A DNA stretch of 64,000 nucleotides. Source: Levilactobacillus mulengensis. GTDB lineage: Bacteria > Bacillota > Bacilli > Lactobacillales > Lactobacillaceae. The stretch covers positions 62,001 to 126,000 of the forward strand of contig NZ_RHNW01000005.1 of the NCBI RefSeq assembly GCF_003946045.1. The letters are read 5' to 3'. The notes under the pieces are model-generated. The model did not search any database. It saw only the letters and a program-made list of their open reading frames with translations, and had not been told where the DNA came from. This document shows, in pieces, positions 1 to 64,000 of the stretch (position 1 is the first letter of the stretch; each line of letters begins with the position of its first letter). The position numbers were made by a program, and so were the translations under genes.

Positions 1-104
1 TCGACCCGCACCCGGGTGAAGACGAACGATTTAATCGCAAATGCGATGGCTAACCCAATGATCACAGGGATAATCCAACTCATGACTTCCTTTAATGCTT
101 TCAT
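1..104 (-). CDS. lepB: Signal peptidase I, N-terminal fragment cut by the window edge
   Basis: Only the first 34 codons are inside the window, on the minus strand, starting at the ATG at 104-102 behind an AAGGAG site at 113-118. The translation begins MKALKEVMSWIIPVIIGLAI and continues AFAIKSFVFTRVRV, a single N-terminal membrane anchor followed by the F-x-x-x-V-R-V lead-in that precedes the catalytic S-M-x-P-T motif in type I signal peptidases. The catalytic Ser and Lys lie outside the window. Function known for the family: removes signal peptides from exported proteins on the outer face of the membrane. Assignment rests on a short stretch, so moderate to good confidence. Confidence 0.72.
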   Translation of the reverse strand, partial: MKALKEVMSWIIPVIIGLAIAFAIKSFVFTRVRV

Positions 105-457
105 GATTGAGCTCCTTATTTTCAGATATTAATATATTTTTATCATACACCCCGACTGCCCTTAGGAAAACTTTTTCTATCAGTGAGGGTCAAGTATCAT
201 CTTACCATTTACTGACTGAAAGTCCCACGTTTTCCCGTAATTTAATCCGCGTGTAACGTTTTTGTTGGCTGAAGGGGGCTAACAACCCGAATATTTTTCA
301 AATGCCGCTTGCAAATTTACCCATTTCCAGCAATAATAAGGAAACGAACTTACGTCAACAAATGATGTTCTGGACCGCCATTCTGCCCGGCAGAGTAGCG
401 GTCCAGTAGTGTTTCTAGCGCTAATTATTCTATTATTTATGAAAGGGCTGACTGTTT
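105..457. other. Intergenic region with one strong hairpin
   Basis: Divergent gap between signal peptidase I (minus) and the Bcr/CflA transporter (plus). It should hold promoters for both. A perfect 9-bp stem (CTGGACCGC / GCGGTCCAG) spans 370-406, roughly 50 bases before the transporter start; it has no following T-run, so it looks more like an operator or leader hairpin than a terminator. No coding sequence seen. Confidence 0.4.
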
Positions 458-1654
458 TTGAATCCTACGCTTTCTCGACGTCGTCAAATTTGGCTGACGC
501 TGCTCCTGGGGACCGTGAGTGCGACCGGACCCCTGGCCATTGACCTTTACTTACCGGCCCTCCCCCAAATGAAAATTCAATTTGCCACCAGCGCCTCACT
601 GATGCAATTGAGCATCACGGCCTGCCTGATTGGGCTGGCGCTGGGCCAATTGATTGCCGGCCCGCTATCCGACCAGTATGGCCGCCACAAGCCGCTGGTG
701 CTGGGCTTCGTGATCTTCGGCTTAGTTTCCCTGGCCATGGCCTTCATCCATTCGATCACGCTACTGATCATCCTGCGGTTCATTCAGGGACTGGCGGGGG
801 CGACCGGTCAGGTGTTGGCCCGAGCCGTGGCACGGGACCTCTTTTCCGGTAAAAAACTGACGCGTTTCTACGCGCTACTGAATACCGTCAACGGGGTCTT
901 CCCCATCATCGCGCCCATTATTGGGGGCTTCATGATTCACTACGTCGACTGGCAAGCCATCTTCATCCTGCTGGCCATCATTGGGTGGGTGATTGCCTTG
1001 GCCGTGGCGTTTGGCCTCCACGAATCGCTACCGGTCAACCAACGGCAAACGGGGGGCTTTACCGCTTCTCTGGCAACCATGGGCAAATTGGTGGTCCAAC
1101 CCGCCTTCTGGCCGCTGATTTTGGCCACGGGACTGGTCTACGGTGGGCTCTTCAGCTACATTTCCGCCTCGACCTTCGTCTTCCAAACGGGCTTTGGCCT
1201 GGCACCCCAAACGTTTAGCCTGCTCTACGCCTTCAACGGCCTGGGCATTGTGGTCGGGAGTAACTTGCCCGGCCAACTCGCCAGTCGCTTCACCAACCGC
1301 CAACAGGTCACCAGCCTCCTGACGTTGGCGGCCGGGGTCAGCGCCGTCTTACTGCTGACGCTCCTATTCCCAGCCAACGTCTGGGTCGTCAGCGTGCTGG
1401 TCTTGGCGCTGGTCATCCTGATTGGTGCACTACTCACACTGACAGTCACCATCATCATGGATCAAGCCACCAGCAACGCCGGCGGGGCTTCGGCCGTCAT
1501 CGGTCTGGCGCAAAACGCTTGCGGTGGCCTGGCATCCCCACTGGTTGGCCTTTCCGGTAGTTCCTACGCCGCTATGGCTACCATGTTGCTGGTCTGCAAC
1601 GTGGGCGCCCTGGGCCTGGTCCGCTACCAAGCCAAAACCGCGGTGGCTAAATAG
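458..1654 (+). CDS. Bcr/CflA-type MFS drug efflux transporter
   Basis: 398 aa integral membrane protein of the drug:H+ antiporter (DHA1) branch of the major facilitator superfamily. The N-terminus has the Bcr/CflA signature ATGPLAIDLYLPALP in TM1, followed by the loop 2-3 motif GPLSDQYGRHKPL and then GLAGATGQVLARAVARDLF in TM4, all typical of bicyclomycin/chloramphenicol exporters. About 12 hydrophobic segments fit the family length. The TTG start is supported by a GAAAGGG site at 441-447, ten bases upstream. Substrate cannot be told from sequence. A deleted copy of the structured repeat lies just downstream (1671-1715). Confidence 0.85.
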   Translation: MNPTLSRRRQIWLTLLLGTVSATGPLAIDLYLPALPQMKIQFATSASLMQLSITACLIGLALGQLIAGPLSDQYGRHKPLVLGFVIFGLVSLAMAFIHSITLLIILRFIQGLAGATGQVLARAVARDLFSGKKLTRFYALLNTVNGVFPIIAPIIGGFMIHYVDWQAIFILLAIIGWVIALAVAFGLHESLPVNQRQTGGFTASLATMGKLVVQPAFWPLILATGLVYGGLFSYISASTFVFQTGFGLAPQTFSLLYAFNGLGIVVGSNLPGQLASRFTNRQQVTSLLTLAAGVSAVLLLTLLFPANVWVVSVLVLALVILIGALLTLTVTIIMDQATSNAGGASAVIGLAQNACGGLASPLVGLSGSSYAAMATMLLVCNVGALGLVRYQAKTAVAK

Positions 1655-1670
1655 GACGTGCTAAGCCAAT

Positions 1671-1715
1671 CGTTCCCGGCGGTGGGCTCAAGGTCCCCTG
1701 CTGTGGTCACTGACG
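1671..1715 (-). repeat. Collapsed remnant of structured repeat, subfamily A (copy E0)
   Basis: This 45-base stretch joins the two ends of the subfamily A core: CGTTCCCGGCGGTGGGCTCA and the following CCCTGCTGTGG match the 3-prime side of a full copy in reverse orientation, and then TCACTGACG matches the opposite end. The central hairpins are missing, as expected for an internal deletion derivative. Compare full reverse copies at 53708-53910 and 61276-61500. Confidence 0.6.
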
Positions 1716-1927
1716 TTGATTTAACTGGTGCAATTTAGCTTGAATTAGCGTTAACACTATAATCCATACTAAAAGCTTTCAATAACCATCTGACAACTAG
1801 CCACATAATTGATACAAAGGGTCCAACCAAATCTGCGGTTGAGCCCTTTTTAATTACCGATAGTTAATCCCAACCTCGGCCCTATCGCCGTCAAACACCT
1901 CACCAGTAAGCTAACCACCAAACCACT

Positions 1928-2212
1928 GGGCTAAACCAGTGTCAGCCGCAGGGACGGTGAAAATGAACCAGTCGTGGTAGTGACCAGAGGCGAGCCAAGG
2001 CGACCAGCTGTGTCGGTGGTCTTAGTAGAGCGATTTTCTCTACTTAGAGCACGGGACGACCTTTGAGACCGCACTTCGGCTCAAAGTCGAGGTGCAAGCC
2101 CGCCCCTCAGGCTGAAACCGGCCCCACAGCAGGGCGGCTTGAGCTCGCCGCCGGGAACGGACACGACGAAGGTCATTTTCACCGGCCCGGAGGCGCAACC
2201 GCCGTTTAACCC
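1928..2212 (+). repeat. Structured intergenic repeat, subfamily A (copy E1)
   Basis: Best complete copy of a multi-copy element in this window. Outer ends GGGCTAAAC (1928) and GTTTAACCC (2204-2212) are inverted. An inner inverted repeat pairs 1945-1966 with 2173-2194: 19 of 22 bases, ending in GGTGAAAATGA on the left and TCATTTTCACC on the right. Inside are three hairpins: H1 with inner stem AGTAGAG/CTCTACT, H2 with CTTTGAG/CTCAAAG, and H3 with GGT..AGCC/GGCT..ACC. The element sits between a transporter and a convergent gene and encodes no recognisable protein. It could be a MITE-like non-autonomous element, a structured RNA, or both. Confidence 0.8.
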
Positions 2213-2437
2213 GTTGGTTAGGTGATTAGGTTAACTGTGGGTGTTTTTTAGCCACTTCGGTCACTCTGGGTCACATCCAAGTCGCCCGCCACCAGCCAAC
2301 CAGCGACCTATGCTACACTGCAAGTGAAACAACGTATTAAGGCCGTCCACTAAAAATGCAGATCACGCCAGTTAACGAATCGCACTCCCCCCAAAGGACG
2401 TGGCGTTACTAGCGGCACTCACCTTAATTGGATTGAC
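2213..2437. other. Intergenic, nothing recognised
   Basis: Stretch between repeat copy E1 and the terminator at 2440. Only a tiny reading frame of 18 codons (ATG near 2356) is present, without a convincing ribosome site. No promoter pair or RNA gene recognised. Confidence 0.3.
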
Positions 2438-2439
2438 AA

Positions 2440-2473
2440 AAGGGGCTGTGACAACCGTCACAGCCCCTTTTTC
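2440..2473. terminator. Bidirectional rho-independent terminator
   Basis: Perfect 11-bp stem GGGGCTGTGAC / GTCACAGCCCC with an AACC loop, flanked by AAAA on the left and TTTTT on the right, so it can act on both strands. It lies 20 bases after the stop of the minus-strand acyltransferase-like gene, which it most likely terminates. Confidence 0.85.
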
Positions 2474-2492
2474 GTGCCTGCATAACCGCTAA

Positions 2493-3734
2493 CTAGCCTT
2501 CATCAGCTAGCCGGCATTTATCCGGCACATCTTCACGTGCCCACTGTGTCAGCTGGGCGACGACGTTCTTTAAAATTTTAATGCCTAATTGATAGTCCGG
2601 CTCGGACCCCAGCATGCGGAAAGCCAGCGTCCAAGCGTCGTGGTACACGCTCACGGTCAGTTGGAAATGTGGCATCGTGCGGTAGGCTCCGGCAAAGTAA
2701 ATCTGCGTGACTGCCACGCCGCCGAAATCCAAGCGCGTGTGATCGATATGACCGAAGTTAGCAAACGAAATCGCTGCTTGGGGCCGGTGCTTCTCGGCTA
2801 ATCGCCGCACTAATTTTGGCGGTAGCGCCCGACTCATCCGGTTCAATTCGACTAGCGGCGGCAGGTAGGCCAACTCGTCACGTAGCTGACTGATGGTCGC
2901 TTGCGTGTGTTGGATCACGTCCCCCAGCCGATCGCCATCTTCAACCGTAATCGGGATGGGCATTTCGCTGGTCAGGTTGGCGACCTGAACCACGTTAGAA
3001 GCCGCCACTGGTCCGTGTAGCCGTAAATCGACTTGATAGGGAATAACCAGCTGCTTTTCACCGGTCAAGGCAAACAGCGACAACGCGTACGCCGACAAGA
3101 GCATGGCATTCATCGTCACATTTTCCGTCTGAGTCCGTTGCCGTAGCCGCCGACTCACTACCCGGGGAATGGTGGCCTCGCCACGGTGATGGTGCACATC
3201 GCCGTGGAGGCTCGGAAAGGTCTCATCCGAGTTGCCATTCAGCGTTGGTAGCGCCCGATGGGAATGGCGCAGGTGGGCTAAAATCTTGTGCACGCTGCGC
3301 TCATTGGTAAAGTTGGCCAGATCCTCGCCATCGTAGGCCGCGGCCAACAGATACAGGTAATGCTTGAAGCCCTCGCCATCCGTTAGCAGGCGGCTCATTG
3401 ACAGGCGCAGGGCGTCGTAAGCCGGATGGTGAATGACCTGAATTTTTAATTGGGGCCCGGTCAAAACGTCCAGGTTGCCCCGCCCCGGGTCGTGAATCGC
3501 CGGGATTTCTTCAATCACTTGTTCCAGGGAATCCGCCGCATCTTCAAAGCGGTTCCAGCGTAAGTTATAGCGGCTCAACACTTGGGGGACCACTGTTTGG
3601 GTGGTCGCAACGGCTGTCTTTAGCCGCGCAACGTCAATGGGGTGCGTCAGGCTCAGTGTGCACTCGAGTAACGGGTACGTTTCCGCCAAATCCAGCGTTG
3701 GCATCAAGTCCAACGGTTCACCATGATAGATCAT
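2493..3734 (-). CDS. Condensation-fold (acyltransferase-like) protein with degenerate catalytic motif
   Basis: 413 aa soluble protein starting at an ATG behind an AGGAGGGG site. The overall layout matches the two-lobed chloramphenicol acetyltransferase/condensation-domain fold used by NRPS C domains and alcohol acetyltransferases. The place where the HHxxxDG active-site motif is expected reads SRLLTDGEGFKHYL (about residues 113-126), so the DG is kept but both histidines are replaced by Ser-Arg. The second His is the usual general base, so a classic acyltransferase activity is doubtful. No carrier-protein or adenylation gene is nearby. Function unassigned; fold assignment is by eye. Confidence 0.6.
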   Translation of the reverse strand: MIYHGEPLDLMPTLDLAETYPLLECTLSLTHPIDVARLKTAVATTQTVVPQVLSRYNLRWNRFEDAADSLEQVIEEIPAIHDPGRGNLDVLTGPQLKIQVIHHPAYDALRLSMSRLLTDGEGFKHYLYLLAAAYDGEDLANFTNERSVHKILAHLRHSHRALPTLNGNSDETFPSLHGDVHHHRGEATIPRVVSRRLRQRTQTENVTMNAMLLSAYALSLFALTGEKQLVIPYQVDLRLHGPVAASNVVQVANLTSEMPIPITVEDGDRLGDVIQHTQATISQLRDELAYLPPLVELNRMSRALPPKLVRRLAEKHRPQAAISFANFGHIDHTRLDFGGVAVTQIYFAGAYRTMPHFQLTVSVYHDAWTLAFRMLGSEPDYQLGIKILKNVVAQLTQWAREDVPDKCRLADEG

Positions 3735-3985
3735 GCAAACACCCCTCCTTACTAATTTACGTTCAGTATAGCAAGCCGACCGACGTCATTCGCTTATTTC
3801 ACATAGATATTGATAAAAATTAATAAAGCTGTAACTTGCGGCCCCTATCGCCGTTTACAGCCCACTCTGTTAGAATGGAGGAAGTGCAACGCCATTTGGC
3901 TGGGCGGTTAACCATAATCCACGAACACCGACTTCGCTCGCCGGGACCCAGCCAAAGGGTTATTCTATTAATGAGGTGAATCAAT

Positions 3986-4510
3986 TTGACTAATGCAATG
4001 ACACCCGTTTCCTGTAATGCCACGCTCATCGTGACCAGCCACCGGGTCTTCCAACCGGATTTAAACGAACACGAATCCGTCTTCGGCGGTAAAATTTTGT
4101 CGCTGGTAGATGATAGCGCTTCCGTGGCGGCTGTTCGTCTCACCCACAAGACCGTCGTGACCGCTTCCTTTGACCATGTCAGCTTCCTCAAACCGTTCCA
4201 TTTGGACGACTCCATGTGCCTGGAAGCCTACGTTAGTGGCACCGGGACCCGTTCGCTAGAGGTCTTCGTGAAAATCATCGGCGAGAACCTGACGACTGGC
4301 AAACGCTTCGTTGGCTTTACCTGCTTCATCACCTACGTGATTGAGGATCCGACATCCACCAATCCACTACCACCAATGACGCCCGTGACTGATGAACAAC
4401 GCTACATCTGTGGCGGCTATGCAAAACGAAATGCCCAACGGAAGGAACGGCGGAGTGAGCAGACGGACCTGAACGCCCACGTCTCCATCGAGTCCCCGTG
4501 GCCCATCTAA
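3986..4510 (+). CDS. Acyl-CoA thioesterase, hotdog fold (YkhA/BACH-like)
   Basis: 174 aa. The region HRVFQPDLNEHESVFGGKIL (about residues 20-39) followed by SLVDDSASVAA and then SFDHVSFLKPFHLDD is the classic hotdog-thioesterase pattern: N-x-x-x-x-x-F-G-G with the catalytic Asp in the following helix, then the second motif with F-L-K-P. Known role of the family is hydrolysis of acyl-CoA to free acid and CoA in the cytoplasm. TTG start at 3986 is chosen because of GAGGTGA at 3973-3979. The C-terminal tail (after about residue 125) is charged and low in conservation. Confidence 0.8.
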   Translation: MTNAMTPVSCNATLIVTSHRVFQPDLNEHESVFGGKILSLVDDSASVAAVRLTHKTVVTASFDHVSFLKPFHLDDSMCLEAYVSGTGTRSLEVFVKIIGENLTTGKRFVGFTCFITYVIEDPTSTNPLPPMTPVTDEQRYICGGYAKRNAQRKERRSEQTDLNAHVSIESPWPI

Positions 4511-4513
4511 ACA

Positions 4514-4529
4514 TGTTCCACATGAAACA
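4514..4529. promoter_or_regulatory. parS-like ParB (Spo0J) binding site, one mismatch
   Basis: TGTTCCACATGAAACA differs from the well-known 16-bp parS consensus TGTTNCACGTGAAACA at one central base (A for G). It lies just after the thioesterase stop codon, 155 bases from an exact site at 4669. Confidence 0.65.
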
Positions 4530-4608
4530 TCCTATACTCTGACGTTTTAACCAAATGTCAGGAGCATCACCCAATTCAACAGCAGTCAGCCCCATTCTAA
4601 CCACAAAA

Positions 4609-4653
4609 CAAATGGTCGACATCCCCGTAATCCCGGGACTGTCGACCATTTTT
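4609..4653. terminator. Bidirectional terminator between convergent genes
   Basis: Stem AAATGGTCGACA / TGTCGACCATTT with a loop of 18 bases that can itself pair (CCCGTAATCCCGGG), followed by a short T-run on the plus strand and by A-rich sequence giving T on the minus strand. It separates the thioesterase from the convergent acetyltransferase. Confidence 0.75.
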
Positions 4654-4659
4654 CAATGC

Positions 4660-5217
4660 CTATTCTTCTGTTTCACGTGAAACATCCTGCCACTCACTGG
4701 CGAGGATCCCGTACGAATACAGGTCCAGCCAACGGCCATCCTGGTAGACGCCTTCGCGATTGATGCCTTCGCGTACGAAACCGACCGCCTGATAGGCGTG
4801 GATTGCCGGCACGTTATTGGCATTGACCTCTAACGTAACCTTGTGCAAGCCTAACTCGTTGAACGCAAAGGCTAACACCGTGTTCAGCGTGTCTTCGCCG
4901 AACCCCTGACCGCGATCACTGGCGACCGGCAGCGCGATGCCTAACGTTGCCCGCCGATTTTTGAAATACACATCATCTAACATGACCCAGCCCAACAAGC
5001 CGTCGTCTGCATTGGCCCGCACCATGAAAAAGAAGCGCTCATTGTTGTCTGGTTCCGCGGCCAGTTCACTGTATTCCGCCGCCGTAAACGGGTGAAAGGC
5101 GTCCGCCGACAAGTTACGTAGCAGGCCGGGCTCCCACTGCGTATCCTGAAGCCATTCGGCATCCCCGTCCCGCATTTCTGTTAAGTGTACCAAGCTACCT
5201 TGTACCACGTCCTTCAT
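4660..5217 (-). CDS. GNAT family N-acetyltransferase (RimJ/RimL-like)
   Basis: 185 aa. The acetyl-CoA binding motif A is seen as SDRGQGFGEDTLNTVL (R/Q-x-x-G-x-G/A pattern, about residues 103-118), followed by the typical HKVTLEVNANNVPAIHAYQ and GFVREG of RimJ/RimL-type enzymes that acetylate protein N-termini or small amines. Substrate unknown. The last codons overlap an exact parS site (4669-4684), so the C-terminal residues DVSRETEE are partly dictated by that DNA site. Start ATG preceded by GAGGGGG. Confidence 0.85.
   Translation of the reverse strand: MKDVVQGSLVHLTEMRDGDAEWLQDTQWEPGLLRNLSADAFHPFTAAEYSELAAEPDNNERFFFMVRANADDGLLGWVMLDDVYFKNRRATLGIALPVASDRGQGFGEDTLNTVLAFAFNELGLHKVTLEVNANNVPAIHAYQAVGFVREGINREGVYQDGRWLDLYSYGILASEWQDVSRETEE
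4669..4684. promoter_or_regulatory. parS ParB (Spo0J) binding site, exact consensus
   Basis: TGTTTCACGTGAAACA is a perfect 16-bp palindrome and matches the parS consensus TGTTNCACGTGAAACA exactly. It lies inside the 3-prime end of the GNAT gene, as parS sites within genes often do. Known role: nucleates ParB-CTP clamp loading and SMC recruitment near the origin. Confidence 0.93.
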
Positions 5218-5325
5218 GGTCGTGACCCCCTCTGTTTTCTTTTACTCTACCACAGGTTAAAATCGTTGTCGCTACCAGTCAACTAGCCTATACTAAACGC
5301 AACGAAAAAAGGAGGATTCTCATCT

Positions 5326-5973
5326 ATGAAAATTACTGTTATTGGTGCCACCGGGATGGCCGGCTCCGCCATTGTTGCCGAAGCCTTAAAACGTGGTCAC
5401 AGTGTCACGGCCTTGGCTCGCTCAGAAGAAAAATTAGCGAAACTTCCCGCCAACGCCAACCTGACGACGCGCACGCAAGACGCCTTTCAACTGACGACCG
5501 CTGACCTCACCGCCAGTGACGTGGTGGTTGATGCGTTTGCGACCGCCCCCGCTCAGGCTTACCTACACGTGGACCTGGCCACTCATCTGGTCAGTCAGTT
5601 ACGAGAAACCACAACGCCCCGCTTAGCCTTCATCTTAGGCGCAGGTAGCCTGTTGACCGGTGACGACCATCATTTATTCGTACACGACTTGGAACAGGCG
5701 CCTGAGGCCGCTAGTTTCATTAGTGTTCCCCAGAACCAGTTGAAGGAATTAACTTTCTTACGCGACGTCGACAACGTCAACTGGTTTGGCGTCTCCCCTG
5801 CCGCCAACTTCCATCCCGGTGAGGCCACAGCAGCTAAATTAGGCACCGACGAGCTGTTGGCCAACGACCAAGGCGAATCTGGGACTAGTGCCGGCACCAT
5901 GGCCGTTGCCATCTTAAATGAAATCGAGAATCCTCAACACCACCAGACCCGTTTTACGGTGGCAGATAACTAA
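5326..5973 (+). CDS. NAD(P)-binding Rossmann-fold protein (atypical SDR, YwnB-like)
   Basis: 215 aa. The N-terminus MKITVIGATGMAGSAIVAEA carries the GxTGxxG nucleotide-binding motif of atypical short-chain dehydrogenases (NmrA/YwnB type), with HSVTALARSEEKL as the second strand that selects NADP (Arg after the strand). No Y-x-x-x-K catalytic pair is obvious, as is common in this group, so it may be a redox sensor or a reductase of unknown substrate. Strong AAGGAGGA ribosome site at 5309-5317. Followed by a hairpin terminator at 5985-6011. Confidence 0.8.
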   Translation: MKITVIGATGMAGSAIVAEALKRGHSVTALARSEEKLAKLPANANLTTRTQDAFQLTTADLTASDVVVDAFATAPAQAYLHVDLATHLVSQLRETTTPRLAFILGAGSLLTGDDHHLFVHDLEQAPEAASFISVPQNQLKELTFLRDVDNVNWFGVSPAANFHPGEATAAKLGTDELLANDQGESGTSAGTMAVAILNEIENPQHHQTRFTVADN

Positions 5974-5984
5974 ACCGCTACGCC

Positions 5985-6011
5985 GCCATATCATCTGGCG
6001 GCGTTTTTTGG
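5985..6011 (+). terminator. Rho-independent terminator
   Basis: Stem GCCGCCA / TGGCGGC with a short loop followed by GTTTTTTGG, starting 12 bases after the stop of the SDR-like gene. Confidence 0.75.
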
Positions 6012-6057
6012 TATGCTAGTCTGCGGTAAAACTCTGACATAGAAAGTTGCGATTACT

Positions 6058-7401
6058 TTGAAAACAAAATTAAATTGGCGGGAAATGTTGTTCATCGGCA
6101 TGATGCTATTCGGACTGTTCTTCGGTGCCGGCAACTTAATTTTCCCCGTCTTTCTAGGCCAACAGGCTGGTAGTCACGTGGGGGCGGCCATCGTCGGCCT
6201 CCTGCTCACGGGGATTGGCCTGCCGCTCCTGGGGGTCGCCGGCATTGGGCTGACCCGTAGTGAGGGCGTCTTCGACCTGGCGACCAAGGTCAACCGGCCG
6301 TTTGCCTACACCTTCACCATCCTGCTGTACCTCACCGTAGGCCCGTTCTTTGCGCTGCCCCGACTCGCCACGACCTCCTTTCAAATTGGTCTGGCGCCGT
6401 TCGTCGATCCCGCGCAACAGGGCTGGGTGTTGGCGATTTTCTCCGTTCTCTTCTTCCTGGTCGCCTGGGCCCTAGCCCGGAATCCCGGTAAGCTAATGGT
6501 CTACATTGGCAAATGGCTCACGCCAACCTTTCTGGTACTGCTGGGCCTCCTGATGCTCGCGGCCTTCATCAAACCCATGGGCGGCTTTCACGCCGCGGCC
6601 CGCGGGGCGTACGTGGCCAGTCCCCTAGCAACCGGATTCACGGAGGGCTACAACACGTTAGACGCCCTGGCCTCCCTGGCATTTGGCATCGTCGTCATCG
6701 ATAGCATTCGCCAACTGGGTATCACTGAGCCCGGCCAGATTGCCAAGGATGTCATCAAGGCCGGCATCATCTGCGTGGTCCTCATGGGCATCATCTACTC
6801 GCTGCTAGCCCTGATGGGGACCATGAGTCTCGGCCAGTTTGCCGCAGCGGAAAATGGGGGCATCACCCTCGCCCAGATTGCCGATTACTACTTCGGCACG
6901 TTCGGGAATCTCCTACTGGCACTGATCGTCATCATTGCCTGCCTGAAGACGGCGATTGGCTTGATCTCAGCCTTTGGCGACACACTCCATGGCCTGTTTC
7001 CCCGGCTATCCTACGTGGGTCTGACCGTCTTTGCCGCGGCGCTTCCCTGTTTATTTGCCAACATTGGTCTGACCAAGCTGATCAGCTATTCGACACCAGT
7101 GTTGATGTTCCTCTATCCACTGGCCATCGTCTTAATTATCCTGGCCGTGTGCTCGCCGATTCTGGGCACCAGCCGCTGGCTCTTTGGCCTGGGGATGCTC
7201 TTCACCCTGATTCCGGCGATTTTCTCCGCCGTGGCTGCGCTGCCTGCCGCCTGGCAACGGGCCGGTTGGGCCCAAGGAATTCTAGCAGTAAATAGTCGCC
7301 TCCCCCTGGCCGCACAAGGGTTTAGCTGGGTGGTTCCCGCACTGATTGGGTGTGTCCTCGGCTGGCTAATGAGCCGCCTCTTTGACCGCCGCGCCAATTA
7401 A
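6058..7401 (+). CDS. brnQ: Branched-chain amino acid:cation symporter
   Basis: 447 aa, about 12 membrane segments. The N-terminus after the charged leader, MLFIGMMLFGLFFGAGNLIF followed by PVFLGQQAG, is the diagnostic opening of the LIVCS (BrnQ) family, which imports Leu, Ile and Val with Na+ or H+. Other family features are the FALPRLATTSFQIG stretch and the SLAFGIVVIDSIRQLG segment. TTG start at 6058 gives a normal-length protein; the ribosome site (AGAAAG) is weak. It stands alone between terminators. Confidence 0.93.
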   Translation: MKTKLNWREMLFIGMMLFGLFFGAGNLIFPVFLGQQAGSHVGAAIVGLLLTGIGLPLLGVAGIGLTRSEGVFDLATKVNRPFAYTFTILLYLTVGPFFALPRLATTSFQIGLAPFVDPAQQGWVLAIFSVLFFLVAWALARNPGKLMVYIGKWLTPTFLVLLGLLMLAAFIKPMGGFHAAARGAYVASPLATGFTEGYNTLDALASLAFGIVVIDSIRQLGITEPGQIAKDVIKAGIICVVLMGIIYSLLALMGTMSLGQFAAAENGGITLAQIADYYFGTFGNLLLALIVIIACLKTAIGLISAFGDTLHGLFPRLSYVGLTVFAAALPCLFANIGLTKLISYSTPVLMFLYPLAIVLIILAVCSPILGTSRWLFGLGMLFTLIPAIFSAVAALPAAWQRAGWAQGILAVNSRLPLAAQGFSWVVPALIGCVLGWLMSRLFDRRAN

Positions 7402-7510
7402 CGAAAAAATTATCGTCGTTTCACTCCCATTAAATGAGAAAATCTGGTAAAATAGACGTAAGTTCTAATCGTATGGCCATATTCTCATTAAGTGAAACGA
7501 GGTGTTCCGG

Positions 7511-7777
7511 ATGACTCAAGTACGTTACCCAGCTACCCCACTCAAGATTGGCGTTATGATCCTAACATTGGTGATGCTAGCCGCGATGTTACTCGTTAGC
7601 AATCCCATCTTAGCCGCCTTTCTGTGTTTCAGTTCGTTGATTACGGCGATGCTTCACTTCAATGTCTTTGAAAGCACAGCCGATAGCCACTCGCTTAACC
7701 GTGTTGACCTCGGCATTCAAATTACGTTTCTGGTTCTCTCCATCGTTAAGGCGTTCGCCCTTGGTGGAGGCGCCTAA
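7511..7777 (+). CDS. Small membrane protein, unknown function
   Basis: 88 aa from the ATG at 7511, chosen because the GAGGTG site at 7500-7505 has proper spacing to it, whereas the upstream in-frame GTG overlaps that site. Two or three hydrophobic segments: VMILTLVMLAAMLLVSNPIL, then AAFLCFSSLITAML, and a C-terminal LGIQITFLVLSIVKAFAL. No known domain recognised. A promoter-like tract (AAATCTGG..AAATAGACG) and terminators on both sides suggest a monocistronic gene. Confidence 0.65.
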   Translation: MTQVRYPATPLKIGVMILTLVMLAAMLLVSNPILAAFLCFSSLITAMLHFNVFESTADSHSLNRVDLGIQITFLVLSIVKAFALGGGA

Positions 7778-7782
7778 CCACC

Positions 7783-7822
7783 AGGTCCCGTCATCCCCAC
7801 GATGATGAGGCCTTTTTCTTTT
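7783..7822 (+). terminator. Terminator after small membrane protein gene
   Basis: Imperfect stem AGGTCCCGTCATC / GATGATGAGGCCT followed by TTTTTC, directly downstream of the stop at 7777. Confidence 0.65.
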
Positions 7823-7829
7823 GGCACAA

Positions 7830-7898
7830 CAAAAAGACCGCGGGCCAGTCGCCACTACCGAGCTGCTTCAGTAGTCTTGACTGGTCCGCGGTCTTTTA
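7830..7898. terminator. Long bidirectional hairpin terminator
   Basis: Stem AAAAAGACCGCGGGCCAGTC / GACTGGTCCGCGGTCTTTT with an internal smaller hairpin; A-run on one side and T-run on the other allow action on both strands. Sits between the small membrane gene and the HAD gene. Confidence 0.75.
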
Positions 7899-7969
7899 AA
7901 TTGGCCATTCCTTGCGAATCTCTGAATCTATGCTAAACTCAGAAAAAACGTTTCGAAAGGCGGCTCTTC

Positions 7970-8653
7970 ATGAAAAAATACGCAATCTTTGACCTCGACG
8001 ACACCCTCCTCGACTTTACGCGTGGCGAAACGGAAGGTGTGACGGCCATTCTCAATCAATACAGTGCTCCCGACGTGTCAGCCGCCATGGACACCTACCT
8101 GACCATTAATCACGGCATCTGGCAGCGCATCGAACAGGGCGCCGACCGTGGTCCCTTACTGGACACCCGGTTTGCCCGGACCTTCGCTGCATTTGGCATG
8201 ACCGTGGACGGCCCCGCCATCGAGGCACAGTATAAGCGCATGCTCAACCACAACTATTACACGCTGCCCGGTGCCACGGCCTTTCTGACGCAGCTGGCCC
8301 AGGCCGGCGTGACTTTAATTGCCGGGACTAACGGTACCAAGTCCGTGCAGGAGAGCCGGTTAGCGGGGTCTGGCATTGCCGCGTTCTTTGATCAGATCTA
8401 CATCTCCGAAGACGTCGGCTATGACAAGCCCGACCAGCGGTTCTTCGCGCCCATCAAGGCCGCCTACCCAGCCATGACGGCGACGAACACGCTTATGGTC
8501 GGCGACAGCCTGCGCTCTGACATCCAGGGCGCCATCAATGCCGGCTTGGCCAACGTCTGGTTCAATCCCCACCATACCGCCAATCCAGCAGCGTGCCGGC
8601 CCACCTTTGAGGCCGATTCCTACGCCGGGCTCACGCAGCTAATTCTCGCCTAA
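7970..8653 (+). CDS. HAD-superfamily hydrolase, YjjG/YfnB-type nucleotidase
   Basis: 227 aa with all four HAD motifs in order: motif I FDLDDTLLDF (DxDxT, residues 8-13), motif II AGTNGT, the motif III lysine in VGYDKPDQRFF, and motif IV MVGDSLRSDIQGA (GDSxxxD). The alpha-helical cap after motif I and the conserved TNG/EDVGxxKPD context are typical of the noncanonical pyrimidine nucleotidase YjjG/YfnB group, which dephosphorylates nucleoside monophosphates (house-cleaning). The 3-prime end overlaps the convergent antitoxin-like gene by 4 bases. Confidence 0.85.
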   Translation: MKKYAIFDLDDTLLDFTRGETEGVTAILNQYSAPDVSAAMDTYLTINHGIWQRIEQGADRGPLLDTRFARTFAAFGMTVDGPAIEAQYKRMLNHNYYTLPGATAFLTQLAQAGVTLIAGTNGTKSVQESRLAGSGIAAFFDQIYISEDVGYDKPDQRFFAPIKAAYPAMTATNTLMVGDSLRSDIQGAINAGLANVWFNPHHTANPAACRPTFEADSYAGLTQLILA

Positions 8654-8913
8654 CCCCACTCCATATTCTCCATGTCCACGTGCTCAAAGCGCCGCGGCGT
8701 TGGGGTGAGCTTAGGGGTCTTGTCGGTCACGCTGGGTTGTACCAAAAACGCCAGCTCGGCCATTGCTTCCCACTCCCGTTTGGGCAGCAGGACGGCGGCT
8801 TGCGTATCATCCCCATCCGTGGGGGTGATCACGACGGTCTCCTGAAGCCGGTGAACGGCGGCCAAAATGACATCTAAATCTTGTTGTGCAGCTAATGGTG
8901 TATAGTGTTTCAC
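8650..8913 (-). CDS. Phd/YefM-like antitoxin-fold protein, orphan
   Basis: 87 aa starting at a GTG behind GAGGAGG. The pattern YTPLAAQQDLDVILAAVHRL and TVVITPTDGDDTQAAVLLPK and REWEAMAELAFL resembles the Phd/YefM antitoxin fold (short N-terminal strand-helix, ITxxxxxxxVLLxxxEWxxxxE). No RelE/YoeB/Doc toxin gene is adjacent, so if the family call is right this is a solitary antitoxin-like regulator. Stop codon overlaps the HAD gene end. Family assignment by pattern only. Confidence 0.5.
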   Translation of the reverse strand: MKHYTPLAAQQDLDVILAAVHRLQETVVITPTDGDDTQAAVLLPKREWEAMAELAFLVQPSVTDKTPKLTPTPRRFEHVDMENMEWG

Positions 8914-8993
8914 GAAAACGCCTCCTCTGGGGTAAAAAAGCGCCCGTTAATGTCGGCACTCCAACCCACTAACGGACGGCAATCTCATTTATT

Positions 8994-9380
8994 TTAGGTG
9001 TGGCTTAGCAGCGTTCCCAGCAAAACAGCGGCCAATAGGAGCTGACTGCCCAGGAGGTACCAAGCCTGTTGGTGCCATAATCGACGCGAAGCGGCTGGAT
9101 AGTGGTGTTGCCGCCGCTGATACCAGCCAATCACGATAGCCACGGCGTTGACGACCGACAGCAGCCCCAGCACCCGGGCATTCAGCCACGTGGGGTGCCA
9201 GAGGCCCAGTGCCACGTACAGGACGCCCAGGTACAGCAAACCGTGGTAGATTATATGGTTGCGCGCCGACTGCCCTTTGAGCTGGCTACCACGTTGCTGT
9301 AACTGATTCATGACGCGATGATGCTGCCAATGACTGGTTAACGCTAAAATGATGCCGATGATCAACAGACTCGTTTGCAT
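8994..9380 (-). CDS. Integral membrane protein, unknown function
   Basis: 128 aa with four hydrophobic segments: LLIIGIILAL at the N-terminus, IIYHGLLYLGVLYVALGLW, VLGLLSVVNAVAIVIGW, and YLLGSQLLLAAVLLGTLL near the C-terminus. The loops are rich in His, Arg and Gln. No domain recognised. A weak GGGGCG ribosome site precedes the ATG. Transcribed toward the antitoxin-like gene, 80 bases apart. Confidence 0.6.
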   Translation of the reverse strand: MQTSLLIIGIILALTSHWQHHRVMNQLQQRGSQLKGQSARNHIIYHGLLYLGVLYVALGLWHPTWLNARVLGLLSVVNAVAIVIGWYQRRQHHYPAASRRLWHQQAWYLLGSQLLLAAVLLGTLLSHT

Positions 9381-9638
9381 CCAAAACGCCCCTTGTTTGC
9401 AACCAGCGGTTCCCCACCGATTGCCCCTAGATGGTGTTGCTCAAGGATTTTTCCAATTTTAGGGGGGCACACAAGCCGAGTCGACCACCCGCATCAGTGC
9501 GCCACACTCTTGGTTGTCTCACTACATCCCCCACTTTACCGGACGACTGTTGTATTTCTGCAAAGAATTGGTAAAGGTCTTGTATACTACGCTTTTAATT
9601 ATCAATATCTATATTTAATAATTAATTATTAATAACAA

Positions 9639-9686
9639 ATAGGACCCGTATTGGCTAAGTCTTTAACCAATACGGGTCCTATTTTT
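9639..9686. terminator. Bidirectional terminator downstream of mnmG
   Basis: Stem AATAGGACCCGTATTGG / CCAATACGGGTCCTATT with loop CTAAGTCTTTAA, followed by TTTTATTT. It ends the leftward mnmE-mnmG transcripts about 75 bases past the mnmG stop. Confidence 0.85.
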
Positions 9687-9762
9687 ATTTACTAGCGACT
9701 CACTCGGGTGACTAGACTTTTACTTAGAAAACCACCCACATCAATCGCTAGTTCCGGGTTAA

Positions 9763-11673
9763 CTAGTCAACTTTGGCAATCTTCCCCTGTTCGATGTATA
9801 CGCTCAGGATGGCGATATCAGCAGGGTTGACCCCACTGATTCGGCTGGCCTGGGCCAACGTCTCGGGTTGGATCTTCTTCAACTTTTGGTGAGCTTCCGT
9901 TGCGAGCCCGTCGATGGCATCGTAGTCGATCTTAGCAGGAATAGCCTTGGCTTCCATCCGCTTTAATTTAACCACGTTATCCTCGGCCTTCTTGATGTAG
10001 CCGGCGTACTTCAGGGAAATCTCGATTTCCTCAATGATATGGCGGTCTAACGGCTGTTCTGGTGCCGGAATGAACTGTGCCAGCGTTTGGTAGTCGACGT
10101 ATGGCCGACGCAGGAAGACAGCTGCGAGAACGCCATCTTGTAACGGCTTGTCGCCATGGCTCTCGATGAAGGCATTGATCTCGGCACTTGGCTTGATACG
10201 GATGCTGTTTAACCGGTCCAGCTCAGCCTTTAAGGCGGCCTTCTTGGCTAAGAAATCTGCATAGCGTTCGTCGCTGATCAGGCCTAATTCGTGCCCCTTG
10301 GCCGTCAAACGCAGGTCGGCGTTATCGTGCCGCAAAATCAAGCGGTATTCGGCCCGACTCGTCAACAGACGGTAAGGTTCGTTCGTTCCCTTGGTAACCA
10401 GGTCATCGACCATGACACCAATGTAGGCGTCAGAGCGCTTCAACGTGAAGCCTGGCTTGCCTAAGGCCCGTAAACCGGCGTTGATGCCGGCTAACAGTCC
10501 TTGGCCCGCCGCCTCTTCGTACCCGGACGTCCCGTTGGTCTGACCAGCGGTGAACAGGTTCTTCAAAGGCTTCGTTTCCAGTGTTGGCCGCAATTGGTAG
10601 GGCGACACAACATCGTATTCGATGGCGTAGCCCGGCCGCATCATTTGGGCATCCTCCAACCCCTTGATGGAGTGCAAAATCTTCTGTTGCACTTCTTCAG
10701 GCATCGAGGTTGACAACCCCTGAACGTACCATTCGTCGGTGTTCCGGCCTTCTGGCTCCAAGAAGAGTTGGTGCCGGGGCTTGTCAGCGAACCGGACGAT
10801 CTTGTCTTCGATGGATGGGCAGTAACGGGGGCCGACCCCTTCGATCACGCCGGTAAACATTGGGGCGCGGTCCAGGTTGGCCTTGATGATTTCGTGGGTC
10901 TTCTGGTTCGTGTAGGTCAGCCAGCAAGACAGCTGATTCTTCAGGTCTAAATAGGCACTGTCTGGCGTAGTGAAGCTAAAGTGGTTCGGCTCCACATCAC
11001 CCGGCTGTTCCTCGGTTTCATCGTAATGAATCGTGTTCCCATCGACCCGTGGCGGGGTCCCCGTCTTGAATCGTTCCAGGTCAAAGCCGTACTTAGGCAG
11101 GTTAGCCGTCAGCTTAGTGGCTGGTTGAGAGTTGTTCGGACCGGAAGAATACATCAGTTCCCCGATGATAATCTTCCCCCGAGCAGCGGTACCGGCCGCA
11201 ATGACCACGGCCTTGGCGCTGTAGTGGGCCCCGGTGTTGGTGATGACCCCTTTGCAGACGCCATCTTCCACGATTAAATCGTCCACGATTCCCTGACGCA
11301 AGGTCAGATTAGGTTCGCGTTCAATGGTGTGCTTCATTTCAGCGTGGTAGGCGTGCTTGTCAGCCTGTGCCCGCAAAGCACGGACGGCTGGGCCTTTACC
11401 CGTGTTGAGCATCCGCATTTGGACGTAGGTCTTGTCAATGTTACGGCCCATTTCGCCACCCAGGGCGTCAATTTCACGGACGACGATGCCCTTAGCTGGG
11501 CCACCGACGGACGGGTTACATGGCATAAAGGCCACCATGTCCAGGTTGATCGTCATTAACAGGGTCTTGTTGTCCATTCTAGCAGCGGCCAATGCGGCTT
11601 CGCTACCAGCGTGGCCGGCACCCACGACGATGACGTCGTAGTCCTGACCGGGATATGCAATTACTTCAGTCAT
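9763..11673 (-). CDS. mnmG: tRNA uridine 5-carboxymethylaminomethyl modification enzyme MnmG (GidA)
   Basis: 636 aa, the usual length. FAD-binding Rossmann motif [17 protein letters not shown] at residues 15-31; the conserved [11 protein letters not shown] motif containing a catalytic-site Cys near residue 52; [20 protein letters not shown]; and the C-terminal helical domain that contacts MnmE. With MnmE it forms the complex that places the cmnm5 group on wobble U34 of tRNAs reading split codon boxes, in the cytosol. AGGGAAAG site precedes the ATG. Directly downstream of mnmE with a 62-base gap. Confidence 0.97.
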
Positions 11674-11735
11674 GCTTCTTTCCCTCCAAGCCTAGTCGCT
11701 GATGGGAGCGGCCAAGCGGTCTCTTTTATGGTTTT

Positions 11736-13130
11736 TTATTTGCCTAAACAGAATTGACTAAACAACTGGTCGAGCAACTCGTCTTGGTAACTGTCCCCGG
11801 TAATTTCACCGAGCAAGTCCCAAGCCCGCGTCATGTCGATTTGCACCAGGTCGACGGGCATCCCCGCCGCAATGCCGTGTTGGACGTCATCCAGGGCGTC
11901 ATTGGCCTGATGTAACAGCCCGATGTGCCGCGCGTTGGTGACCATCACAGTATTTTGGCTGGACTCGATGCCTTCATCAAAGAACAGGTGCGCGATAGTG
12001 GATTCCAATTGATCCATCCCGGTACTTTGTAAAATGGATGTCTCAATAATCGGGCTATCGCCGGCCGCAGCCTTCACTGCGGTCATATCAAGTTGTTTTG
12101 GCAGGTCCGTCTTGTTTAAAATAAGGATACGTTGGGTGTCAGCCGTGGCGGTCAATAGCTCACGGTCTTCGGCAGTCAGCGGTTCGCTGGCGTTCAGCAC
12201 CAGCATCACCAAATCGGCGGTGTTAATAGCCTTCCGCGAGCGTTCAACCCCGATCTTTTCGACCTTATCCTGGGTATCCCGAATCCCCGCCGTATCGATC
12301 AGCTTCAACGGTACACCCTTGACGTTGACGTACTCTTCAATCACGTCACGGGTGGTGCCGGCAACGTCGGTCACAATGGCCTTGTCTTCGTGCAACAGGT
12401 GGTTCAACAGGCTACTCTTCCCCACGTTAGGGCGGCCAACGATTGCCGTGGCCAGTCCTTCGCGCAAGACCTTCCCCTGTTTGGCCGTGGACAAGAGCAC
12501 CTTGATCTGCTTTTGGACCTCTTGGGCCTTCTCTAGCAGCATTTTGGTGGTCATGGTCTCCACGTCATCGTACTCCGGATAGTCGATATTGACCTCGACT
12601 TGGGCCAGAGCATCGAGGATGTCTTGCCGCAAATTCCGAATCAGTTTAGACAAATCACCGTCCAGCTGGTCTAAAGCGACCTTCATGGACTTGTCCGTTT
12701 TGGCCCGAATCAAGTCCATGACGGACTCGGCCTGGGTCAAATCGATTCGGCCATTTAAGAAGGCTCGCTTGGTGTATTCGCCGGGTTCAGCTAACCGGGC
12801 GCCATAGCTCAGGCACAGCTGTAGGATCCGGTTCGTGGCCACGATACCCCCGTGACAGTTGATCTCGATGATATCTTCCTTGGTGTAGGTCTTTGGCGCC
12901 CGCATCACGGTGACCATGACCTCATCGACCTCTTCGTTAGTTTCGGGGTCCATGATATGGCCGTAGTGAATCGTATGCGTCCCAACTTTAGTCAAATCGG
13001 CGCCCTTAAATAGCTTGCTGGCGACGGCGAAGACCTCTTCCCCACTCAACCGAATGATGGAGATGCCCCCTTCACCAGGCGGGGTAGAAATTGCCGCAAT
13101 CGTATCAAATTCTGTTGTGGTGACTGCCAT
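11736..13130 (-). CDS. mnmE: tRNA modification GTPase MnmE (TrmE)
   Basis: 464 aa, typical length. Order: N-terminal tetrahydrofolate-binding domain with [20 protein letters not shown], a helical domain, an inserted G domain with P-loop [12 protein letters not shown], switch [21 protein letters not shown], and NKTD, and a C-terminal CLGK in the C-x-G-K active-site motif. Partner of MnmG in cmnm5U34 formation. AAAGGAGGA site before the ATG. First gene of the mnmE-mnmG pair. Confidence 0.97.
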
Positions 13131-13307
13131 GAGCCATCCTCCTTTTTATCTACGGGTCAAGCAGAGTATCTGCTGCCTTGTCGGGCGAGAAAACTCGCCT
13201 GGTAGGCTGGCTAACTACCGTCTGACCCGGTTTGATGATCCTTGTATTGGTTACAGTGACTGTTTTCTTACCAAGCGCTAACGCACCGGGCGTATCATTT
13301 AACGCCA

Positions 13308-13366
13308 TAAAAAAAAGCACCTACTCCACGCCACCTAACTGTGCGTGGATAAAGTACTTTCACTAC
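13308..13366 (-). terminator. Terminator of the rnpA-yidC-jag transcript
   Basis: Read on the minus strand: AAAGTAC...TCCACGC pairs with GCGTGGA...GTGCTTT and is followed by eight T residues. It begins about 70 bases beyond the jag stop and precedes mnmE, separating the two leftward units. The rest of the 13131-13435 gap shows no gene. Confidence 0.75.
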
Positions 13367-13435
13367 TTTATCGTAAACTTGATAAGAATGATTGTCTTCA
13401 CTATAAGGGCTAACGCCTCATTTGTCAAACAGAAA

Positions 13436-14227
13436 CTAAGCCGGCTCAATCACAACGGCACGGTGGGGTTCCTTCCCCGCCGAATAAGTCGTGACGTAGC
13501 GGTTTTTTGCCAGGACGGCGTGAATCTGTTTGCGTTCAAACGAGGGCATCGGGTCCAAATAGATGGGTTTTCCGGTCGCCACAACCTCGCGGGCCGTGTT
13601 CTCAGCCAACCGCGACAACGTAATTGTCCGACGTTCGCGGTAACCCGCCACGTCCAACACCGCGTCCACGTGAGCGGCACCATGATGGTTCAGGTACAGT
13701 TGCGCCAGGCTCTGCAACGCGTTGATGGTCCGACCGTGTTTCCCAATCAGCAGGCCCTCCTTGTCAGTCGTAAAGGACAAGTGAATCTGCCGGTGCGCGG
13801 TGCTTTCGACCTCGAGGGTGGCATCGATTCCCAGCTGTTCAACGATGGTCGCCAAGTAATCCTGGACACCGTCTATGGCCGCCTGACGCTGCTGACGGCG
13901 TTTAGCGGGGTCGACCGGTTCCGCTTTAGGGGTAACCGGTTGTGCCGGCTCAGTCGCCGTTTTGGCCGCGACAGGCACCGGTTGACGCTTGGGTTCGGCG
14001 GCCGCTGACCGTGGCGCGGCTTTTACTGGCGCGGTCTTTTCTGCGGCTATTTCCTTGGCAACGGGCTTCAACGTCACGTCAACCATGGCGTCGCGCCGAC
14101 CAATCCCCAGCCAGCCCTTTCGTGGAGCGGTGACCACCTTGGTTACGACTTGGTCGCGACTCGTATTCAAGGCGGTCAGTCCCGCCGCAATCGCTGCCTC
14201 TTCCGTTTTCCCCGTGTAGATCGTCAT
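13436..14227 (-). CDS. jag: RNA-binding protein KhpB (Jag/EloR)
   Basis: 263 aa from the ATG at 14227; an in-frame ATG 15 bases upstream overlaps the GGAGGA site, so the inner ATG is preferred. Order: Jag-N domain (TIYTGKTEEAAIAAGL to RKGWLGIGRRDA), a Lys/Pro/Ala-rich linker (about residues 60-120), a KH domain with GLLIGKHGRTINALQSL, and a C-terminal R3H domain with RENTAREV and HAVLAKNRYVTTYS. Known role: with KhpA binds RNA and coordinates cell elongation. Normally follows yidC immediately; here a 490-base gap with a structured repeat separates them. Confidence 0.93.
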   Translation of the reverse strand: MTIYTGKTEEAAIAAGLTALNTSRDQVVTKVVTAPRKGWLGIGRRDAMVDVTLKPVAKEIAAEKTAPVKAAPRSAAAEPKRQPVPVAAKTATEPAQPVTPKAEPVDPAKRRQQRQAAIDGVQDYLATIVEQLGIDATLEVESTAHRQIHLSFTTDKEGLLIGKHGRTINALQSLAQLYLNHHGAAHVDAVLDVAGYRERRTITLSRLAENTAREVVATGKPIYLDPMPSFERKQIHAVLAKNRYVTTYSAGKEPHRAVVIEPA

Positions 14228-14336
14228 CGTCCATTCCTCCATGTCTTTTTTCGCTAAGCACTAGTATACCATAACGCGTCAGGTCCCCGTTACTCGGATG
14301 TTCGCTGCAGAGAGACACACACCTCACTGAAAGGAG

Positions 14337-14534
14337 GTGAAGGTGATTTTGTTAAGGCGAAGACGTGATGCCGAAAGGAAGGCTGTGACAAGCCCTATCA
14401 GTGCCAGCCACAACATTAGTGAAACTGGGTCCACCCACTCATTGTTAGTGACCAGAGGCGAATCAAAGTACCCTGCTGTGTCGATGGTCTTAGTAGAGCG
14501 AATTTCTCTACTTAGAGCACGGGACGACCTTTGA
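14337..14534 (+). CDS. Possible small ORF with a very strong ribosome site, reading into repeat E2
   Basis: AAAGGAGGTGA at 14329-14339 is a near-perfect anti-16S match; in-frame GTG codons are at 14337 and 14343, the latter better spaced. The product would be about 63-65 aa, Arg-rich at the start (LLRRRRDAERKAVTSPISAS) with the second half encoded by the subfamily A repeat (VTRGESKYPAVSMVLVER..). The same repeat frame is open in E1, E6 and E7 but stops early in E4. No family recognised. It is antisense to the yidC-jag transcript. Could be a real small gene or a chance frame. Confidence 0.3.
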   Translation: MKVILLRRRRDAERKAVTSPISASHNISETGSTHSLLVTRGESKYPAVSMVLVERISLLRARDDL

Positions 14535-14650
14535 GACCGCCCTTTGGCTCAAAGTCGAGGTGGGAAGCCCGCTCCTCAGGCTGGAACCGGCCCCACAGCT
14601 GGGCACTTTGAATCCGCCGTCGGGAACGAATGATCTCTACCCGTTTTCAC
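14399..14650 (+). repeat. Structured intergenic repeat, subfamily A (copy E2), inside the yidC-jag gap
   Basis: Contains the conserved core from GTGACCAGAGGCG (14448) to GTCGGGAACG (14628) with H1 (AGTAGAG/CTCTACT), H2 (CTTTGAG/CTCAAAG) and H3. The arms closing the core, GGCGAATCAAAGTACCCTGC and its partner CAGCTGGGCACTTTGAATCC, pair with few mismatches. The outermost ends are more degenerate than in E1. It interrupts what is normally a compact yidC-jag operon. Confidence 0.75.
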
Positions 14651-14660
14651 TCACGACGAC

Positions 14661-14693
14661 AAAAAAGCCGCCCCAGCAACTTGCCAGGACGAC
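14661..14693 (-). terminator. Terminator downstream of yidC
   Basis: On the minus strand GTCGTCCTGGCA pairs with TGCTGGGGCGGC (some G-U pairs), followed by TTTTTT. It lies 25 bases after the yidC stop, so most transcription probably ends before jag, unlike the usual operon. Confidence 0.7.
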
Positions 14694-14716
14694 TCAGAAA
14701 TGCATTTTCATTGGTT

Positions 14717-15559
14717 TTACTTACGTTTACTTTGCTTGGCCCGCCGAACAGCTTTCTTAACGGCGCGGTCATGCTTGGACTTTTCTCTTTCTTTCTCATC
14801 GCGTTCCGCTTGAATCTTCCACGGATTTTGAATGAGTAAGGTTTGGCCCACTTGGAAAATGTAGGAAACCGTCCAGTACAGGGACAGTGACGAAGCCACG
14901 TTTAAGGCGGTGAAGAAGACCACCACGGGCATCCCGACGACCATCATCATGTTCATGGAGTTGGTTTCCGGTGCTGACTTGGTGGTTAACCACGAACTTG
15001 CGAACGTCGCTAAGGCCGCCAAGATTGGCAAAATGAAGTACGGGTCCTTGTGGCCCAATTGTAACCACAGGAAGGTCCCGGACCGCAGAACGGCCGTCCG
15101 CCAAATGGCCTGGTACAAAGCCCAGATGATTGGCAGTTGAACCAAGGCTGGCAAACACCCCATCACTGGGTTGATGCCGGCTTCCGAATACAACTTCTGT
15201 TGTTCGGACTGCAACTTAGCCATGGTTTCCCGGTCTTTAGACGAATATTTCTTTTGGAGGGCCTTCAGTTGCGGTTGAACCTCTTGGGTCTTCCGCATGC
15301 TGCGCGTTTGGAAGATCATCAGTGGTAACAAGATCACCCGAATGATAATGGTGAAGACGATGATCCCGACACCGTAACTGCCGCCGAACAAGTTGGCCAA
15401 CCAGATAATCGCCCGCGAGAAGTTTAAGACGATTAAACCGTCCCAAATCCCGGTACTTTGATTGGTGATTGGCTTGTTGCTACAAGCGGAGAGGATAAAG
15501 ACCAAACTCACAATGCCCAGCATAAGTAGGGTACGTTTGTACTTTTTCACGTTTTTCAC
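14717..15559 (-). CDS. yidC: Membrane protein insertase YidC/OxaA
   Basis: 280 aa. Lipoprotein-type signal with LMLGIVSLVFILSACSN (lipobox cysteine at residue 26), then five membrane segments as in Gram-positive YidC1/SpoIIIJ. Conserved landmarks: GGSYGVGIIVFTIIIRVILL with the Arg of the hydrophilic groove, PLMIFQTRSMRKTQEVQPQL, NPVMGCLPALVQLPIIWALY, and LYWTVSYIFQVGQ. The basic tail (KHDRAVKKAVRRAKQSKRK) can contact ribosomes. Follows rnpA by only 2 bases. Confidence 0.95.
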   Translation of the reverse strand: MKNVKKYKRTLLMLGIVSLVFILSACSNKPITNQSTGIWDGLIVLNFSRAIIWLANLFGGSYGVGIIVFTIIIRVILLPLMIFQTRSMRKTQEVQPQLKALQKKYSSKDRETMAKLQSEQQKLYSEAGINPVMGCLPALVQLPIIWALYQAIWRTAVLRSGTFLWLQLGHKDPYFILPILAALATFASSWLTTKSAPETNSMNMMMVVGMPVVVFFTALNVASSLSLYWTVSYIFQVGQTLLIQNPWKIQAERDEKEREKSKHDRAVKKAVRRAKQSKRK

Positions 15560-15561
15560 GT

Positions 15562-15918
15562 TTATTCCTCGCTATAGTTGGAATCCAGTAGTTTCGCTAA
15601 CTTTAACACGTGAATCATGCTGCTTTTCGCATCGGGCATACTGATACCGTCCGCTCGGGGCCGCGCAATCACGAGGAAGTCCACATCCTGTTTCAGGTAT
15701 GGCTTCAACTCGAGAAGGCTCTGCCGGATCCGGCGCTTCACCCAGTTACGGTGAACGGCGTTACCAATCTTTTTCCCGACGGAAATGCCGACCCGAAAGT
15801 GCTTCTGGTTAGGTTTTTCCATTGAGTAGACCACGAATTGCCGGTTTGCGACTGAATTCCTGGTTTCAAAGACCTGCTGAAATTCCGCTTCTTTCTTAAT
15901 GCGGTAAGATTTTCGCAT
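15562..15918 (-). CDS. rnpA: Ribonuclease P protein component
   Basis: 118 aa from the ATG at 15918, where GGAG lies eight bases upstream; a further in-frame ATG 12 bases earlier is less well placed. RNase P protein signature [20 protein letters not shown] (the RNR motif) in the middle, with [12 protein letters not shown] before it. It assists the catalytic RNA in 5-prime tRNA maturation. Located between rpmH and yidC as in almost all bacteria. Confidence 0.95.
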
Positions 15919-15984
15919 GTGCATCTCCAAAATTCTCGATTTACAGTCCGCGCGGGATTGGTGTTCCAGTCTCCCCGCAGATAA

Positions 15985-16016
15985 AATAAAAAGACCACTG
16001 AAGCTTCAGCGGCCTA
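15985..16016 (-). terminator. Attenuator-like hairpin between rpmH and rnpA
   Basis: Overlapping the end of rpmH on the minus strand, CCGCTGA AGCT TCAGTGG forms a 7-bp stem followed by TCTTTTTATTTT. It would reduce read-through from the very highly expressed rpmH into rnpA. Confidence 0.6.
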
Positions 16017-16148
16017 TGCAGACAATACTTTACGTCCCTTTTGACGGCGACGTGCTAATACTTGACGGCCATTGCTAGTGCTCATGCGCTTGCGGAAGCC
16101 GTGGACACGGGAACGGTGACGTTTCTTTGGTTGGAAAGTGCGCTTCAT
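16014..16148 (-). CDS. rpmH: 50S ribosomal protein L34
   Basis: 44 aa, very basic: starts [20 protein letters not shown] and ends [12 protein letters not shown], the almost invariant L34 sequence (KRTFQPxxxKRxxxHGFRxRM). Starts at the ATG at 16148 behind a GAGGAG site. First gene of the leftward rpmH-rnpA-yidC unit, directly beside the origin. Confidence 0.97.
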
Positions 16149-16229
16149 CGTAAAATCTCCTCTCTTATCTATGACTATTTTTTATCTGGTGTTGCCAGAC
16201 AAATACTAAATGCATTTCCTGAACATAAT

Positions 16230-16259
16230 AGCATAAAGAAAGGAGAAATGAAACAGCAA
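16230..16259 (-). promoter_or_regulatory. Putative rpmH promoter
   Basis: On the minus strand TTGCTG (16254-16259) and TATGCT (16230-16235) are separated by 18 bases, about 80 bases before the rpmH start. Reasonable but unproven match to sigma-A boxes. Confidence 0.4.
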
Positions 16260-16315
16260 CTTGGCATTTCATAAAAAAAGTTGTTCCCAGCAAAATTTGT
16301 TTCATGCACTTTGCT

Positions 16316-16585
16316 TGTGGATAACTTGGATTTTTCGAAAAAGTTATTCCGGACTTGCCAACCGAGTTATCCACCGTTCCACAGCCTGTTTATTTCTAAA
16401 AATTAGGATTTGTGAATTCTGTGGATAACTTGTGAAACACTTATTGCTATCGTGTTTTAAGTCCACAGATAGGTGTGCATAACTATATCACATGGATTTT
16501 ATCCACAGATTCTCACAACCCTGTGGATAACTCTATTCACTTCCTGTGAAACAATTATGCACACCCCAGAATACCCTGTGGAAAA
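16316..16585. other. oriC: Upstream part of bipartite oriC: DnaA-box cluster (incAB-like)
   Basis: The gap between rpmH and dnaA holds six DnaA boxes: TGTGGATAA at 16316, 16420 and 16522; TTATCCACA at 16499; TTATCCACC at 16367; and TGTGGAAAA at 16577. The region is AT-rich between boxes. Gene order rpmH-oriC-dnaA-oriC-dnaN and divergence of transcription at this point fit the standard Firmicutes origin. The last box lies just before dnaA, consistent with autoregulation. Confidence 0.9.
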
Positions 16586-16601
16586 CTTTTTTTCTTCATG
16601 C

Positions 16602-16607
16602 TACACT
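16602..16607 (+). promoter_or_regulatory. Putative dnaA promoter, extended -10
   Basis: TGCTACACT forms an extended -10 (TACACT at 16602-16607). The expected -35 position coincides with the DnaA-box-like TGTGGAAAA (16577-16585), which would let DnaA repress its own gene. Confidence 0.45.
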
Positions 16608-16683
16608 GGACTTACGTTTTCGTTTGGTCGGAGTCCGTCCAAACGTCAAATGAGCATCTAAACTAAAATAGGGGGATACATCA

Positions 16684-18042
16684 GTGCCAGATATGTTAAC
16701 TTTGTGGGCTGACATCAAAAAGCTGTTTAAAGAAAACAGTCAGACGACAGCCTACGCGACTTGGATTGAAACAGCCAAGCCGATTGCCCTGAACGGCAAC
16801 AAATTAACGTTGGAACTCCCATCACCCCTGCATCGTGATTACTGGACCCATCAACACCTGGACCAGCAATTGGTAGAATACGCATACCAAGCCGCTCACG
16901 AAGATATTCAGCCCGTTCTTATTTTGGAAGGGGAGCGTCAGCAACAAGCAACGCTCAAGGCCAAGACCGCAACCCCCGGGGAAGCTGTCCCAACCGAACC
17001 CACGCCAACCTTTATGAAGGAAACGGCGCTGAACTCCCGCTACACGTTTGACACTTTCGTCATCGGAAAAGGCAACCAAATGGCCCATGCTGCGGCCTTG
17101 GTCGTCTCCGAAGAACCCGGCGTGATGTACAATCCGCTGTTCTTTTATGGTGGCGTTGGGTTGGGCAAGACCCACTTGATGCACGCGATTGGCAACAAAA
17201 TGCTAGAAGATCGCCCAGACACCAAGGTCAAATACGTGACTAGCGAGGCTTTCACGAATGACTTTATTAATGCGATTCAAACCCGGACGCAGGAGCAGTT
17301 CCGTCAGGAGTACCGTAACGTTGATCTGCTACTGGTCGATGATATTCAGTTCTTCGCTAATAAGGAAGGAACGCAAGAAGAGTTCTTCCATACATTCAAT
17401 GCCCTCTACGACGACGGCAAGCAAATCGTGCTGACGTCTGACCGCTTACCCAACGAAATTCCTAAGCTGCAAGACCGCCTCGTTTCGCGGTTTGCCTGGG
17501 GATTATCCGTGGATATCACGCCGCCAGACTTGGAAACGCGAATCGCTATCTTACGGAATAAGGCCGATGCCGATCAAATTGACATCCCCGATGACACGCT
17601 CAGCTACATTGCTGGGCAAATCGATTCCAACGTCCGTGAATTAGAGGGTGCGCTGGCCCGCGTTCAGGCTTATTCGCAGTTGATGCACCAGCCAATTACC
17701 ACTGACTTGGCCGCAGAAGCGCTGAAGAGTTTGAACCTAGCCAATGCCAGTGATGCCATCACGATTCCCGTGATTCAAGACCGCGTGGCCGACTACTTTA
17801 ACGTTTCCCTCAAGGATTTAAAGGGGAAGAAACGCAAGAAAGCCATCGTGATGCCCCGGCAAATCGCCATGTACCTATCTCGTGAGCTGACCGAGGCGTC
17901 ACTGCCCCGCATCGGCAACGAGTTTGGCGGCAAGGACCACACCACGGTCATCCACGCTTACGATAAAATTACCGAATCGTTGAAGACCGACGCCGAGCTT
18001 CAAAAAGATATTGATAGTCTCAAAGATGAACTGCGGCGCTAG
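16684..18042 (+). CDS. dnaA: Chromosomal replication initiator DnaA
   Basis: 452 aa with GTG start behind AGGGGG. Domain I at the N-terminus ([20 protein letters not shown]), a short variable domain II (about residues 85-115), AAA+ domain III with Walker [16 protein letters not shown] and Walker [11 protein letters not shown], and domain IV with the DNA-binding signature [15 protein letters not shown] near the C-terminus. It binds the boxes on both sides of its own gene, melts the origin and loads the helicase (dnaB at 45 kb). Confidence 0.98.
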
Positions 18043-18136
18043 GACGGATCGTCCCGGGTCACCCAATTTTGGCAGACTCGCGACGGTCTTTTTGTGACCA
18101 ACTGCGGTATGATTAATTAGGTCGCACCCAACACGG

Positions 18137-18285
18137 TGTGGATAAGAATCTAAAAACATCAAAGTTATCCACAAGTTATCCACAGGTGGAAAGACTAGTA
18201 ACACAGGATGTTCCTCAAAGTTATCCACAGAATACACCGCTCTACTACGGCTACTATTTTTTTCTTTTAATTAAGTTAAACTACT
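18137..18285. other. oriC: Downstream part of oriC: DnaA boxes, DnaA-trio and unwinding element
   Basis: Between dnaA and dnaN are four perfect boxes: TGTGGATAA at 18137, and TTATCCACA at 18165, 18176 and 18221. Twelve bases after the last one is CTACTACGGCTACTA (18242-18256), i.e. repeated trinucleotides matching the DnaA-trio (3-prime GAT on the opposite strand), then the AT-rich tract TTTTTTTCTTTTAATTAA. This order (box, GC-containing spacer, trios, AT-rich) is that of the Bacillus subtilis basal unwinding system. Strand opening most likely occurs here. Confidence 0.85.
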
Positions 18286-18311
18286 CGCACCACGAAAAGG
18301 AGTGTCAGTTT

Positions 18312-19451
18312 ATGAAATTCACCATCAACCGGGCTGCGTTCATTAAGGAACTGAACAACGTCTCCCGTGCCATCTCATCAAAGACCACGATTCCCATTTT
18401 GACGGGGTTAAAAATTGTTGCGAGTGACGCAGGGTTACTTTTAACTGGGTCCAATGCCGATATCTCTATTGAAACCCTAATTCGGGCCGATGATCCAGAT
18501 ATTGGTTTAAGTATTGATGAACCTGGTTCCATCGTCTTAACTGCCCGGTTCTTCAGTGAAATCGTCAAGCGGTTGCCTGAAAAGGAAATGACCGTGGCGG
18601 TTAAAGATGGTTTCCAAACAGAAATTACTTCTGGTGCCGCAGCCTTTAACATCAACGGCCAAGACGCCAACAACTATCCCCATTTGCCAGAAATTGATGC
18701 GGCTGATTCCGTCGTCCTGTCTGGCGCCGTCTTCAAGGAATTGATTGGCCAAACGGTTATTGCCGTTTCCAACCAAGAAAGTCGGCCGATCCTGACCGGG
18801 GTGCATTTCGTCTTATCTGAAGACCAGTTCCTAGCCGTCGCCACGGACAGTCACCGGTTGAGCCAACGTCAAATTGCATTGCCAACACACAGTGACGCCA
18901 CCTTTGACGTGATTATTCCGGGGAAGAGTCTGACCGAATTGTCCCGGATGATCGGGGATGACAAGGCTGACGTGAAGATGCAATTCTCAGAAAACCAAGT
19001 CCTCTTCCTGTTGGGTGACACGTCGTTCTACTCACGTTTACTGGAAGGTAATTACCCGGACACGTCGCGGTTGATTCCCAAGGAAGCCTCCACGACCGTT
19101 GAATTCGAAGCACCAGAATTGTTGTCCGCCGTTGAACGGGCCTCTCTGTTGTCTCACGAATCCCGGAACAACGTGGTTAAGCTAACGTTGACACCCGCCG
19201 ATAACCAGGTAACCATCTTCAGTAACTCGCCTGATGTCGGGAACGTTGAAGAAGAGTTGGCACCTAAGGCTCTTGACGGGGAAGATCTCGAAATTTCCTT
19301 CAACCCTGATTACATGAAGGATGCGCTGCGGTCATTTGGCCAAAGCACGATTCGCGTGGCCTTCACCTCAGCGTTGCGGCCATTCACGCTGGTCCCAACT
19401 GAAGATACCAGCAACTTCATTCAGTTGATCACGCCAGTGCGGACGTTCTAA
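18312..19451 (+). CDS. dnaN: DNA polymerase III beta subunit (sliding clamp)
   Basis: 379 aa from the ATG at 18312, chosen because AAAGGAG lies 9-15 bases upstream and the sequence MKFTINRAAFIKELNNVSRA is the normal clamp N-terminus; upstream in-frame codons fall within oriC. Three clamp domains in tandem and the C-terminal TLVPTEDTSNFIQLITPVRT, where the final ...ITPVR(T) is the invariant clamp ending. Encircles DNA as the processivity factor for the replisome. Confidence 0.97.
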   Translation: MKFTINRAAFIKELNNVSRAISSKTTIPILTGLKIVASDAGLLLTGSNADISIETLIRADDPDIGLSIDEPGSIVLTARFFSEIVKRLPEKEMTVAVKDGFQTEITSGAAAFNINGQDANNYPHLPEIDAADSVVLSGAVFKELIGQTVIAVSNQESRPILTGVHFVLSEDQFLAVATDSHRLSQRQIALPTHSDATFDVIIPGKSLTELSRMIGDDKADVKMQFSENQVLFLLGDTSFYSRLLEGNYPDTSRLIPKEASTTVEFEAPELLSAVERASLLSHESRNNVVKLTLTPADNQVTIFSNSPDVGNVEEELAPKALDGEDLEISFNPDYMKDALRSFGQSTIRVAFTSALRPFTLVPTEDTSNFIQLITPVRTF

Positions 19452-19484
19452 AATTTCACAAGCAGTTTCACAAGCCAATTCACA

Positions 19485-19518
19485 AGCGCTGTTTTCCTTC
19501 GGGGAGACGGCGCTTTTT
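19485..19518 (+). terminator. Strong terminator after dnaN
   Basis: A 13-bp stem AGCGCTGTTTTCC / GGGAGACGGCGCT closed by a TTCG tetraloop and followed by TTTTT, 34 bases past the dnaN stop. It separates dnaA-dnaN from the yaaA-recF-gyrBA unit. Confidence 0.9.
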
Positions 19519-20083
19519 CTGTACGATGTTCGTGATAAGGGGAAGATATGGTCGAGCCGACGGGTATCCGAGACAAGACAGACTGAAGCAAGCGGGAAGA
19601 GGTTCTGCTAGGACGAATTTTGTTGGCCACAGTCTGTGGTTTTCAAAAATGCCGACCATTGCTTCTAAAATTTGCGGCCCACGGTCTGGTGGCTGGTTAG
19701 GAGACTTGCACATAAAATTTGTTCTCCGTGAGTTGATCGGAGCATTTCACGCGGGACCGTCTGACAATCAGGCAGGTAGACTTGCCAATTTTTGGCAGGG
19801 TACTCGTGAAACCAAGCTAAATTCGCGGCAAAAATAGCCCATTGCGTGCGCATTTGACCGGAGTCAGACGTTACATAACGATTTTTATTGAATTTAAAGC
19901 TAAAAATTATGGGATTTCGGCCATAACCGGGCTATTTTTGATTCTGAGCAAAGTTACCGGTTTTTTAGCAAAAATATCAAGAATGGTATAAATCGTCTCA
20001 GACGGCAAAAATAAGGTTGTTCATCTGTACCTTTTCGTTAAAAAGCGGTATAATATAAGAGAAGAAAATTAAGGGGTGAAATT
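19519..20083. other. Long gap between dnaN and yaaA, no gene recognised
   Basis: About 565 bases, longer than usual for this junction. The left half is mixed-composition with a frame of roughly 100 codons (19526-19837) that lacks a ribosome site and resembles nothing; the right half is AT-rich with several A5 runs. A TATAAT at 20049-20054 in front of yaaA is a probable -10 box, with no clear -35. Could be decayed sequence or a leader region. Confidence 0.4.
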
Positions 20084-20311
20084 GTGAAAAAAGAAGTTTT
20101 CATTGAGACGCCCTACATGACTTTGGGCCAGATGCTCAAAGAAGAATCCGTTATCAGTACGGGCGGCCAAGCCAAATGGTATTTGCGGGAAAACACCGTA
20201 AACGTTAATGACGAGCCAGATAATCGGCGGGGCCGCAAGCTGTATCCAGGCGATACGGTGGAAGTACCTGAGGTAGGATTATTTTTTATACGCTCAAAGC
20301 AGGGTGAATAA
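20084..20311 (+). CDS. yaaA: S4-domain protein YaaA/RlbA
   Basis: 75 aa, GTG start behind AAGGGGTGA. Small S4-type RNA-binding fold: [20 protein letters not shown] and [20 protein letters not shown] (the typical xVxVNGExxxRRGxKLxxGD pattern). Family members bind rRNA and help ribosome maturation. Overlaps recF by one base (TAATG-type junction), so translational coupling is likely. Confidence 0.92.
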
Positions 20312-21462
20312 TGTATTTGCAAGAGTTGCAGTTGCAGCATTTTCGCAACTACCCGACTGCTGATCTGCAGCTGGGCAAGGGCATCAACGTTTTGTTGGGA
20401 GAAAATGCGCAGGGCAAGACCAATCTATTAGAGGCCATTTACGTGTTGGCGCTGACGCGCAGCCACCGGACGGCTAACGACCATGATTTGGTCAACTGGC
20501 AAGCCAAAACGGCGAAGGTCAGTGGCCGCGTGGTCAAAGCTGCCGGGTCGGTACCGTTGGAGCTGACTTTTTCGCGACAGGGAAAACGCGCCAAGGTAAA
20601 TCACCTGGAGCAGGCCCGCTTGTCCCAGTACGTGGGTCAGCTCAACGTGATTCTATTTGCGCCGGAAGACCTGGCCATTGTTAAGGGGGCGCCATCCGTG
20701 CGTCGCCGGTTCATGGACATGGAATTCGGTCAAATGAATCCCCGTTACCTCTACAACTTGAGTCAGTACCGCACGTTGTTAAAACAACGAAATCGCTACC
20801 TAAAGGATCTCCAGCACAAGCAAAAAAAGGACCTCCTTTTTTTGTCGGTGTTATCGGATCAATTGGCGGCGTATGGGGCTGAAATCATCGCGCAACGCTT
20901 GACCATGCTGCACAAGTTGGAGCATTGGGCCCAGGCGATTCATGCGGAGATTTCACAGCAACGTGAGGAATTGACGTTTCATTACGCCACACAGGTACCT
21001 GACGACCAGTTAACGGACGCCAAGACCATCTGTGCCGCGTTAACGGCACTTTACGCTAAGCAACGCGATAAGGAGCTTTACCAGGGGACAACGCTGGTGG
21101 GGCCGCATCGTGATGACTTGCATTTTCAGGTCAACGGCAAGAACGTTCAAACGTTCGGGTCGCAGGGCCAGCAGCGCACCACTGCGCTTAGTGTCAAGCT
21201 CGCTGAGATTGATTTGATGAAGGAAGAGACCGGGGAATACCCCGTGTTGCTTCTGGATGATGTGCTCTCTGAACTAGATGATGCCCGGCAGACCCACTTG
21301 CTGACGGCAATTCAGGATAAAGTCCAAACGTTTATTACCACCACCAGTTTGAGCGGTATCACCCGCCAACTGATTAAGGACCCAACCATTTTTCACGTGG
21401 CTGATGGGACCGTGGTGGCCGACGCGTCGCCAGATAACGACGCAGCAACAAAGGAGGATTAG
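20311..21462 (+). CDS. recF: DNA replication and repair protein RecF
   Basis: 383 aa SMC-like ATPase. Walker [21 protein letters not shown] (residues 31-50) with the conserved RSHR that follows, and the C-terminal signature/Walker B region [19 protein letters not shown] and [15 protein letters not shown]. Loads RecA on gapped DNA with RecO/RecR. Sits between yaaA and gyrB; 3 bases separate it from the GTG of gyrB. Confidence 0.97.
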
Positions 21463-21465
21463 GCA

Positions 21466-23412
21466 GTGGCTGATTACGAACATGAAACCAAAGCAGAACA
21501 GGCGAAGGAATACGATGCCAGCCAAATTCAAGTCTTAGAGGGCTTGGAAGCGGTTCGTAAGCGTCCCGGGATGTACATTGGCTCGACCAGCGCCCAAGGC
21601 CTGCACCATTTGGTCTGGGAAATTGTGGATAACGGGATTGATGAAGCCTTAGCGGGCTTTGCCAACGAAATCCACGTGACGGTCAACAAGGACAACAGTA
21701 TTACCGTGACCGATAATGGCCGGGGGATTCCAATCGATATTCAAAAAAAGACCGGGAAACCAGCGTTAGAAACGGTTTTCACTATCTTGCATGCCGGTGG
21801 TAAATTCGGCGGTGGCGGGTACAAGGTCTCCGGTGGTCTGCATGGGGTCGGGGCTTCCGTCGTGAACGCCCTGTCAACTGAACTGGATGCCCAAGTTATT
21901 CGTGGCGGCAAGAAGTACGGGATGACCTTTAACCGGGGCCACGTGGTCTCTCCAATGAAGGTGCTCGAAGAGGGCTTGCCCGAAGAACAACACGGCACGA
22001 TCGTTCACTTCCTGCCAGACCCAGATATCTTCCGGGAAACGACGACGTTTGATATCAAGACGTTGCGGACCCGGATCCGGGAACTGGCTTTCTTAAACAA
22101 GGGCTTACGCATCACCATCCGTGATGAACGTCCGGAAACGCCAACCGAAGACGATTTCCTCTATGAAGGTGGGATTCGCCACTACGTTGACTATTTAAAC
22201 GAAAACAAAGAAACCCTGTTCGAACCCCCAATTTACGTTGAAGGGGAAGAAAACGGGATTACGGTTGAAGTGGCCTTACAATACACTGATGATTACCACA
22301 ACAACCTGTTAACCTTTACCAACAACATCCACACCTACGAAGGTGGGACCCATGAAGAAGGGTTCAAGCGTGCTTTGACGCGGGTCGTGAACGATTACGC
22401 CCGGCAAAACAAGCTGATGAAGGACAACGAACCTAACCTGACCGGGGATGACGTCCGGGAAGGCTTGACCGCCGTGGTTTCCGTGAAACATCCGGATCCC
22501 CAATTTGAAGGTCAAACCAAGACCAAGTTAGGGAACTCAGATGCCCGGACCGCCGTGGATCACACGTTTGCTGACCACTTCATGCGTTTCTTAATGGAAC
22601 ACCCTGACGTGGCCCGCAAGGTCGTGGACAAGGGGACGCTGGCGTCTAAAGCCCGCGTTGCCGCTAAGCGTGCTCGAGAAGTTACCCGGAAGAAGAGTGG
22701 GTTGGAAATTTCTAACTTGCCTGGGAAATTGGCCGATAACACGTCCAAGGACCCGTCTATTTCCGAACTGTTCATTGTCGAAGGGGATTCCGCCGGTGGT
22801 TCTGCTAAGCAGGGTCGTTCGCGGTTGACTCAAGCTATCCTGCCAATTCGGGGGAAGATTTTGAACGTGGAAAAGGCCTCAATGGACCGGATTCTGGCTA
22901 ACGAAGAAATTCGTTCGCTGTTTACCGCCATGGGGACCGGCTTTGGTAACGATTTTGACGTGTCTAAAGCAAACTATCACAAACTAATTCTCATGACCGA
23001 TGCCGATGTCGATGGCGCCCATATCCGGACGCTCCTGCTGACGCTGGTCTACCGCTACATGCGGCCATTGCTGGATGCCGGTTACGTTTACATTGCTTGT
23101 CCACCGCTATACCGGGTGCGTCAAGGGAAGATGCAGCGTTACCTGGACAGCGACGATGAATTGAAAGAATTGCTGGGGCAGTTACCACCAGCACCAAAGC
23201 CTCAAATTCAACGGTACAAAGGGTTAGGGGAAATGGATGCCGAACAACTTTGGGATACCACGATGAACCCTGACAACCGACGGCTCTTGCGGGTTGACGC
23301 CGATGACGCCATCAACGCAGACCAAGTCTTTAGCATGCTGATGGGGGACAAGGTTGCTCCCCGGCGTGAATTCATTGAAGACAATGCCACCTTTGCTGAG
23401 TTGGATGTTTAG
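21466..23412 (+). CDS. gyrB: DNA gyrase subunit B
   Basis: 648 aa, GTG start behind AAGGAGG. GHKL ATPase with [17 protein letters not shown] and [23 protein letters not shown], then the transducer domain and the TOPRIM domain with [14 protein letters not shown] and [15 protein letters not shown], ending with the [18 protein letters not shown] tail. ATP-driven part of the enzyme that introduces negative supercoils; partner gyrA follows after 31 bases. Confidence 0.98.
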
Positions 23413-23443
23413 GCAGTGTTAGGCAAGAACGGAGGGTAAAAAT

Positions 23444-26023
23444 TTGGCTGATGATCAAGATTATTTAGGTCGGATTACCGACGTTGACCTTTCACAAACC
23501 ATGCGAACATCCTTCTTGGATTACGCAATGAGTGTGATTGTTCAACGGGCGTTACCGGACGTGCGGGATGGCTTGAAGCCAGTCCACCGCCGGATTTTAT
23601 ACGATATGCATGAACTGGGGATTACGCCCGACAAGCCATTCCGGAAATCTGCCCGGATGGTCGGGGATGTCCTTGGGAAATACCATCCACATGGTGATTC
23701 CGCCGTGTACGAATCCATGGTCCGGATGGCGCAGGACTTCTCATACCGGTACATGTTAGTCGATGGGCATGGGAACTTTGGGTCTGTCGATGGTGATGGG
23801 GCCGCTGCCATGCGGTATACCGAAGCACGCCTGAGCAAAATTGCGATGGAAATGCTGCGGGACATCAACAAGGATACGATTGACTTTCAAGATAACTACG
23901 ATGGGTCCGAACGGGAACCCGTTGTCTTACCATCACGGTTTCCAAACCTCTTAGTTAACGGGGCTTCTGGGATCGCCGTGGGGATGGCAACGAACATTCC
24001 GCCGCACAACCTGACCGAAGTTATTAGTGCCCTGCACATTTTGATGGACAACCCAGATGCCAGCTTGGCTGACTTGATGGAGGCCTTACCTGGTCCCGAT
24101 TTCCCAACTGGTGGGATTGTGATGGGGAAAGCTGCCATTCGCCGGGCTTACGAGACCGGGAAGGGCACCATTACGCTGCGGGCCAAGGTCGATATCGAAG
24201 AAGAAAAGAACGGCAAGCAACGGATCGTGGCCACGGAAATTCCGTACATGGTCAACAAGGCTAAGCTGATTGAACGAATCGCTGAATTGGCCCGGGACAA
24301 GCGAATCGAAGGCATCACGGATGTCAACGATGAAACCGACCGGACTGGGATGCGTATCGTGATTGATGTTCGCCGCGATGCCAGTGCTGAAGTCATTTTG
24401 AACAACCTGTACAAGATGACCTTGATGCAGACCTCATTTGGAATCAACATGCTGGCCATTGTTAACGGGGCACCCAAGGTATTGGGCCTAAAGGCTATTT
24501 TGCAATACTACTTGGAATTCCAACTGGAAGTTATTCGGCGGCGGACGCAGTTTGAGCTGCGCAAAGCTGAGGCCCGGGCCCACATCCTGGAAGGGTTGCG
24601 GATCGCCCTGGACCACATCGATGCCATCATCACGATCATTCGGCAATCACAAACGGCCGAGGTCGCTAAGAATGAATTGATGACGCGTTACAGCCTGTCA
24701 GATAAGCAATCACAAGCCATTTTGGACATGCGGTTGGTTCGTCTGACCGGTTTGGAACGAGAAAAGGTCGAGAAGGAATACAATGATGTCATGGCAGCTA
24801 TCAAGGACGACAAGGAAATCTTGGCCTCCAAGGAACGCCAACAAGCCATCATTTACCAAGAATTACTCGATATTCAAAACAAGTTTGGGGATGCTCGTCG
24901 GACTGAATTAATGGTCGGTGAAGTCCTTAGCTTGGAAGACGAAGACTTGATTGCTGAAGAGGACGTCGTGGTTTCTTTGACCCACAACGGCTACATCAAG
25001 CGTCTGCCAACGTCTGAATTCAAGGCCCAAAACCGTGGAGGTAAAGGGGTTCAAGGCATGGGCGTGCACGATGATGATTTCATCGAGCACTTAGTCGCAA
25101 CGTCGACCCACGACATGCTGTTGTTCTTTACCAACACCGGGAAGGTCTACCGGATGAAGGGGTACGAAATCCCTGAATACGGGCGGACAGCCAAGGGGAT
25201 TCCGGTCATCAACCTGCTCGGCATCAACACCGACGAGCACGTTCAGGCCGTGATCAACGTGGCTAACCCTGGGAACAACGGCCAACGCGACCTGTTCTTT
25301 ACCACTGTGCAAGGAACGGTTAAGCGGACGCCAGTTGATGAATTTGCCAACATCCGCAGCAATGGGCTGAAGGCCATCAACTTAAAGGAAAACGATGAAC
25401 TGATCGACGTCGACATCATTGATGCCGCAGCCAACATGATCATCGGGACCCATTTGGGTTATGCTGTCAGCTTTGCCGCGCAGGACGTCCGTTCCATGGG
25501 GCGTTCCGCTACCGGGGTTCGCGGGATTCGTTTACGCGAGAACGATTACGTTATTGGTGCCAGCGTCCTCAAGCCGGACAGCCACGTGTTTGTCATTTCC
25601 GAAAAGGGTTATGGGAAGCAAACGGCCGCCAGCGAATACCCAATCAAGGGTCGGGGCGGTAAAGGAATCAAGACCGTGAACGTGACCGCCAAGAACGGTC
25701 CGTTAGCCGGGTTGACCACCTTGGATGGTGACGAAGACCTGATGTTAGTGACCAACAAGGGCGTCATGATCCGCTTTAGCGGGGCTGACGTTTCTGAAAC
25801 GGGTCGGGCAACCTTAGGGGTTCACCTGATTCGCTTGGCCGATGACACGGCCGTTGCGACCATGGCGAAGGTTGCCAAGGAAGACGAGTCGACTGACGAT
25901 GATGCCACGACTGCCGGCGAGACCACTGCACCAGCTGAGGATTCAGCTAGTGACGCGGCCACTACGCCAGTTACAGGCGATGGTCAGGCAACGACGCCGG
26001 ATTCCGACGCACCAGAAGCCTAA
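23444..26023 (+). CDS. gyrA: DNA gyrase subunit A
   Basis: 859 aa, TTG start behind GGAGGG. N-terminal breakage-reunion domain with [19 protein letters not shown], quinolone-region [19 protein letters not shown] with Ser and Glu at the usual resistance positions (wild type), and catalytic Tyr in [12 protein letters not shown]-terminal beta-pinwheel with GyrA box QNRGGKG that identifies gyrase rather than topo IV. The last 45 residues or so form an Asp/Thr/Ala-rich low-complexity acidic tail. Terminated at 26042-26070. Confidence 0.98.
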
Positions 26024-26041
26024 TTAAAGTGTTTTTTAGAG

Positions 26042-26070
26042 AGCTCTGCCAATTTGGTGGAGCTTTTTTT
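26042..26070 (+). terminator. Terminator after gyrA
   Basis: Stem AGCTCTGCCA / TGGTGGAGCT followed by TTTTTTT, 20 bases past the gyrA stop. The following 26071-26315 is AT-rich and holds only the upstream region of the next gene. Confidence 0.88.
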
Positions 26071-26315
26071 GTCGTTATGGCTTGCGGGTAATTCGAGTTG
26101 GCTATTTGTATGCATCTAACCAATTGTTAGCAGAAGTAGTTAATCTATTTAGTTAGTATCTATAGAAAATAAAAGGCTTAACTATCGCTTATATATCAGC
26201 AATCTGATATTAAATATTTAAATAATTGTATATGGTTTAATCTGTTTACTTTCTCTTGCCGATTTGGTATCTTAGCCTTAACGAAACTTGACGGAAATTA
26301 GACTGGAGGAGAATC

Positions 26316-27095
26316 ATGACGTTTGAAATGGTTGGGAGCTACTTACAAAGATGTCGGCAACAACGGGGACTGGCGTTGACCGCCCTGGCGACGCGACTGT
26401 GTCCGTTAAATGTGTTGGCAGCCATCGAACAGGGGCAGCAAACCCCAAGTGTGGCGCAGCTGACGCAACTCTACCGGCAACTGGGTATCGTGCGTAATCA
26501 GCCGTTGCCACAGAGCTACCCCATTCAGCGTCTGCCGACGTTTAGTCAGCAACTGCAGTCTTGGTGGCAAAACCAGAAATACAGCGAGCTGGTCGCTAAT
26601 ATCGCCGCTGGTGACGTGCTCCACCGCTTGACGACGGATACGGATCGGCAGGCCGTGCTGTATTACTACGGCCGGTCACTAGCCATCATTGGGGATGTCG
26701 AGGCGGCCGAGCTCCATTTGCGCGCGGGCTTGATGTTCATGACGCCCCAGCACCCTAAGCAATACCGTTCATTAGACTTGTTGTTGATGGCTGCGGAAAA
26801 TGCAGTGAGCGTGCAGATCAGTCAGACGCCCAATTTTGATGGATTCGAACGGGCGTGGACCATCATGCAACAGAAACGGGTACTGGACAATCCGGCTAAT
26901 TTGCCAGCCGTTTATTATCAGTATGCCCAGAGTCTGTTACAGTGCAACGCACCCGCTGAGGCCAGTCGCGTGCTCCGGGAAGGTATTCAGTGGAGTCAGG
27001 AGCAGCGACTAGCTTATTTGCTGCCGGACAGCTACTTGCTGTTGGCGTTGGCTTTGAAGATGGTGCCTGGTCGAGTGGAAGCGGAATTATCATAG
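26316..27095 (+). CDS. XRE-family regulator with TPR-like C-terminal region (RRNPP-like)
   Basis: 259 aa. N-terminal helix-turn-helix: VGSYLQRCRQQRGLALTALA and LAAIEQGQQTPSVAQLTQLY (residues 5-55). The rest is helical with repeats such as YYYGRSLAIIGDVEAAELHL and YYQYAQSLLQCNAPAEASRV that look like tetratricopeptide units, the layout of Rgg/PlcR-type peptide-responsive regulators. No small pheromone gene seen next to it. Strong GGAGGAG site. Inserted between gyrA and rpsF, which are usually neighbours in lactobacilli. Confidence 0.7.
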   Translation: MTFEMVGSYLQRCRQQRGLALTALATRLCPLNVLAAIEQGQQTPSVAQLTQLYRQLGIVRNQPLPQSYPIQRLPTFSQQLQSWWQNQKYSELVANIAAGDVLHRLTTDTDRQAVLYYYGRSLAIIGDVEAAELHLRAGLMFMTPQHPKQYRSLDLLLMAAENAVSVQISQTPNFDGFERAWTIMQQKRVLDNPANLPAVYYQYAQSLLQCNAPAEASRVLREGIQWSQEQRLAYLLPDSYLLLALALKMVPGRVEAELS

Positions 27096-27277
27096 GCTGA
27101 GCGCAACGGGATGGTTACGCCGAGTGAGGTAAACGTCCCATTGCTGGTGCATGCGAGACGTTCCGTCCTGGCAGTTGCAAATTAATTGAAAAAATTTCAA
27201 AAATAAAAAAACATTTGGTCTTCTTTTACGGAGTTAACCTATGTAACGTAAGCAACCACCCATCGGTCGGCCCCGAT

Positions 27278-27306
27278 TTGCTTAAGATTGCATTCTATGC
27301 TATACT
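27278..27306 (+). promoter_or_regulatory. Promoter of rpsF-ssb-rpsR
   Basis: TTGCTT (27278-27283) and TATACT (27301-27306) with a 17-base spacer and an extended TGC before the -10. About 90 bases of leader follow before rpsF. Confidence 0.7.
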
Positions 27307-27390
27307 ACTAGCTTGTGAGTATCTGGCTTACGCTAGTGTCTCTCCTTGCTCCCACATTGCAGTGGGGGCCTGAAGTCCATAAGGAGGTGT
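27307..27390 (+). promoter_or_regulatory. Structured rpsF leader, possible S6:S18 autoregulatory RNA
   Basis: The leader folds into two local hairpins: CTAGC ... GCTAG (about 27308-27336) and GCTCCCAC ATTGCA GTGGGGGC (about 27349-27370), just ahead of AAGGAGGTG. In many bacteria an rpsF leader binds the S6:S18 dimer; position and size fit, but I could not align it to the known motif. Confidence 0.4.
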
Positions 27391-27397
27391 AACATTC

Positions 27398-27694
27398 ATG
27401 GAAACTACTAAATACGAAATCACCTACATCATTCGTCCAGATCTTGACGATGCCGCTAAAACCGCTCTGGTTGAACGCTTCGACAAGTTACTGACTGACA
27501 ACGGTGCAGAATTGATCAACTCGAAAGACTGGTCAAAGCGTCGGTTCGCATACGAAATTGGTGGCTTTAACGAAGGTATCTACCACGTTATCACGTTAAA
27601 CGCTACTGATGACGCAGCTTTAAACGAATTCGACCGTTTAGCTAAGATCAACGACAGCATCTTACGTCACATGATCGTTAAGCGCGAAGATTAA
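27398..27694 (+). CDS. rpsF: 30S ribosomal protein S6
   Basis: 98 aa. Starts [20 protein letters not shown] and contains [20 protein letters not shown], the S6 hallmark (RRLAYEIxxxxEGxY). Ends [20 protein letters not shown]. Binds S18 on the platform of the small subunit; S18 (rpsR) is two genes downstream. AAGGAGGTG site. Confidence 0.97.
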
Positions 27695-27729
27695 TTTAAA
27701 CTTTAACTATTGAGAGGAGTTATTCAGCA

Positions 27730-28296
27730 ATGATCAACCGAGTAGTACTTACTGGCCGACTGACACGGGATGTTGACTTACGTTATACCCAAGGCGGTGC
27801 TGCTGTTGCCACCTTTACGCTGGCTGTTGATCGGCGGTTCACCAACAAATCTGGTGAACGGGAAGCTGATTTCGTAAGTTGCGTCATCTGGCGCAAGTCC
27901 GCGGAAAACTTTGCTAACTTCTTCCACAAGGGTTCCCTTGTCGGAATTGAAGGGCGCATCCAGACCCGGAATTACGAAAATCAACAAGGCCAACGTGTTT
28001 ACGTGACTGAAGTTGTTGTCGAGGACTTTTCATTCCTTGAACCGCGTTCTCGTAACGCCAACAACGACGGTGGTAACTACAATGGTGGTTCTGCGAATAA
28101 TGCTCCTCAGCAAAATCAGAATCAAAATGCCAACCCGTACACGAGTGGGAACACAGCTCCGGCTGCCCCAACTCAAAATACGAACCCGAACCCGGTTAAC
28201 AACAATCAGGGGAACGCTGGGAACAATAACTCAGCCGATCCGTTTGCGAACTCCGGCGATTCAATTGACATTTCTGATGATGATTTACCGTTCTAA
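27730..28296 (+). CDS. ssb: Single-stranded DNA-binding protein
   Basis: 188 aa. N-terminal OB fold [20 protein letters not shown] followed by [14 protein letters not shown] and [17 protein letters not shown] (residues 1-105). The middle is an Asn/Gln/Pro-rich flexible linker, longer than average. Ends in the acidic tip DISDDDLPF that recruits replication and repair partners. Between rpsF and rpsR, the common arrangement in Firmicutes. Confidence 0.97.
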
Positions 28297-28324
28297 ACAC
28301 TAATTATCGAGGAGGGAATTCCAC

Positions 28325-28564
28325 ATGGCAGGACAACGTCGTGGCGGCCGTCGCCGTCGGAAGGTTGACTTTATTGCAGCCAACCACATCGAATACATTG
28401 ATTACAAAGACACTGACTTATTACGTCGGTTTATCTCCGAACGAGGCAAGATTTTACCTCGTCGGGTTACTGGCACTAGTGCCAAGAACCAACGTAAGTT
28501 AACCATCGCTATCAAGCGTTCACGGATTATGGGCTTAATGCCTTTCGTCAGTGAAGAAGGTTAA
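28325..28564 (+). CDS. rpsR: 30S ribosomal protein S18
   Basis: 79 aa, basic. [20 protein letters not shown] followed by [20 protein letters not shown] and [17 protein letters not shown], the conserved S18 core. GAGGAGG site. Last gene of the rpsF-ssb-rpsR operon, terminated at 28579-28613. Confidence 0.97.
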
Positions 28565-28578
28565 TTAAAACCGAAATG

Positions 28579-28613
28579 AGACTAACTACAGAGATGTGGT
28601 TGGTCTTTTTTTT
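28579..28613 (+). terminator. Terminator after rpsR
   Basis: Perfectly paired AGACTAACTACA / TGTGGTTGGTCT (G-U pairs allowed) with a GAGA loop followed by eight T residues. Confidence 0.9.
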
Positions 28614-28808
28614 AACTAATTTAGGTTGAGAAGCAAAGCTACAGTCTCTAGGATAGATAATTAAATCACGGAAAGTCGCAAAATGAGCCTCATACTTTAA
28701 TAGTCGTTGAATAGGGCGTGGAGAAAGCCTATAATCATTAATTGTTTCAGGGGATAAACGATTAGTTGAAATGGGACGAATATTAAAAGAAGCTAGGCAG
28801 GGGATAGA

Positions 28809-29075
28809 GTGAAAAGAGTATGGGCACATGTGGGTAAGCTGAACGCAATTACCCGCGAGCAATTTAAGGATTATACCAAGTGGTTTAGGGCTTTGTCATA
28901 TATTTCTGGACCGGTTACAACAATCGCCATCTTGTCATTTCTCATGCCTTTTCCGTTCAATGACATGTTCTTTGTATTAATGACAATCTACTATATTCTT
29001 TTCGTCGGAACCTTTTTCGTTGAGAGTATCATTCATGGAATCAGGTACTGTTACAATCAGCGAGGGCATAAGTAG
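28809..29075 (+). CDS. Small membrane protein, unknown function
   Basis: 88 aa with GTG start; ribosome site AGGGGATAGAG just upstream. Two hydrophobic segments, ISGPVTTIAILSFLMPF and MFFVLMTIYYILFVGTFFV, flanked by basic ends. No family recognised. A hairpin with T-run at 29083-29136 follows it. Base composition is lower in G+C than the neighbours, hinting at foreign origin. Confidence 0.55.
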   Translation: MKRVWAHVGKLNAITREQFKDYTKWFRALSYISGPVTTIAILSFLMPFPFNDMFFVLMTIYYILFVGTFFVESIIHGIRYCYNQRGHK

Positions 29076-29082
29076 ACTGAAA

Positions 29083-29136
29083 ATCATGCACAGCGGAACG
29101 GGATGAATCTGATTCCGCTACTGGGGCATGATTTTT
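29083..29136 (+). terminator. Terminator after small membrane protein
   Basis: ATCATGC / GCATGAT outer stem and AGCGGAA / TTCCGCT inner stem, followed by TTTTTT. Confidence 0.75.
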
Positions 29137-29293
29137 TGTTGAGGAACACCTTTTATGCGAAAGGTTTCTTTTCGGCGTCCAGGCGTTACTTAATCTTTAT
29201 GTCTAACAGGTAAAAGTTACAATGTAAATAGGTAACAATCTGCCCAATCCTGCTAATTCATGCTAAAATGGCGGGTATGAGGAGATGATGTAC

Positions 29294-30124
29294 ATGAAAC
29301 AACGGGGATTTAAATTAGGTGTGAGTTTGGCATTAGTCGGGTTAGGCATCAGTCAGCCGGCCACGGCCCACGCGAAGAGTTGGTTAAGTGGGACCACAAC
29401 GCATCAGTTACTGACGCAGCCCAATGGGGACGCCAATTCACCGAGTCTGTATGCGACCAGTGTGACGACGAAAAAAGCCTATATGTGGAATTTAAAACAC
29501 ACGAAGAAAATTCATAATCTGAACAACTATCCGAAGACGTCTTGGTATTTGGTTGGCAAGGTTACCAAACCGGGGAAGGGCGTTTACTACCAGGTTACGA
29601 CCTATGACAAGAAGATTAAGGGGCTGGTTTGGAACAAGTACCTGACGGCCTATAGCCAGAAGACACCACGGAACTTCAAGAGCGCTGCGGCGTATACGAA
29701 ATTCATTCAGACCGATCCGTCACAAAAACTCACGCGAGCGATTCTGAAAGTCTTTCCCAACGTTCCGTTAGATTTCCAGTTGTCTAAGTACACGGCAACG
29801 CGCTTTGATTCATTCCCAACCAGCATTAGTGGCTACAAGAATATTGTACCCGTTAGCACGTTCTCGCTGGATCCAAGTGACTTCAAGAACATTCAAGGGT
29901 ATACCGATGAGTTTAACCTAGAATTTAGTAACAAGCTGTACTGGTACTGGCAAGTTACCTACGGCCAACCGGTCGCGGGTCGCGTTGCGAAACTGCAAGA
30001 GGCCTTAGCCAGTCAGGGGTGGACCGCCGAAAAAATCGCCAGCCTTGATAGTAGTTGGCGACTAGGCGTTTGCCTCGTTGAAAATGGTCAGATTGCGTTA
30101 GTTTTGGCACAAACGACTAAATAA
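29294..30124 (+). CDS. Secreted protein of unknown function
   Basis: 276 aa from the ATG at 29294, which is nine bases after GAGGAG; two earlier ATGs overlap or touch that site. Signal peptide MKQRGFKLGVSLALVGLGIS then QPATAHAKS with an AHA-type cleavage site. The N-terminal part has SH3b-like strands around a Tyr/Trp-rich GW-like stretch (TSWYLVGKVTKPGKGVYYQV), common in Lactobacillus extracellular proteins; the C-terminal 120 residues are unassigned. No sorting signal, so released or held non-covalently. Terminated at 30130-30184. Confidence 0.7.
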   Translation: MKQRGFKLGVSLALVGLGISQPATAHAKSWLSGTTTHQLLTQPNGDANSPSLYATSVTTKKAYMWNLKHTKKIHNLNNYPKTSWYLVGKVTKPGKGVYYQVTTYDKKIKGLVWNKYLTAYSQKTPRNFKSAAAYTKFIQTDPSQKLTRAILKVFPNVPLDFQLSKYTATRFDSFPTSISGYKNIVPVSTFSLDPSDFKNIQGYTDEFNLEFSNKLYWYWQVTYGQPVAGRVAKLQEALASQGWTAEKIASLDSSWRLGVCLVENGQIALVLAQTTK

Positions 30125-30129
30125 AATCA

Positions 30130-30184
30130 AAAAAGCAATGCCTCAGCGTGAGGGGTCGAATCCTTCGCTGAGGCATTGCTTTTC
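30130..30184. terminator. Bidirectional terminator between convergent genes
   Basis: Stem AAAAGCAATGCCTCAGCG / CGCTGAGGCATTGCTTTT, long and perfect, between the secreted protein and the convergent amidohydrolase. Confidence 0.88.
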
Positions 30185-30190
30185 TGTTGC

Positions 30191-31378
30191 CTAAAATTCC
30201 CGATGGCCGCCTAAGTAGACTTGTTTGTCGGCTTGTTTGACGTTGGCCGTGTCCGCCAGTGGATCAGCTTTTAAGACCTGGAAATCAGCAAACTTGCCCA
30301 CTTCTAGTGTGCCGTATTCCTGGTCGACGCCCAGCAGTGCCGCCGAGTTCAAACTCGAGCACTGGTAGGCCTGCGCTGGGGTCATGCCCACGCGCGTTAA
30401 CAGGCCAAACTCGTCTGGTGTTAGGTCAAAACCATTGAAGGGGGTGCCGGCGTCGGTCCCACAGGTGAATTTGACACCGAGCTCGAAGGCCCGTTTCAAA
30501 TTCACGTAGGTATCGTCCAAGGCGTCGGCACATTTCTTCACTTCCCAGTCCGGAAGCACGCCCTTACCGAAGGCGGGAATCGTCCATTCGGCAATGAGGG
30601 TGGGCGTGAGGTAGGTGCCCTGCTTAATCATTTGCCGAGCCTCATCCGCCGTCACGTAGAAACCGTGCTCGATGGAATCGACGCCGGCGTCCAGGGCGTT
30701 TTGAATCCCCGGGTTGCCTTCCGCGTGGGCAGCAACTAACCGGCGCTTGTGATGCGCCTCTTCAACGGCCGCGTGCATTTCCGCCACGGAGAGTTGGGGA
30801 TCCTCCATGAAGTCATTGGGCGTCATAACACCGCCAGTCGCCATGACCTTGACCGTTTCCGCACCGGCCTTGAAGGCTTGACGGACAGCCTTGCGCATTT
30901 CATCGGGAGAATCGACTAGGTAGGCGGCGTGGGGCGCATCCCCGTGGCCCCCGGTCATAGAGAAGGCGCGGCCGGATGTCAACATGTGCGGGGTATGTGG
31001 CAGGAGTCCCTGTTGTTGCAGGCGCTTGAGCTTGACGTCGGAGTCGTAGGTCGTCCCACACTGCCGCACGTAGGTGACCCCAGACTTGAGGAGCGTTTGT
31101 AAATTTTCGTAGGCGAAGACGGCGACCTCGGACTCGGAGTGACCGAACTGGCCACTGAAGGAGTCGGGGCTCAGGGTCACGTGGGTGTGGACGTTGAAGA
31201 AGCCGGGCATCACGTATTGGCCGCCCAAGTCGACCTGGTCATCAGCGGCAGCCGGTGTACCTTGGCCGCGGTCGACTAATTTGTGCGTGTCATTATCAAC
31301 GGTGAACCAGGCATCAGGCACGTTATGGTCGTTGGTACCGTCGAATAGGGTGAAGTTGTGGAAAGTAGTTTTGGTCAT
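30191..31378 (-). CDS. Metal-dependent amidohydrolase (imidazolonepropionase/prolidase-like)
   Basis: 395 aa, complete. Superfamily landmarks in order: PGFFNVHTHVTLSPDSF with HxH metal ligands (about residues 64-66), the lysine-bearing ETVKVMATGGV (carboxylated Lys candidate), AAHAEGN and SIEHGFYVT histidines, and the FTCGTDAGTPF aspartate. These Xaa-Pro dipeptidase/aryldialkylphosphatase-like enzymes hydrolyse cyclic amides or dipeptides. It lies downstream of a T-box controlled oppA, which suggests use of imported peptides. A paralogue at 33568-34602 lacks the EHG segment. Confidence 0.82.
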   Translation of the reverse strand: MTKTTFHNFTLFDGTNDHNVPDAWFTVDNDTHKLVDRGQGTPAAADDQVDLGGQYVMPGFFNVHTHVTLSPDSFSGQFGHSESEVAVFAYENLQTLLKSGVTYVRQCGTTYDSDVKLKRLQQQGLLPHTPHMLTSGRAFSMTGGHGDAPHAAYLVDSPDEMRKAVRQAFKAGAETVKVMATGGVMTPNDFMEDPQLSVAEMHAAVEEAHHKRRLVAAHAEGNPGIQNALDAGVDSIEHGFYVTADEARQMIKQGTYLTPTLIAEWTIPAFGKGVLPDWEVKKCADALDDTYVNLKRAFELGVKFTCGTDAGTPFNGFDLTPDEFGLLTRVGMTPAQAYQCSSLNSAALLGVDQEYGTLEVGKFADFQVLKADPLADTANVKQADKQVYLGGHREF

Positions 31379-31455
31379 AGAAATTCCTCCTGAGATTTAA
31401 AGTACGTTTGTTGTGGGTTACATAGCTGTTTACCTAATTAGAAAAATAAGATTAC

Positions 31456-31494
31456 GGGTTAAGCCAGTATCGGCCCCGGAAACAGGGCTAACCC
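31456..31494. repeat. Solo terminal hairpin related to the structured repeat family
   Basis: GGGTTAAGCCAGTATCGGCC at one end matches the family terminus GGGCTAAGCCAGTG..AGCC (compare 62915), and the far end GGGCTAACCC is its inverted partner. The two ends are joined almost directly. It touches the stop codon of oppA (31494-31496) and may act as a small transcript-stabilising hairpin before the amidohydrolase. Confidence 0.45.
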
Positions 31495-33101
31495 TATTTC
31501 CAGTAAGCATATTGGTATTGCGCCTCGTTTAGCAGCGAGTAGTGGAGTCCACCGACTTTACTGCTGATCAGCTTGGCCTCGGATGGCTGGTAGAGAGGCA
31601 GGTAGCCCTTGACGCTCATTAAGTATTTGTCGGCCTTCATCAGCGACTTGTAGCGTGCCAGACCAGTTTGACCATCGGCGGTTGCGAGCAGCTGGTTGTA
31701 GGTGCTATCGTTCCAGTTGGTGAAGTTGACGGTATTACCTTTGGCTGCCAAATTGAGGTAGTCGGAAGCGTCCAGCCAGTTGGTCGACCAGCCGGTGAGG
31801 TTAAGCTCAAAGGTCCCGGCAAAGTCGCGCGCCACGTGTTGGGCGTGGGGGATGGCGGTCGTGGTGACGGTCAAGCCTTTCAGGTTCTTCTCCATTTCAG
31901 ATTGGAGGTAGGTGCCGACCTTCTTATCGTCGTCGGTATCATCCGTCAAAAGATTCAGCGTGACCTTGGTCTTACCGGTCTCCTTCAGGTATTTCGCCCA
32001 GTAAGTCTTGGCTTGGGCCACGTCGTGGGGTAACAGGTTGCCGACTTCCTTGGCCATGTCCTGCCCAGTCTTCGGGTTCGCCTGGTCGCCTTGTGGCACG
32101 GCACTCAGCGCTGGCTTAGACCCATCCTGGAGCACCTTATTCGTTAATTGCTGGCGGTCGATGACCGCGGAGATGGCTTGGCGTAGGTTCTCGGAGTTCG
32201 TCGCGGCCTTGCGGCTATTGACATACAGGTAGTTCAAGCGGCCAGTTAAATGGGTGTGCAGACTCGCGTCATTGCTGTTCGCCCGTACGTATTCACCAGT
32301 GACCGTGGTCTCCTGAACCTTGTCGCTCTTAAATAGGTTAGCGGCGGTGTTCACGTCCTTGGTGACGGCCACCTTGACGCGCTTGATCTGAACCTCTTTG
32401 GCGTTCCAGTAGTGGGGGTTCTTGACGTAATGCCAGGTGGCGTTACTACCGGTCCAACCGACCAGCTTGTAGGGTCCATTACCAACAGATTTTGCGGCGC
32501 TGGTCCCGTATTTCTGGCCATATTTCTTGACGGTGGCCGTGTTCAGCGGGTAATACTTGCTGGCAACCAGATCATTGAAGTAGGGGACGGCCTTGCTCAG
32601 TTGAAATTGGAGTTTGGTCGTGCTCAGCGCCTTAACGCCTAACTTAGAGGCCGGTAGGGTGCCCTTTTGGACGGCAGCGTAGTTCTTAAATGCCGAGAGG
32701 ACACTGGCGTACTGGGCCTTGGTCTTGGGGTCGGCCATTCGTTGAAGGGAAGTCACGAAGTCCTGGGCGGTGACGCGTTGTCCGTTGGCCCATTTGGCAT
32801 TCTTCTTCAGGGTGAAGGTGTAGGTCTTGCCATGATTAGTTGGGGTGACGACCTTCGTCGCGACGCCGGCCACGATTTTATTGGCTTTGTTATAGGTGTA
32901 GAGGCCTTCCATCGTCTGGTAGATGACGCTGGCACTGTTGGTGTCGGTGTCCTTGTTAGGGTCGGCGGTGGCGGGCTCACTAGCCAGCGTCACGTTGAGC
33001 GTGCGGTTCTTATTGGTCGTGTGACCAGCCGCGCTGCCGCAACCGGCTAAGGATAAGACAGTGAGTAAAGCTAGTGGTGCAGTCCAAACAAAATGTTTCA
33101 T
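31494..33101 (-). CDS. oppA: Oligopeptide ABC transporter substrate-binding lipoprotein (OppA, copy 1)
   Basis: 535 aa from the ATG at 33101, chosen because AGGAGGG lies eight bases upstream. Lipoprotein signal MKHFVWTAPLALLTVLSLAG then CGS, lipobox LAGC. SBP_bac_5 family: NVTLASEPATADPNKDTDTN, YTYNKANKIVAGVATKVV, TLKKNAKWANGQRVTAQDFV and YKLVGWTGSN..PHYWNAK. Binds peptides outside the membrane and delivers them to an Opp permease, which is not in this window. Preceded by a T-box leader; a parS-like site overlaps its start codon. Two paralogues at 35.1 and 50.2 kb. Confidence 0.92.
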   Translation of the reverse strand: MKHFVWTAPLALLTVLSLAGCGSAAGHTTNKNRTLNVTLASEPATADPNKDTDTNSASVIYQTMEGLYTYNKANKIVAGVATKVVTPTNHGKTYTFTLKKNAKWANGQRVTAQDFVTSLQRMADPKTKAQYASVLSAFKNYAAVQKGTLPASKLGVKALSTTKLQFQLSKAVPYFNDLVASKYYPLNTATVKKYGQKYGTSAAKSVGNGPYKLVGWTGSNATWHYVKNPHYWNAKEVQIKRVKVAVTKDVNTAANLFKSDKVQETTVTGEYVRANSNDASLHTHLTGRLNYLYVNSRKAATNSENLRQAISAVIDRQQLTNKVLQDGSKPALSAVPQGDQANPKTGQDMAKEVGNLLPHDVAQAKTYWAKYLKETGKTKVTLNLLTDDTDDDKKVGTYLQSEMEKNLKGLTVTTTAIPHAQHVARDFAGTFELNLTGWSTNWLDASDYLNLAAKGNTVNFTNWNDSTYNQLLATADGQTGLARYKSLMKADKYLMSVKGYLPLYQPSEAKLISSKVGGLHYSLLNEAQYQYAYWK

Positions 33102-33109
33102 GTGAAACA
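33094..33109. promoter_or_regulatory. parS-like site overlapping the oppA copy 1 start codon
   Basis: On the plus strand TGTTTCATGTGAAACA; on the minus strand TGTTTCACATGAAACA. One central mismatch to the parS consensus. The mismatch is created by the ATG start codon of oppA. Confidence 0.6.
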
Positions 33110-33156
33110 CCCTCCTAGAATTCAATTGATTAGAACATTAGCAGCGGTGGACAAAC

Positions 33157-33474
33157 AAAAAGCACCCCTACAGAAAATACTTCTCTGTAAGGGTGCTTGC
33201 GCACGGTACCACCTTATTTTTGCGACGCGAAAACGCATCGTCTTGACTATGAACGGCGGGCTTCCTAGGAGTCGAGGCCCAAGGGCTAGGATCGATTGAA
33301 GCCGCGACTACTCCCGCGATTCACTGCATTGATAACGGATGCTCCCGGTTGACACTTACTTGGATTTCAGCTAACTGCTCCGAAGGGATGTTCACGGCGA
33401 CTGGCTTGACCCGCTCTCACTTTACCGGGCTCGCTGACAAGGATGGTCGCTGCTACTGGACTTCATCATCACAT
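33157..33474 (-). promoter_or_regulatory. T-box riboswitch controlling oppA copy 1
   Basis: On the minus strand: Stem I with AGTA K-turn and terminal-loop elements TCAGCGAGCCCGG and GTGAGAGCGGGTC, a Stem II/III region, then the antiterminator hallmark AAGGTGGTACCGTGCG (33198-33214) and a terminator AGCACCCTTACAG / CTGTAGGGGTGCT TTTT (33157-33195). The specifier loop reads CGTGAACATCC; the triplet one base before the lower stem is ATC (Ile), while a one-base shift gives CAT (His), so the amino acid is tentative. Uncharged tRNA would allow oppA transcription. Confidence 0.9.
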
Positions 33475-33506
33475 TTTCATTTTCTAATCAATTGTTAATA
33501 ATTGCT

Positions 33507-33534
33507 AGTTTAGCACCGAAAAATTATTTGTCAA
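33507..33534 (-). promoter_or_regulatory. Promoter of the T-box/oppA copy 1 unit
   Basis: On the minus strand TTGACA (33529-33534) and TAAACT (33507-33512) with a 16-base spacer, about 35 bases before Stem I. Confidence 0.75.
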
Positions 33535-33567
33535 CGTGAAAATTGAAATTAATTTTGCCGAGGGCCA

Positions 33568-34602
33568 TTAGAATTGTTGGATGCCACCCACGTAAACGCC
33601 TTTATCCGCCTGTTTGACGGCGGCCGTATCGGCTAATGGATCGGCCCGGAGAACTTGGAAATCGGCGTGCTTGCCAACTTCAAGGGTGCCGTAGTCGTCG
33701 GCAACCCCTAAAAGTGTGGCCGAGTTGATGCTGGAACATTGGTAGGCCTGTGCGGGGGTCATCCCCACCTTAGTGAGCAGGCCAAACTCGTCGGGGGTCC
33801 GGTCAAAGCCGTTGAAGGGGGTGCCGGCATCGGTGCCACAGGTAAATTTCACCCCAATTTCAAACGCACGCTTCAGGTTGTGGTAGGTATCATCGATGGC
33901 GTCGACGCCGGCATCGAGGGCGTTTTGAATCCCGGGATTGCCTTCCGCGTGGGCGGCGACGATGCGCCGTTTGTGATGGGCTTCCTCAACGGCCACGTGC
34001 ATCTCGGGCACGGAGAGTTGCGGGTCCTCCATGAAGTCGTTGGGCGTCATGACCCCACCGGTCGCCATGACCTTGATGCATTCGGCGCCGGCCTTAAAGG
34101 CTTGCCGCACGCCCTTGCGCATTTCGTCGGGGGAGTCGACCAGGTAGGCCGAGTTGCGGCCATCCCCGTGGCCCCCGGTCATTGAAAATGCGCGACCGGA
34201 TGCCATGATGTGTGGGGTGTGCGGCAGGATTCCATCGCGTTGAAGCCGCTTGAGTTTAATATCGACGTCGTAAGTCGCACCACACTGGCGAATGTAGGTA
34301 ACGCCTGACTTGAGGAGCTTCTGAAGATTCTCGTAGCCAAAGACCGCGGACTCTGATTCGGACGCACCGAAGCTCCCGCTGAAGGAGTCGGGATTGCTGG
34401 TGATGTGGGTATGCACGTTAATGAAGCCAGGCATGACGTATTGGCCGTGAAGGTCGACTTGTTCATCGGCAGTATCGGGGTGACCCGTGCCGCAGGCCGT
34501 GATCTTACCGGTGTCGGTATCCACGGTAAACCAAGCGTCCGGCGTGTTTTGGTCGCCAGCGCCGTCAAATAGGGTGAAGTTGTAGAATGTTTTTTTCGTC
34601 AT
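33568..34602 (-). CDS. Amidohydrolase paralogue with a 51-residue internal deletion
   Basis: 344 aa, closely similar to the 395 aa enzyme at 30191-31378 along its whole length except for one in-frame gap: where the long copy reads GVDSIEHGFYVT...CADALDDTY, this one reads GVDAIDDTY. The missing segment includes the EHG histidine, one of the usual metal ligands. The HTHITSNPDSF, TCGTDAGTPF and AHAEGN motifs remain. The junction carries CGACGCC, present at both edges of the segment in the long copy, so slippage between short repeats can explain it. Probably inactive or altered. AGGAGG start site intact. Confidence 0.75.
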   Translation of the reverse strand: MTKKTFYNFTLFDGAGDQNTPDAWFTVDTDTGKITACGTGHPDTADEQVDLHGQYVMPGFINVHTHITSNPDSFSGSFGASESESAVFGYENLQKLLKSGVTYIRQCGATYDVDIKLKRLQRDGILPHTPHIMASGRAFSMTGGHGDGRNSAYLVDSPDEMRKGVRQAFKAGAECIKVMATGGVMTPNDFMEDPQLSVPEMHVAVEEAHHKRRIVAAHAEGNPGIQNALDAGVDAIDDTYHNLKRAFEIGVKFTCGTDAGTPFNGFDRTPDEFGLLTKVGMTPAQAYQCSSINSATLLGVADDYGTLEVGKHADFQVLRADPLADTAAVKQADKGVYVGGIQQF

Positions 34603-34687
34603 GGATGAGTCCTCCTGAGTTTGGTGTTTTTTAACTTTGATAATGGATTGATGGAGATTGTTGGGATTGGTGCTGGCGCCTGTCGTG

Positions 34688-35057
34688 TCTTAGGTCGTTA
34701 CCCGTGTTCTGCGCGTGCCTATCCGGAAACCCGCAGCCTCTGAAACGTGCTCCGAGAGCCAGACTCCTGCGCTTAACCCCGGTTCAGCAATGTCCCCTTA
34801 GTAGTCATTGTGCTTATTTTGCTTTAGGTCGTTACCTGTGTTCTACGCGTGTCTATCCGGAAACTTGCGACCTCGGAAACGTGCTACACAAGGCAGACCC
34901 CTGCGCTTAGAAAGTCCAAGCACTCCTGGTCGTTTAAGGCTACAGTGTCTTAAATCATTTGACTTGTTCTGCGGATGTCTATCCGAAAACCCGCGGCCTC
35001 TGAAACGTGCTCCGAGAGCCAGACTCCTGCGCTTAACCCCGGTTCAGTAATGTCCCC
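34688..35057. repeat. Three imperfect tandem copies of an approx. 130-base noncoding unit
   Basis: Units at about 34688-34800, 34822-34920 and 34946-35057 share TGTTCTGCG.GTGTCTATCCGG, then AAACCCGCGGCCTCTGAAAC, GTGCTCCGAGAGCC and AGACTCCTGCGCTTA. Units 1 and 3 are nearly identical for 70 bases; unit 2 is diverged. The last unit runs into a hairpin GGTTCAGTAATGTCCCC / GGGGGCATCACTGAACC (35041-35081). It lies between oppA copy 2 and the shortened amidohydrolase and is transcribed with them on the minus strand. No protein match; spacing and unit size do not fit CRISPR. Confidence 0.7.
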
Positions 35058-35120
35058 AAAGACCGGGGGCATCACTGAACCGACGTTAATGCTCAGAGTC
35101 TAAGCGGCTCTCTCCGCACT

Positions 35121-36728
35121 CTACTTCCAGTAAGCATACTGATACTGGGCGTCGTTGATCAATGAGTACGTCAAGCCGCCGACCTTGTCGCTGATTAGTT
35201 TGGCCTCTGACGGTTGGTACAGAGGGACGTAACCCTTGACGCGCATCAGGTATTTGTTGGCGGTGACCAAACCGTCGTAACGGGCCTGGCCCGTTTTATT
35301 TTCAGCGGTCGTGAGGAGCTGGTTGTAGGTTGGGTCATTCCAGTGGGTGAAGTTGACGGAGTTGTCCTTGGCTGCCAAGTCCAGGTAGTCCGACGCGTCC
35401 AGCCAATTGGTCGACCAGCCAATCAGGTTGATGTCAAAGTCGCCGGAGAAGTCGCGGGCCACGTGTTGGGCGTGGGGCAGCGCAGTCGTTTTCACGGTCA
35501 GGCCCTTGAAGTGTTTCTCCATCACGGATTGCAGGTAGGTGCCAATCTTCTTATCGTCATCACTGTCGTCGGTCAAAATGCTAATGGTGGCGGTGGACTT
35601 GCCGGTCTCCTTCAGGTATTTCTGCCAGTAGTCCTTGGCCTTGGCAATGTCGTGGGGAAGCAGGTTACCGGTTTCGGTGGCCATATCGCCGCCCGTCTTA
35701 GGATTGATTTGGTCGCCGCGTGGAATGGCACTCAACGCTGGCTTGGACCCGTCCTGGAGCACCTGGCTGGTCAACTGATTGCGGTCGACGATGTAGGAAA
35801 CGGCCTGGCGCAAATTTTCGGAGTCGGTGACGGACTTTTTGTGGTTGAAATACAACAGATTCATGCGGCCCAACAGGTGGGTGTGGAGCTGCTTTTCGTT
35901 ACTATTGGCCCGAACGTATTCGCCACTGACCGTGGTTTCCTGGACCTTGCCAGCCTTGAATAGGTTAGCGGCCGTCGTTTCGTCCTTGGTCACGGCGACC
36001 TTAACGCGCTTGATTTTAACGTTCTTGGCGTTCCAGTAGTGGGGATTCTTTACGTAGTGCCAGGTCGAATTGCTCCCAGTCCAGCCGACCAGCTTGTAAG
36101 GGCCATTGGCGACGGCCGTGGTGGCGCTGGTTCCGTACTTACTGCCGTATTTGGTCACGGCGGCGGTGTTCAGCGGATAGTACTTGCTGGCAAGCAGGTC
36201 GTTAAAGTAGGGAACGGCCTTGGTTAACTGAATGCGCAGCTTGGTTTTGCTGAGGGCGGTGATTCCCAGCTTGGATGGGGCGACCTGGCTGTGTTGAATG
36301 GCGGTGTAATTTTTAAATGCCGACAAGACACTGGCGTACTGGGCCTTGGTCTTGGGGTCGGCCATGCGCTGGAGCGAGGTCACAAAGTCCTGGGCGGTGA
36401 CGGGCTGGCCATTGGCCCATTTGGCATTTTTCTTCAGGGTAAACGTATAAGTCTTGCCGTGATTCGTGGGCGTGACGACCTTGGTGGCCACCCCGGGGAT
36501 GATCTTATTGTTGCGGCTATAGGTGTAGAGGCCTTCCATCGTTTGAAAGATGACGCTGGCACTGTTGGTGTCGGTATCCTTGTTAGGGTCGACGGTGGCC
36601 GGTTCATCGGCTAAGGTGACGTTCAAGGTTTGGTTTTTATTGATTTGACCCCCGGCACTGTTGCCACAGGCACTCAAGGTAATGGCCACCAGCATGGTGA
36701 CAGGAATTAGCGCTGCAAAATGTTTCAC
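35121..36728 (-). CDS. oppA: Oligopeptide ABC transporter substrate-binding lipoprotein (OppA, copy 2)
   Basis: 535 aa starting at the GTG at 36728, aligned with the ATG of copy 1 (MKHF..), with AGGAGGG eight bases upstream; the further GTG nine bases earlier is too close to that site. Lipobox in MLVAITLSACGNSAG. Very similar to copy 1 throughout (NVTLADEPATVDPNKDTDTN, PYKLVGWTGSNSTWHYVKNP), so a recent tandem duplication. Own T-box leader and promoter. An exact parS site covers the start codon. Confidence 0.92.
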   Translation of the reverse strand: MKHFAALIPVTMLVAITLSACGNSAGGQINKNQTLNVTLADEPATVDPNKDTDTNSASVIFQTMEGLYTYSRNNKIIPGVATKVVTPTNHGKTYTFTLKKNAKWANGQPVTAQDFVTSLQRMADPKTKAQYASVLSAFKNYTAIQHSQVAPSKLGITALSKTKLRIQLTKAVPYFNDLLASKYYPLNTAAVTKYGSKYGTSATTAVANGPYKLVGWTGSNSTWHYVKNPHYWNAKNVKIKRVKVAVTKDETTAANLFKAGKVQETTVSGEYVRANSNEKQLHTHLLGRMNLLYFNHKKSVTDSENLRQAVSYIVDRNQLTSQVLQDGSKPALSAIPRGDQINPKTGGDMATETGNLLPHDIAKAKDYWQKYLKETGKSTATISILTDDSDDDKKIGTYLQSVMEKHFKGLTVKTTALPHAQHVARDFSGDFDINLIGWSTNWLDASDYLDLAAKDNSVNFTHWNDPTYNQLLTTAENKTGQARYDGLVTANKYLMRVKGYVPLYQPSEAKLISDKVGGLTYSLINDAQYQYAYWK

Positions 36729-36736
36729 GTGGAACA
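36721..36736. promoter_or_regulatory. parS ParB-binding site overlapping the oppA copy 2 start codon
   Basis: On the minus strand TGTTCCACGTGAAACA, an exact consensus match. The GTG start codon of oppA is part of the palindrome centre (CACGTG). Confidence 0.92.
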
Positions 36737-36775
36737 CCCTCCTAGATTCAATTGGTTAGAAATCGTGGTGGACAC

Positions 36776-37070
36776 AAAAAGCGCCCCTACGGAAAGAACT
36801 TCTCCGTAAGGGCGCTGTCGCACGGTACCACCTTAATTTTTTACTCGAATGTGAACGGCGACACTCCTAGAGGCTGGTGACCATCAGCTAGGTCCGGTGG
36901 GCCAGCCAGGTCGCGATTCACTGCAGGGATAACGGTTGCCACCGGTCGGGCTTACTAAATTTCAGCTGACAGTTCAGAAGGGAGTTCGCGTCGTCAGCCT
37001 TGACCCGCTTACACTTAACCGGGCTCGCTAACAAGAACCAATGACGTTACTAGTCTTCATCATCACTTTT
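36776..37070 (-). promoter_or_regulatory. T-box riboswitch controlling oppA copy 2
   Basis: On the minus strand: AGTA motif, TTAGCGAGCCCGG and GTGTAAGCGGGTC of the Stem I head, T-box TTAAGGTGGTACCGTGCG, and terminator AGCGCCCTTACGG / CCGTAGGGGCGCTTTTTG. The specifier loop reads ACGCGAACTCC; the triplet next to the lower stem is CTC (Leu). Same architecture as copy 1 but different candidate specifier. Confidence 0.9.
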
Positions 37071-37100
37071 TAATTTTCTAATCAATTGTTAATGATTGCT

Positions 37101-37128
37101 AGTTTAGCAGGAATTTGAAGAATGTCAA
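37101..37128 (-). promoter_or_regulatory. Promoter of the T-box/oppA copy 2 unit
   Basis: On the minus strand TTGACA (37123-37128) and TAAACT (37101-37106), 16-base spacer, the same layout as at 33507-33534. Confidence 0.75.
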
Positions 37129-37313
37129 CGGAAAGTTGGCAAAAAGTTGCGGCGGAGACAATCGATTTCTGCGGGTATCTATAGAAATAACAGCTTCAAA
37201 AAAATGTGGCCGAACACCGGTCGTGCTGTCACCCAATAATCAAGCCTAATCACTACCGGTTTCCGCCGGTGATTGGTACACTTAAGCTATCTAAATTGAG
37301 GAGATGGTTATCC

Positions 37314-37778
37314 ATGCAATCCCGTTTGATTCCCAGCTTTGCGTTTGAAAATGCCAAGGAGGCGTTGGCCTATTACCAAGACGTGTTCGGTGCGACCGAC
37401 GTGTACCGATTCAGCCCCCAACCCGAGCAGGCGACCCAATTTCACCTGCCGGCAGATGCTGATCTAGATGATATGACCATCCATGGTGGCTTTACCGTCT
37501 TGGGCATGAGCTTTCAAGTGGCGGATAGTTTCCGTGGCCCGGTCCAGTCGTCCAATCAGGTCGATATGATTTTAGATATCGATGGGGACGATGCGGCCAG
37601 CGTTCAGGCGGCTGAGGACTTTTACCAACACCTACAGGCCAGCGATCAGGTCACCATTGATATGCCGTTTGCCGAGCAATTCTGGGGTGGCAAAATGGGC
37701 CATTTCACGGATAAGTACGGGATTTCTTGGATGCTGCACGTGATGAAGTGGAGCCAGATCAAGGACCCCAATAAGTAA
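37314..37778 (+). CDS. VOC-superfamily protein (PhnB-like)
   Basis: 154 aa from the ATG at 37314 with GAGGAG at 37298-37303; upstream in-frame codons have no ribosome site. Starts MQSRLIPSFAFENAKEALAY then YQDVFGATDVYRFSPQPEQA, the beta-alpha-beta pattern of PhnB/DUF glyoxalase-like folds, ending FWGGKMGHFTDKYGISWMLH (xxxWGxxxGxxxDxxGxxW), characteristic of PhnB-type proteins. Enzyme activity unknown. Terminated by a bidirectional hairpin. Confidence 0.8.
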   Translation: MQSRLIPSFAFENAKEALAYYQDVFGATDVYRFSPQPEQATQFHLPADADLDDMTIHGGFTVLGMSFQVADSFRGPVQSSNQVDMILDIDGDDAASVQAAEDFYQHLQASDQVTIDMPFAEQFWGGKMGHFTDKYGISWMLHVMKWSQIKDPNK

Positions 37779-37781
37779 GCA

Positions 37782-37829
37782 AAAACGACTGATACCAGCC
37801 CTTTGGTGGGTGGTGTCAGTCGTTTTGAG
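37782..37829. terminator. Bidirectional terminator between VOC and HicB-like genes
   Basis: AAAACGACTGATACCA / TGGTGTCAGTCGTTTT stem with A- and T-runs at the two ends. Confidence 0.8.
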
Positions 37830-37830
37830 T

Positions 37831-38211
37831 TTAGGCATCTAGCCGGAGATGTAGCGCTTCGGTTAACAGTTTTGAGAAATTAATGCCTCGTTCAATGCCA
37901 AGGTCATTTAAATAGTCCGGAATCGAAACGTGCTTGCGAACCATTACGGGGTGCTGCCGGCAGAAAAGTTCCAGGTCAATTGAAACGAGGGCCTTCATGT
38001 CTGGGGCAGATACCTCGATTTGATCGAACGGTGTGGCTGGCGGCACGGTATCCTCACCAGCTAAGGCCGTGCCAATCAAGTCTTGAGCCATTGCTAATGC
38101 ATCGGCCGGGTCATCACCCTGAGTCCAACCGATGTCCGGGACCTCGACGCTGAAGCCGCCGACAGTTTCTTTGTGCAGAATGACGGGATAAACCAGTAAG
38201 CTTGGCAGCAT
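37831..38211 (-). CDS. HicB-like antitoxin-fold protein, no HicA partner
   Basis: 126 aa. N-terminal partial RNase H fold typical of HicB: YPVILHKETVGGFSVEVPDI followed by GWTQGDDPADALAMAQDLIG, and a C-terminal ribbon-helix-helix/HTH-like part (RKHVSIPDYLNDLGIERGIN then FSKLLTEALHLRL). HicB normally neutralises the HicA mRNA interferase; no HicA-sized ORF is adjacent. AAGGAGG site. Lies 27 bases downstream of the MerR gene, same strand, so probably co-transcribed. Confidence 0.7.
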   Translation of the reverse strand: MLPSLLVYPVILHKETVGGFSVEVPDIGWTQGDDPADALAMAQDLIGTALAGEDTVPPATPFDQIEVSAPDMKALVSIDLELFCRQHPVMVRKHVSIPDYLNDLGIERGINFSKLLTEALHLRLDA

Positions 38212-38238
38212 GAAATTCCTCCTTGAAAATGGGACTCG

Positions 38239-39000
38239 TTATTTGGCGTATCGAGTAATCACGGCAACCAGTGTCTGCGCAGCGTCGGGCAACCCAACGT
38301 GGTCGTTATAGTAGTCCGCAAACCGGCTATCGGCGGTGTACATCTGGGCCAGGCCCCGGTGAGCTTCTGCGGTGTAATTGTTCCACGTGAAACACAACCA
38401 TTGCCGGTGTAGTTGAAAGACTTGTTGGGCGGTGTCACTAGCTAAGTCACCACTGCGGGTCACCGTGCGGAGCGCTTCAAAGAGTGCTTGTTCGGTGGCC
38501 TGCATTTGCTGGTAATCGGCCTCGCTCAGCTTGGCAAATTTCTGTTGGCTGGCGGCAAAGCTCTCCGCGCCATAACGTTGCCGAACCTCCGTGCCAAATT
38601 GCTGGTCGTTCTGGTCTAATTGTTCTTGCTTGAATGCGCTAAACTTTTCTGAATCGGTCATTTGGGGACCTCCATTTCTAGCCGCTAGGGTGCGGTCTAG
38701 GGTATTTAGCAAGGTCGTCAGGTGGTCGCGTTCAGCCGCTAATCGCTGACGTTGATTGGCTAAAGCGGCTGTTTGTACCGCTTTAGGCTGGGCCAATAAG
38801 TCTTGAATCGCGGTGAGCTGAAAGCCAAACGTTTGGAAATAGCGAATCATTTGTAGCTGATCCACGGCGGTACCTGGATATTCGCGGTACCCATTCGTGG
38901 GATTGCGTTGGGCGGGTAGTAGGCCAATTTGATCGTAGTAGCGTAGCGTGCGCGGACTCACGCCGGCGAGCTGGCTGAGGGCTTGGACACTGTAGGTCAT
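38239..39000 (-). CDS. MerR-family regulator with TipAS effector domain
   Basis: 253 aa from the ATG at 39000 (AAGGAGGTGG upstream; the in-frame codons before it lie in the promoter). Winged helix MTYSVQALSQLAGVSPRTLR then YYDQIGLLPAQRNPTNGYRE, the canonical MerR N-terminus, a dimer helix, and a C-terminal TipAS-like domain (about residues 115-253) as in TipAL/Mta, which bind drugs. An exact parS site lies within the gene at 38379. Autoregulation likely from the 19-base-spaced promoter. Confidence 0.88.
   Translation of the reverse strand: MTYSVQALSQLAGVSPRTLRYYDQIGLLPAQRNPTNGYREYPGTAVDQLQMIRYFQTFGFQLTAIQDLLAQPKAVQTAALANQRQRLAAERDHLTTLLNTLDRTLAARNGGPQMTDSEKFSAFKQEQLDQNDQQFGTEVRQRYGAESFAASQQKFAKLSEADYQQMQATEQALFEALRTVTRSGDLASDTAQQVFQLHRQWLCFTWNNYTAEAHRGLAQMYTADSRFADYYNDHVGLPDAAQTLVAVITRYAK
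38379..38394. promoter_or_regulatory. parS ParB-binding site inside the MerR-TipAS gene
   Basis: TGTTCCACGTGAAACA, exact match to the consensus, in the coding sequence for the Cys-Phe-Thr-Trp-Asn part of the effector domain. Confidence 0.93.
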
Positions 39001-39028
39001 GCGACCACCTCCTTCTTGCTTAAAACCT

Positions 39029-39059
39029 ACTATAGAGGTTGCCGTTACGTCAAGGTCAA
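39029..39059 (-). promoter_or_regulatory. MerR-type promoter with 19-base spacer
   Basis: On the minus strand TTGACC (39054-39059) and TATAGT (39029-39034) are 19 bases apart. An imperfect dyad ACCTTGACG..GGCAACCT lies in the spacer, the classic arrangement that MerR regulators untwist. Confidence 0.7.
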
Positions 39060-39072
39060 GCACTTGTTTACG

Positions 39073-40953
39073 CTAATCAATCACCCGCACCGCTCGTGGA
39101 TTCGCGGTCACGTAGCCACCTGGGACGCGGTAGCGCTGTGGACTAGGCTGACTTAGGTCGTGGGGGTGCGCGTAGGCCCAGCCCAGCACCCTTAACCGTC
39201 GTCCCGGTCGGTAGGTTTGACGCCGCGCCGTGAGGTTAACCGTGCCGTAACGGGTCACCCGGGTCTTGGTCTGAACATAGGTTGGTGAAACCAGCTTCCC
39301 GGCCCGAATGAGTTGCCGGTTGGCCGTTATGTAGGTGCCATTGGTGAGTTGGAAGCGAGTTGTGAGGTGGCGATGCTGGATGGCGACCACCTTGAGGACG
39401 CTGCCTTGCGCGTAGTGGGTGACCGGATTGGCGGTCGTCAGATGGGGTTGCGAGTGCGCATCGACCCCGACCGGATCAATCACCGTAATCTGGCGGGGCG
39501 CCGTTCGATAGTAAGCTGCCGTCACGTAGCCAGTGCTGGCCGTGATGTACCCCGTTTGCCCGTCCGTACGACTCTCATGGTTGATGTCCCGCACGCGATA
39601 ACGGCGACGGCCGGCGTGAGATTTAGCTTCACCAATAATGATAAATAGCGGCCGATTAGCCCGCGGCTGTTGGGCGTACTTGGCTTGGCGTTCTTTGACT
39701 TGAAAGGTCGCGTGGCGGTAGAGGTAGAGCGGCCTAATGGCGTAGACGACCCTGGGGTGGAAATGCTGGGGAGGTTGCTTGGCGGATTCTTTCCGTGGTG
39801 GCTGAGGGTGACTGGTCGCGTGGGGACGTGGCGTTGGGGTGGGCTTGGCAGTCGGCGCCGGTGTAGGTGCTGGCTTCGTGGCCGGTTTGGCCGGTACCGG
39901 AGCCTTCGCCCATTTCAGCCGGTAATACTGGAGACTGTCGGTCAGGAGAGTGCTGCCATCGGGGTAGTCGATTGGGGTCGCTTCGGAATAATTGGCATAG
40001 GTATGCTTAGGCATGATGATGAGCCATTTAGTCCCGGGATAGATGCCGCTCACCAGGGCATCCGTGCCGTCCAGGGTCAAGGTTTTGGAGACATTGTTGA
40101 AAACCTTCGTGCTATTTTGCACGGGTTCGCCGTCAAGGCCCTGGACCCGCGCCGGTAGACGGACGGTCGTGTCAGAGGTGAAGGTGGCGGGATCAATGTA
40201 GGTGACTTTCTGTTTGAAGTCGACGTATTGGCCGATACCCAGGACATTGACCTTGCCAAATTTTCTGAAATAGGAGAAGTCAGTTACTCGTTGATTACTA
40301 ATGGTCAGGTTCGTCCGGCCGTCTTGATTGTGATATTTTAGACTGCTAAATTTGCTAAGAAGGGGGTTCAGTAGATGAATGTCCGTGTCGGTCAGTCCGG
40401 CATAGTTCATATAGCCGCTAATCCCGGTGAGACACAGTTGACGGGGGAAGGTCGACGGGTCCTCTAAAATATTTACCTGATTGAGGGCAGTGAAGTCGGT
40501 ATTGTGCATGCCATCCTGAAAAACCGTCAGACTACCCGAGACCGGCACCCCGGCCAGCGGCGCCCAGGAGACTCGTTTAGCAACATCGAACTGAATGGTA
40601 ACGCCAATGCCGGTGGGGAGTTCGCGTAGACTCTCAAGCCCTGCTAGCGAGGTAGCGACTAGAGAATTCGTGTAGTCACTGATATCCGGTTGAACACCGC
40701 GGTAGTGGCGGATATCCCCGTACGTGACGGGACGGCCCCCAGTGCCGAAGGCTTTGGCAACTAATGCTTCTAAATTAGGGTCCGCGAAGGCCACGGAATC
40801 CTGATCGGCGTGGCTGGGATTAGGAACCGTTACGGTTGGGTGCGTCTCAGCGGCTAGCACGGGACTGGGGAAGATGACTGGCATTCCGCAGAGTAGGGTG
40901 AGGGTCGTGAGACTTGCCCAGAATAAGTGTTGGTAATGAACAGGCGTTGCCAT
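39073..40953 (-). CDS. Large secreted surface protein with DUF5776-like C-terminal repeats
   Basis: 626 aa. Signal peptide with core LFWASLTTLTLLCGMPVIFP and cleavage after VLAA. Residues about 50-330 contain leucine-rich-like units (VATSLAGLESLRELPTGIGV, then YHNQDGRTNLTISNQRV), followed by a Pro/Thr/Lys linker (PATKPAPTPAPTAKP), then basic beta-repeats ending YITASTGYVTA, YITANRQLI and YVTANPRAVRVID: the Y-[IV]-T-A-N signature of DUF5776 domains common in lactobacilli. No LPxTG. Probably cell-surface associated through charge. Located directly before the MerR gene's promoter. Confidence 0.75.
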   Translation of the reverse strand: MATPVHYQHLFWASLTTLTLLCGMPVIFPSPVLAAETHPTVTVPNPSHADQDSVAFADPNLEALVAKAFGTGGRPVTYGDIRHYRGVQPDISDYTNSLVATSLAGLESLRELPTGIGVTIQFDVAKRVSWAPLAGVPVSGSLTVFQDGMHNTDFTALNQVNILEDPSTFPRQLCLTGISGYMNYAGLTDTDIHLLNPLLSKFSSLKYHNQDGRTNLTISNQRVTDFSYFRKFGKVNVLGIGQYVDFKQKVTYIDPATFTSDTTVRLPARVQGLDGEPVQNSTKVFNNVSKTLTLDGTDALVSGIYPGTKWLIIMPKHTYANYSEATPIDYPDGSTLLTDSLQYYRLKWAKAPVPAKPATKPAPTPAPTAKPTPTPRPHATSHPQPPRKESAKQPPQHFHPRVVYAIRPLYLYRHATFQVKERQAKYAQQPRANRPLFIIIGEAKSHAGRRRYRVRDINHESRTDGQTGYITASTGYVTAAYYRTAPRQITVIDPVGVDAHSQPHLTTANPVTHYAQGSVLKVVAIQHRHLTTRFQLTNGTYITANRQLIRAGKLVSPTYVQTKTRVTRYGTVNLTARRQTYRPGRRLRVLGWAYAHPHDLSQPSPQRYRVPGGYVTANPRAVRVID

Positions 40954-41550
40954 GACAATCTCCCCCCAACCAATCTAATTAGCTGATCCGTCACTCGTGG
41001 TAAGTATAGCATGTTGACAAGCGGTTTCCTAAAGAAAATCGCACAAATGATTTAATGTGTGTGACTGAATTTATTGATGATAAATTTAGCGAATGGCTCG
41101 TGATAAGGATTTTAATTCTAATATAAATATGCTTGTACAACGGGGATGTGATGGACAATAATAGAGTTACCATGATCGAAAACTCAAGAAGTTGTTAGGT
41201 GAGATAGTCTCTTATATAAAGCTAAAATCACTGCGCCAATAAATACCTAATCCCAGTTATCTTCAGACAATTTGGTACAGGGTTAACGTCCCTGTTCCCA
41301 GAAACACCGCATTCCCCACGCCCAATCAGCCATACGCCCCGCTTCCCATGAAACACCAAGCCCAGAACAGCTTTTCACCATCCCTAAGAATCCGAACCCA
41401 ACGCCGCCATGCCGGGGTTTCATCCAAGACCGTTGTTTTGTACTGACCCCGAAGTGTGATAAAATAAGGGTATTATTTGTAACTTTCTGACCCCGTCAAA
41501 ATGATGCGGGTAACCATAACTTTTTAAGATGAAACAGATGAGGAGCAAGT
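40954..41550. other. Intergenic region upstream of gdpP
   Basis: About 600 bases. The left 300 are AT-rich with no gene. At 41276-41295 an inverted repeat ACAGGG TTAACGT CCCTGT could be an operator. The sequence from 41300 to 41420 is GC-richer and unassigned. A promoter for gdpP is listed separately. Confidence 0.4.
41438..41465 (+). promoter_or_regulatory. Putative gdpP promoter
   Basis: TTGTAC (41438-41443) and TAAAAT (41460-41465) with a 16-base spacer and TG before the -10. Confidence 0.55.
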
Positions 41551-43566
41551 ATGAATAAAATATTTTCACGAGACAACGTGCCCGAGTTTTTGCAGAATCG
41601 GCGCCTACGGGGAATCGCGGTACTAACGGCGGTTTTGGCCATTCTGGGTATCGTGCTGTCGTTCCTGTTGAACTGGATCTTCGGGATCGTGATTCTGGTG
41701 CTGGTGGGGGTGGCCACACTATTTCTGTTCAATACCATGGCAGAGATCGGCGCGGACACCACCCAGTACATATCCGACCTGTCGTTTCGGATTCAACAGG
41801 GCGAGCAGGAGGCGCTGATTCGGATGCCACCTGGTGTCATGATTCTGGGTGACACGGATCAGATTGAGTGGGTCAACCCGTATCTGCAGCACTACTTTGG
41901 CGATACGGATGTGTTGAACCGCACGTTAAGTGATGTGGACGCGGATCTGGCTAAACTCGTGGCGACGACGCCACCGCAGACCATGACCACCGTGAGCTGG
42001 CGTGACTACCGCTTTACGCTGTACGTCCAACCGGATTTTCACGCGGTCTACCTCTACGACATCACCCATTATCAGTTGATTCAGGAACAGTACGACGACG
42101 AGAAAATTGCCATCGGCCAAGTCTTCTTGGACAACTATGATGAAGTGACGCAATCAATGACCGACCAAGACATTTCCAACCTGCGAAATTACGTGACCAA
42201 TGAGTTGTCGGCCTGGGTTCAACAGTTTGACATGTACCTCAAGCAGCTGGACGACGACCACTACTTCGTGTTGGCCTACGCCAAGTCGCTGGCGGCCATC
42301 GAAGCGGATAAATTTAAAATTCTCGATACCATTCGGGAGAGCACGTCCAAGCAAAACTTCCCCCTGACCCTAAGTATGGGGATTGCGTACGGCGATGCCA
42401 ACCTGAATAAGCTGGCTGACCAAGCCCAGAGTAACCTGGACCTGGCGCTCGGCCGGGGGGGCGACCAAGTTGTCGTCAAGGCTGCCGACCAAGAAGCCCG
42501 CTACTATGGTGGGAAGACCAACCCGATGGAGAAACGGACGCGGGTCCGGGCGCGGATGATTTCACAAGCCCTGCAAGAGCTGATGAACGAATCCGACCAG
42601 ATCTTCGTTCAAGGCCATACCCAACCGGATATGGATTCGCTGGGGGCCTGCCTGGGGATTCGGCGGATTGCCAAGATGAACAACAAGACCTGTTGGATCG
42701 TCCTCGACAAGGAAACCGTCCATTCCGACGTGCAACGTCTGCTAGATAATTTGAAAGCCTATCCGGACGTGGATGCGGCCATCATTTCACCAGAAGAGGC
42801 GCTGGAGAAGGCGACCGACCAGAGCATGCTCTTGATGGTCGACCACTCCAAGCCGTCCATTTCCATCACGGCTGACCTGTACAAGCGCCTGGAGAACCGC
42901 GTGATGATCATTGACCATCACCGGCGGGGCGAAGAATTTCCCGAGAACCCCTTGCTGGTCTACATTGAACCGTATGCCAGCTCGACTTGTGAGTTGATCA
43001 CCGAAATGTTTGAGTATCAATCACAAGAGGGGGAACCCATCAACAAGCTGGAAGCCACAGCGATGTTGACTGGAATCTTCGTTGACACCAAGCACTTCTC
43101 ACTACGGACCGGGACCCGGACGTTTGACGCCGCCAGTTACTTGCGGTCTGCCGGGGCTGACGCCATTGAGATGCAACAATATATGAAGGAAAACGTTGAC
43201 AGTTATCTCCAACGCAATCATTTGATCGAAATGGTTGAGTTCGTGAACGAGGACATGGCCCTGATCACGGGGGAGGAGGATCAAACCTACGATCCCGTTA
43301 CCGCGGCCCAAGCAGCGGATGACCTGCTGAACATGTCCGGCGTGGATGCCTCGTTCGTGATTACTCGTCGTGCAGACGGTCGCGTGGGGATTTCTGCCCG
43401 TTCGTTGGGTGAAATCAACGTGCAGCTGACCATGGAAGCCATGGGCGGTGGCGGTCATTTGTCCAATGCGGCGACCCAAATCGCTGACAAGACGGTGGCC
43501 GAGGTTAAGCAACAACTGTTAGATATCCTGACTCATGCCGATGAACCCGAGCCAGCAACGACTTAG
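41551..43566 (+). CDS. gdpP: Cyclic-di-AMP phosphodiesterase GdpP
   Basis: 671 aa. Two N-terminal membrane segments (IAVLTAVLAILGIVLSFLLN and WIFGIVILVLVGVATLFLF), a PAS-like domain, a degenerate GGDEF domain (about residues 175-310), and a DHH/DHHA1 phosphoesterase with DMDSLGACLGI, MVDHSKPS, DHHRRGEEF and GGGGHLSNAATQI. Hydrolyses c-di-AMP to pApA and so tunes potassium, osmotic and wall homeostasis. AGGAG site. Upstream of rplI and dnaB as in other Firmicutes. Confidence 0.96.
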   Translation: MNKIFSRDNVPEFLQNRRLRGIAVLTAVLAILGIVLSFLLNWIFGIVILVLVGVATLFLFNTMAEIGADTTQYISDLSFRIQQGEQEALIRMPPGVMILGDTDQIEWVNPYLQHYFGDTDVLNRTLSDVDADLAKLVATTPPQTMTTVSWRDYRFTLYVQPDFHAVYLYDITHYQLIQEQYDDEKIAIGQVFLDNYDEVTQSMTDQDISNLRNYVTNELSAWVQQFDMYLKQLDDDHYFVLAYAKSLAAIEADKFKILDTIRESTSKQNFPLTLSMGIAYGDANLNKLADQAQSNLDLALGRGGDQVVVKAADQEARYYGGKTNPMEKRTRVRARMISQALQELMNESDQIFVQGHTQPDMDSLGACLGIRRIAKMNNKTCWIVLDKETVHSDVQRLLDNLKAYPDVDAAIISPEEALEKATDQSMLLMVDHSKPSISITADLYKRLENRVMIIDHHRRGEEFPENPLLVYIEPYASSTCELITEMFEYQSQEGEPINKLEATAMLTGIFVDTKHFSLRTGTRTFDAASYLRSAGADAIEMQQYMKENVDSYLQRNHLIEMVEFVNEDMALITGEEDQTYDPVTAAQAADDLLNMSGVDASFVITRRADGRVGISARSLGEINVQLTMEAMGGGGHLSNAATQIADKTVAEVKQQLLDILTHADEPEPATT

Positions 43567-43635
43567 TTAATTGCTTCTCGCCAGTAGGTAGCGTAGGATA
43601 ATTATTAGATATGTAATAAGTGAGGAGTGAACGAC

Positions 43636-44094
43636 GTGAAAGTTATTTTTGTCAAAGACGTTCGCGGTAAAGGTAAGCGCGGGGAAATCAAGAATGTTCC
43701 CGATGGCTATGCCCAAAACTTCCTGATCAAGCGGGGGCTGGCTAAGGAAGCCAACCAATCCGCCATGAGTCAGTTAAGTGCCGAACGTAAAGCGGAACAA
43801 CGCCGTGAGGCCGAAGATTTGGCCGAGGCGCGCGACTTGCAAAAGCGGTTAGAGGCCGACAAGACGGTCGTTGAAATCGTGGCGAAGGCTGGGGAAGACG
43901 ACCGGTTATTCGGGTCAATTCCTAGCAAGCAAATTGTGCAAGCCTTGCAAAAGCAATTTGATTTAAAGATTGATAAGCGTAAAGTTGAACTCCCAGAACC
44001 GATTCGGACGCTGGGCTTCACCAACGTGCCCGTTAAGCTGCACAGCGATGTGACGGCTAAGATTCGGGTTCACGTGGTCGCTAAGCAAAAATAA
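43636..44094 (+). CDS. rplI: 50S ribosomal protein L9
   Basis: 152 aa from the GTG at 43636; the GTG nine bases earlier overlaps the GAGGAG site. Starts [20 protein letters not shown] then [19 protein letters not shown], the L9 N-domain, a long connecting helix rich in Arg/Glu, and a C-domain with [14 protein letters not shown] and [15 protein letters not shown]. Terminator at 44127-44151. Confidence 0.96.
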
Positions 44095-44126
44095 GCGACT
44101 GTCTACTAATTGAAAGTCGATGAAAG

Positions 44127-44151
44127 GTCACCTGATTGGGTGGCCTTTTTT
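44127..44151 (+). terminator. Terminator after rplI
   Basis: AGGTCACC / GGGTGGCCT stem followed by seven T residues. Confidence 0.82.
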
Positions 44152-44204
44152 TCAGGAATGGAATCGGTGGATTGCTAGCCGATTCGGAGAAGGAAGTCGT
44201 TAGT

Positions 44205-44558
44205 ATGCTCAGAAAAATAGTCACTAGTCTCATTGGTGTTTATGGCATTTTATTTACGGCGTATTTAGCTTTTTATTTTGCATGGAATGCGCAAGCCATT
44301 GATTTTCACGATAGCCCCGCTATCAGCAATGTGCCGCTGGGATTTTGGGTGGTCGGCGCGCTGGTGGTGACCGTTAGCTTGGTGTCCCGCAAGTTAAAAA
44401 TTTTCGGGTTGGTTGCGGCAGTCGTCGGAATCATTGCGATGATGGTGTTTGATCATTGGTTCGATGACTTCGGGGTGATTGGCATCAACTACCTAGTTTT
44501 GGTGGCGCTGACGGCGGCCGTCACGTGGCTACCGCGCCGCTCGTCTACGAAGGGGTGA
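44205..44558 (+). CDS. Small membrane protein, unknown function
   Basis: 117 aa from the ATG at 44205, preceded by AGAAGGAAG. Four hydrophobic segments: TSLIGVYGILFTAYLAFYFA, PLGFWVVGALVVTVSLV, IFGLVAAVVGIIAMMVF and GINYLVLVALTAAVTWLP. No family recognised. The next small gene starts 8 bases after its stop, so the two form a pair inserted between rplI and dnaB. Confidence 0.6.
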   Translation: MLRKIVTSLIGVYGILFTAYLAFYFAWNAQAIDFHDSPAISNVPLGFWVVGALVVTVSLVSRKLKIFGLVAAVVGIIAMMVFDHWFDDFGVIGINYLVLVALTAAVTWLPRRSSTKG

Positions 44559-44565
44559 GGGCCAG

Positions 44566-44925
44566 ATGCTCACGAAATTAAAAGCGCATTGGTATAAAAT
44601 TGGACTCGCTCGAAAAATAATCGAGGTTGTGGTGACGGTCATGCTGTTGCTGTCGACCAGTCCCGGCTTGGCGGTTCGATTTGCCATTTTGACCGACGCG
44701 GAACCAGCCGTGGCGGTGTCGTGCCACCCTAAGTATGACCCGGATAGTGCGACCATTTTACCGGGAACGGCTATTGGCAAATGGGTCTTTCCGACCTATA
44801 CCATTTACCCACAGCGTTACTCGGGTTTCTTCCATGAGGACACCGGGACGTCGATCGTGGATTTTCAAATTTACCGGATTTTAATTTTTAACGTGGCGTT
44901 GCCGCAGGTGTCTCCGGGTCCATAG
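44566..44925 (+). CDS. Single-pass membrane-anchored small protein, unknown function
   Basis: 119 aa, ATG behind GGGTGAGGG. One N-terminal hydrophobic segment (IIEVVVTVMLLLSTSPGLAV) and an extracytoplasmic part with ATILPGTAIGKWVFPTYTIY and IYRILIFNVALPQV. Nothing recognised. Paired with the preceding membrane gene. Confidence 0.55.
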   Translation: MLTKLKAHWYKIGLARKIIEVVVTVMLLLSTSPGLAVRFAILTDAEPAVAVSCHPKYDPDSATILPGTAIGKWVFPTYTIYPQRYSGFFHEDTGTSIVDFQIYRILIFNVALPQVSPGP

Positions 44926-45034
44926 ATTGTCGCCGAAAAAAGCCGCGCTAAAATCCACCGACTTCTGTCATTCCATGGTAAAATGGAACTCTAGTTTATG
45001 GCGGGGATTTTCTTTAAAGAGGTAAATACTAAGC

Positions 45035-46426
45035 ATGGATAATAACGTTCTAACAGATCACACACCACCACAGAACCTCGAAGCCGAAAAGGCCGTCCTC
45101 GGGGCGATCTTTTTGAGTGCCGACGCGTTGGTGGATGCGCTGGAATACCTGGCCCCAGAGGACTTTTACCGCCGGGAACACCAGATTATTTTCCAAGCGA
45201 TGATGGATTTAAACGACCGGGACGAGGCCATTGATGTGGTCACGATTACCGATCGGTTAACGTCTAAAAATGAGCTGGATGACGTCGGTGGCGTGACCTA
45301 CATTGCCGAACTGGCAGGGTCCGTGCCGACCGCAGCCAACGCGACCTACTACGCGAAGATTGTTCAGGAAAAGGCCATCGTGCGCCGCCTGATTCAAACG
45401 GCCACGAATATTGTCACCCAGGGTTACCAGCAGGACGAAGACGTTGCCGACATGTTAGACAACGCCGAAAAGGACATCATGAGTGTGGCGGAGACCCGGA
45501 ATCAAACGGGATTCAAGCCAATTCGTGACGTGCTGAACAGTTCCTTTGAAGAGATTAACAAATTGTCCGAGCAGGGGGATGTCATCACGGGTCTCTCGAC
45601 CGGCTATGCCGAGCTGGACAAGATGACGACCGGTCTGCACGACGATGAACTGATGATTCTCGCCGCCCGGCCAGCCGTCGGGAAGACCGCCTTTGCCCTG
45701 AACATTGCGCAAAACGTGGGGACGAAGACCGACAAGACCGTCGCCATTTTCAGTTTGGAAATGAGTGCCGAATCGTTGGTCAACCGGATGCTCTGTGCGG
45801 AAGGTTCTATTGACGCCAACCACCTGCGGACGGGGCAACTGTCCGAAGAGGAATGGCAAAATTTGATTGTTGCGATGGGAAGCTTGGCTAAGGCCAGCAT
45901 TTACATCGACGATACCGCCGGGAATAAGATTACGGAAATTCGGGCCAAGTGTCGACGGCTAGCTAAGGAAAAAGGAAACCTGGGCTTGATTGTGATCGAT
46001 TACCTCCAACTGATTGAAGGGACCAACCACGAAAGCCGGCAACAAGAAGTTTCCGATATTTCACGGCAACTGAAGAAGCTGGCCAAGGAATTGCACGTGC
46101 CCGTCATTGCGTTGTCCCAGCTCTCGCGGGGGGTGGAACAGCGGCAAGACAAGCGGCCCGTGCTGTCCGATATCCGTGAATCCGGGTCAATCGAACAAGA
46201 TGCCGATATCGTTTCGTTCCTGTATCGTGATGACTATTACGAGCGGGACGGCGATGAAGACGGTGGCGGCAACGACAGTGATCCTCGTGACGAGGGTGAC
46301 CAAGATGTCGGGGAAGTTGAAGTCATTATTGAAAAGAACCGGTCGGGTCCGCGGGGAACCGTTAAACTGTTATTCGTGAAGTCGTTTAACAAGTTCTCGT
46401 CAGTGGCGTACACGCCGGATCAATAG
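45035..46426 (+). CDS. dnaB: Replicative DNA helicase DnaB
   Basis: 463 aa. N-terminal helical domain NLEAEKAVLGAIFLSADALV (the usual opening), linker, and RecA-like motor with Walker A AARPAVGKTAFALNIA, then FSLEMSAESLVNRML, LIVIDYLQLI and QLSRGVEQR..RPVLSDIRES. Between the DYYERDG and VEVIIEKNRSGPRGT motifs there is an acidic Gly/Asp-rich loop of about 25 residues. Bacillus-type name would be dnaC. Terminated at 46443-46478. Confidence 0.97.
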   Translation: MDNNVLTDHTPPQNLEAEKAVLGAIFLSADALVDALEYLAPEDFYRREHQIIFQAMMDLNDRDEAIDVVTITDRLTSKNELDDVGGVTYIAELAGSVPTAANATYYAKIVQEKAIVRRLIQTATNIVTQGYQQDEDVADMLDNAEKDIMSVAETRNQTGFKPIRDVLNSSFEEINKLSEQGDVITGLSTGYAELDKMTTGLHDDELMILAARPAVGKTAFALNIAQNVGTKTDKTVAIFSLEMSAESLVNRMLCAEGSIDANHLRTGQLSEEEWQNLIVAMGSLAKASIYIDDTAGNKITEIRAKCRRLAKEKGNLGLIVIDYLQLIEGTNHESRQQEVSDISRQLKKLAKELHVPVIALSQLSRGVEQRQDKRPVLSDIRESGSIEQDADIVSFLYRDDYYERDGDEDGGGNDSDPRDEGDQDVGEVEVIIEKNRSGPRGTVKLLFVKSFNKFSSVAYTPDQ

Positions 46427-46442
46427 AAATAGCGGTTAAATT

Positions 46443-46478
46443 AAGGTTGCGGACAGTCGTGTCTGTGGCCTTTTTTTG
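46443..46478 (+). terminator. Terminator after dnaB
   Basis: AGGTTGCGGACA / TGTCTGTGGCCT stem, GTCG loop, seven T residues. Confidence 0.88.
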
Positions 46479-46781
46479 CGCTCTTAATGAATAAATACAA
46501 AAATATATGTATAAACGACAAAATTCGTCCCCCACGGAACGTGGTATTCGTGAAAAATGCCAAAAGTAGTTAACCGACAAACCCCTTGCGCCCCTAAGGG
46601 TTCACCCAGTAACATCGTCAAGTCGGTTAAAATTCATAAGAGTGTGCCAGAAAGTTCACAGTTTCATCATATTTTCCCATTAGTATATGAAGCATAGAAG
46701 TTAACCAATCGGTTGCTTCTACCAAAGATTAACAATCTTTTTTCATGTACTCCTCCTCCCCTGGAATAATGAAAAAATAGT
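46479..46781. other. Gene-free region with several hairpins
   Basis: No ORF with a ribosome site. Hairpins GAAGTTAACC / GGTTGCTTC (46697-46721) and AAAGATT AAC AATCTTT followed by TTT (46724-46743) occur in a row; the second has terminator form on the plus strand without a recognised gene before it. Confidence 0.4.
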
Positions 46782-46853
46782 TAACGTCATTCTTATAATA
46801 GTGACGTTACCCCTACTCCGATGACCATCGCTTTCCCCGAGCGGTGGTTTTTT
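46782..46853 (+). ncRNA. Isolated promoter-terminator unit, candidate short RNA
   Basis: TATAAT (46794-46799) sits inside an inverted repeat TAACGTCA (46782-46789) / TGACGTTA (46802-46809), resembling an operator-covered promoter. About 25 bases further is a hairpin CCATCGCT / GAGCGGTGG followed by TTTTTTT (46825-46853). The predicted transcript is only about 45-50 nt. No -35 box is clear. Alternatively the hairpin is a stray terminator. Confidence 0.3.
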
Positions 46854-46857
46854 TGTG

Positions 46858-47062
46858 CGCTGTTTTATGCCGCCTCCGGGCTGGTGAAAATGGGCCGTGA
46901 CGCTGTGGGCGCACGTCCGAAGCCTGGGAGGCGGTCTTCGGACTTACTTTGAGACTCTGAGAAGCGAGTCTCAAAGATAGCAGTTGCCTAAGCGGGAAAC
47001 CCGCTAAGGCAACTCCCAAGGCTGAGCCCATTTTCACCAGCCCTGCGGCTGACACTGGTTCG
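46858..47062 (-). repeat. Structured intergenic repeat, subfamily B (copy E3, reverse)
   Basis: Inverted termini GCCTCCGGGCTGGTGAAAAT (from 46872) and CCATTTTCACCAGCCCTGCG (to 47049). Read on the minus strand: H1 GTTGCCTTAGCGGG TTT CCCGCTTAGGCAAC, H2 CTTTGAGACTC / GAGTCTCAAAG, H3 TCCGAAG / CTTCGGA. All stems are perfect although their sequences differ from other copies. Confidence 0.78.
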
Positions 47063-47248
47063 GGGAAACCACTGCTCGGGGAATGGGCTGTTGTTGGTAA
47101 TTTATATTGAAGGTAACCAGTGGGGAAGTCATCTAATTCGTGTTGATTGTGGATGAGGATTACACCGTTTGAATTCTAAAAAAAATCCCGATATACCAGC
47201 TATTGATGGTGGTATATCGGGATTTTTGTCGTTAGTTCAGTTTTAGAA

Positions 47249-47264
47249 TGTTTCACATGAAACA
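47249..47264. promoter_or_regulatory. parS-like site, one mismatch
   Basis: TGTTTCACATGAAACA, one base from the consensus, located in the short gap downstream of the flavin reductase gene. The same A-for-G change is found at 4514 and 33094. Confidence 0.6.
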
Positions 47265-47296
47265 TTGTTAAAATTGCGTCGGATCAGAATTAACCA

Positions 47297-47833
47297 TTAC
47301 GCGTTTTCGTTAGCGCGAAGTCGGCCGCCGAGTTGCCAGAAGCTACTGGGCATGTCCGTCATGTTCCGGACATCATCGGGACCATCCGCCGTTACGGTGG
47401 CCGTGCCTTCGAAGCTCATCTTCAACCATTCGCAGGAATGCTGAACGGCTTGGGTGATGCCCAGCGCCTTGGTTTGTGGTTCGTCGGCGCCCACGACGAG
47501 GAGGTAAACGTGCTTATGACTGAAATCAAAGTCATTGGTATAGCTGTCAAACCAGCGGTCCATGAAGACCTTGAGCTGGCCGGTCATGCCGTACCAGTAA
47601 ACCGGCGTGCCTAAGACAATGTCGTCGGCCTGGGCAAAGGTGGCCATCAGTTGCTCGTAATCATCGGTTAAATCCTGTTGCGGTTGATTGGTGTCCCGCT
47701 GGTCGTGGACAAAGTTCAGCTGATGTTCGGCAAGATTTAAGGTGTCGTGGGGAATATCCTGTAAAAAGCGTTCGCCTAGCGCCACAGTATTGCCGTGTAG
47801 TCGGGGACTCCCATTGATAAACAAAACGGTCAT
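47297..47833 (-). CDS. NAD(P)H-dependent oxidoreductase, flavodoxin-like fold
   Basis: 178 aa. FMN-binding pattern MTVLFINGSPRLHGNTVALG (the GSPRxxGNT loop) and DDIVLGTPVYWYGMTGQLKV followed by FMDRW, as in WrbA/NADPH-dependent FMN reductases. Reduces FMN, quinones or nitro compounds. GGAGTGATC site precedes the ATG. Confidence 0.85.
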   Translation of the reverse strand: MTVLFINGSPRLHGNTVALGERFLQDIPHDTLNLAEHQLNFVHDQRDTNQPQQDLTDDYEQLMATFAQADDIVLGTPVYWYGMTGQLKVFMDRWFDSYTNDFDFSHKHVYLLVVGADEPQTKALGITQAVQHSCEWLKMSFEGTATVTADGPDDVRNMTDMPSSFWQLGGRLRANENA

Positions 47834-47897
47834 GTCGGATCACTCCTTTGCATTCAGTGTACGAGAAACGCTGGCGAAAAACAATTAATTGGCGAGC

Positions 47898-48195
47898 GGG
47901 CTAAACACATGTCAGCCGCAGGGATGGTGAAAAGGGGTGGTCAATGTCAGTGACCAGAGGTGGGCCAAGATGGCCAGCTGTGTCGGTGGTCTTAACTGAG
48001 TGATTTTCTCAGTTTAGAGCACGGGACGACCTTGGAAACTCGCGAACTTCAGCGAGGTTTCAAGGCGAGGTGGCGGACCGCTTCTCAGGCCGGAACCGGT
48101 CCCCACAGCAGGTTATCTTGAGCCCACCGGCGGGAACGAACGTTGTCACCATGTTTTCACCATCCTGGAGGCGGGGGTAACAACCAGTTTAACCC
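47898..48195 (+). repeat. Structured intergenic repeat, subfamily A (copy E4)
   Basis: Outer ends GGGCTAAAC / GTTTAACCC; inner ends GCCGCAGGGATGGTGAAAA and TTTTCACCATCCTGGAGGC, where ATGGTG pairs with CACCAT (compare ACGGTG in E1). H1 is AACTGAG / CTCAGTT, H2 is extended to CCTTGGAAACTCGC / GCGAGGTTTCAAGG. These are compensatory changes relative to E1. The reading frame seen in other copies stops here. Confidence 0.8.
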
Positions 48196-48271
48196 GTGCC
48201 AGCTTCATTTTCTGCAAAGCGTATGCTAGAATTAATCTAATTGAATTTTAATCTTTGAAAGAAGGCGGCTT

Positions 48272-49447
48272 ATGCGCGAGATTCGCTTGCGGTGGTTACT
48301 GTTGGGGGCCTTATGCAGCAGTATCGGTATGAGTTTTATTTGGCCGTTGACCACGATTTACATGCACAACCGACTGGGGGCGTCGCTGACCGAGGTCGGA
48401 ATTATTTTACTGCTCTACTCTTCCGCGAACGTGGTGGGGAGTGTGATTGGGGGCCGGTTGTTTGACCGACTGAATCCGTATTACCTCACGCTAGGGGGCA
48501 TCAGCGTGTCACTGGTCACCCTGGGAACGCTGATCTTCAGCCATGGCTGGCCGGCGTTTCCAATTGCGCTGGTCTTCTTGGGCCTGGCTTCCGGCTGGAC
48601 GCTGACGATGGTCAACTCCCTGGGGACCACGATTCACAGCCGCGACGGGCGCTACATCTTCAACATGCTCTACTTCGCGCAAAACCTGGGGGTCGTGCTA
48701 GGGACGGCGCTGGTTGGCTTCGTCTATAGCACCAGTGTGACGCTGCTCTTCGTGATTGCGTTTAGTCTGTTTGTCTGCTTCTTCACGGTCGTACTGACCT
48801 GCTACCACGCGCCGGCCGTGATGCAACGGCAGGTGGTGGCCAAGCAAGCTCAGGACGTCACCATTGCCTTGCCTAACCGGCGCATCATGGCGACATTTTT
48901 TATCTCCTTGATCATTATCTGGGTGATGTATGAGCAGTGGGTGTCCAACCTGTCCGTCTACATGACGGGGATGGGCATTCCGATGCGTGAGTACAGCCTG
49001 TTGTGGACGATTAACGCCGGCCTGATTGTGGTTTTTCAGGCGCTGCTAAATTGGCTCGCCAACTTCTTCAGTAATCTCTATCTCCAGGTCTACGCCGGAA
49101 TTTTCTTCGTGGCGTTGTCGTTTGTCACACTCATCTTTGCCAAGGACTATCTGCACTTTGTAATTGCCATGGTTATCCTGACGATGGGCGAGGCCACGGC
49201 GTTTCCGGCCATTCCAGCGATTGTCAACGGGTTAACGCCCCACGCGGTCAAGGGAAAATACCAAGGAATGGCCAATGCGTGGGCCAACGTTGGGAAGGCG
49301 TTTGGCCCACTCTTTGGCGGTCTGGTGATCGACCACGGGTCCTACACGCTCCTATTTATCATCGCGGCGGTCGCCAATCTGTTGATTCTGGGGCTAAATG
49401 GGGTCGTGATTCACGCCAACCAACAGAATGTGGAAACTTATAAGTAA
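48272..49447 (+). CDS. MFS transporter (DHA1-like)
   Basis: 391 aa with 10-12 membrane segments. N-terminus MREIRLRWLLLGALCSSIGM then SFIWPLTTIYMHNRLGASLT; loop 2-3 motif GGRLFDRLNPYYL, and the C-terminal half motif KGKYQGMANAWANVGKAFGP typical of multidrug-type MFS proteins. Substrate unknown. AAGAAGGCGG site. Confidence 0.8.
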   Translation: MREIRLRWLLLGALCSSIGMSFIWPLTTIYMHNRLGASLTEVGIILLLYSSANVVGSVIGGRLFDRLNPYYLTLGGISVSLVTLGTLIFSHGWPAFPIALVFLGLASGWTLTMVNSLGTTIHSRDGRYIFNMLYFAQNLGVVLGTALVGFVYSTSVTLLFVIAFSLFVCFFTVVLTCYHAPAVMQRQVVAKQAQDVTIALPNRRIMATFFISLIIIWVMYEQWVSNLSVYMTGMGIPMREYSLLWTINAGLIVVFQALLNWLANFFSNLYLQVYAGIFFVALSFVTLIFAKDYLHFVIAMVILTMGEATAFPAIPAIVNGLTPHAVKGKYQGMANAWANVGKAFGPLFGGLVIDHGSYTLLFIIAAVANLLILGLNGVVIHANQQNVETYK

Positions 49448-49520
49448 ACTGCTTGACCTTTTGGTGTATAATTAACGCAGAGGAAGTTATCTGTACTAAA
49501 GGGAAATCAGGGGAAAGCAC

Positions 49521-49790
49521 ATGACAAAAAAATTCAGGGGAATCAGCGGTCTTATGCTGGGCCTGGTTGCTGGGGGCTTGCTCTTCAGTCAGGTTCCGCA
49601 AAACAGCTCAACTGTGACGGATTCGGTCGTTCAACCAACGTCTGGCCAAACTGCGGTACAACTCGACACAACGGGTAAGGGGCACGTTGCGGTCAAGACG
49701 CAGACAACGACCAGCCAAGCGGGGAAGACCGTTAGCCGCCAAACGACGACGGTTTCACAAGGCCATCGGCAACAGGATATGAATAAATAA
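49521..49790 (+). CDS. Small secreted Thr/Gln/Ser-rich protein
   Basis: 89 aa. Basic start MTKKFRGISGLMLGLVAGGL then LFSQVPQ, i.e. a short hydrophobic signal or anchor, followed by a low-complexity polar tail with VKTQTTTSQAGKTVSRQTTT. No family recognised. AGGGGAAAG site. Followed by a terminator at 49833-49873. Confidence 0.55.
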   Translation: MTKKFRGISGLMLGLVAGGLLFSQVPQNSSTVTDSVVQPTSGQTAVQLDTTGKGHVAVKTQTTTSQAGKTVSRQTTTVSQGHRQQDMNK

Positions 49791-49832
49791 AAAGTTTATC
49801 AGTAAAATAACGGTTTCTTAACCGGAATATAC

Positions 49833-49873
49833 AAAAGGGCCAACCTACGGCGACGTGGGTTTGCTCTTTTTTT
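49833..49873 (+). terminator. Terminator after small secreted protein
   Basis: AAAGGGCCAACCTACG / CGTGGGTTTGCTCTTT stem (one mismatch, G-U pairs) followed by a T-run. Confidence 0.7.
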
Positions 49874-49921
49874 TGCCAATTATCCAGAAAATATGCAAAG
49901 AAATGAATGTTTATAAAAGAA

Positions 49922-49950
49922 TTGACATTTAAAATGGATGATGATAGATT
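49922..49950 (+). promoter_or_regulatory. Promoter of the T-box/oppA copy 3 unit
   Basis: TTGACA (49922-49927) and TAGATT (49945-49950) with a 17-base spacer. Confidence 0.7.
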
Positions 49951-49962
49951 TAATATCAATCA

Positions 49963-50210
49963 AGAAGACGTTGCCCAGAAGAGTAGCCCTTCACCGTTTG
50001 TTCAGCGAGTCCGGGTCGATGCAAGCCGGATCAAACGGTCGGGGTGAAGCGCATCTGGAAGTCGGCGCGGTGAATCAAGTAGCCATGCCTGGGTCGTGCC
50101 CATTACCGCACGGGTGTGAAATGCACTATGAGAGATAAAACAAGGTGGTACCGCGAATCGTTCGCCCTTGTTAGCCAGAGGTGGCTGACGAGGACGGGCG
50201 ATTTTTTCGT
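49963..50210 (+). promoter_or_regulatory. T-box riboswitch controlling oppA copy 3
   Basis: Stem I with AGAGTAG K-turn element and head TTCAGCGAGTCCGGG / GATGCAAGCCGGATC, T-box ACAAGGTGGTACCGCG (50139-50154), and terminator ATCGTTCGCCC / GGGCGATTTTTT (50156-50208). In the specifier region GGTGAAGCGCATCTGG the triplet one base before the lower stem (TCTGG pairing CCAGA) is CGC (Arg). The specifier call is tentative. Confidence 0.9.
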
Positions 50211-50239
50211 TCAGACAAAGAAAATGAGGGGTCGATTAT

Positions 50240-51859
50240 ATGAAGAAATTAATGGGATTAGGTTTTGGGTTATTGGCAGTTGCGGCGTTGGCCGGGTGTG
50301 GGTCAACCGCAGCCCAGACGAGTGCGGACAAGGCGAATAAGGCGTTGAGCGTCACCATGGTCGGGAATCCCGCCACGGCCGACCCCGCCATTTCGGGTGA
50401 CAGTAACAGTTCTAGTTTGATTGCGCAGACGGAAGAAGGCCTGTACACGTTGGACAAGAACGGCAAGGTCATCGCCGGGATTGCTGAAAAAGTGGTTAAG
50501 CCCACGAAAAATGGCACCGTTTATACGTTTAAGATCAAAAAAACTGCCAAATGGGCGAATGGCGATCCGGTGACGGCACAAGACTTTGTGACCTCCTTTG
50601 ATTGGCAGGTCAATCCCAAGTCCAAGTCCCAGGTGGCCAACAAGCTCAAATACTTAAAGAATTATGATGCCGTTCAGGCCGGGAAGAAGGCCCCATCCGC
50701 TTTAGGTGCCAAGGCCTTGGACAAGAGCACGTTACAGTTGACGCTATCCAAGCCACAACCCTGGTTGCCAGATATCTTAGCCACGGCGGCGTATCCTATG
50801 AAGACCAGTCTTTTCAATAAATATGGTAGTAAGTACGGGACCAGCGCTGAGAAGACGCTCTCCGAAGGGCCTTACAAGCTGGTTGGCTGGAGTGGCGCGG
50901 CTGACAGCTGGTCTTACGTTAAGAACCCGCATTACTGGAATGCCAAGAACGTGAAAATCTCCAAGGTCAACGTGCAGGTTGTTAAGGATCCGGGCACGTC
51001 GGCTAGCCTGTTCAAGTCTGGCAAGGTTCAAGAGACCGTGCTTTCCGGGCAATACATCAAGCAAAATGCCAACAATCCAGAAATGAACACGACGCTGAAC
51101 AGTTCGATGCGGTTCCTGGAATTTAACGATAAGAAGACCGTGACCCACAATACCAAGGTTCGTCAAGCCTTTTCCTACGTGGTCGACCGGAACGCGCTGA
51201 CGAAGAACGTCCTGCAAGATGGTTCCGCAGCCGCTAAGAGCCTGATTCCTTCCGGCGATGGGAATGACCCAACAACGGGCAAGGACTTCTCCGAAGACGT
51301 GGGCAACCTCTTGAGTTACAACCCTAAAAAGGCCACTGAATTGTGGAACCAAGCGAAGAAGGAACTCGGCATCAAGAAGGCCAATTTGGAACTCCTGACC
51401 GCCGATACGGATGAACAAAAGCACGTGGCCCAATACCTGCAACAACAGGCGCAGAAGTACCTGCCAGGCCTGAGCATCACCATCAAGTCGATGCCATTGG
51501 CCCAACAGATTGCCAAGGGTGCGGCCGGTAACTTTGATATCGACCTCGACGGGTGGACCACGGATTGGCGGGACCCAGCCGACTTCTTACAAATGGCTGA
51601 TGGGACCAGTTCCGTGAACTTTACCAAATGGGATAACGCCCACTTCACTAATTTAATGAAGCAAGTCGACGATACGGCCAGCCACACCACGCAACAACGG
51701 TGGGACCTGTTGAAGCAAGCTGACACCTACGTGACCAAGCAGGCCGGCTTAGTCCCTCTGTACCAACAAGCCAAGGCGCACCTGGTTTCCAAGTCCGTTG
51801 GCGGGTTGAAGTACACCATGATGAGCGATGCGCAATACAAGTACGCTTACTGGAAATAA
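50240..51859 (+). CDS. oppA: Oligopeptide ABC transporter substrate-binding lipoprotein (OppA, copy 3)
   Basis: 539 aa. Lipoprotein signal MKKLMGLGFGLLAVAALAG then CGST. SBP_bac_5 features: SVTMVGNPATADPAISGDSN, EGLYTLDKNGKVIAGIAEKV, KTAKWANGDPVTAQDFVTSF, YKLVGWSGAADSWSYVKNPH. More distant from copies 1 and 2 than they are from each other. No amidohydrolase gene follows; instead a structured repeat begins two bases after the stop codon. Confidence 0.93.
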   Translation: MKKLMGLGFGLLAVAALAGCGSTAAQTSADKANKALSVTMVGNPATADPAISGDSNSSSLIAQTEEGLYTLDKNGKVIAGIAEKVVKPTKNGTVYTFKIKKTAKWANGDPVTAQDFVTSFDWQVNPKSKSQVANKLKYLKNYDAVQAGKKAPSALGAKALDKSTLQLTLSKPQPWLPDILATAAYPMKTSLFNKYGSKYGTSAEKTLSEGPYKLVGWSGAADSWSYVKNPHYWNAKNVKISKVNVQVVKDPGTSASLFKSGKVQETVLSGQYIKQNANNPEMNTTLNSSMRFLEFNDKKTVTHNTKVRQAFSYVVDRNALTKNVLQDGSAAAKSLIPSGDGNDPTTGKDFSEDVGNLLSYNPKKATELWNQAKKELGIKKANLELLTADTDEQKHVAQYLQQQAQKYLPGLSITIKSMPLAQQIAKGAAGNFDIDLDGWTTDWRDPADFLQMADGTSSVNFTKWDNAHFTNLMKQVDDTASHTTQQRWDLLKQADTYVTKQAGLVPLYQQAKAHLVSKSVGGLKYTMMSDAQYKYAYWK

Positions 51860-51860
51860 C

Positions 51861-52026
51861 GGATTAAACTGGTTTCTGGCAGCGCCTCCGAGCTGGTGAA
51901 AATGGGCCGTGACGCTGTGGGCGCCCGTCTGAAGCCTGAGAGGCGGTCTTCGGCTCCGGGTGTTCGCCCACAGCGTTCCGACTCGTTTTCCTCGCCCCGG
52001 AGGCGAAAGCCAACACTGTTTTAAAC
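51861..52026 (-). repeat. Structured intergenic repeat, subfamily B, shortened (copy E5)
   Basis: Outer ends GGATTAAAC / GTTTTAAAC, inner ends GCCTCCGAGCTGGTGAAAAT and CGTTTTCCTCGCCCCGGAGGC. Only the H3-type hairpin (CGTCTGAAGCC .. GGTCTTCGG) and CGCTGTGGGCG / CGCCCACAGCG remain; H1 and H2 are deleted. It abuts the oppA copy 3 stop codon and may stabilise or end that transcript. Confidence 0.7.
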
Positions 52027-52094
52027 AAACTAATCAGTGAGTGCTTGCCCCGTGAGACAGGGCTCACCGACTAACCTCAAATTTTCGACCTCTA

Positions 52095-52138
52095 GAAAAG
52101 CAGTCGCTCCGCACTTTAGCGGACCGGCTGCTTTTTGT
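52095..52138 (+). terminator. Terminator-like hairpin
   Basis: AAAAGCAGTCGCTCCGC / GCGGACCGGCTGCTTTTT stem with T-run, about 240 bases after the oppA copy 3 stop, possibly its final terminator. Confidence 0.7.
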
Positions 52139-52277
52139 TTTGCCGAAAGGGTGGCGTTCACTATTTAAACTGTCGTATGATGAGTGGCAAGAACTATTCC
52201 ACCACTTAACTTTGGGGAGACGCTGTTGGCGTGAAGTTGGGGGGTGGTGGTTGGTCATTGTCGGAGGAGGTACGGGG

Positions 52278-52517
52278 ATGCATTTTCACAAGTTATTTAT
52301 GGACCAAGTCGCACAGACGGTGGATCTATTCGAGATATTTTTGTTTCTATTGATACCGGTCTTTCTGGTCAAGGGAGCCGTTGACCTGGTGACGCTAGGG
52401 GAACTGTTCTGGGTCGATTATGGTCGGTTCTTCCTGGAGGCCATCGTGGGCTTCATTATTTTGTTTGCCGTGATCGACCTGATTGAGGCTGGGTTGCGGT
52501 ACTTCCATCGTGAGTAA
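52278..52517 (+). CDS. Small membrane protein, unknown function
   Basis: 79 aa from the ATG at 52278, which follows GGAGGAGG. Two hydrophobic segments, VDLFEIFLFLLIPVFLVKGA and FFLEAIVGFIILFAVIDLI, basic C-terminus. Similar in form to YqhA/phosphate-starvation-like or DUF1622-type short membrane proteins but no firm family. Longer in-frame start codons lack a ribosome site. Confidence 0.6.
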   Translation: MHFHKLFMDQVAQTVDLFEIFLFLLIPVFLVKGAVDLVTLGELFWVDYGRFFLEAIVGFIILFAVIDLIEAGLRYFHRE

Positions 52518-52530
52518 ATTTTTTGTACAT

Positions 52531-52573
52531 AAAAGCCGTCGTCTCGAGCATTGTGCTGGGGACGACGGCTTTG
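52531..52573. terminator. Bidirectional terminator
   Basis: AAAAGCCGTCGTC / GACGACGGCTTT stem between the small membrane gene and the convergent protease gene. Confidence 0.75.
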
Positions 52574-52577
52574 CTGA

Positions 52578-53579
52578 CTAATGCAGCATATCTTCGGTAT
52601 AAATGGTGTGGTCGGAGACGTGTTCGAACAGCTCGTGACCATTGCTGGTGTGGGTGTCGATGAACATGCCCTGCCCATCATTAATGACGTAATAGTTACC
52701 AGCCGCGTTCTTGGCCAGCATGACCACGACCTCCTCACCCTGATGGAGCACCTCACTGTCGGTAACGGCCATTTTGGTGGTGCCACCCTGGGTAAAGGTG
52801 ACGGACTTGCCGCTGAGACCCTTGAAATGTTCATCAATCTTTAGTGTTTGGGTGGTGTAGTAGTTCTTGGGCGCCTTGTGGTGAGCGACACTTTTGGTAA
52901 TTGTGCCCTCCACGATGGTGCCGGCGTCTTTACGAATGGCTTCAACCCCATAGATGCCATTGGAGTAATCCTTGAGGTGGTCGACGGTCAGTGTCGGCTT
53001 GGCTGAGGATGCCAGCACTTTTTTCGTACTGAGCGGGGTCGCGTAGACCTTTTTGGCACCACGGATATCGACGTTGCGCAGGGGATGTACCCGGTTGGCC
53101 GGATTCATCACACTGATGGAGCCGGACTGATTGTGGCTCAACCCCAGCGCGTGGCCCATTTCGTGGATGGCGACGTTGGTGCGTTGCTTCTTATTGTATT
53201 TGTATTTTTTTAAAACAGTGCGGTTGAGATACATGGCCGCACCAGTCTGGTGACCGGTTTTGTCATAAGACATGCCATTGTAGGCCATCCCGGTAGCGTT
53301 GGTCCAGATGCCGGAGTTCTTGGCCACAGTCGTGGTAAACGTGCGCGACTTTTTATTCTTGGTGGTCGACCATTTGAAGGCCTTAGAGTTATTCCAAGAC
53401 TTTCGGGCCGCCGTCCAGATGGAACGGTAGTAGGCACTGGTTGATTTATTGTAATAGGACGCCTTCTTAGCGGCGTAGCGGTACTTATTCGCCGGCGTAG
53501 GGTTCTTGGTGGCCGCACTGGCAGAAACGCCGCCAAGGAGCGCTAAGCAGGTCGTTAGCAAGATGACTGATTTTTGCAA
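52578..53579 (-). CDS. Secreted matrixin-like zinc metalloprotease
   Basis: 333 aa, TTG start behind GAGAGGAG. Signal peptide MQKSVILLTTCLALLGGVSA with SAS-A cleavage. Zinc-binding signature HEMGHALGLSH (HExxHxxGxxH, about residues 139-149) followed by a candidate Met-turn SISVMNP, the metzincin/matrixin hallmarks. N-terminal half before it is the predicted pro/catalytic region with W-rich TAARKSWNNS. Residues after about 200 form a separate beta-rich region (IDEHFKGLSGKSVTFTQGGT). Likely extracellular proteolysis; substrate unknown. Confidence 0.85.
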   Translation of the reverse strand: MQKSVILLTTCLALLGGVSASAATKNPTPANKYRYAAKKASYYNKSTSAYYRSIWTAARKSWNNSKAFKWSTTKNKKSRTFTTTVAKNSGIWTNATGMAYNGMSYDKTGHQTGAAMYLNRTVLKKYKYNKKQRTNVAIHEMGHALGLSHNQSGSISVMNPANRVHPLRNVDIRGAKKVYATPLSTKKVLASSAKPTLTVDHLKDYSNGIYGVEAIRKDAGTIVEGTITKSVAHHKAPKNYYTTQTLKIDEHFKGLSGKSVTFTQGGTTKMAVTDSEVLHQGEEVVVMLAKNAAGNYYVINDGQGMFIDTHTSNGHELFEHVSDHTIYTEDMLH

Positions 53580-53707
53580 ACGAAACGACTCCTCTCCAAA
53601 TTAGTTGGGGATGGAACCAGTCGCTAAAATGCCTTGTTACTAAACTGTCCAACCCGCTTATTACCTAAGCTTAGTCCCGTAGTCAGCGCTTGTCCAGACT
53701 GAATTAG

Positions 53708-53910
53708 GGTGCGATGGCGGCCGTTTCCGGCAGTGGGCTCAAAGTACCCTGCTGTGTGGCCGGTTCCAGCCTGAGAAAGCGGCTTCCACCTCAACTTTGA
53801 GCCTGAGGGGCGGTCTCAAAGGTTGTCCCATGCTCTAAGCAGAGAAGAGCGCTCTACTAAGACCATCGACATAGCAGGGCACTTTGGCCCGCCTCTGGTC
53901 ACTGACGTTA
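53708..53910 (-). repeat. Structured intergenic repeat, subfamily A (copy E6, reverse)
   Basis: Read on the minus strand it has GTGACCAGAGGCGGGCC, H1 AGTAGAG / CTCTGCT (a G-U pair replaces A-U), H2 CTTTGAG / CTCAAAG, H3 GGTGGAAGCC / GGCTGGAACC, and closing arms AGTGCCCTGCTA / TAGCAGGG-type pairing. Outer terminal repeats are degraded. Lies upstream of the matrixin gene. Confidence 0.75.
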
Positions 53911-54016
53911 AGCTTGTGGTTCAAAGTTCTGTTTGTTCCGCGCTGAAGCCCGGTGTTATGCGATTTAGCGGGTGAGTAATTGGCTGATTTTTGATGTGTT
54001 TCTCCCTATATGTAAT

Positions 54017-54328
54017 CTAGATAAAATTCAGCCCATGATAACGCTCCTCGTGCTTCCAGGCGGCGACGAGGTCTTGGGCGATGAAGAAGTAGTCGGCAGC
54101 GGTCATGCTGGGACGAATTTCGTGTAATTTTTGGGCAACATCCTGCGTGGATAGGGCCTGCTGACCGAAGGCGTGGTCAAATAAGTAGGTATCTAGGGCT
54201 TGCAATTGCGAATCTGTGAAATGGAAATTCAGGAGTATTAGGGCGCTGGGCTTGATCTTGGTCTTGGCACAGATGGCGTTTAGGACCTCTAGCAATAGAA
54301 ATTCGTGAGTCAGCGTGGCATCGTTCAT
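54017..54328 (-). CDS. Small helical cytoplasmic protein, unknown function
   Basis: 103 aa, predicted mostly helical (FLLLEVLNAICAKTKIKPSA, FTDSQLQALDTYLFDHAF, LSTQDVAQKLHEIRPSMTAA). No domain recognised. ATG preceded by AAGGGGG. The low-complexity pattern and composition fit a real Lactobacillus gene. Confidence 0.6.
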   Translation of the reverse strand: MNDATLTHEFLLLEVLNAICAKTKIKPSALILLNFHFTDSQLQALDTYLFDHAFGQQALSTQDVAQKLHEIRPSMTAADYFFIAQDLVAAWKHEERYHGLNFI

Positions 54329-54445
54329 GTGTGATTTCCCCCTTGTCCTGTTAGAATACGGGAAAGTGGCGGCAATAGCTAGTAAATTGTCTTATAAATA
54401 AACTTGATAAATTATTTAGTATGCGTCATTAAATGATTTGTCAAA

Positions 54446-54475
54446 AAAACCGCCAATCAGGTGTGATTGACGGCG
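54446..54475 (-). terminator. Terminator of the YczE-like gene
   Basis: On the minus strand CCGTCAATCA CACC TGATTGGCGG followed by seven T residues, 12 bases after the stop. Confidence 0.85.
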
Positions 54476-54486
54476 CGAATTTAACG

Positions 54487-55158
54487 TTAATGGGAAACGC
54501 GAAAATTGTGGTACAGGTGCGGCATGATGTGTTTGTCAGACGCCGCGATGATTACCCCGTTGAAGAGGATGGAGTAAAGCGTCCCCACGTTCACGGAGTA
54601 AATCTGCCGGGTAAACGCGTAGCAGACCGCAATCATGATGATTGGTGGGATGAAGTCAACGAACTGTGAGGCCGTTGCGCGACCACCCAGATACATGAAG
54701 CGCAGGATGTTAGAGGTGTCATCGTTGGGATGCATAATTAGATTGGCTCGCTGGTAAATGGAAATCGAGCAGGCAAAGATGGTGACCCCTAAGATGCTCA
54801 GCAGCATGCGCCAGGCTAAGTTCAGGTCGGGGATTCCCCATTTGGTAAACATCGCCACAAATAAATCAATGAAGTAGCTGAAACAGGAAATGAAGACGAC
54901 CTCACCAACAAAGCGGGGGATGTCGACCTGGTGAATCAGAAATTGGTTCAACAGGGCACTGCAGATCCCGACAATCAGGAGGATGACCCCCACGTTGCCG
55001 TGAATCCAGTAGGCGATGTTGACGGCCGCCGCGGTCCAAATCCCGCTACCGGCATTGGCAGCGACGCTCAGGGCGTTGCCAAAGGCGTTCAGGACCAGCC
55101 CGATGATGAGGGCGACGACGCGATAAGACATGTGATTCTTCTTCTCTTGCTGTTGCAA
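54487..55158 (-). CDS. YczE/YitT-family integral membrane protein
   Basis: 223 aa with five or six membrane segments. TTG start at 55158 is six bases after GAGGTGA; an internal ATG nine codons later is an alternative without a ribosome site. Sequence VVALIIGLVLNAFGNALSVA then ANAGSGIWTAAAVNIAYW, with FLIHQVDIPRFVGEVVFISC, resembles the YczE/YyaS/YitT group of unknown transport or regulatory function. Confidence 0.7.
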   Translation of the reverse strand: MQQQEKKNHMSYRVVALIIGLVLNAFGNALSVAANAGSGIWTAAAVNIAYWIHGNVGVILLIVGICSALLNQFLIHQVDIPRFVGEVVFISCFSYFIDLFVAMFTKWGIPDLNLAWRMLLSILGVTIFACSISIYQRANLIMHPNDDTSNILRFMYLGGRATASQFVDFIPPIIMIAVCYAFTRQIYSVNVGTLYSILFNGVIIAASDKHIMPHLYHNFRVSH

Positions 55159-55273
55159 AACGACTCACCTCGACATAGTTTCCGTAGCGTTTTCTCCTAT
55201 AGATAGCGACGCGAAAAGTCGAGTGGCGTTATGCATAGATATTAAATGTAGCGGATATTTATTACCTAATGAT

Positions 55274-55320
55274 ACAAAAAAATCAGCAACCACGAAGTTA
55301 ACCTCGTGAAAGCTGATTAG
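55274..55320 (-). terminator. Terminator of tRNA-Lys
   Basis: On the minus strand AATCAGC..CACGAGG / TTCGTG..GCTGATT stem followed by TTTTTT, right after the tRNA gene. Confidence 0.82.
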
Positions 55321-55327
55321 TAAGTGA

Positions 55328-55400
55328 TGGGCAGTCAGGGGATCGAACCCTGGACCCACGGATTAAGAGTCCGTTGCTCTGCCAGCTGAGCTAACTGCCC
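55328..55400 (-). tRNA. tRNA-Lys (anticodon CTT)
   Basis: 73-nt cloverleaf on the minus strand: acceptor GGGCAGT / ACTGCCC, D-arm GCTCAGCTGGCAGAGC, anticodon arm CGGACTCTTAATCCG with CTT at 34-36, T-arm CAGGGTTCGATCCCCTG. The 3-prime CCA is not encoded. Single tRNA, not part of an rRNA operon. Confidence 0.96.
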
Positions 55401-56188
55401 ATGTGATTGATTTGTTGCTGTTGTATGTCTTCCATATCAACGAGAACTATCATATCATGCGGGTGCAGGGTGCGCAACCCCTTTTCCGAAAAAAGTTGAT
55501 TTTTATTCAAAAAAACTGGGTATTTTATCAAACGTGAGGAAAACTTATCCCCGGTTTAACGCGGATTATAGGTATTTTTATTTCGAGAAAAAGTTTTTTG
55601 GCTTTTTTGGTATTTTTTTCAAAATCAGGGCAAATCGCGGACAAGTAAGTCGGTTTACGTGGTAAAAAAAGGTGAAATTTTTTTATTTTTTTTTAAAAAG
55701 GCTGATTTTTGCGAAAATCTCCGTGTTTTTGACTGAGGTAGGTTGGGGCAGTATTTTGTGGTACTCGGCATTTCAGAAATAATTAGCGGTCGCTATCATC
55801 ATCGGCGGCTTCAAGATCAGTTGCTTGAAGGAGATGACGGATTGGTGGGTGACGGCGTTTTTCACCAAGGAACAATTACTGAGGGAACCTAATTATTTTA
55901 GTTGGCTCACTGGAGTAGTTGGTCAATCGGTGATCACGAAAACACAACGGGTTATCTCGCCAAAGCTAAGTGTTAAAGCAGAAAGGTCGCTGGCCAACCC
56001 GTAATCGATTTGACCTGAAAATGTAAAGAACCGCCTACTTCCCCGGCATAGGACGGGGCTTTCAATTGTTTTTCATGGATTTAGCAGACAAAAGCGCACG
56101 TTTTGTCTACTAAATTATCGTATTTCCCGGGAAATACCAGATTAAAACCACCTTAAATCCTTGATACACTGGGACTGAAAGAAACTTC
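55401..56188. other. AT-rich gene-poor stretch upstream of walR
   Basis: Nearly 800 bases without a credible gene. The left part has many T4-T9 and A4-A6 runs (for example around 55600-55710), the right part is of mixed composition. No tRNA-like fold besides the one at 55328. Contains the remnants of degraded sequence rather than a clear feature; a weak inverted repeat ATTTCCCGGGAAAT is at about 56123-56136. Confidence 0.35.
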
Positions 56189-56197
56189 ATGATGTGT

Positions 56198-56203
56198 TAT
56201 AAT
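56198..56203 (+). promoter_or_regulatory. -10 box of the walRKHI operon
   Basis: TGTTATAAT: a consensus TATAAT with an extended TG element. The -35 region (about 56175) is weak. About 240 bases of leader follow, including a hairpin CCGGTAAT / ATTACCGG at 56383-56404, before walR. Confidence 0.65.
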
Positions 56204-56440
56204 TCAGTTAGCGTTGCTCTCAACGACACCGGAACCTTATCGGGTCGGGTAACGCCCCTTAAAAACACCAGGCGTTCAACAAAGGAGCGCCTACATTCCT
56301 TGACTTTAAACGATGAAAAAACTGAAAATAAACTGCTGTGGCCCCGTTGTCGGTGGTATTTTGACACCCAATGGCCGGCCTGCCGGTAATCCTGCAATTA
56401 CCGGATCGCTCGTATTTCCCTTAAGGAGGAAATTTTTACT

Positions 56441-57157
56441 ATGCCTAAGAAAATTCTCGTTGTCGATGATGAAAAACCAATTACTGATATTATGAAGTTT
56501 AATTTGGAAAAAGAAGGTTACGAAGTGGACGTCGCCTATGATGGCGAAGCCGCTGTCCAACAGGTCGAAGAGGGGAATCCCGACCTGGTTATTTTGGATT
56601 TGATGTTGCCTAAGCTTGATGGCTTGGAAGTTGCCAAGTCTATCCGGAAAAAGCATGATATGCCAATCATCATGGTCACGGCCAAGGATTCCGAACTGGA
56701 CAAGGTCGTGGGACTAGAAGTTGGGGCCGATGATTACGTCACCAAGCCATTCTCTAACCGGGAATTGGTGGCACGAGTCAAGGCGAACCTACGGCGGCAA
56801 AGTGCTGCGGCACACGCCCAACCCGAAGAACCCGAAAACCAAGACATTGAGATCGGTGATTTAACCATTCATCCCGAAGCTTACTCTGTCTCCAAGCGCG
56901 GCGCCAATATTGATCTGACGCACCGTGAGTTTGAGTTGCTGCACTACCTGGCCCAACACATTGGCCAAGTCATGACCCGGGAACACTTACTGCAAACGGT
57001 CTGGGGCTACGATTACTTTGGTGATGTCCGGACCGTGGACGTGACGGTTCGGCGGCTCCGTGAAAAGATTGAAGATGCCCCTAGCCACCCAACTTGGCTG
57101 GTCACACGGCGGGGTGTCGGGTACTACCTGCGCAACCCAGATTCCGACCAAGCCTAG
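56441..57157 (+). CDS. walR: WalR (YycF/VicR) response regulator
   Basis: 238 aa. Receiver domain [20 protein letters not shown] with phosphoacceptor Asp53 in [13 protein letters not shown], Thr in IIMVTAKD, Lys in [14 protein letters not shown]-terminal OmpR/PhoB winged helix with [20 protein letters not shown] and [13 protein letters not shown], ending TRRGVGYYL. Essential regulator of cell-wall hydrolases in Firmicutes. AAGGAGG site. First gene of walRKHI. Confidence 0.97.
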
Positions 57158-57196
57158 CGGTAACGCTAAATCTCGCATTGAGGAGTATGTGACTTC

Positions 57197-59053
57197 GTGA
57201 ATAGTAAAATAAAATTTTTCCAGTCGATTCATTTTAAAATCGCGCTGGTCTTCGCGCTACTCCTACTTTTAACGCTGGAGATCGTTGGCGCTGTGTTTGT
57301 CCGTCAGTTGGAACGCCAGAACTTAAACACGTTCAAGGCCCAACAGGTGGTGCAGACCTACATTGGCAATCGGCTGTCTGACGAATTGACCACGACGAGT
57401 GCCGCCAAGAGTGACAAGCAAATCAAGTCGACGCTGTCGGAAATCAACAATACCAATAACGCTCAGATTCGGGTCATCGACAACAAGGGGACCATCCGTG
57501 GGACCAATGAAGTCGATAACCAAGGAATCGTGGGCCAGAAAACCACTGATAATAACATTAAGAATGCCATCTACAACAACCGCGACGTGGTACGGACGAC
57601 CTATAATTCACAGAATAATAGTCGGTACTACACCACGATTACGCGGTTGATTCGGACCCAGGGAAATAACAGCGAGTTAGTCGGGGTTATTTACATGCGG
57701 TCCAGCCTGGACTCGGTCTATCAAAATATCAATCAAATCACGCTGATCTACGTATCGGCAACGTTTGTGGCGATTATTTTGGGGCTGGTCATGGCGATAA
57801 TTATTTCCCGGGCTATAACCCGGCCAATCGATGAAATGAAGAAACAAACGTTGCGGATCGCTCGAGGGGACTACTCTGGCCACGTGCACGTGTATGGGAA
57901 TGATGAACTGGGCCAACTGGCCAGCGCCGTCAATAACCTGTCCGTGCGGGTGGAAGAGGCCCAAGAGTCGACCGAGTCCGAACGGCGGCGACTCGACTCC
58001 GTCATGGCCCACATGACCGATGGGGTGATTGCCACCGATCGGCGCGGTAACGTGACCATCATTAACGAGACTGCTAGCAGCTTCCTGGACCACGACCCCG
58101 ATGATGCCGTGGGTAAATCCATCTTGGACTTACTGGATATTCGTGACGACTATACGTTGCGCGAACTGCTAGAAGATCCCGATGATTTAGTATTGGATTT
58201 TTCCACTAAAGAACATGATTTGATCTTGCAAGCCTACTTCTCCTTGATTCAACGGGAGTCTGGCTTCATTTCCGGATTAGTTTGTGTGCTCCATGATGTC
58301 ACCGAACAACAGAAGATCGACCAGGACCGGAAGGAATTCGTTTCCAACGTGTCCCATGAGTTGCGGACGCCGTTAACCTCCGTGCGGGCCTACATCGAGT
58401 CCCTGTCCGAAGGGGCTTGGAAGGATCCCGAGGTGGCGCCACGCTTCTTGAAGGTCACCCAGGAAGAAACTGACCGGATGATCCGGATGATCAACGACCT
58501 GTTGACGCTGTCGCGAATGGACTCCGGAACCCAAAAGGTCGACCTGGAAATGGTCAACTTGAACGAACTATTTAACTACGTGCTCGACCGCTTTGACATG
58601 ATGTTGAAGCAGGATGATAAGCCCGAAAAGACTTACACCATCAAGCGCGACTTCACCAAGCGGGACCTCTGGGTCGAAATCGACACGGACCGCTTCACGC
58701 AGGTGCTGGACAACCTGATGAACAACGCTATCAAGTACTCACCTGATGGCGGTATCGTCACGGCCCGCCTGCTGGAGACGCACAACAACGTGATTTTAAG
58801 CGTGTCTGACCAAGGGTTAGGGATTCCACGGGCAGATATTCCGCGGATCTTTGACCGGTTCTACCGGGTAGATAAGGCCCGTTCACGGGCACAAGGCGGA
58901 ACTGGACTGGGCCTTGCGATTTCCAAGGAAGTCGTCCAAATGCTGGGCGGCCGAATCTGGGTCGACAGTCGCGAAGGCCGGGGATCCACGTTCTATATTT
59001 CCTTGCCTTACAAGCCGTACGATGAGGAGGATCTCTGGGATGAAGATAACTAA
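57197..59053 (+). CDS. walK: WalK (YycG/VicK) sensor histidine kinase
   Basis: 618 aa, GTG start behind AGGAG. Two membrane segments (about residues 13-35 and 180-200) around an extracytoplasmic sensing loop, a HAMP domain (SRAITRPIDEMKKQTLRIAR), a PAS domain (MAHMTDGVIATDRRGNVTII), the histidine domain with VSHELRTPLTSVRAYIESL (His about residue 387), and an ATPase domain with DNLMNNAIKYSPDGG and GTGLGLAISKEVV. Phosphorylates WalR. Confidence 0.96.
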   Translation: MNSKIKFFQSIHFKIALVFALLLLLTLEIVGAVFVRQLERQNLNTFKAQQVVQTYIGNRLSDELTTTSAAKSDKQIKSTLSEINNTNNAQIRVIDNKGTIRGTNEVDNQGIVGQKTTDNNIKNAIYNNRDVVRTTYNSQNNSRYYTTITRLIRTQGNNSELVGVIYMRSSLDSVYQNINQITLIYVSATFVAIILGLVMAIIISRAITRPIDEMKKQTLRIARGDYSGHVHVYGNDELGQLASAVNNLSVRVEEAQESTESERRRLDSVMAHMTDGVIATDRRGNVTIINETASSFLDHDPDDAVGKSILDLLDIRDDYTLRELLEDPDDLVLDFSTKEHDLILQAYFSLIQRESGFISGLVCVLHDVTEQQKIDQDRKEFVSNVSHELRTPLTSVRAYIESLSEGAWKDPEVAPRFLKVTQEETDRMIRMINDLLTLSRMDSGTQKVDLEMVNLNELFNYVLDRFDMMLKQDDKPEKTYTIKRDFTKRDLWVEIDTDRFTQVLDNLMNNAIKYSPDGGIVTARLLETHNNVILSVSDQGLGIPRADIPRIFDRFYRVDKARSRAQGGTGLGLAISKEVVQMLGGRIWVDSREGRGSTFYISLPYKPYDEEDLWDEDN

Positions 59054-60338
59054 AGCATTTCTACCACTGGGATTGACCTTAGCCGTGGCAGTCAGTGTGA
59101 CGTTATCCGCCATGATTTGGACGAATCCCGCGCAGTATGAGCGCAGTCGCCAGCGCAGCTCCAATACGCCGACGACCGAGCTGAATACTCGGCCGCAAAA
59201 GGATATTTATCTGCCGACCGAGGTGGTGTACACCAACGCCAGCGGTAAGCAAGAACTGCTGAACAACCGGAAAGTTAACCTGACTACGGAGATTCGCGAG
59301 GCCCTGTCGAAATGGGACCTGGGGAGTATCCGCCGGGAACGGCCGGGTTCACGTTCAGCGTACATGCATTATTTAACCACTAAGAGTAGTTTACTGATGT
59401 CCTATTCGGCACCGGTTAATATTAAAATGTTTAACACAATCTTTGGCAGTAAGCTCGTCCGGACCTCCGCGGAATTTTCCCGGATCATGGTGCCGCTAAA
59501 CGATGCCAAACACCTGTATTTACTGGACGACAAGGATCAAGAAGTCTATCGGATCAGCGTGCGCAAGAGTGATCTCGCCGCGCTACAGAAGATTTTAAAG
59601 GAAAACTTGTTCCGTATCGACGTTCAGATGAAATGGTTCACCAAGTCGGCGATTCCGTACGTCACGAACAGTGTGACGGTTCAGTCGTATAGCTATTTGG
59701 TCAACCAACAGTCGACGGATTACTTTACCACCCGCTTGCTCAACAAGGGGGAGTCGACCAACGTTTCGGCTAAGAAGAATAAGGATAATACGATTTATAG
59801 CGACGGGGCCTCGCGCCAGCTGACCGTTTACAACAAGAGCGGGACGGCATTGTACGAGGACTACAGCGCGCTACAATCGTCATTCAACTTCAGCCAGGCG
59901 CTCAGTGCCAGCTATAGCGCGGTCAAGTCCATCGGGATTCCCATGGAAAACCTGCGTTATTACGGCTACAATTCTGGGAAGTCGACCGTGACCTACCGGA
60001 GTTTCGTTGAAGGATTCCCGATTTTTAACCAGAGTAACTACGGGGCGGCGCGGATTCAAATGCTATCACAGGGCGTTCGGCGCTACAATTTCTCACTGTA
60101 CAGCCTGCAAGTTCCTGTCCCTAACGATAAGAAAGCCGAGTCACTGCCTAGCACGCAAAGCGTCATTGACCGACTGGTAGCGGCCGGGTATAGTAAGAAA
60201 CAAATGACGGCGTTGCAGTTGGGTTACCAGTGGTTGGCCTCGTCCTCATCGGATAAGGTCGTCAATTTGACGCCAACCTGGTACGTGTTCTACAACGGAA
60301 GCTGGAAAACTTACGACCAGATGCTAAAGCAGTCATAA
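59040..60338 (+). CDS. walH: WalH (YycH) regulatory membrane protein
   Basis: 432 aa from the ATG at 59040, which overlaps the walK end by 14 bases and lies 10 bases after GAGGAGG. N-terminal single membrane anchor MKITKAFLPLGLTLAVAVSV followed by a large extracytoplasmic YycH fold with VYTNASGKQELLNN, RREGPGSR-like region and YSKKQMTALQLGYQWLASSS. Restrains or modulates WalK with WalI. Next gene walI starts 28 bases after its stop. Confidence 0.88.
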   Translation: MKITKAFLPLGLTLAVAVSVTLSAMIWTNPAQYERSRQRSSNTPTTELNTRPQKDIYLPTEVVYTNASGKQELLNNRKVNLTTEIREALSKWDLGSIRRERPGSRSAYMHYLTTKSSLLMSYSAPVNIKMFNTIFGSKLVRTSAEFSRIMVPLNDAKHLYLLDDKDQEVYRISVRKSDLAALQKILKENLFRIDVQMKWFTKSAIPYVTNSVTVQSYSYLVNQQSTDYFTTRLLNKGESTNVSAKKNKDNTIYSDGASRQLTVYNKSGTALYEDYSALQSSFNFSQALSASYSAVKSIGIPMENLRYYGYNSGKSTVTYRSFVEGFPIFNQSNYGAARIQMLSQGVRRYNFSLYSLQVPVPNDKKAESLPSTQSVIDRLVAAGYSKKQMTALQLGYQWLASSSSDKVVNLTPTWYVFYNGSWKTYDQMLKQS

Positions 60339-60366
60339 ACCGGTCAAAAAAGGAGGGCGGTCCGGC

Positions 60367-61224
60367 ATGGATTTTCGCCGCATCGAGTGGTTATTCTTAG
60401 TCGCGTTCATTGTTATTGATATCTTCTTGTTCGCCGCCTTTCAGCGCGATACGTCCGGGGAGACCGATACCACGTCCAGCCGCTCGGCCGATAGTGACAC
60501 GACAATCATTAAGGAAATGCGCTCTGACGATATTACGTTTGACACGCCATCGAAGAAGAGTGGCGAGGGCTACTACATTTCCACAACCAACGACGATAGC
60601 ATCAAGAGTAGCCTGACCAGTCTGAGCGACCAGACCGTGCGTTACGAAACGGACGGGACGATTGCCTCGACGTTTAAGACGGCCGTCACCGGCGTCGACC
60701 CTAAGCATCCGGATAAAACGCTGGATACCGTGGTCAACAACGGCGCGCTCATTTTAAATGGCACGAATTACTTCTATAACAAACAGTTGTCGAGCCGGAA
60801 CACCGTGGTCTACACGCAACACGTGACGGACGGGCAGATTTATTCGCGCTACGGAGAGATCCGGTTCAGCCTGACCAACGACGGCCAGGTGACCGGCTAC
60901 ACCCAAGGGTATCTGACGGACGTCGCCACCTTGCGGGAAAAGACCGAGACCATTTCGGAACGCAAGGCGCTGATCTGGTTGTATCAGTACAATCAGATTG
61001 CCAATAACACCAAAATCGTCTGGACCAAGCTGGCGTACACGCGCTACTTTACGTTGAAGAATAGCAGCGTCTACATTCCAACTTGGGTCATCGCGGTCAA
61101 GGCCAACAGCGGCAACAACGCCGGCGTTCTCCAGCTGAAGCACGTCAACGCGTTCACCGGGGCCATTCTGACCAACGATAGCAACGTGAAGACGGTCAGC
61201 GGGACCTCGACTACCAGCAACTAA
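60367..61224 (+). CDS. walI: WalI (YycI) regulatory membrane protein
   Basis: 285 aa. N-terminal anchor MDFRRIEWLFLVAFIVIDIF then LFAAFQ, the classic YycI opening (MDWxRxExIFIxxFxxLNxFL), and an extracytoplasmic YycI domain with LRGEIRFSLTNDGQV-type strand SRYGEIRFSLTNDGQVTGYT and ISERKALIWLYQYN. Strong AAGGAGGG site. Terminator at 61250-61273. Confidence 0.9.
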   Translation: MDFRRIEWLFLVAFIVIDIFLFAAFQRDTSGETDTTSSRSADSDTTIIKEMRSDDITFDTPSKKSGEGYYISTTNDDSIKSSLTSLSDQTVRYETDGTIASTFKTAVTGVDPKHPDKTLDTVVNNGALILNGTNYFYNKQLSSRNTVVYTQHVTDGQIYSRYGEIRFSLTNDGQVTGYTQGYLTDVATLREKTETISERKALIWLYQYNQIANNTKIVWTKLAYTRYFTLKNSSVYIPTWVIAVKANSGNNAGVLQLKHVNAFTGAILTNDSNVKTVSGTSTTSN

Positions 61225-61249
61225 GCCACGTTAAATGAAAATGACGAAA

Positions 61250-61273
61250 GGCGGCCGCGAGCCGCCTTTTTTG
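61250..61273 (+). terminator. Terminator after walI
   Basis: AGGCGGC CGCGA GCCGCCT followed by TTTTT; separates walRKHI from walJ, which are usually joined. Confidence 0.85.
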
Positions 61274-61275
61274 CT

Positions 61276-61500
61276 GGGGTGAAAAGTTTTCTGCGATGGT
61301 TGTTTCCGGCGGCGGGCCAGGTGTCCTGCTAGTGGGGACCGGTTCCAGCCTGGGAAGCGGTCTTCCACCTCGCTTTTAAGCCTGGAAGCCCGCCAGTCTC
61401 AAAAGTCGTCCCATGGCCTAAGCTGAGGAAATCGCTCAGCTAAAGCCATCGACACAGCTGGGCACCTAGCCCCGCCTCTGGTCGCTGTTGATGGTGGAAA
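61276..61500 (-). repeat. Structured intergenic repeat, subfamily A (copy E7, reverse)
   Basis: On the minus strand: GCGACCAGAGGCGGGGC, H1 ATGGC..AGCTGAG / CTCAGCT..GCCAT (both outer and inner stems differ from E1 but remain paired), H2 CTTTTGAG / CTTAAAAG, H3 GGTGGAAGACC / GGCTGGAACC. Located immediately after the walI terminator. Confidence 0.78.
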
Positions 61501-61599
61501 ATTAATATGATTATAGTGAGGTTATTTTTAAGTGAGTTGTTAATCGTGATTACACCCCAAGAACTGTCGACGGGGATGGAAAAATGAAACACTGGTTGC

Positions 61600-61807
61600 G
61601 GGTCAACCCAGTCTAAGCCGCAGGGTGGGTGAAAATGAGCTCAGCCGTGGGAGTTATCTTAGCGACGGGCTTTGCCGCTTAGATAACTGCTATCTTTGAG
61701 ACGTGGTCTTCGGCTCAAAGTAAGTTCGGAGACCGCCCTGTGGCTCCGGACGGGCGCCCACCGCGTCACGGCTCAATTTTCACCCGCCCGGAGGCGGAGG
61801 TTAACCC
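61600..61807 (+). repeat. Structured intergenic repeat, subfamily B (copy E8)
   Basis: Outer ends GGGTCAACCC / GGTTAACCC; inner ends GCCGCAGGGTGGGTGAAAAT and ATTTTCACCCGCCCGGAGGC (GGGTGAAAAT pairs ATTTTCACCC). H1 GTTATCTTAGCG / CGCTTAGATAAC, H2 CTTTGAG / CTCAAAG, H3 CGGAG / CTCCG. Only about 90 bases upstream of walJ, so it may sit in the walJ promoter region. Confidence 0.8.
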
Positions 61808-61897
61808 GCAAACGCAGTGTATAATCCAATTAATATTAGTTACAAGGAAGCTGAAATGCGGTATGATTACGGTATTGAATTTTAAGGAGAGGTCGAA

Positions 61898-62725
61898 TTG
61901 AATTTGCGAACGGATACAGCAGTAGCAGATGACCTGCGCATCAGCATTTTATCTAGTGGTAGCACGGGTAATGTGGCCTACGTGGAGAGCCCCAACGAAC
62001 GCATCATGATTGATGCCGGGTTGAGTGGCAAGAAGATTGAAAAGTTGATGGGCGATATCAACCGGAACATGAACGACGTGAACGCGTTGTTGGTCACCCA
62101 TGAACACTCGGATCACCGGCAGGCTGTGGGCATTTTGGCGCGGCGGTACGAGCAGCTGAACGTGTACGCCAACAAGGGCACTTGGGACGCTATGGATAGC
62201 AAAATTGGCAAGGTCGAATTGGCCCAAAAGCATTTGTTTGCGCCGGATACGGTCCAGACGTTCGGGGACATTGACGTGGAGAGTTTCTCCGTGTCCCACG
62301 ATGCCGCCGAACCCCAATTCTACGCGATTCACTACCACGGGAAGACGTTTGTCATTTTGACGGATACCGGCTACGTTTCCGAGCACGTGGAAGGTGTGAT
62401 CAAGGACGCCGACGCCTACCTGCTGGAGTGCAACCATGACGTGGAAATGCTGCGGATGGGCGAGTACTCGTGGCCACTGAAGCAGCGGATCCTGGGCGAC
62501 AAGGGGCACTTGTCAAACGAAGAGGGCGCTGACGCGTTGATGGACGTGCTGGGCAACCGGACCAAGAAAATCTACCTCGGCCACCGGAGCCTGCACAATA
62601 ACATGCAGTCACTGTGTCACCTGACCGTGGCCTCCATGATGGAAAACCGCGATTTCGGCGTCGGCCATGACTTCCAGCTGATCGATACCAATCCAGAAGA
62701 AGCTACGCCACTGGTTGCGTTGTAG
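61898..62725 (+). CDS. walJ: WalJ (YycJ) metallo-beta-lactamase-fold hydrolase
   Basis: 275 aa, TTG start behind AAGGAGAGG. MBL fold: RISILSSGSTGNVAYVESPN at the start, metal ligands in LLVTHEHSDHRQAVG (HxHxDH), FSVSHDAAEP, ILTDTGYVSEHVEG, and LECNHDVEML; ends with a GHRSLHNNMQS-type loop. A 5-prime exonuclease linked to mismatch repair and wall metabolism in relatives. Usually the fifth gene of the wal operon; here separated by two repeats. Confidence 0.92.
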   Translation: MNLRTDTAVADDLRISILSSGSTGNVAYVESPNERIMIDAGLSGKKIEKLMGDINRNMNDVNALLVTHEHSDHRQAVGILARRYEQLNVYANKGTWDAMDSKIGKVELAQKHLFAPDTVQTFGDIDVESFSVSHDAAEPQFYAIHYHGKTFVILTDTGYVSEHVEGVIKDADAYLLECNHDVEMLRMGEYSWPLKQRILGDKGHLSNEEGADALMDVLGNRTKKIYLGHRSLHNNMQSLCHLTVASMMENRDFGVGHDFQLIDTNPEEATPLVAL

Positions 62726-62914
62726 GCGAAATTGGTGAGTGGCAGATTGTTGGTTGGGATTAACTGAATCGAGTAAGAATAACCAGACAGATTAACAGCA
62801 AGGCTACGCAATGTCACAACCTGCGTAAAGTCGAGCAGGCCCAACCAGTAAGTCACAAAACAAAACCAACAACCAAACAAGTAACCACCTAATTTACCAA
62901 ACAACGACGAACCA

Positions 62915-63131
62915 GGGCTAAGCCAGTGTTAGCCGATAGGGCGGGCAAAATGGACTCAGCCGTGGGAATGCTCTTAGTGGCAGGTCTTGCCGCTTAGAGC
63001 ATTGGTATCTTTGAGACTCGGGTTGTGAGGCTCAAAGTAAGCTGGAAGACCGCACTTTGGCTTCCGGCGTCTGCCCACAGCGTCACGGTCCATTTTGACC
63101 GCCCGGCAAGGCGACCCAACACGTCTTACCC
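62915..63131 (+). repeat. Structured intergenic repeat, subfamily B (copy E9)
   Basis: Left end GGGCTAAGCCAGTGTTAGCC then GATAGGGCGGGCAAAATGGA; right end TCCATTTTGACCGCCCGGC. H1 ATGCTC..AGTGGCA / TGCCGCT..GAGCAT, H2 CTTTGAG / CTCAAAG, H3 GGAAG / CTTCC. The terminal stem has changed (GTCAAAATGG versus GGTGAAAATG) but still pairs with small defects. Lies between walJ and htrA. Confidence 0.78.
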
Positions 63132-63292
63132 CAGGTTCTTCGTAAGATTTGGTAAACTTTAGGACTTCAGCACCGAATCGTCGAAAAAAATTCATACTCA
63201 CTCGTTAAGATGAATATAATTAAAAAACGACGGCCGGAGCGGCAACGCCCCTGGCCGATAAATGAGGAGGGTTCGCGCGTTAGCGCAATGTG

Positions 63293-64000
63293 ATGGATAA
63301 CAATAACAACAATAATCAATTTGAAAATAATGATCAAAACCAAGCAACTCCAACGCCCACTCCGGAGCCACGAAAGCGGCAACGGGGCGGCCTGACCTTG
63401 ACCAAGGTGGCCGTGACGGCACTGGTCGCCGGGCTGTTAGGTGGGGGTGCCGCTTACGGCGGAATCACCTACCTGAATAATAGTGGTATCAATGATACAG
63501 CGGTGCCCGCCGGCAGTAATAAGAGCGGCAACGCATCGACGTCTAACGTGACGGTCAACGTGTCTAGCCAGTCCACCAAGGCCTTTAACCAGGTCAAGGG
63601 GGCCATGGTCTCCGTGATTAATTTACAAAAGCAAAACAGTAGTAGCAGTACGCTGGGGCAACTGTTTGGCGCCGAATCTTCTGGCTCGAATTCCAAGTCG
63701 AAATCCGAACTGGAGGAAGCGTCCGAAGGGTCCGGGGTCGTTTACAAGAAGGACGGCAATACCGCCTACATCGTGACGAACAATCACGTGGTGTCCGGGT
63801 CGTCCGCTCTGCGCGTGGTGACCAGCTCGGGTAAGCAGCTGCAAGCGAAATTAGTCGGGAAGGATTCCGTCACCGACTTGGCTGTCTTGAAGGTCAACGG
63901 GTCTGATTTGAAGACCGTTGCGTCGTTCGGGAATTCCGATAAGGTCAAGGTCGGTGAAACCGCCTTGGCTATCGGGTCACCACTGGGTAGCCAGTATGCG
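63293..64000 (+). CDS. htrA: HtrA/DegP serine protease, 5-prime part (runs off the window)
   Basis: First 236 codons. Starts MDNNNNNNQFENNDQNQATP, a cytoplasmic Asn/Pro-rich head, then a membrane anchor (VAVTALVAGLLGGGAAYGGI), a Ser/Asn-rich linker, and the trypsin-like domain with catalytic His in YIVTNNHVVSG and Asp in VTDLAVLKV; the GNSGG serine and PDZ lie beyond the window. Surface quality-control protease, typically downstream of walJ. An in-frame GTG is directly before the ATG; the AGGAGG at 63264-63269 is about 20 bases upstream with a small hairpin between. Confidence 0.92.
   Translation, partial: MDNNNNNNQFENNDQNQATPTPTPEPRKRQRGGLTLTKVAVTALVAGLLGGGAAYGGITYLNNSGINDTAVPAGSNKSGNASTSNVTVNVSSQSTKAFNQVKGAMVSVINLQKQNSSSSTLGQLFGAESSGSNSKSKSELEEASEGSGVVYKKDGNTAYIVTNNHVVSGSSALRVVTSSGKQLQAKLVGKDSVTDLAVLKVNGSDLKTVASFGNSDKVKVGETALAIGSPLGSQYA

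Follow-up and report, generated by a model that had tools for sequence, protein, structure and literature searches.

Nine copies of a large and apparently uncatalogued repeat family lie in the 64,000-nucleotide stretch of the Levilactobacillus mulengensis genome analysed here (the window). With a probability of roughly one half, we read this family as a non-autonomous mobile hairpin element whose insertion involved fold-back (snap-back) DNA synthesis and whose copies later recombined with one another. Its fold shows conservation and constraint, its right end tends to lie at a gene boundary, and its insertion sites carry no direct target duplication; sites persist between sister species while the occupant can change subfamily. 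Copies were observed in chromosomes only.

A covariance model trained on 26 cores, all from outside the window, was run against both strands of the window and gave nine matches with E <= 0.01; these were the nine copies described in the earlier note; nhmmer also recovered them. The training cores comprised nine from the same genome (L003, L006, L009, L012, L018, L021, L024, L027 and L030), two from the sister genomes of L. lanxiensis and L. cerevisiae, and 15 from further loci that the genus search had yielded. The copies and their associated features are as follows.

1928-2212, + strand: E1, subfamily A, full length; core 2002-2134; terminal GGGCTAAAC...GTTTAACCC; arms, H1, H2 and H3
1893-1925, + strand: left flank of E1, an imperfect inverted repeat of its right flank
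2215-2246, - strand: right flank of E1, the inverted-repeat partner, a flank common to L. lanxiensis
1645-1706, - strand: remnant of another A copy, with a longer copy kept at the orthologous place in L. lanxiensis
14397-14651, + strand: E2, subfamily A; core 14470-14603; between KhpB/Jag-like and YidC-like genes
46862-47060, - strand: E3, subfamily B; core 46898-47027
46833-46849, + strand: right-side (native) flank of E3, part of a terminator-like sequence also found in L. cerevisiae
47067-47083, - strand: left-side inverted copy of the terminator-like sequence of E3
47898-48193, + strand: E4, subfamily A; core 47972-48113
51855-52028, no strand assigned: E5, B copy without its hairpins; weak core match at 51910-51979 on the - strand (20.5 bits, E 0.00076)
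53710-53906, - strand: E6, subfamily A core without standard outer arms; core 53747-53880
61278-61486, - strand: E7, subfamily A core without standard outer arms; core 61324-61463; between a yycI-like gene and a gene which, from synteny, we take to be yycJ/walJ-like
61601-61798, + strand: E8, subfamily B; core 61639-61768
62915-63127, + strand: E9, subfamily B; core 62954-63085
62888-62913, + strand: left flank of E9, an inverted copy of its native right flank
63134-63163, - strand: native right flank of E9, with a TAAACTTTAGGACTT stretch at its outer end conserved in element-free species

The element measures about 200-285 nt and has three inner hairpins. Its core of about 130-140 nt consists of a closing stem, H1 (CTTAG..CTTAG, with a conserved U-U mismatch), H2 and H3, and a loop motif near GAGACCGC..GGCTC was seen by eye in H2 and H3 of subfamily A and again in H3 of subfamily B. 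The outer arms are common to A and B, and their ends, GGGYTAAAC...GTTTAACCC, appear by eye as terminal inverted repeats in full copies, the right end being the weaker; E6 and E7 carry none, as their standard outer arms are missing (also judged by eye). Best profile scores placed the copies at 1928, 14399, 47898, 53708 and 61276 in subfamily A and those at 46858, 61600 and 62915 in subfamily B, confirming the division into two subfamilies drawn previously from the sequence alone. Since the orthologous site in L. lanxiensis holds a complete B copy, E5 (at 51861) is a B copy that has lost its hairpins. The recovery of all nine copies by a model built from outside cores upholds the shared folded architecture that had been claimed for them.

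The family had not been recognised in the earlier note, and no Rfam 15 family fits it. At the gathering score only tRNA was matched in the window and none of nine loci from other genomes gave a match, so an Rfam identity was rejected; a permissive search of three loci returned one weak miRNA match, outside the element. No description of the family was found in the literature covered, including the accessible parts of PMC2267715, PMC3733652 and PMC3116915, a scope that leaves out most subscription journals. Elsewhere in the window, two similar leaders (33155-33221 and 36774-36840) lie upstream of two minus-strand ORFs and carry on the minus strand a sequence resembling the T-box motif GGTGGTACC, where Rfam at the gathering score lists no T-box. 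These leaders belong to a tandem duplication at 30191-37109 with a block of about 3.2-3.6 kb, the pieces of which are 73-94% identical.

The 3.11-Mb genome of L. mulengensis gave at least 57 matches to an A query (best 40 of 361 candidates scored) and at least 43 to a B query (best 40 of 213 candidates scored); both totals are lower bounds and the two match lists overlap partly. The density is uneven: nhmmer gave 64 hits over 140 kb on contig C12 and 14 over 164 kb on C32, the contig of the window. A search of the genus with a DNA query was positive in 25 of 35 genomes, and the model matched at least 80 of 301 Lactobacillaceae genomes from at least 11 of 40 genera (best 10 candidates scored per genome), which bears out the expected presence in related Lactobacillaceae. 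All 12 matching genomes in a sample of 295 Lactobacillales genomes from 74 genera were Lactobacillaceae. With up to 150 candidates scored in each of ten named genomes, CD0817 gave 146 matches, L. parabrevis 140 and L. paucivorans 119; weaker matches were obtained from L. brevis ATCC 14869 (9) and Secundilactobacillus oryzae (1, weak), and the other five gave none. CD0817 is titled L. brevis, and its 146 matches compare with the 9 weaker ones of ATCC 14869; YycI of the window is 95% identical to that of CD0817 versus 84% to that of ATCC 14869, and the species label of CD0817 may be wrong. Only one of the 79 listed CD0817 positions falls in the first 300 kb, which together with the sparse C32 hints at an uneven chromosomal distribution. 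The 79 positions showed no replication-direction bias (36/79, with the origin assumed at coordinate 1).

Covariation of the stems, the basis of the earlier claim of selection on a folded molecule, was assessed on an alignment of 26 cores from the genus with 37 pairs, of which 96.5% were standard and 23 had changed on both sides. The covariation score of 0.429 far exceeded that of shuffled alignments (0.187 +- 0.011; 0 of 500 reached it) and that of slid controls (at most 0.104), and the stems were accordingly found to covary as claimed. In 55 pairs of orthologous copies at least 0.90 identical, divergence per base was 0.043 in stems versus 0.107 at unpaired positions, so pairing is constrained in place; these pairs contained 47 double changes (32 paired) versus 7.6 expected, and one-sided stem intermediates were common (262 single changes). 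Two orthologous B copies nevertheless had their differences concentrated in H3, as two to three compensated pairs plus a changed loop, and were mostly identical elsewhere. From this pattern, part of the apparent compensation may be whole-hairpin swapping between copies, and since such swapping can feed covariation in multi-copy repeats, a covariation signal alone is no proof of RNA. On the + strand, single changes to G-U outnumbered those to A-C by 157:113 in all orthologous copies (p 0.009, uncorrected for relatedness), by 105:67 in the pairs at least 0.90 identical, by 52:46 in more diverged pairs and by 72:46 in within-genome alignments. True RNAs show a far larger G-U excess; a terminator control of 14 comparisons contained only two changes, both G-U, and was too small for calibration. 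The bias only weakly supports selection at the RNA level. Of the earlier claim, the constraint on pairing at single sites stood; the folded molecule may be RNA or, as that claim also allowed, single-stranded DNA.

The earlier note mentions neither polarity nor inverted flank copies nor subtype switching. Polarity was counted for 93 well-matched L. mulengensis copies using simple calls of ORFs of at least 90 aa. Of 90 right ends, 55 had an ORF within 70 nt, against 5 of 88 left ends; for convergent right neighbours, the stop fell inside this distance in 44 of 56 cases. On C12 the right genes were convergent in 19 cases and codirectional in 19, and as right neighbours thus present both stops and starts, the element is more than a 3′ UTR element. 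Among 19 copies in other species, 16 of which belong to other genera, 18 also had the right gene closer than the left one. In 30 genomes, six elements were found up to about 450 nt past purK, each of them antisense to that gene. The elements often occur in inverted pairs (C12; L141-L147, L201, L203, L205, L207), arranged left end to left end with the right ends pointing outward to the flanking genes.

Inverted flank copies were sought by comparing the left 150 nt of each of 74 copies with the reverse complement of the right 150 nt, against a background of all mismatched pairs. They were found at p <= 0.01 in 25 copies (0.7 expected), leaving 49 without a significant copied flank at that level, and at p <= 0.05 in 38 (3.7 expected); no copy reached p 0.001 because the background retains neighbouring copies. 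Among the 25, the right member alone was coding in 12, the left alone in none, both in 2 and neither in 11. The five top-scoring copied arms were 38-68 nt long, with at least half of the right arm within an ORF. Seven strong cases were read, and all of them pair the 3′ end of a convergent ORF on the right, 14-36 nt from the hit, with an imperfect inverted copy of it on the left. Six proteins of these right-flank ORFs were checked; five had Pfam domains and one had none, and as a glucosaminidase-like domain reaches residue 213 of 218 in its protein, that coding end is genuine. Repeating the test on about 140 kb (C12) in three sister genomes gave 9/38, 8/32 and 4/30 at p <= 0.01, with the right member alone coding in 13, the left alone in none, both in 2 and neither in 6; these three results depend on one another and on the 74-copy test. 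Among copies from other species and genera, 7 of 19 exceeded the 99th percentile of mismatched pairs, a figure to which the element's own arms contribute.

Two sites were compared with and without the element, using shuffles that preserve base composition only. At the E9 site each of the 17 species loci has the right-flank motif, and the upstream inverted copy was found in 4/4 loci with the element (p 0, 0, 0 and 0.03; 300 shuffles) and in 0/13 without it (all p >= 0.28). On the 3′ side of purK, an element lies within about 450 nt in 6 of 30 loci and in none of the other 24. In L. mulengensis, the side of the element away from purK carries a 51-nt inverted copy of the end of the gene (score 38, reached in 0/200 shuffles), and inverted copies at p <= 0.05 occur in 4/6 loci with the element (L. 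mulengensis, two sisters at 0.015 and 0.035, and L. cerevisiae at 0.015); the other two of the six species gave p 0.135 and 0.4. Among the 24 element-free loci, three (L215, L235, L237) have inverted copies at p <= 0.05, 13-22 nt long and 34-62 nt past the stop, as a terminator would give. A direct target duplication was detected in 1 of 63 copies (background 1.4%) and inverted repeats at the same positions in 11 of 63 (background 1.2%).

Three sister species were compared over C12 and the corresponding parts of L. lanxiensis and L. wangkuiensis, where most mappable sites are filled in all three. The relationship is close: a window protein at 61898-62722 (YycJ/WalJ-like by position) is identical in L. 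lanxiensis and L. wangkuiensis, and the YycH-like protein is 97.7% identical to its L. lanxiensis counterpart. Orthologues were matched by right flank in 99 comparisons, 29 further copies without a partner being dropped, and the subfamily had changed in 24. Right flanks in subfamily-changed pairs were 96% identical, the same as in unchanged ones. Of the 75 same-type pairs, 20 were under 0.90 identical, the paralogue mean being 0.77 for A and 0.80 for B. Seven loci aligned over their full length have differing interiors, in several cases between common flanks and ends. Partial hits covering the left part, mostly to the left of a full copy, made up 7/64, 7/64 and 4/56 of the hits in the three species, where 11, 8 and 7 hits covered only the core; at C12 72342 the left flank is itself tandemly duplicated, so left parts can stem from tandem duplication plus deletion. 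No clean new insertion was recognised at sites with mappable flanks in these stretches, and two apparent presence/absence sites proved on alignment to be internal deletions.

We infer that insertion proceeds by fold-back synthesis, since inverted copies, polarity and the lack of direct duplication are the expected traces of a strand that folds back and primes on the arms of the element. The process would start from a DNA 3′ end located at a gene boundary, which would copy the element leftward from its right end; the new strand would then fold back on the complementary arms, prime itself, copy its flank of origin and rejoin the template. The product would be a larger palindrome, native on the right and copied on the left. 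Arm-to-arm recombination would afterwards exchange hairpins or entire interiors among copies, and tandem and deleted forms would result from slippage. A simple model of one event followed by decay predicts higher flank scores in copies closer to the family model, taken as younger, and no such relation was seen (rho 0.05, p 0.68). The 49 copies without a significant copied flank also speak against the fold-back reading, as do the weaker signal at purK in the two sisters and its absence in two of the six species there, the lack of a recognised new insertion, the failure to find a partner enzyme and the absence of a replication-direction bias. Continuing correction of the flank copy was rejected, as within-species and cross-species flank scores barely differ (means 24.0 and 23.2; within-species higher in 44, equal in 21 and lower in 29 of 94 values), and the near equality makes the copies look like old events. 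An extended picture is put forward tentatively, and we hold it clearly less probable than the mechanism just outlined: the folded core would act as a turn-around, each insertion would make a copy-specific palindrome and fixed sites would serve as slots for subfamily exchange, in at least 11 genera and possibly without a dedicated transposase.

Four other explanations were weighed against fold-back insertion. Complementary flanks could be the remains of target stems if the element inserted, like EFAR, into pre-existing stem-loops such as terminators, and E3, which adjoins a terminator-like sequence and its inverted half, is compatible with this. The E9 and purK loci speak against it, the inverted copy at E9 going with the element and the few element-free signals at purK being short and at terminator distance; moreover, the top five copied arms, half or more coding on the right, are implausible as pre-existing stem-loops, and we consider this explanation unlikely. 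Equally unlikely, in our estimate, is a structured RNA (an untranslated-region element or small RNA) retained at each site for its role as RNA and multiplied by copying. It would account for the strong covariation, the lower divergence of stems than loops at orthologous sites, the mild G-U excess and the greater stability of the + strand cross-genus consensus fold (-39.6 versus -21.6). The excess is small, however, with 13 G-U versus 8 A-C cells at the pairs predicted on both strands in the 26-core alignment, the + strand is antisense to a convergent neighbour, and occupants switch subfamily.

Somewhat less probable still is a classical MITE that a DDE or Y1/RAYT transposase mobilises in trans; its flank palindromes would then stem from later, unrelated replication slippage. 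Size, copy number, intergenic position and the terminal inverted motif agree with this, and the L. mulengensis genome has five Y1 transposase genes (L080-L084). These genes lie, however, in 1.9-kb units that are 88-92% identical and probably IS200/IS605-type insertion sequences, with no element hit within about 1.5 kb, and a Y1 partner was therefore rejected; a search with PF01797 found no RAYT-like single gene near the copies examined. Such a MITE would also leave the one-sided flank copying unexplained, direct target duplication is absent, and blastn with two queries found no match in plasmid and phage collections, from which records close to L. mulengensis may be missing. An 18-base pattern occurred in 17 viral contigs, roughly the number estimated for chance, and the model gave no credible match in them (best E 0.18). 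A retroelement, in which + strand RNA would undergo target-primed reverse transcription and cDNA snap-back would make the flank copy, fits the geometry of the product and the weak G-U bias on the would-be RNA strand. We regard it as very improbable: a reverse transcriptase partner was rejected as PF00078 had no match in the L. mulengensis genome, and its presence in 10 of 35 genus genomes was, by eye, unrelated to element copy number.

With this family, widely used food bacteria gain a large and apparently unnamed class of repeats. Its copies form a natural record of apparent fold-back DNA synthesis fixed beside genes, and of exchange between subtypes at constant positions; they also give a warning that covariation in multi-copy repeats may derive partly from whole-hairpin swapping. 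If the flank copies are transcribed, the 3′ ends of genes would pair with their own coding sequence.

Among known systems, REPINs and REP-BIMEs with RAYT are likewise hairpin elements, intergenic and many per genome, that persist as sequence populations (accessible parts of PMC3116915 and PMC8049555), and the foot of their hairpin is tagged GTAG or CGTC (accessible part of PMC3733652). The present elements differ in their 200-285 nt with three inner hairpins instead of two REPs, in the lack of a RAYT-like single gene near the copies examined and in their one-sided inverted flank copies. EFAR of Enterococcus faecalis is a modular, folded, intergenic, MITE-like repeat with copy-specific complementary ends that integrates into pre-existing stem-loops, and the present family shares the modular folded form, the intergenic position and the complementary ends. 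In contrast, its copied arms extend into coding sequence, its inverted copy is absent from element-free sites at E9, and the 295 Lactobacillales genomes, among which E. faecalis may not be represented, gave no match outside Lactobacillaceae. Integron attC is a folded recombination site, often right after a stop codon, with core sites GTTRRRY and RYYYAAC; the elements here also fold close behind stop codons, but their end motif GTTTAAC does not match GTTRRRY and they are dispersed, not in cassette arrays. Repetitive hairpin-forming elements in sponge mitochondria are multi-copy and intergenic too (accessible part of PMC2800124). Those are organellar. To our knowledge, they have no gene-directed polarity. 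EFAR repeats are mentioned in a list in PMC3733652. Like the present family, bcr1 of the Bacillus cereus group is a chromosomal repeat resembling a mobile element (title cited in PMC3733652). A direct target duplication, which accompanies bcr1 and is a MITE trait too, was not seen here. The other traits of MITEs are present, namely short length, no apparent coding capacity, high copy number, a mostly intergenic position and, in full copies, terminal inverted repeats by eye. We conclude that this is a new family of a broadly known kind (MITE-, REPIN- or EFAR-like) with unusual properties.
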